In this document: positions 1 through 12,417 of the stretch, one piece after another | Layout of the letters: every line of letters begins with the position of its first letter | Position numbering within the stretch: the first letter of the stretch is position 1 | Notes under the pieces: model-generated | What the model was told of the DNA's origin: nothing | The model's database searches: none | The model's input: the letters and a program-made list of their open reading frames with translations, nothing else | Assembly: GCA_019695435.1 (NCBI GenBank) | Contig: JACTVF010000038.1 | Location: forward strand, 1-12,417 | DNA from: Methanoregulaceae archaeon | Lineage (GTDB): Archaea; Halobacteriota; Methanomicrobia; Methanomicrobiales; Methanospirillaceae | Direction of reading: 5' to 3' | Length of the DNA: 12,417 bases | Translations under genes and position numbers: made by a program

Positions 1-318
1 CCAGACCGTGTACGTACCGGCATCAAGCCGCCCGCCAAGTGAACCCGTGTTCCAGTCATATTCCCAGTGATCGTTGCCATCTACGCTGACCTGGGTAAAT
101 CCTCCCTGGTCAGACCGGCTGTTGATGTTGTCCAGCGCTACGCCATTTGCGGGGAGGTTTGGCCCGGTCAGGAAGAGGTAGACGGTCGGGCTGGTAGGGC
201 TGTATCCCGAGAGTTTGACCGTATCGCCCAGATACGTCTGTATCGGACCGGACGCGGCGGCCACACCCGCAAGCACAAAGAGCAGGAGCAATCCTGCATA
301 CAGGTTCCGGTACATCAT
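1..318 (-). CDS. Secreted surface protein, N-terminal part (cut by window edge)
   Basis: An open frame of 106 codons runs from an ATG at 318 to the window edge without a stop, so the gene continues outside. It begins MMYRNLYAGLLLLFVLAGVA, a clear Sec signal peptide probably cut after the Ala-rich stretch near residue 22. The following mature part (GPIQTYLGDTVKLSGYSP, then VYLFLTGPNLPANG, a WEYDW segment and LDAGTYTVW) reads as a beta-sandwich, Ig-like repeat of the sort I associate with large S-layer or cell-surface proteins of Methanomicrobiales. That family link is from memory of similar sequences. A second ATG lies at 315. GGAG at 329-332 (minus) is 10 nt from the start, but the AT-rich box at 344-354 would put transcription initiation only a few bases before the ATG, so the message may be nearly leaderless. 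Function beyond surface location is unknown. Confidence 0.75.
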   Translation of the reverse strand, partial: MMYRNLYAGLLLLFVLAGVAAASGPIQTYLGDTVKLSGYSPTSPTVYLFLTGPNLPANGVALDNINSRSDQGGFTQVSVDGNDHWEYDWNTGSLGGRLDAGTYTVW

Positions 319-343
319 GTATAGATATCTCCAAAAGACGACG

Positions 344-354
344 TTAATATTTTT
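344..354 (-). promoter_or_regulatory. Possible TATA box for the partial surface protein gene
   Basis: Read on the minus strand the site is AAAAATATTAA. Its centre is about 31 bases before the ATG at 318, which would place initiation about 5 bases ahead of the start codon. It is the only strongly A/T box in the 95-base gap between this gene and its upstream neighbour, but no BRE is obvious. Confidence 0.4.
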
Positions 355-413
355 GTCTGTCGTTCACGCCTCCCAAGAACGGGACAAAAGAATGATTTCA
401 GGCCGGTCCACCA

Positions 414-1934
414 TTACGCCGTACTGTTTGCCGAAACTGTCGTAGTGGATGTAAGGGGCAGGGTGGGAAGTGGCGTGAGCACAGGGGTCGCAGTTGGTGT
501 CGGGGTTGCGAGCGACTCCTGCAGGTCTATATTGCCGTAGGGCGTGGTTGTCGATACCGTTTTTACCGCTTCACCGTTATTGTACACGATTGCCTTCATT
601 TCGTCACCCGAGCCGTCCGTCTTCTGGAGGGACACGGCAACCGTCCCGGTAGCCGTAGGGATCCGGTAGAAGTGATCACCGGTGTCAGACACTCCCTGCT
701 GCATACCCGGTGTGCCTACGAGGCCGGAATAGGTCTTGTCATAGCTGATCTCGACCCAGACACCGCTTTGCGGGACAAGCTCCTGTGCTGTCGTCGGAAT
801 AACTGTGGTCGCGATCACTGCCGTGGTCTCTGTCGGCGTTGGTGTCGGCACCGTGGTCACTATGGCAGGTGTCGGTGTCGTCACCGGCTCGACAACGGTA
901 GTTTTCTGCATGTTTTTCATGACCATAAATCCCCCGGCTGCAACTGCTATAATCACGATAATGATGATGGCAGCCGCAAGGATCCGTGAACGCTTTTTCC
1001 GGGGCGCTGTTGGTACCGGGGGCAGGGGCGGGACTGCCGGTGCTGCGGGTACCGGTTCTGACCCGGGCACCGGAATGGCGGCCGCATCCGGTGTTGATTC
1101 GACTGATGGGGCTGCGGCGGGTGAAGGTTCCGCCGGAGAGAACGGTACTGGTTCAGGTACTGCCGGCGCTGCTTCCGTGCGGGGCACTGAGTCTTCGATC
1201 AGGGGTTCTATTGAGTGGATGATCTGTTCGATGGGCCGGCCCTTGCGGTCACCCGGCCCGTAAGCGGCCGCAGGGGCCGTGGAAATCTGTCCCGGCGAGG
1301 CAGAAACTGCGGTCTCATCCCCCGAAACGACCACCTTGGTACCGCACCGGTTGCAGAATGTCGATCCGGGGGGGATACGGTTCCCGCACCTGCCGCAGAA
1401 AGACCCTTCCGGGAGTGACGTGGTCTCGACCGGTTTTGGTGGCAGGTGGCTTGAGTCCACCATGATCTTTTTTATGGGATGGGAAATCTCGATCTTCTTT
1501 TTTACCCCCGGAATACCGGGATGGTCCTGCCGAGCCTCCCCGGAGGGCTGCGTGTCCACCACTATATCCACCGGTTGCGATATTGCCTCGGCAACATATT
1601 TTTTGAGGGTTTTTGACCATTCATCCGCTTCACGCCTGCGCTCACCGGCAGTCTGCCGTACGAAGGTAAGCGCCATCTCACGGGTATCTGCCGTATCGGT
1701 CAGGATGGTAAGCGTGAGGACCGGGTCGCGGATCGCATTCTCACCGGCCGTTACGTTCCTGATGGTGATCAGCGATATCTGCTGTGTCGGAACAACATTC
1801 TTTTCGCTGTCTATGATGATGAGACGACGATTGGTGAGCACCAGTTCGAACGACACGGATTTTACCTTGACATGCTGTGCCGTCAGGACAATGGACTCAT
1901 CGCTTTTCAAGTCGGGATAGCCCATAATTACCAC
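414..1934 (-). CDS. PH-like domain / zinc ribbon / single-span membrane protein with external domain
   Basis: 506 residues from a GTG at 1934. An ATG at 1925 (starting MGYPDLKSDE) is equally possible because neither has a strong ribosome site. Residues about 10-120 (ESIVLTAQHVKVKSVSFELV, then LTNRRLIIID) resemble bacterial/archaeal PH-like or GRAM-like membrane-associated domains. A treble-clef/zinc-ribbon motif follows with C180-x2-C183 and C194-x2-C197 (FCGRCGNRIPPGSTFCNRCG). Residues about 215-310 are a Pro/Ala/Glu-rich linker, then a basic RKKRSR stop and one membrane span at about 318-336. A Thr/Pro-rich spacer leads to a beta-rich external domain at about 389-472 (SGVWVEISYDKTYSG) that I recall in other Methanomicrobiales surface proteins. 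Predicted topology is cytoplasmic PH domain and ribbon with an outside C-terminus, by the positive-inside rule. It may be an envelope sensor or scaffold; no enzymatic motif is visible. Confidence 0.8.
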   Translation of the reverse strand: MVIMGYPDLKSDESIVLTAQHVKVKSVSFELVLTNRRLIIIDSEKNVVPTQQISLITIRNVTAGENAIRDPVLTLTILTDTADTREMALTFVRQTAGERRREADEWSKTLKKYVAEAISQPVDIVVDTQPSGEARQDHPGIPGVKKKIEISHPIKKIMVDSSHLPPKPVETTSLPEGSFCGRCGNRIPPGSTFCNRCGTKVVVSGDETAVSASPGQISTAPAAAYGPGDRKGRPIEQIIHSIEPLIEDSVPRTEAAPAVPEPVPFSPAEPSPAAAPSVESTPDAAAIPVPGSEPVPAAPAVPPLPPVPTAPRKKRSRILAAAIIIIVIIAVAAGGFMVMKNMQKTTVVEPVTTPTPAIVTTVPTPTPTETTAVIATTVIPTTAQELVPQSGVWVEISYDKTYSGLVGTPGMQQGVSDTGDHFYRIPTATGTVAVSLQKTDGSGDEMKAIVYNNGEAVKTVSTTTPYGNIDLQESLATPTPTATPVLTPLPTLPLTSTTTVSANSTA

Positions 1935-2028
1935 GTTCTCTACTATACTCTTGCATTACCTTTAACAAATAAGTATTTATCAGATATTTTTATTGTTGAT
2001 GATAAAAGAGATGAAAGCGAAACCGGTC

Positions 2029-3306
2029 TCAGAGGTACTCACGGTCATTCATGTAGGGCCGCAGGACCTCCGGGATCGTCACCGATCCGTCCCGGTTCTG
2101 GTAATTCTCGAGGATGCACCGTAGCGCCCTCGATGTGGCAATGGCGGTCGAGTTAAGGGTATGGGCATACTGCTTGGACTCGAAATTCTCCTTGTCCCGC
2201 ACCCGGATGTTGAGGCTTGCTGCCTGGTATGCGGTGCAGTTGGAGCATGAGACGACCTCCTTGTACGCGTTCTCCCGTGGCATCCAGGCCTCAATATCAT
2301 ATTTCTTCGCGGCAACCGTGCCGATATCGCCGGTGCAGATGTTGACGATGTGATAGGGAAGGTCCAATTTACAGAAGACCTCCTCGGCATTTGCCAGCAG
2401 TTCTTCGTGGATCCGCCAGGAATCCCCGGGCCTGCAGAAGACAAACTGCTCGATCTTCGTGAACTGGTGGACGCGGAAAAGTCCTTTTGTATCCAGCCCA
2501 TGCGCCCCGATCTCCCTGCGGAAACAGGGGGAGAGGCCCGCGAGGCGCAGCGGCAGGTCCTTTTCCTCGAAGATCTCGTCCTGGTACATCGCGGCGATCG
2601 GGTGCTCGCTTGTCGCGATCAAATACGCATCGTCGCCATCGATCTTGTACATGACCTTCTCGAAATCATCAAGATCGGTGACCCCTTCATACGAGCTCCG
2701 GTTGATCATAAACGGCGGGATGACCGGTGTAAATCCTTTCTTTTCCAGAAGGTCGAGGGCGAACCGCTGGAGTGCGAGATCCAGAAGGACAAGGCTGCCT
2801 TTGAGGAAATAGAAACCTGCACCGGAGATCTTCGTCGCCCGCTCGAAATCCGCCCAGCCCCGGTCGGCCGCTAGCTGTCCGTGGTTCTGGATCTCGAAAT
2901 CGAACGTGCGCGGTGTGCCGACGCGCCGGATCTCCACATTTTCGGTATCGTCCTTTCCCTGCGGCACGCTGTCGTGCAGGATATTGGGGAGACGCATGAG
3001 CCGGGTGCGGATGAGTTTTGTGATCTCTTCCTGCTCGATATCGTTCTCCTTGATCTTTTTTGGCAGACTAGCGGCCTCTGCCATCAGCGCCCCGGTCTCT
3101 TTGCCGCTTTTTCGTGCCTCGTTGATGTCGCGGGCAATCGTATTTCTCCGCCTGCGCAGTTCATCAGTCTGTACTTTGAGCTCACGGGATCTCGCATCTT
3201 TTTCGAGGATCTCGTCCACCCATGCAATCTTTTCCGGAGCATTTCGTTTTAAAAGATCGGCTTTGACGATCTCCGGGCTTGCCCGTACAAACCTGATATC
3301 CAGCAT
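2029..3306 (-). CDS. serS: Seryl-tRNA synthetase (canonical type)
   Basis: 425 residues. This cytoplasmic enzyme charges tRNA-Ser with serine, using ATP. The N-terminal half (about 20-95) is rich in charged heptads and fits the long coiled-coil arm of SerRS. The catalytic domain shows TSEHP at 232-236, class II motif 2 in the CFRREIGAHGLDTKG segment starting near 261, and motif 3 NSTAIATSRALRCILENYQ at 385-403, with the characteristic SCSNCTAYQA segment before it. This is the ordinary SerRS, not the rare zinc-dependent methanogen type. I chose the ATG at 3306 because GAGGTG lies 7 nt upstream (3314-3319). An in-frame ATG at 3327 would add seven residues and place that ribosome site inside the gene. 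The gene is read alone, with a 94-base gap to the next minus-strand gene. Confidence 0.96.
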   Translation of the reverse strand: MLDIRFVRASPEIVKADLLKRNAPEKIAWVDEILEKDARSRELKVQTDELRRRRNTIARDINEARKSGKETGALMAEAASLPKKIKENDIEQEEITKLIRTRLMRLPNILHDSVPQGKDDTENVEIRRVGTPRTFDFEIQNHGQLAADRGWADFERATKISGAGFYFLKGSLVLLDLALQRFALDLLEKKGFTPVIPPFMINRSSYEGVTDLDDFEKVMYKIDGDDAYLIATSEHPIAAMYQDEIFEEKDLPLRLAGLSPCFRREIGAHGLDTKGLFRVHQFTKIEQFVFCRPGDSWRIHEELLANAEEVFCKLDLPYHIVNICTGDIGTVAAKKYDIEAWMPRENAYKEVVSCSNCTAYQAASLNIRVRDKENFESKQYAHTLNSTAIATSRALRCILENYQNRDGSVTIPEVLRPYMNDREYL

Positions 3307-3600
3307 CTCATCGCACCTCAACGACAATCCCCTGCTTTGATTTGAGAGGATTTTTCTGGCTGTTGTATTCCTTGTATTAGTGTATCTTGTTGTACCTTAT
3401 TATGCTTCAATGCACCCGCACCAGATCCCTGCCGGCACACGGTAGATACCGGTTTTTCGAAAACACGACCCGCATCATCTAAAAAATGTTTAAAATCCAC
3501 AAATCCGGGTTTTATTTGAATAAAAACGGCAAATTATAACCTATGATAAGAATCCGCGCCCATGAATGTCATCAATAGCAAAAAAAATCCCGCCGAACGC
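3307..3600. other. Gene-free region upstream of serS
   Basis: No convincing gene, tRNA or repeat is visible. On the minus strand a 60-codon open frame (3318-3500, GTG start) lacks a ribosome site and has a Gln/Lys-rich composition unlike the neighbours, so I do not call it. Candidate minus-strand TATA-like boxes for serS include ATTTTAAACA around 3487-3496 and CATAATAAGG near 3395-3405. Neither is decisive. The serS leader could be roughly 70-160 bases depending on which is used. Confidence 0.5.
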
Positions 3601-3604
3601 GATA

Positions 3605-3613
3605 ATTATATAT
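3605..3613 (+). promoter_or_regulatory. TATA box for the metal transporter operon
   Basis: ATTATATAT lies in an otherwise G/C-rich setting. With the usual archaeal spacing of about 25 bases, transcription would begin near 3634-3637, leaving a 5' leader of about 115 bases before the GTG at 3751. Confidence 0.55.
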
Positions 3614-3624
3614 GACTCCGGTAT

Positions 3625-3698
3625 CCACCTGTTTGGTGGTAGGAAACGGCCCCGGTCTTTCGGGAAGATTTTCTTCAACTGCCATTTTGATCGAATGG
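3625..3698 (+). promoter_or_regulatory. Series of four small hairpins in the transporter leader
   Basis: Four inverted repeats follow one another: CCACC/GGTGG (3625-3629 with 3635-3639, loop TGTTT), CCCG/CGGG (3651-3654 with 3661-3664), GAAGA/TCTTC (3664-3668 with 3672-3676, loop TTT) and CCATT/AATGG (3682-3686 with 3694-3698). The first spans the predicted start of transcription, so it could instead be an operator. The other three would be in the leader RNA. I do not recognise a known riboswitch class, and each stem is only 4-5 bp, so chance is possible. Confidence 0.35.
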
Positions 3699-3750
3699 GA
3701 TCGGATGGAGGGATGACAGACACAATGCACTAAAAGGGGATGGGGGTACC

Positions 3751-5019
3751 GTGGATCTTTTATCGAAATTCTATTTTAATTACAGCCGTATTATCAAGAC
3801 CATCAAGATCTATCTGCTGCTTGCCGGGCCGGGCCTGATTGTGATGATCGCGGACAACGATGCCGGCGGGATCACCACCTACGCAGCAACCGGGGCAAAA
3901 TTCGGGTACAACCTCATCTGGTTCCTCGTTCTTCTCGGGCCTGTCGCATATTTTGTACAGGAAATGACAGTCCGGCTGGGTGCCGTGACCAAGCATGGGC
4001 ACGCTGAGGCGATCTTCAGTGCGTTCGGGTCGTTCTGGGGCTGGTTCTCTCTCCTCGACCTAAGCATTGTCAACTGGCTGACGATGGTCACTGAGTTCAT
4101 CGGAATGACTGCCGCACTCAGCATCTTCCGTGTCCCCCCGGTTATTACCGTTATCATCGTCGTCTTCGTAATGCTTGGTATCGTCATGTCGGGGCGGTAC
4201 TGGACGTGGGAGAAGATCACCATGGCCTTCTGTGTCGTCAACCTGATCTATATCCCGGCAGCATTTCTCATCCACCCCTCGGTCTCCGATATCTTCCGTG
4301 CCGGTATCATCCCCAACTTCCCGGGAGGACTTAATGGCGAACTCTTCTTCTTCCTGATGGCAAACATCGGGACGACGATAGCGCCATGGATGATCTTTTT
4401 CCAGCAGAGCGCTGTTGTCGACAAGCAGATGAAAGAGAAAGATATTCCCTGGGGCAAAGTTGATACAGCGGTGGGGTCCTTTTTCACCGTTGTTGTTGCA
4501 GTATTTGTCCTCATTGTGACAGGGACGCTTTTGTTTGGCCAGAATATAAGTGATGCCGGCGCTGCAATTGTGGCAATAATGCCCATCAATTCCTATGTAG
4601 GTGTCCTCTTTGCCATCGGTTTATTTGATGCCGGGTTCCTCGGGGCGATCTGCATCGCGCTTACCAGTTCGTGGGCATTCGGTGAGGTCTTCGGATGGGC
4701 GCACTCGCTGAACTACAAGGTGAAAGAGGCGTTCTGGTTCTACATATTTTACTTCTTCGGGCTTATCACCGCCGGTGCGGTCGTGCTCATCCCGGGAGCT
4801 CCGCTGGTACTGATCACCCTCTTTGTTCAGGTGATTGCGGTAACGCTCCTGCCGGCGGCACTTGTCTTCCTTATCATTCTCCTGAATAACGAGGAGATCA
4901 TGGGGAAATACAAAAATACCCTCTTTGACAATATCACGAACATATCAATCGTCATGTGCATTATCCTCATCTCAACACTGTACGGCATCAGCACACTGTT
5001 CCCGAACCTGTTCGGGTGA
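3751..5019 (+). CDS. NRAMP-fold divalent metal transporter (Mg2+-type motif changes)
   Basis: 422 residues with about 11 hydrophobic spans, the normal size of an NRAMP/MntH (SLC11) permease. TM1 has GPGLIVMIADNDAGGITTYA, which lines up with the family's GPG...DPGN segment. The metal-binding Asp is kept (D37), but Pro and Asn are replaced by Ala and Gly (DAGG, 37-40). TM6 has NIGTTIAPWMIFF, where GTTIAPW lines up with GATVMPH: Met becomes Ala (A211) and His becomes Trp (W213). In characterised NRAMPs that Met favours Mn2+/Fe2+ over alkaline-earth ions, and NRAMP-related Mg2+ transporters lack it. I therefore infer Mg2+ or broad divalent uptake. The GTG start has G-rich TGGGGGT just upstream (3741-3747). 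Two genes follow with tight spacing, the second carrying MgtE_N and CBS domains, which supports the Mg2+ reading. Confidence 0.9.
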   Translation: MDLLSKFYFNYSRIIKTIKIYLLLAGPGLIVMIADNDAGGITTYAATGAKFGYNLIWFLVLLGPVAYFVQEMTVRLGAVTKHGHAEAIFSAFGSFWGWFSLLDLSIVNWLTMVTEFIGMTAALSIFRVPPVITVIIVVFVMLGIVMSGRYWTWEKITMAFCVVNLIYIPAAFLIHPSVSDIFRAGIIPNFPGGLNGELFFFLMANIGTTIAPWMIFFQQSAVVDKQMKEKDIPWGKVDTAVGSFFTVVVAVFVLIVTGTLLFGQNISDAGAAIVAIMPINSYVGVLFAIGLFDAGFLGAICIALTSSWAFGEVFGWAHSLNYKVKEAFWFYIFYFFGLITAGAVVLIPGAPLVLITLFVQVIAVTLLPAALVFLIILLNNEEIMGKYKNTLFDNITNISIVMCIILISTLYGISTLFPNLFG

Positions 5020-5033
5020 AGGGAGGTACAGAA

Positions 5034-5249
5034 ATGGTAGCAATTGAGAGTGTTTTCGGAGAACGGATCGGAAGTATTCTACGGGATTCGACCGGGAAGA
5101 TCCGCAGCATTAACCAGAAATATGCAAAGCCTCAGATCAAACTGTCGAGAGGGGCGAAGTTCGCCCTCCTCTTCCTCAGGCTGTACCTCATCTTTCTCAT
5201 TGTCCTGCTGGGGTATAAGTTCTGGACGATCGTCCATGGAGGTACATAA
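5034..5249 (+). CDS. Small single-span membrane protein in the metal transporter operon
   Basis: 71 residues starting MVAIESVFGERIGSILRDST. A basic, probably cytoplasmic N-terminal half (about 1-42, with KYAKPQIKLSRGAK before the membrane) is followed by one hydrophobic span, ALLFLRLYLIFLIVLLGYKF (44-63), and a short tail HGGT. The ATG at 5034 is chosen because GGGAGGT (5021-5027) lies 6 nt upstream. A longer frame back to 4956 would overlap the transporter gene and is not needed. It begins 14 nt after the transporter stop, and its stop overlaps the next ATG by one base (TAATG), so the three genes are almost certainly co-transcribed and translationally coupled. I do not recognise the family. 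A subunit or linker that brings the soluble MgtE-like protein to the permease is one possibility, by context only. Confidence 0.85.
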   Translation: MVAIESVFGERIGSILRDSTGKIRSINQKYAKPQIKLSRGAKFALLFLRLYLIFLIVLLGYKFWTIVHGGT

Positions 5250-6535
5250 TGGTGCAGGAGAATAGCGCGAACACCTCCGCGATGGCAGGGGATCTCCAGA
5301 TCCTTCTTTCCGATATCCTGAATGTTCCCGTCCTCCGTTCCGGGAAAAAAATAGGATCGCTTCTTGATCTCGTGATCGCGGAGACTGCAAAGATCCCGGA
5401 GGTGCGGTCCCTGTATGTCTCCCGGTCTTTTGGCAACCCCAGCCTTCTTATCCCGTGGGAGAATGTCCATACCCTCACCGGCCGGGGGATCGAGGTCACC
5501 ATAGGGGATCTTAAACCCTACGAAACCGAACCGACTGAGGATGTTATCCTCCTGCGCGACTATGTCCTCGACAAGAAGGTGATCGATCTTGAGGAAAATG
5601 AGGTCGAAGTCGTATATGATATCCGGCTTGTCCTGCGGAACAAGAAGCTCTACGTCACCGACGTCGATACCGGAAAAGCAGCCCGTCTCCGGAGGCTGGG
5701 CCTCGGCATGCTTGCAAAGATCCTCTACACCTCTGCCGATACCGAAGCAGAGCAGATGATCTCCTGGAAATACATTCAGCCACTGCCGACAAATATCGGG
5801 AGATTCAAGGGGGACATCAAGCTGAATGTCTTAAAAAATAAGCTTGCGGAGATCCATCCGGTCGATCTTGCGGATATCCTCGAAGAGATGGATCACGATC
5901 AGCGGGTCATGCTCTTCTCCACCCTCGAACACGAGCATGCGAGTGATACGCTTGAAGAGATCGAGCCCAAGGTGCAGCGCGATATCATCTCCTCGCTCTC
6001 CACGGATAAGGTCGTCCAGCTCATCAACGATATGACCCCGGGGCAGGCAGCCGATGTCCTTTCGGTAATACCGCATTCGGATGCAGAGGATATCCTTGCA
6101 GCGCTCAATCCCGATAATGCCAGGAAACTGCGGGCGATCATGGAAAAGCAGGAGGAGAAAGTGATCCACTACACGACCCAGAAGATCCTCAAATTTCTCC
6201 CTGACACGGTAGTTGAGTACGTCCAGAACGATTATCCCCGTCATGCCCGGGGAAAAGATGTTGTTATGTACATCTACGTTGTGGACGGGAGTGACCGGCT
6301 GCTAGGCGTCGTCGACCTCAAGGAACTGCTGAGGGCTGACGACAAGGCGCCCCTCTCCGCGATCATGACGGAGAACGTGATCGCCTTAAATGCGGGAAGT
6401 ACGCTCAAGGAGGCCTCGCAGGAATTCGAGCGGTACAGTTTCCGGGCCCTGCCGGTCATCGATGACGACAACCACCTCATCGGGGTCATCCCGTACCGTG
6501 ATGTCATGAACCTGACCCATCACTTTCTCGAATGA
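5249..6535 (+). CDS. PRC-barrel / MgtE N-terminal / CBS-pair protein, probable metal-sensing regulator
   Basis: 428 residues, no membrane span. Residues about 16-95 (ILNVPVLRSGKKIGSLLDLV) and about 98-180 are two PRC-barrel-like domains, small beta-barrels often used for protein docking. Residues about 196-298 form an MgtE_N superhelix (LAEIHPVDLADILEEMDHDQ, then MTPGQAADVLSVIPHSDAED). Residues about 310-365 and 368-425 form a CBS pair (AIMTENVIALNAGSTLKEAS, RALPVIDDDNHLIGVIPYRD). In true MgtE channels these cytosolic domains bind Mg2+ and gate the pore. Here the membrane domain is missing, and the upstream gene is an NRAMP-fold permease. The ATG overlaps the previous stop by one base and has GGAGGT 5 nt upstream (5238-5243). 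I infer a Mg2+- or nucleotide-responsive regulatory subunit. It could also act on other partners through the PRC domains. Confidence 0.92.
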   Translation: MVQENSANTSAMAGDLQILLSDILNVPVLRSGKKIGSLLDLVIAETAKIPEVRSLYVSRSFGNPSLLIPWENVHTLTGRGIEVTIGDLKPYETEPTEDVILLRDYVLDKKVIDLEENEVEVVYDIRLVLRNKKLYVTDVDTGKAARLRRLGLGMLAKILYTSADTEAEQMISWKYIQPLPTNIGRFKGDIKLNVLKNKLAEIHPVDLADILEEMDHDQRVMLFSTLEHEHASDTLEEIEPKVQRDIISSLSTDKVVQLINDMTPGQAADVLSVIPHSDAEDILAALNPDNARKLRAIMEKQEEKVIHYTTQKILKFLPDTVVEYVQNDYPRHARGKDVVMYIYVVDGSDRLLGVVDLKELLRADDKAPLSAIMTENVIALNAGSTLKEASQEFERYSFRALPVIDDDNHLIGVIPYRDVMNLTHHFLE

Positions 6536-6560
6536 AATGGCTTGTCAGAAAAAAAAGAGT

Positions 6561-6576
6561 GCCGTCCCTGTACGGC
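6561..6576. other. Short inverted repeat after the metal transporter operon
   Basis: GCCGT and ACGGC are separated by CCCTGT. On the minus strand the hairpin is followed four bases later by a run of eight T (6549-6556 complement), and on the plus strand by C-rich sequence. There is no minus-strand gene here to terminate, so its role is unclear. Confidence 0.3.
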
Positions 6577-6627
6577 CCCCTTCACTTCACTGGACGGAGC
6601 AGGCGACCGTTGTTAAGGTGCAGACGT

Positions 6628-7260
6628 ATGAGAGGGAATCACGATGCAGACTGCTGGGATAACGATTATTCCCGGCGGGGACGGGTCTGGGGCGGGGCAG
6701 TCTACGACCTGCCGCAGATTGGTGCCGGCGAGCGGGTGCTCGAACTCGGGTGTGGGAACGGGAAGACCTTTTCTGCACTGCTAGAGAAGAAGTGCGAGGT
6801 TGTTGGCATCGATTTTTCTTCCACCGCCGCGATCCTGTGCAGGTCTCTTGTCCAAAAAAACGCACCCGGGGAGATCGCCCTTGCCGATATTCGTCACCTG
6901 CCATTTGCCGATGCCTCGTTCGATATGGTGATCGCGTTCCACGTGATCGGGCACCTGCCGGCATCCGCCCGTGTCCGCTGCGCTGAAGAATCGGCACGGG
7001 TGCTCAGGGCCGGGGGAACCCTGTATTTTTCCGGTTTTTCACGCGAGGATTTCCGGGCTGGCATCGGCTGCAAGACTGAACCAGACACGTTCGAACGGAA
7101 AAACGGGATTGCCACCCATTATTTTTCCGAGAATGAGGTGCAGGCACTTTTTTCCCCATTAACAGCCGGTGAGTGTTATACCCGGCGCTGGACAATGACC
7201 GTGCGCGGGAAGCCGCTCCCCCGCGCCGAGATCGCCGCAGCGTTTAAAAAAATCTCCTGA
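6628..7260 (+). CDS. Class I SAM-dependent methyltransferase
   Basis: 210 residues beginning MRGNHDADCWDNDYSRRGRV. The Rossmann-fold SAM motifs are plain: motif I VLELGCGNG (37-45), the acidic end of strand beta-2 in VVGIDFS (58-64), DIRHLPFADASFDMV (87-101) and VIAFHVIGHL (101-110), the last two typical of the UbiE/Methyltransf_11 group. The substrate cannot be read from the sequence. The frame is open back to an ATG at 6532 that overlaps the preceding stop, but that would add a basic, low-complexity 32-residue extension. AAGGTG at 6615-6620, 7 nt before the ATG at 6628, decides for the shorter protein. The 92-base gap to the upstream operon has no TATA box that I can see, so read-through from that operon is possible. 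The end runs into a short A-rich KKIS terminus. Confidence 0.88.
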   Translation: MRGNHDADCWDNDYSRRGRVWGGAVYDLPQIGAGERVLELGCGNGKTFSALLEKKCEVVGIDFSSTAAILCRSLVQKNAPGEIALADIRHLPFADASFDMVIAFHVIGHLPASARVRCAEESARVLRAGGTLYFSGFSREDFRAGIGCKTEPDTFERKNGIATHYFSENEVQALFSPLTAGECYTRRWTMTVRGKPLPRAEIAAAFKKIS

Positions 7261-7301
7261 ACCACGGAACGTTTAACAATTGTCCGTCAAAACAGGAGGG
7301 A

Positions 7302-7311
7302 ATTATTAAAT
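7302..7311 (+). promoter_or_regulatory. Possible TATA box for the first PEGA surface protein
   Basis: ATTATTAAAT lies about 47 bases before the GTG at 7354. Initiation would be expected near 7332, giving a leader of about 20 bases that includes the GGATGTGAT ribosome-site-like stretch at 7342-7350. Confidence 0.45.
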
Positions 7312-7353
7312 GGACGTGCGACGTTCTTTTCTTTCGCACTTGGATGTGATTGT

Positions 7354-7923
7354 GTGAAAAAATTGTTCTTTTTAACTCTCTTTGCGTGCATTGCAATTGT
7401 CGGATGCGTGTCAGCAGCAGATTCCGCGGATAACCAGACTGCAAACACGACGGCGATAACAGCCCCGCAGCTGATCGGCGGGGACATGGGAACCTACCTT
7501 GTCACGGCAAACGCGGATGGGGCAAATGTCACCTTTGATTCGGATTTTAAGGGTATCACAAAGGACGGTCAGCTGAAGGTTGAGGTCTACACGACCGGAA
7601 CGCCATACCGTGTCATCACCGTTGAAAAGTCCGGGTATGCCGTCTATACGGCAAACATAACATCAGTCCCGGCGAAAAATGAGACCGTTGAGATCCCGGT
7701 GACCCTCGTCCCGCTCGTAGCAGCAAACACGACAGCAGAGCAGGCAAATGCAACTGCCCCGGCAGCAGCCGGTACCCCGGCCAACGTTACCGCTGAAGTA
7801 ACAACTGCCGCTGCAACCGCACCTGCAACCGCACCGGCGCCGACCCAGTCCGGCAGCCTGCCATTCGCTGCTTTCGCCGCCTTTGGTGTTCTTGGTATCC
7901 TTTCGATCCGGTCAAGGCGCTAA
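7354..7923 (+). CDS. Secreted PEGA-domain surface protein with C-terminal anchor
   Basis: 189 residues. The N-terminus MKKLFFLTLFACIAIVGCVS is a signal peptide. IVGC (15-18) also fits a lipobox, so lipid attachment at C18 is possible, while the VSAADS segment fits ordinary signal peptidase. Residues about 45-121 (GTYLVTANADGANVTFDSDF, then YRVITVEKSGYAVYTANI) match the PEGA pattern, a small beta domain common in archaeal and bacterial surface proteins. Residues 122-165 are Ala/Thr/Pro-rich with several N-x-T sites, as expected of a glycosylated stalk. The end, SLPFAAFAAFGVLGILSIRSRR, is a hydrophobic span plus basic tail, the layout of archaeosortase-type or simple membrane anchors. The start is GTG with GTGAT just upstream. 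Role is unknown beyond the cell surface. Confidence 0.82.
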   Translation: MKKLFFLTLFACIAIVGCVSAADSADNQTANTTAITAPQLIGGDMGTYLVTANADGANVTFDSDFKGITKDGQLKVEVYTTGTPYRVITVEKSGYAVYTANITSVPAKNETVEIPVTLVPLVAANTTAEQANATAPAAAGTPANVTAEVTTAAATAPATAPAPTQSGSLPFAAFAAFGVLGILSIRSRR

Positions 7924-7930
7924 AAAGGAT

Positions 7931-7962
7931 TCTTTTATTTTTATTTTTATTTTTATTTTTTT
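7931..7962 (+). terminator. T-rich tandem-repeat terminator
   Basis: Beginning 7 bases after the stop of the PEGA gene, five successive units of TTTTA/TTTTTA form a 30-base T-rich tract without a strong stem. Archaeal RNA polymerase stops at oligo-T tracts, so this fits a plus-strand terminator. It also separates two convergent genes. Confidence 0.75.
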
Positions 7963-8065
7963 ACGAGCAGGGGCAGGTTACCGTTTCCAGATTTAACGGA
8001 GATACCGGGATCCGGGACAACACCGACAGTCCTGTAAAGAAAATATTTCCTGGAGATCCGATCCA

Positions 8066-8085
8066 TAAAAATCAACAAAAATTAT
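8066..8085 (-). terminator. Possible T-rich terminator for the DedA gene
   Basis: Read on the minus strand, the bases just after the DedA stop are AATTTTTGTTGATTTTTATG, with two runs of five T. This fits an archaeal oligo-T stop for the convergent gene, but it is short. Confidence 0.45.
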
Positions 8086-8092
8086 GGGATTT

Positions 8093-8752
8093 TTACTGCC
8101 CGTCCGGTTTCTTCTTCTGCAGGTATGAATTAATGAGCCCGGCAATGAGGAGAATGATCGTTGCCGCCGTCACAGCAAGGACCAGGAAGAGCAGCAGACT
8201 CATATTCTCTTTTACAATACGGAGCCTGCCCAGGTAATACCCGGCAAGCACGACAAGAAGCGTCCATGACACAGCCCCGAGCACGTTATAAAAGAGGAAC
8301 CTGCGGTACTTCATCGTTCCGACACCGGCCAGGAATGGTGCAAATGTCCTTACAAGGGGGACAAACCGGGCAACAAAAATGGTCGCCCCGCCATATTTTT
8401 CGTAAAAGGAGTATGTCCTGTCAATATACTCTTTTTTTATAAAGTTCGGGAATCGTTCCTGGAAGATGTGTAACCCGAGATAGTTGCCCAGCCAGTAATT
8501 GACCGTGTCACCAGTCACCGCCCCCAGGATATATGCCGCGATCAGGAGCTGGAGATTCAGGATTCCGCTTGCGGCCGCAGCCCCGGATACAAACAGCAGG
8601 GAATCCCCGGGTAAGAAGGGCGTTATGACAAAGCCGGTCTCAAAAAAAATGATACAGAACAGTATGAGGTACGTCCATATGCCGTAGTGATGGACAACAG
8701 TGAACAAGTTCTGATCGAGATGAAAGATGAGGCCGACGACCGTTTCTATCAT
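8093..8752 (-). CDS. DedA / SNARE-associated (VTT) family membrane protein
   Basis: 219 residues, several membrane spans, normal DedA length. The two signature re-entrant regions are present: FFETGFVITPFLPGDSLLF (36-54, with E38, P48, G49, D50) and ARFVPLVRTFAPFLAGVG (128-145, with R129, P132, R135, F140). In bacteria DedA proteins move polyprenyl phosphate lipid carriers back across the membrane. Homologues elsewhere scramble phospholipids. In this archaeon a dolichyl- or other polyprenyl-phosphate carrier used for surface glycosylation is a reasonable guess, and the neighbours on both sides are secreted proteins with N-glycosylation sites. The ATG at 8752 has no ribosome site. A TATA-like box centred about 32 bases upstream suggests a nearly leaderless message. 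It is convergent with the first PEGA gene and divergent from the second. Confidence 0.92.
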   Translation of the reverse strand: MIETVVGLIFHLDQNLFTVVHHYGIWTYLILFCIIFFETGFVITPFLPGDSLLFVSGAAAASGILNLQLLIAAYILGAVTGDTVNYWLGNYLGLHIFQERFPNFIKKEYIDRTYSFYEKYGGATIFVARFVPLVRTFAPFLAGVGTMKYRRFLFYNVLGAVSWTLLVVLAGYYLGRLRIVKENMSLLLFLVLAVTAATIILLIAGLINSYLQKKKPDGQ

Positions 8753-8780
8753 GACTAGTACAGATATTGAGCAAACTGCC

Positions 8781-8788
8781 TATATCAA
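8781..8788 (-). promoter_or_regulatory. TATA box for the DedA gene
   Basis: TTGATATA on the minus strand lies about 32 bases before the ATG at 8752, so initiation would fall near 8758. This fits the absence of a Shine-Dalgarno site. Confidence 0.5.
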
Positions 8789-8870
8789 CATGAGGCACCG
8801 CCACATCCATTCCTGCCTCTGTACCGTGGAACAATGAAGGTAACCTATATCGTAAAAAACTCAAAACAAG

Positions 8871-8879
8871 GTATATAAT
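8871..8879 (+). promoter_or_regulatory. TATA box for the second PEGA gene
   Basis: GTATATAAT is a strong archaeal TATA box with purine-rich sequence before it (AAAACAAG). Counting about 26 bases from its centre puts initiation at about 8901, exactly on an in-frame ATG, so the transcript is probably leaderless. An upstream GTG at 8880, which would open a longer frame, sits at the edge of the TATA box and is ruled out by this. Confidence 0.7.
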
Positions 8880-8900
8880 GTGTACTATAAGCGCCATGCC

Positions 8901-9767
8901 ATGATCACTATGAAATCTCCTGCCCCGACTCTGCGCCCGGCCTTCCTGTGCGGCATCCTCTGTATCGCTCTTCTCATGGTAGCCCCGGCGGGGGCATTCA
9001 CGGCAGATTCTCTCAATATTACCGTTGCCACTAATGGCGATGCCACCGCTTCCTTTTCGTTTACCCTTGACGGCGTAATCGAGAATGCAATTCCCTTGTC
9101 TATGCTTCAGGATCAGCTGGTAAAGGGACTTGCCACGAGTTCCGATCCGCCGCAGGTCCTCTCTTTCGACAGGTCAGAGGCAATACTGCTCTTAAAAAAT
9201 TTCGCGGTGACAAAAAGCGTCCCGACCGGGACGGAGTACCAGACCGCCCCCATGGACTTTAAGAACGCCCAGATCGCGCTCCAGAACTCTGCCGTAAGCA
9301 CCGTGATATCCGCAGACTTTTCGCCGAAGATCATAACGGTCACCTTCCCAGACGGCTATTCCACCCAGCTTACCGATTCGTCAGTCCTGCCCGGCCTGAA
9401 GCACACCGTGATCGATCCTGCAAAAGCGAAGGCTGCACCGACCATCAACGCCTCATCGCTTGGCGCAATCTGGATAAGTTCCTCACCGGAAAATGTGCGC
9501 GTGTATATCGATGGTACCTACGCCGGGGAGAGCCCCGGAACGTTTTCCGGGATTGTACCGGGCGAGCACCAGGTCATGCTGGAGGCAGACGGGTTTGTCT
9601 CACTTACACAGACGGTCATGGTAAATACCGGCGAGACAACGATGCTCTCAGAAGCCCTGGACTACGCTGCAGCACCTACAAATAAAGCAAATGCACCGGG
9701 TGCAGGAGCGGTGATAGCGGTCCTCGCTCTTGCCGGATATGGTACTACCGTCAGGCGAAGGAAATAA
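8901..9767 (+). CDS. Secreted PEGA-domain surface protein with C-terminal anchor
   Basis: 288 residues from the ATG at 8901 (MITMKSPAPTLRPAFLCGIL); the ATG at 8910 is an alternative. The signal peptide runs to about residue 32 (LLMVAPAGA). The mature part begins TADSLNITVATNGDATASFS, a beta-rich region of about 150 residues that I do not recognise. Residues about 187-254 are a PEGA domain with the classic pattern GAIWISSSPENVRVYIDGTY, then SGIVPGEHQVMLEADGF. The end is APGAGAVIAVLALAGYGTTV followed by RRRK, a single span with basic tail resembling the PGF-CTERM type of archaeosortase signal but with PGA instead of PGF. Probable role is a structural or binding protein at the S-layer; nothing more specific can be read. 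The short gap to DedA holds divergent promoters. Confidence 0.85.
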   Translation: MITMKSPAPTLRPAFLCGILCIALLMVAPAGAFTADSLNITVATNGDATASFSFTLDGVIENAIPLSMLQDQLVKGLATSSDPPQVLSFDRSEAILLLKNFAVTKSVPTGTEYQTAPMDFKNAQIALQNSAVSTVISADFSPKIITVTFPDGYSTQLTDSSVLPGLKHTVIDPAKAKAAPTINASSLGAIWISSSPENVRVYIDGTYAGESPGTFSGIVPGEHQVMLEADGFVSLTQTVMVNTGETTMLSEALDYAAAPTNKANAPGAGAVIAVLALAGYGTTVRRRK

Positions 9768-10041
9768 ATCCCGGTTTTTGTACAGGGATGCAGATAAACT
9801 TTTTTCCCTCGGCAGAAATCCTTTGGTTACAACAAACTGCAGTATATCTTGCGACGGAGGGGCCCGTGCCTGTCCCTCTTGATCGCTCCTTCCCATCACG
9901 ATGATCTGCGTAGTATCTTCTCCGAGATATCGCTCTGGGGGGAAAGGCGTCAAGCGTGCGGGAGCGGTACCCAAACTTTCCGAAGTCTCCAAAAGTGTTA
10001 AGAGATTTTTCTGATAAATTCTCCAGAACCACATCTCCCGA
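9768..10041. other. Intergenic stretch between convergent genes
   Basis: It holds no gene I can support. Short T-runs follow the PEGA gene stop (TTTTT near 9775-9779 and TTTTTT near 9798-9803), likely serving as a plus-strand terminator. On the minus strand two overlapping open frames of about 90-130 codons cross the region, but neither has a recognisable motif and both run into the antisense of the PEGA gene. It could be decayed coding sequence. Confidence 0.4.
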
Positions 10042-11121
10042 TTACTTTTTACACGTGATCGTCATGCCTTTGTTGTCAACTTTCGTGGCAATCGCGATCT
10101 CAAGTCCGATGGGCTTGAGGATCCTCTGGATCGCCCTGCGATCCTTTTCCGTCACGATCGCAATCGATGGCCCAACCGAACTCATGCCGACAAATTCGAG
10201 ACCGGCCTCCCGCAGCATGCTCATGTACTGGTAGATCCGGTAGCTATGGTGCTCGATCTCGGCCCGTTTTGATCCCCGAAACTCGATCTCCCAGACAACA
10301 TCCCCGATCTTTTTTACGTCACCGCATTCGAGCGCCGGAATAAGATCCATCATAAAGAAGTACGCCTTGAGTTCCCGGTCCCGGTAGTCAAGCGTCCGGG
10401 CCCGGTTCATGAGCAGGTCAAACTCTTTCGTGCCGGCCGATGAGATATCCGTGGGTGGGACAACGATAAAGACGTTAAGCCCTTCCGCAAACGGGTGGTG
10501 GTACACGAGGACGAGTTCGTCGCCCATTACCGCCATGCCGCCGTGGGTACTTGCCGCAGGCCCGACCCCCGTCTCAAAGCCGAAGGCTATGGTGCCCTCC
10601 GCGGTCTCCTCGACATAGTTATGGCCGATCAGCTGGCGGAGCTCCGCGTTTGTGAGCGGGGAGCCGACCGCCTCATTCAAGGCTGTCGCCACCGCGATCA
10701 TCACCGTGCTCGTCGACCCGAGGCCAACATGCTTGCGCTCGTGATCGGTCGCTTTTATCGTAAATCCACCGGTATAACCGACTGCCTTGCTAAAGACGGC
10801 CACAAAGTTCTCGATGATGGCCGCCCGGTTGTAATCGATCACGAGGCCCTGACAGGTGCATTCGACCTCAGCGGTACAGTAGCACCGGATGGCAAAGCCA
10901 ATCCCCCCACCGCCGGCATGATCCGGGGCAAACCGGTTCATATCAAGGACTGAGAGATGGATCCGGGCTGGTGCTTTTACCACGACTTTACCTTTTTTCG
11001 GGTGTAACCGGTACGTATTCTTTTCAAGGCCGAGCGTTTTTGTGATCTCGCCGGGAAGAAATGACCTGAACTCGTACTCCACGAGATCGAGGTCGCCGCC
11101 GCGTATCATCATGACTGGCAT
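10042..11121 (-). CDS. Beta-ribofuranosylaminobenzene 5'-phosphate synthase family protein
   Basis: 359 residues. This GHMP-superfamily enzyme condenses PRPP with 4-aminobenzoate (4-hydroxybenzoate in some methanogens), releasing CO2 and pyrophosphate, the first committed step in making the arene side of methanopterin. Support comes from KAPARIHLSVLDMN (49-62) followed by a glycine run GGGGIGFAI (70-78), the GHMP phosphate-binding loop VGLGSTSTV (132-140), a GVGPAASTHGG segment (185-195) and the C-terminal GHMP motif VGMSSVGPSIAIV (311-323). About 45 residues precede the first core motif, longer than I expect for the family. The ATG at 11121 is chosen because GGAG (11129-11132 complement) lies 7 nt upstream. 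A longer frame to 11196 would overlap the upstream gene. The COG4739 gene ends 13 nt upstream, so the two form an operon. The call rests on motifs, without alignment. Confidence 0.85.
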   Translation of the reverse strand: MPVMMIRGGDLDLVEYEFRSFLPGEITKTLGLEKNTYRLHPKKGKVVVKAPARIHLSVLDMNRFAPDHAGGGGIGFAIRCYCTAEVECTCQGLVIDYNRAAIIENFVAVFSKAVGYTGGFTIKATDHERKHVGLGSTSTVMIAVATALNEAVGSPLTNAELRQLIGHNYVEETAEGTIAFGFETGVGPAASTHGGMAVMGDELVLVYHHPFAEGLNVFIVVPPTDISSAGTKEFDLLMNRARTLDYRDRELKAYFFMMDLIPALECGDVKKIGDVVWEIEFRGSKRAEIEHHSYRIYQYMSMLREAGLEFVGMSSVGPSIAIVTEKDRRAIQRILKPIGLEIAIATKVDNKGMTITCKK

Positions 11122-11134
11122 GTCAGATCTCCGG

Positions 11135-11689
11135 TTATGCTGTCCTGTCAAAGAAAATGTTTTTTCCTGACGCCGATAGTGGGATCGCGTAGGCAACGGT
11201 ACAGTCTTTCCCGAGGAACCCGAGGTTCATCGCAACCGAGCCTGCGGTATACATGACCCGGTTGTCCACGTTGTGGATCTGTGCGGTCTTTGCCGCTGAA
11301 CCAACAGCAATGCCGAGATCTGCCATCCTCACCGCACAGTTGGGCCCGGCATAGGCCGTATTGTGCGGTCCCTTTTTCTGTACAGCTTTTTCAAGGGCGG
11401 CACAGGTCACGTACCCGCAGGCCCCGCAGTTGATCCCGACAGAGACATCACCACGGATGCCGACAAGGAGACAGGAATCGCACGCGGCAATATTCTTTGC
11501 ATCGCGCAGGAAAAATCCCAGCCCGTGCTTTGTGCCATAGTCAGACATCGCACGGGAGAGTTTTTTTATCTGGGCATCCGTGAGCACATGCAGGAGAATT
11601 TCGTCCTGCCCCCGTGCTTTTGGTGCGGTGCGGGCCGCAAGCGCCATGAGCCCGGCGACTGCGGTCACTGCTGTTTTCTCAACAGTCAT
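11135..11689 (-). CDS. DUF2148 / COG4739 ferredoxin-domain protein
   Basis: 184 residues. The N-terminus (MTVEKTAVTAVAGLMALAAR, then TAPKARGQDE) and the cysteine-rich middle match the DUF2148 family, small proteins of methanogens and some anaerobic bacteria thought to carry an iron-sulfur cluster. Seven cysteines are visible: 70, 73, 88, 91, 96, 118 and 163. C88-x2-C91-x4-C96 (CGACGYVTC) plus C118 or the C70-x2-C73 pair are the likely ligands. No function is established to my knowledge. It lies 13 nt upstream of the methanopterin-pathway gene, suggesting a redox or accessory role in that pathway or simply shared expression. The ATG at 11689 has no ribosome site. A TTTATC box near 11715-11720 is about 29 bases away, so the mRNA may be leaderless. 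Confidence 0.88.
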   Translation of the reverse strand: MTVEKTAVTAVAGLMALAARTAPKARGQDEILLHVLTDAQIKKLSRAMSDYGTKHGLGFFLRDAKNIAACDSCLLVGIRGDVSVGINCGACGYVTCAALEKAVQKKGPHNTAYAGPNCAVRMADLGIAVGSAAKTAQIHNVDNRVMYTAGSVAMNLGFLGKDCTVAYAIPLSASGKNIFFDRTA

Positions 11690-11714
11690 ACGGGAGTATG
11701 AGATACTGCCGGCA

Positions 11715-11720
11715 GATAAA
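11715..11720 (-). promoter_or_regulatory. Possible TATA-like box for the COG4739 operon
   Basis: CTTTATCTG on the minus strand is a weak TATA element centred about 29 bases before the ATG at 11689. It is the only AT-rich hexamer at a suitable distance. Confidence 0.35.
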
Positions 11721-11748
11721 GACGCAGGGTCTGATGTCGGGGTTCAGT

Positions 11749-11770
11749 AAAAAAAGGGGTGTCTCCTTTT
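11749..11770 (-). terminator. Hairpin and T-tract terminator of the thioesterase gene
   Basis: Read on the minus strand: AAAAGG, a 7-base loop AGACACC, CCTTTT, then further T, giving a run of seven T. The stem is 6 bp and lies about 25 bases after the thioesterase stop at 11795. It separates this gene from the COG4739 operon downstream. Confidence 0.65.
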
Positions 11771-11794
11771 GCGGGAATTCAGGATGCGGGGCAC

Positions 11795-12217
11795 CTAGGC
11801 GGAGACCCTGAACGCGATGCCGTCAAAGAGGGCAACTGTGCGGTCGCCCTCGTACACCACGACACGGTACGTCTCGCAGGTCCCGTTTGATGCAATACGT
11901 TCTGCAACCGCAGCGAGCCGGCCCCGTGCAGGTGCGATATACTGGATGTGCACGGAAACTGCCGTGTAGTGATCTCTCCCGCAGTTGGATGCGATACCAA
12001 AGGCATGGTCGGCAAGCGAGAAGACAGCACCACCGTGCGCGATACCGTGCGGGTTGAGTTTTCCCGAACAGTCCATCTCGACGCGTGCATAGCCGTCGCC
12101 GGCATCGGTGATATGCATATCCAGCAGCCGGCCAAACTCACTCTCTTCAAAAGCCGTAACCTGTCCGGGTACGGATACCGGCGGTTGTTTTTCCGGTGTA
12201 TTCCGGGCCCCGGTCAT
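11795..12217 (-). CDS. PaaI-type hotdog-fold thioesterase
   Basis: 140 residues, normal length for the PaaI/4HBT group, which hydrolyses acyl- or aryl-CoA thioesters in the cytoplasm as dimers or tetramers. The signature runs from KLNPHGIAHGGAVFSLADHA (53-72): N55, H57 and G58, the HGG at 61-63 at the start of the long hot-dog helix, and D70, which fits the catalytic acidic residue of PaaI members. VSVHIQYIAPA (88-98) is the usual following strand. The true substrate cannot be read from the sequence. GGGAG lies 4 nt before the ATG (12222-12226 complement). The upstream gene ends 36 nt away, so they may share a transcript, although a good TATA box also lies over the end of that gene. Confidence 0.9.
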   Translation of the reverse strand: MTGARNTPEKQPPVSVPGQVTAFEESEFGRLLDMHITDAGDGYARVEMDCSGKLNPHGIAHGGAVFSLADHAFGIASNCGRDHYTAVSVHIQYIAPARGRLAAVAERIASNGTCETYRVVVYEGDRTVALFDGIAFRVSA

Positions 12218-12253
12218 GAAACTCCCGTACGGGTAGTGCGGCCGGTTGAGCGT

Positions 12254-12417
12254 TCATTTATATTTTTTCTGGGTATAAGCATACTTCTGGGTCTCCCCGC
12301 CATGGGCGACGATATAGAGCCACTCGTAGAGCGATGTGAATGTACCGTACTGCTGGTACCGGCGCATGGAGAACCCGACCTTTAATTTCCTGTCGAACCG
12401 GATCTTCCCCTGGTCTT
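12254..12417 (-). CDS. C-terminal end of an unrecognised protein (cut by window edge)
   Basis: A frame of 53 codons plus stop is open from the window edge to a TGA at 12254-12256. Its last part reads GKIRFDRKLKVGFSMRRYQQ, then YGTFTSLYEWLYIVAHGGET and ends YTQKKYK. The composition (basic and aromatic, consistent codon use with G/C third positions) and the position 36 nt ahead of the thioesterase make it a likely real gene end. I do not recognise the family. An internal ATG at MRRYQQ could start a 38-residue peptide, but the longer frame is more likely. Confidence 0.55.
   Translation of the reverse strand, partial: DQGKIRFDRKLKVGFSMRRYQQYGTFTSLYEWLYIVAHGGETQKYAYTQKKYK
12256..12264 (-). promoter_or_regulatory. 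Possible TATA box for the thioesterase gene, inside the end of the upstream gene
   Basis: AATATAAAT on the minus strand, preceded by an A-run like a BRE, would start transcription near 12234, about 17 bases before the thioesterase ATG. It coincides with the KKYK-stop codons of the upstream gene, so the A/T content may simply reflect Lys and Tyr codons. Confidence 0.4.

Follow-up and report, generated by a model that had tools for sequence, protein, structure and literature searches.

Layout of the operon and identity of its transporter

The window, that is, the whole stretch of DNA analysed, is a contig in its full length of 12,417 nucleotides, from a genome that is 84% complete and whose protein matches point to a relative of Methanoregula. 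It carries a three-gene operon encoding a transporter, a 71-residue membrane peptide and a soluble MgtE-like protein, hereafter the sensor (Table 1). The original prediction, made from the letters of the DNA, had described this layout with its tight spacing and two ribosome-binding sites, and the coordinates bear it out: the transporter and peptide genes lie 14 nt apart, the peptide and sensor genes overlap by one base at stop and start, and each of the two downstream genes is preceded by a Shine-Dalgarno-like motif (GGGAGGT and GGAGGT). At E <= 0.001, the genome holds a single Nramp match and a single MgtE_N match, both in this operon. A CorA gene is also present in the genome, so the operon need not be its sole route for Mg2+.

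Table 1. Features of the operon, in coordinates of the window
Feature	Position	Strand	Details and basis
NRMT-type NRAMP/SLC11 transporter	3751..5019	+	422 aa, GTG start; PF01566 243 bits, EleNRMT 7qia 208 bits, tree
Binding-site half 1, D37-A-G-G40	3859..3870	+	NRMT DxxG; canonical NRAMP DxxN
Binding-site half 2, T208-T-I-A211	4372..4383	+	NRMT TxxA/T; canonical A/CxxM
Shine-Dalgarno-like GGGAGGT ahead of peptide gene	5021..5027	+	sequence
71-aa single-helix membrane peptide	5034..5249	+	ATG 5034, stop TAA 5247-5249; homologues, loci, pN/pS
Peptide transmembrane core with L-R49-x-Y51-L	5157..5231	+	homologue alignment; motif also in fused tail
Shine-Dalgarno-like GGAGGT ahead of sensor gene	5238..5243	+	sequence
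Soluble MgtE-like regulatory protein (sensor)	5249..6535	+	428 aa, ATG 5249; Pfam, AlphaFold model
N-terminal PRC-barrel-like domain, residues 16-83	5294..5497	+	PRC in 60/67 homologues; model strands, block pLDDT 70-96
Second PRC-like beta domain, residues 102-178, tentative	5552..5782	+	AlphaFold strand/helix pattern, block pLDDT 63-92
MgtE_N domain, residues 202-302	5852..6154	+	
CBS-domain pair, residues 303-424	6155..6520	+	Pfam, structure comparison

NRMTs are defined by the motifs DxxG and TxxA/T, the canonical NRAMP site being DxxN/AxxM (PMC8806188, available text), and by this signature the window permease is an NRMT. Directly after the second motif, P-W replaces the P-H of canonical NRAMPs, so that helix 6b has a Trp in place of its first histidine, and the segment IAPWM aligns without gaps to EleNRMT. 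The latter is also the closest solved structure by sequence (7qia, 208.5 bits, with the runner-up at 58.0), and, according to the available text of PMC8806188, it moves Mg2+ and Mn2+ without proton coupling. Since both the site and the nearest structure place the permease in the known NRMT group, the suggestion that an unrelated NRAMP scaffold had been given Mg2+ gating is not borne out in that form. The fold is shared with canonical NRAMP/MntH transporters, but the site differs; an identity as MntH was rejected, given the lack of a DxxN plus A/CxxM site and a score of 105.9 with the NCBIfam MntH model (cut-off 430).

Relatives were sought in named genomes; among 575 that were confirmed, the best 80 were kept (46-73% identity), which come from many bacterial and archaeal bins, their taxon labels being MAG titles that may be wrong for individual bins; these loci partly overlap with the genomes surveyed below (e.g., L064/G062, L075/G242, and L081/G297). 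TxxA/T is present in all of these best 80 of 575 and DxxG in 79, the exception (L103) being an ORF interrupted by two in-frame stops, with no residues aligned at the motif. In a tree made with a quick method, unrooted, without a named MntH among its rows and with long branches flagged, the window branch stands apart from nine distant NRAMP rows (support 100). Omitted from it were the broken transporter L103, the poor matches L060-L062, and L047, near-identical to L048. Within this unrooted tree, EleNRMT joins the branch in which the sensor gene lies upstream (support 91), apart from the branch of the window, and the peptide-bearing rows share one fork with the rows carrying a fused peptide-like segment (support 100), separate from EleNRMT. 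This fork also contains three rows (L182-L184) with the site DxGS/AVIM, which includes the methionine, and with no peptide match.

The MgtE-like protein and the transported ion

According to the available text of Shin et al. 2014 (PMC4072509), most NrmT members adjoin a homologue of the N-terminal cytosolic part of MgtE, for which feedback regulation or a chaperone role was proposed. The pairing and the idea of regulation are thus known since 2014, and the central idea of the original prediction, although right in outline, had already been published for bacteria. As far as the available texts go (PMC4072509, PMC8806188), the window shares with the published operons the NRMT site, the MgtE-like neighbour gene and an M-box on some members, and its branch differs from them in carrying a one-helix peptide gene and in a sensor that has lost D91 and mostly D226/D250.

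The genomic tie between a pore-less MgtE-type protein and an NRAMP-fold transporter recurs across archaea and bacteria and is not a peculiarity of this genome. Of 294 genomes surveyed in the window's phylum, 8 encode a sensor and a transporter of the window type as a pair. The transporter gene comes first and the sensor gene follows after 232-314 nt, or after 433 nt in G285, where the sensor match starts at residue 63. In ten others of the 294, a less closely related pair has the sensor gene ahead of the transporter gene; one of these genomes also has a second transporter beside a broken second sensor. An orphan sensor paralogue (L196) has no transporter next to it. Both peptide and sensor were found in 73 of the best 80 of 575 relatives, arranged as transporter-peptide-sensor in 49 loci and as transporter-sensor-peptide in 24. 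In a survey of 134 genomes around G299, the best 30 transporter loci were sorted by a clade model into 11 of the window branch and 19 EleNRMT-like ones; the sensor lies downstream in the former but upstream in the latter, where it was found in 11 of the 19 loci within the sequence stretch examined. Either sensors have been lost several times or they have been recruited more than once.

The sensor matches the Pfam models MgtE_N (80.7 bits) and CBS (58.9 bits, with the best CBS stretch at 370-421), and its residues 188-428, comprising MgtE_N and the CBS pair, have the same fold as MgtE of Thermus thermophilus (2yvx/2zy9). Its PRC match is at threshold only (21.3 versus 21.2), and PRC was found at E <= 0.01 in 60 of the 67 family members scanned. 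Of the predicted order PRC-PRC-MgtE_N-CBS-CBS, the MgtE_N, CBS and first PRC domains stand, while the second PRC is suggested by the AlphaFold pattern, a profile comparison of the two halves having failed to confirm it (3%). Unlike MgtE, the sensor is a separate polypeptide without a pore and without plug-helix Mg2+ sites, and it has one or more extra N-terminal PRC-type domains. We rejected an assignment as a full MgtE channel, since no membrane-domain family was found in the sensor with Pfam, the chain stops right after the second CBS domain, and TIGR00400, the full-length MgtE equivalog, scores 116.5 against a cut-off of 232.75.

The cytosolic Mg2+-site residues of MgtE are E59, D91, D95, D226, D247, D250, E258, and D259 (PMC5882242, available text). 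In the window sensor, three of these eight positions are still acidic and the C-terminus comes before the plug-helix sites E258/D259, which makes an unchanged inheritance of MgtE gating doubtful. The losses extend to the relatives, compared in pools of 51, 22, and 8 sensors that do not include all those found (the split sensors L115, L137, and L139 were omitted): D91 is lost in 51/51 transporter-peptide-sensor proteins, a set with a few near-duplicates such as L007/L064, and in 22/22 transporter-sensor-peptide ones, D226 is kept in 13/51 and 0/22, and D250 in 3/51 and 0/22. Residues of the MgtE ATP pocket are better kept, namely Y170 in 51/51 and F227 in 48/51, though N203 in only 3/51. Thus, although the pairing put forward in the original prediction holds, we consider it unlikely that the MgtE-like protein acts as a brake closed by Mg2+ in just the manner of MgtE. 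The best reading is rather that of a dispensable cytosolic regulator with its Mg2+ sites partly lost. In the published assays, the MgtE-like partner was not strictly needed for transport, as NRMT was active without it, and its co-expression brought no further magnesium rescue by the Acidobacterium capsulatum transporter (PMC4072509, available text).

The same work, in its available text, reports that the A. capsulatum transporter, whose gene has an MgtE-like neighbour, gave full rescue of manganese uptake, and that it restored growth of a magnesium-transporter mutant only at low millimolar magnesium (PMC4072509). Together with the transport of Mn2+ also by EleNRMT (PMC8806188, available text), these results favour a transporter that moves mainly Mn2+ or Fe2+, so that the Mg2+ reading would be wrong for this branch. 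We judge this unlikely, given that M-box Mg2+ riboswitches lie ahead of four peptide-bearing members among the 92 loci scanned and that a methionine at the selectivity position was found in none of the best 80 of 575 relatives. The M-box matches score 126-142 bits (cut-off 44), 300-522 nt upstream of the transporter match and on the same strand, and span all three arrangements of the free peptide (transporter-peptide-sensor in L087, transporter-sensor-peptide in L113 and L119, transporter-peptide in L155). A scan of the window itself found no M-box ahead of its operon; since such control is reported for some NRMT members only (PMC4072509, available text), its absence does not exclude membership in this group.

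The one-helix peptide and its fused form

The 71-residue peptide had been passed over in the original prediction. It has 188 homologues at E <= 0.01, the family being mostly about 35-90 residues long. Thirty peptides gave no convincing family in Pfam or NCBIfam (best E 0.035 and 0.05, a single member each) and no match to solved structures. Purifying selection is indicated by pN/pS values of 0.07-0.25 in the four comparable pairs of six chosen, and across 77 peptides, whose starts were assigned by a script, the net charge averages +4.4 on the N-terminal side and +0.3 on the C-terminal side.

A profile of 120 homologues matched in 77 of the best 80 of 575 loci (E <= 1, on the transporter's strand), and in the remaining three (L126, L130, and L137) the contigs end 2, 125, and 661 bases past the transporter; the peptide gene was hence found in every one of these 80 loci with enough sequence. 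Matches with E < 1e-22 occur in exactly the 8 of the 294 phylum genomes that have this transporter branch, the weaker ones in 42 further genomes (7e-4 to 0.1) being chance-level, with the strongest of them falling within an 892-codon frame. Similarly, a sample of 398 genomes from the phylum to which G297 belongs gave the peptide (E <= 1e-5) in 7, each time next to both transporter and sensor, and NRMT matches below 1e-150 occur in the same 7; 60 others of the 398 contain more distant family members, including fused ones. In the survey around G299 (134 genomes), each of the 15 peptide matches (E <= 1e-4) adjoins a transporter match. Among the best 30 loci, the peptide is present in 11/11 of the window branch (just beyond the locus limits in L217 and L219, within the locus in the other nine), where the sensor lies downstream, and in 0/19 of the EleNRMT-like branch. 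The more distantly related NRAMPs in the phylum of the window (L051-L062) gave no peptide match either. Since EleNRMT, a member of the peptide-less branch, transports as a purified protein (PMC8806188, available text), the NRMT fold itself needs no peptide.

The peptide also occurs where the sensor does not. In three loci without a sensor (L140-L142), it was found even with a second profile built without them (E 3e-5 to 4e-11). MgtE_N matches are entirely missing from two of these three genomes, and the third has one short match at the cut-off. At least five paralogues of the transporter occur in G294; all have the peptide alongside or fused (L157), and none lies beside a sensor. In L158 the peptide is present and the sensor absent. 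This transporter branch is accompanied more constantly by the peptide than by the sensor. These cases weigh against the peptide being a membrane anchor that keeps the sensor close to the membrane and has no direct role in the transporter. This alternative, which we hold to be improbable, has in its favour that the peptide gene lies directly ahead of the sensor gene in 49 of the 73 loci with both (best 80 of 575) and that the positive charge of the peptide's N-terminal side predicts a cytosolic location for it. Besides L140-L142, L158 and four more paralogues in G294, the peptide-like segment persists without a sensor match in eight fused loci (see below), and sensors of the other branch (the 11 of 19 loci) do without the peptide.

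The fused form is found in a sister branch, where a segment matching the peptide lies at the permease C-terminus (8 ORFs of 514-556 aa). Since single-sequence matches of these tails are weak (13-20 bits in seven, none at E <= 1 in L173), the case for fusion rests on the profile comparison: of 50 transporter segments compared with the free-peptide profile, 47 scored under 1%, and the remaining three are the tail (best E 1.4e-7). The tail shares the L-R-x-Y-L motif, R523 being conserved in 99% of 109 fused proteins and Y525 in 97%. A fused-protein model has a pLDDT of 88.8, with 84-88 in the tail helix, pLDDT alone being no proof of packing. DxxA takes the place of DxxG in six of the eight fused ORFs, a sensor match was found near none of the eight within the sequence stretches examined, and no M-box riboswitch was found in the seven fused loci, out of eight, that were scanned. 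The fusion lends indirect support, by sequence comparison, to a contact between peptide and transporter. It also argues, together with gene orders that vary between loci and the purifying selection on the amino acids, against mere co-transcription for dosage with the peptide as a regulatory or leader ORF, which we regard as very improbable even though the contact is here proposed from sequence.

A proposed importer with a small subunit

Our favoured reading, which we hold to be probable, is that the operon encodes an NRMT importer complex for Mg2+, and probably Mn2+, with a dedicated one-helix subunit and an accessory cytosolic regulator. The ions would enter through the core of the 422-aa NRMT, of LeuT fold, and the peptide, with its N-terminus in the cytosol, would pack against the transporter in the membrane. 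The soluble PRC/MgtE_N/CBS protein may dock from the cytosol and throttle import in the replete cell, reading adenine nucleotide, Mg2+ or both.

Small membrane proteins of this kind have precedents. MAP17 is a one-helix partner of SGLT2, a LeuT-fold transporter, and KdpF, too, is a small membrane protein with one helix that serves a single transporter. MgtS, a small membrane protein, serves MgtA (PMC13209247, available text). Like these, the window peptide would be a one-helix protein serving one transporter, which it may stabilise or whose cycle it may tune, as MgtS for MgtA or MAP17 for SGLT2; in contrast to them, a segment matching it also occurs as part of the transporter chain, and no sequence relation to any of the three was detected.

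The new part appears to be this peptide, co-inherited with the transporter branch and sometimes fused to it, and this is what merits further work. The available text of PMC4072509, including its complementation work, makes no mention of it, which gives experiments a direct way in. A bolder reading, which we offer tentatively, is that a large cross-phylum branch of NRMTs forms obligate hetero-oligomers that require the L-R-x-Y-L one-helix subunit, the MgtE-like partner having been re-tuned from Mg2+ to adenine nucleotide and being droppable. Nature supplies operons that have or lack the sensor and that have or lack the peptide, and comparing them makes the question raised in 2014 about the MgtE-like partner testable.

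To our knowledge, NRAMP transporters have been studied as single polypeptides. If the bolder reading is true, the peptide would give the NRAMP/SLC11 family its first described small subunit, one that occurs either free, its gene before or after that of the sensor, or fused at the transporter C-terminus. A conserved one-helix partner would also account in part for the architecture of one branch of the NRAMPs.

Sensor variation and interrupted genes

In the other branch of NRAMP-related Mg2+ transporters (NRMTs), the EleNRMT-like one, the archaeal sensors (L011-L015 and L018-L020) all retain D91, a residue of the MgtE Mg2+ site (8/8), while Phe227 of the ATP pocket is replaced by Leu in seven of the eight; this D91/Phe227 pattern is the reverse of that in the sensors of the window's branch. 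An orphan sensor paralogue with no adjoining NRMT was also observed (L196, see table). Two loci carry broken genes. At L103, from a Methanosarcina bin, two stops in the reading frame, a TGA and a TAG, break up the transporter ORF, and open peptide and sensor frames adjoin it. At L197 (G054:C124), it is the sensor that is broken, with three stops within its match, next to an intact transporter frame.

Neighbouring genes and elements

The genes and elements found around the operons are listed in the table. CorA, located here in a congener of the window organism (G261), is present in 28 of 30 genomes of the genus. The methyltransferase ORF is a possible member of the operon, and its real start may lie further downstream.

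Features near NRMT operons and the orphan sensor
Feature	Location	Strand	Context
CorA gene	G261:C1:1213447-1214301	-	Divergent, adjoins NRMT operon (transporter at 1214865, +)
Methyltransferase ORF	window 6532-7260		4-base overlap with sensor end
VTT-domain (DedA-type) membrane protein	window 8093-8752	-	Few genes from operon
Cobalamin riboswitch	L079:7157-7351		3' of L079 operon
Orphan sensor paralogue	L196 (G039:C90:239-1594)		No NRMT adjoining

Paralogues and altered ion sites

The Bacillota bin G294 encodes at least five NRMT paralogues (L140, L154, L155, L156 and L157), every one accompanied by the peptide, free or fused, and its whole genome gave no match to MgtE_N. At L156, L158, L180 and L181, the peptide is present, no sensor match was found, and the site reads DAPS or DGPS with ATVT, as against DAGG/TTIA; with this change, these transporters possibly have a different substrate. 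Three further transporters (L182, L183 and L184), whose loci gave no match to the peptide profile, are placed within the peptide-bearing fork of the tree and carry the methionine site DxGS/AVIM, perhaps a reversion to transition metals.
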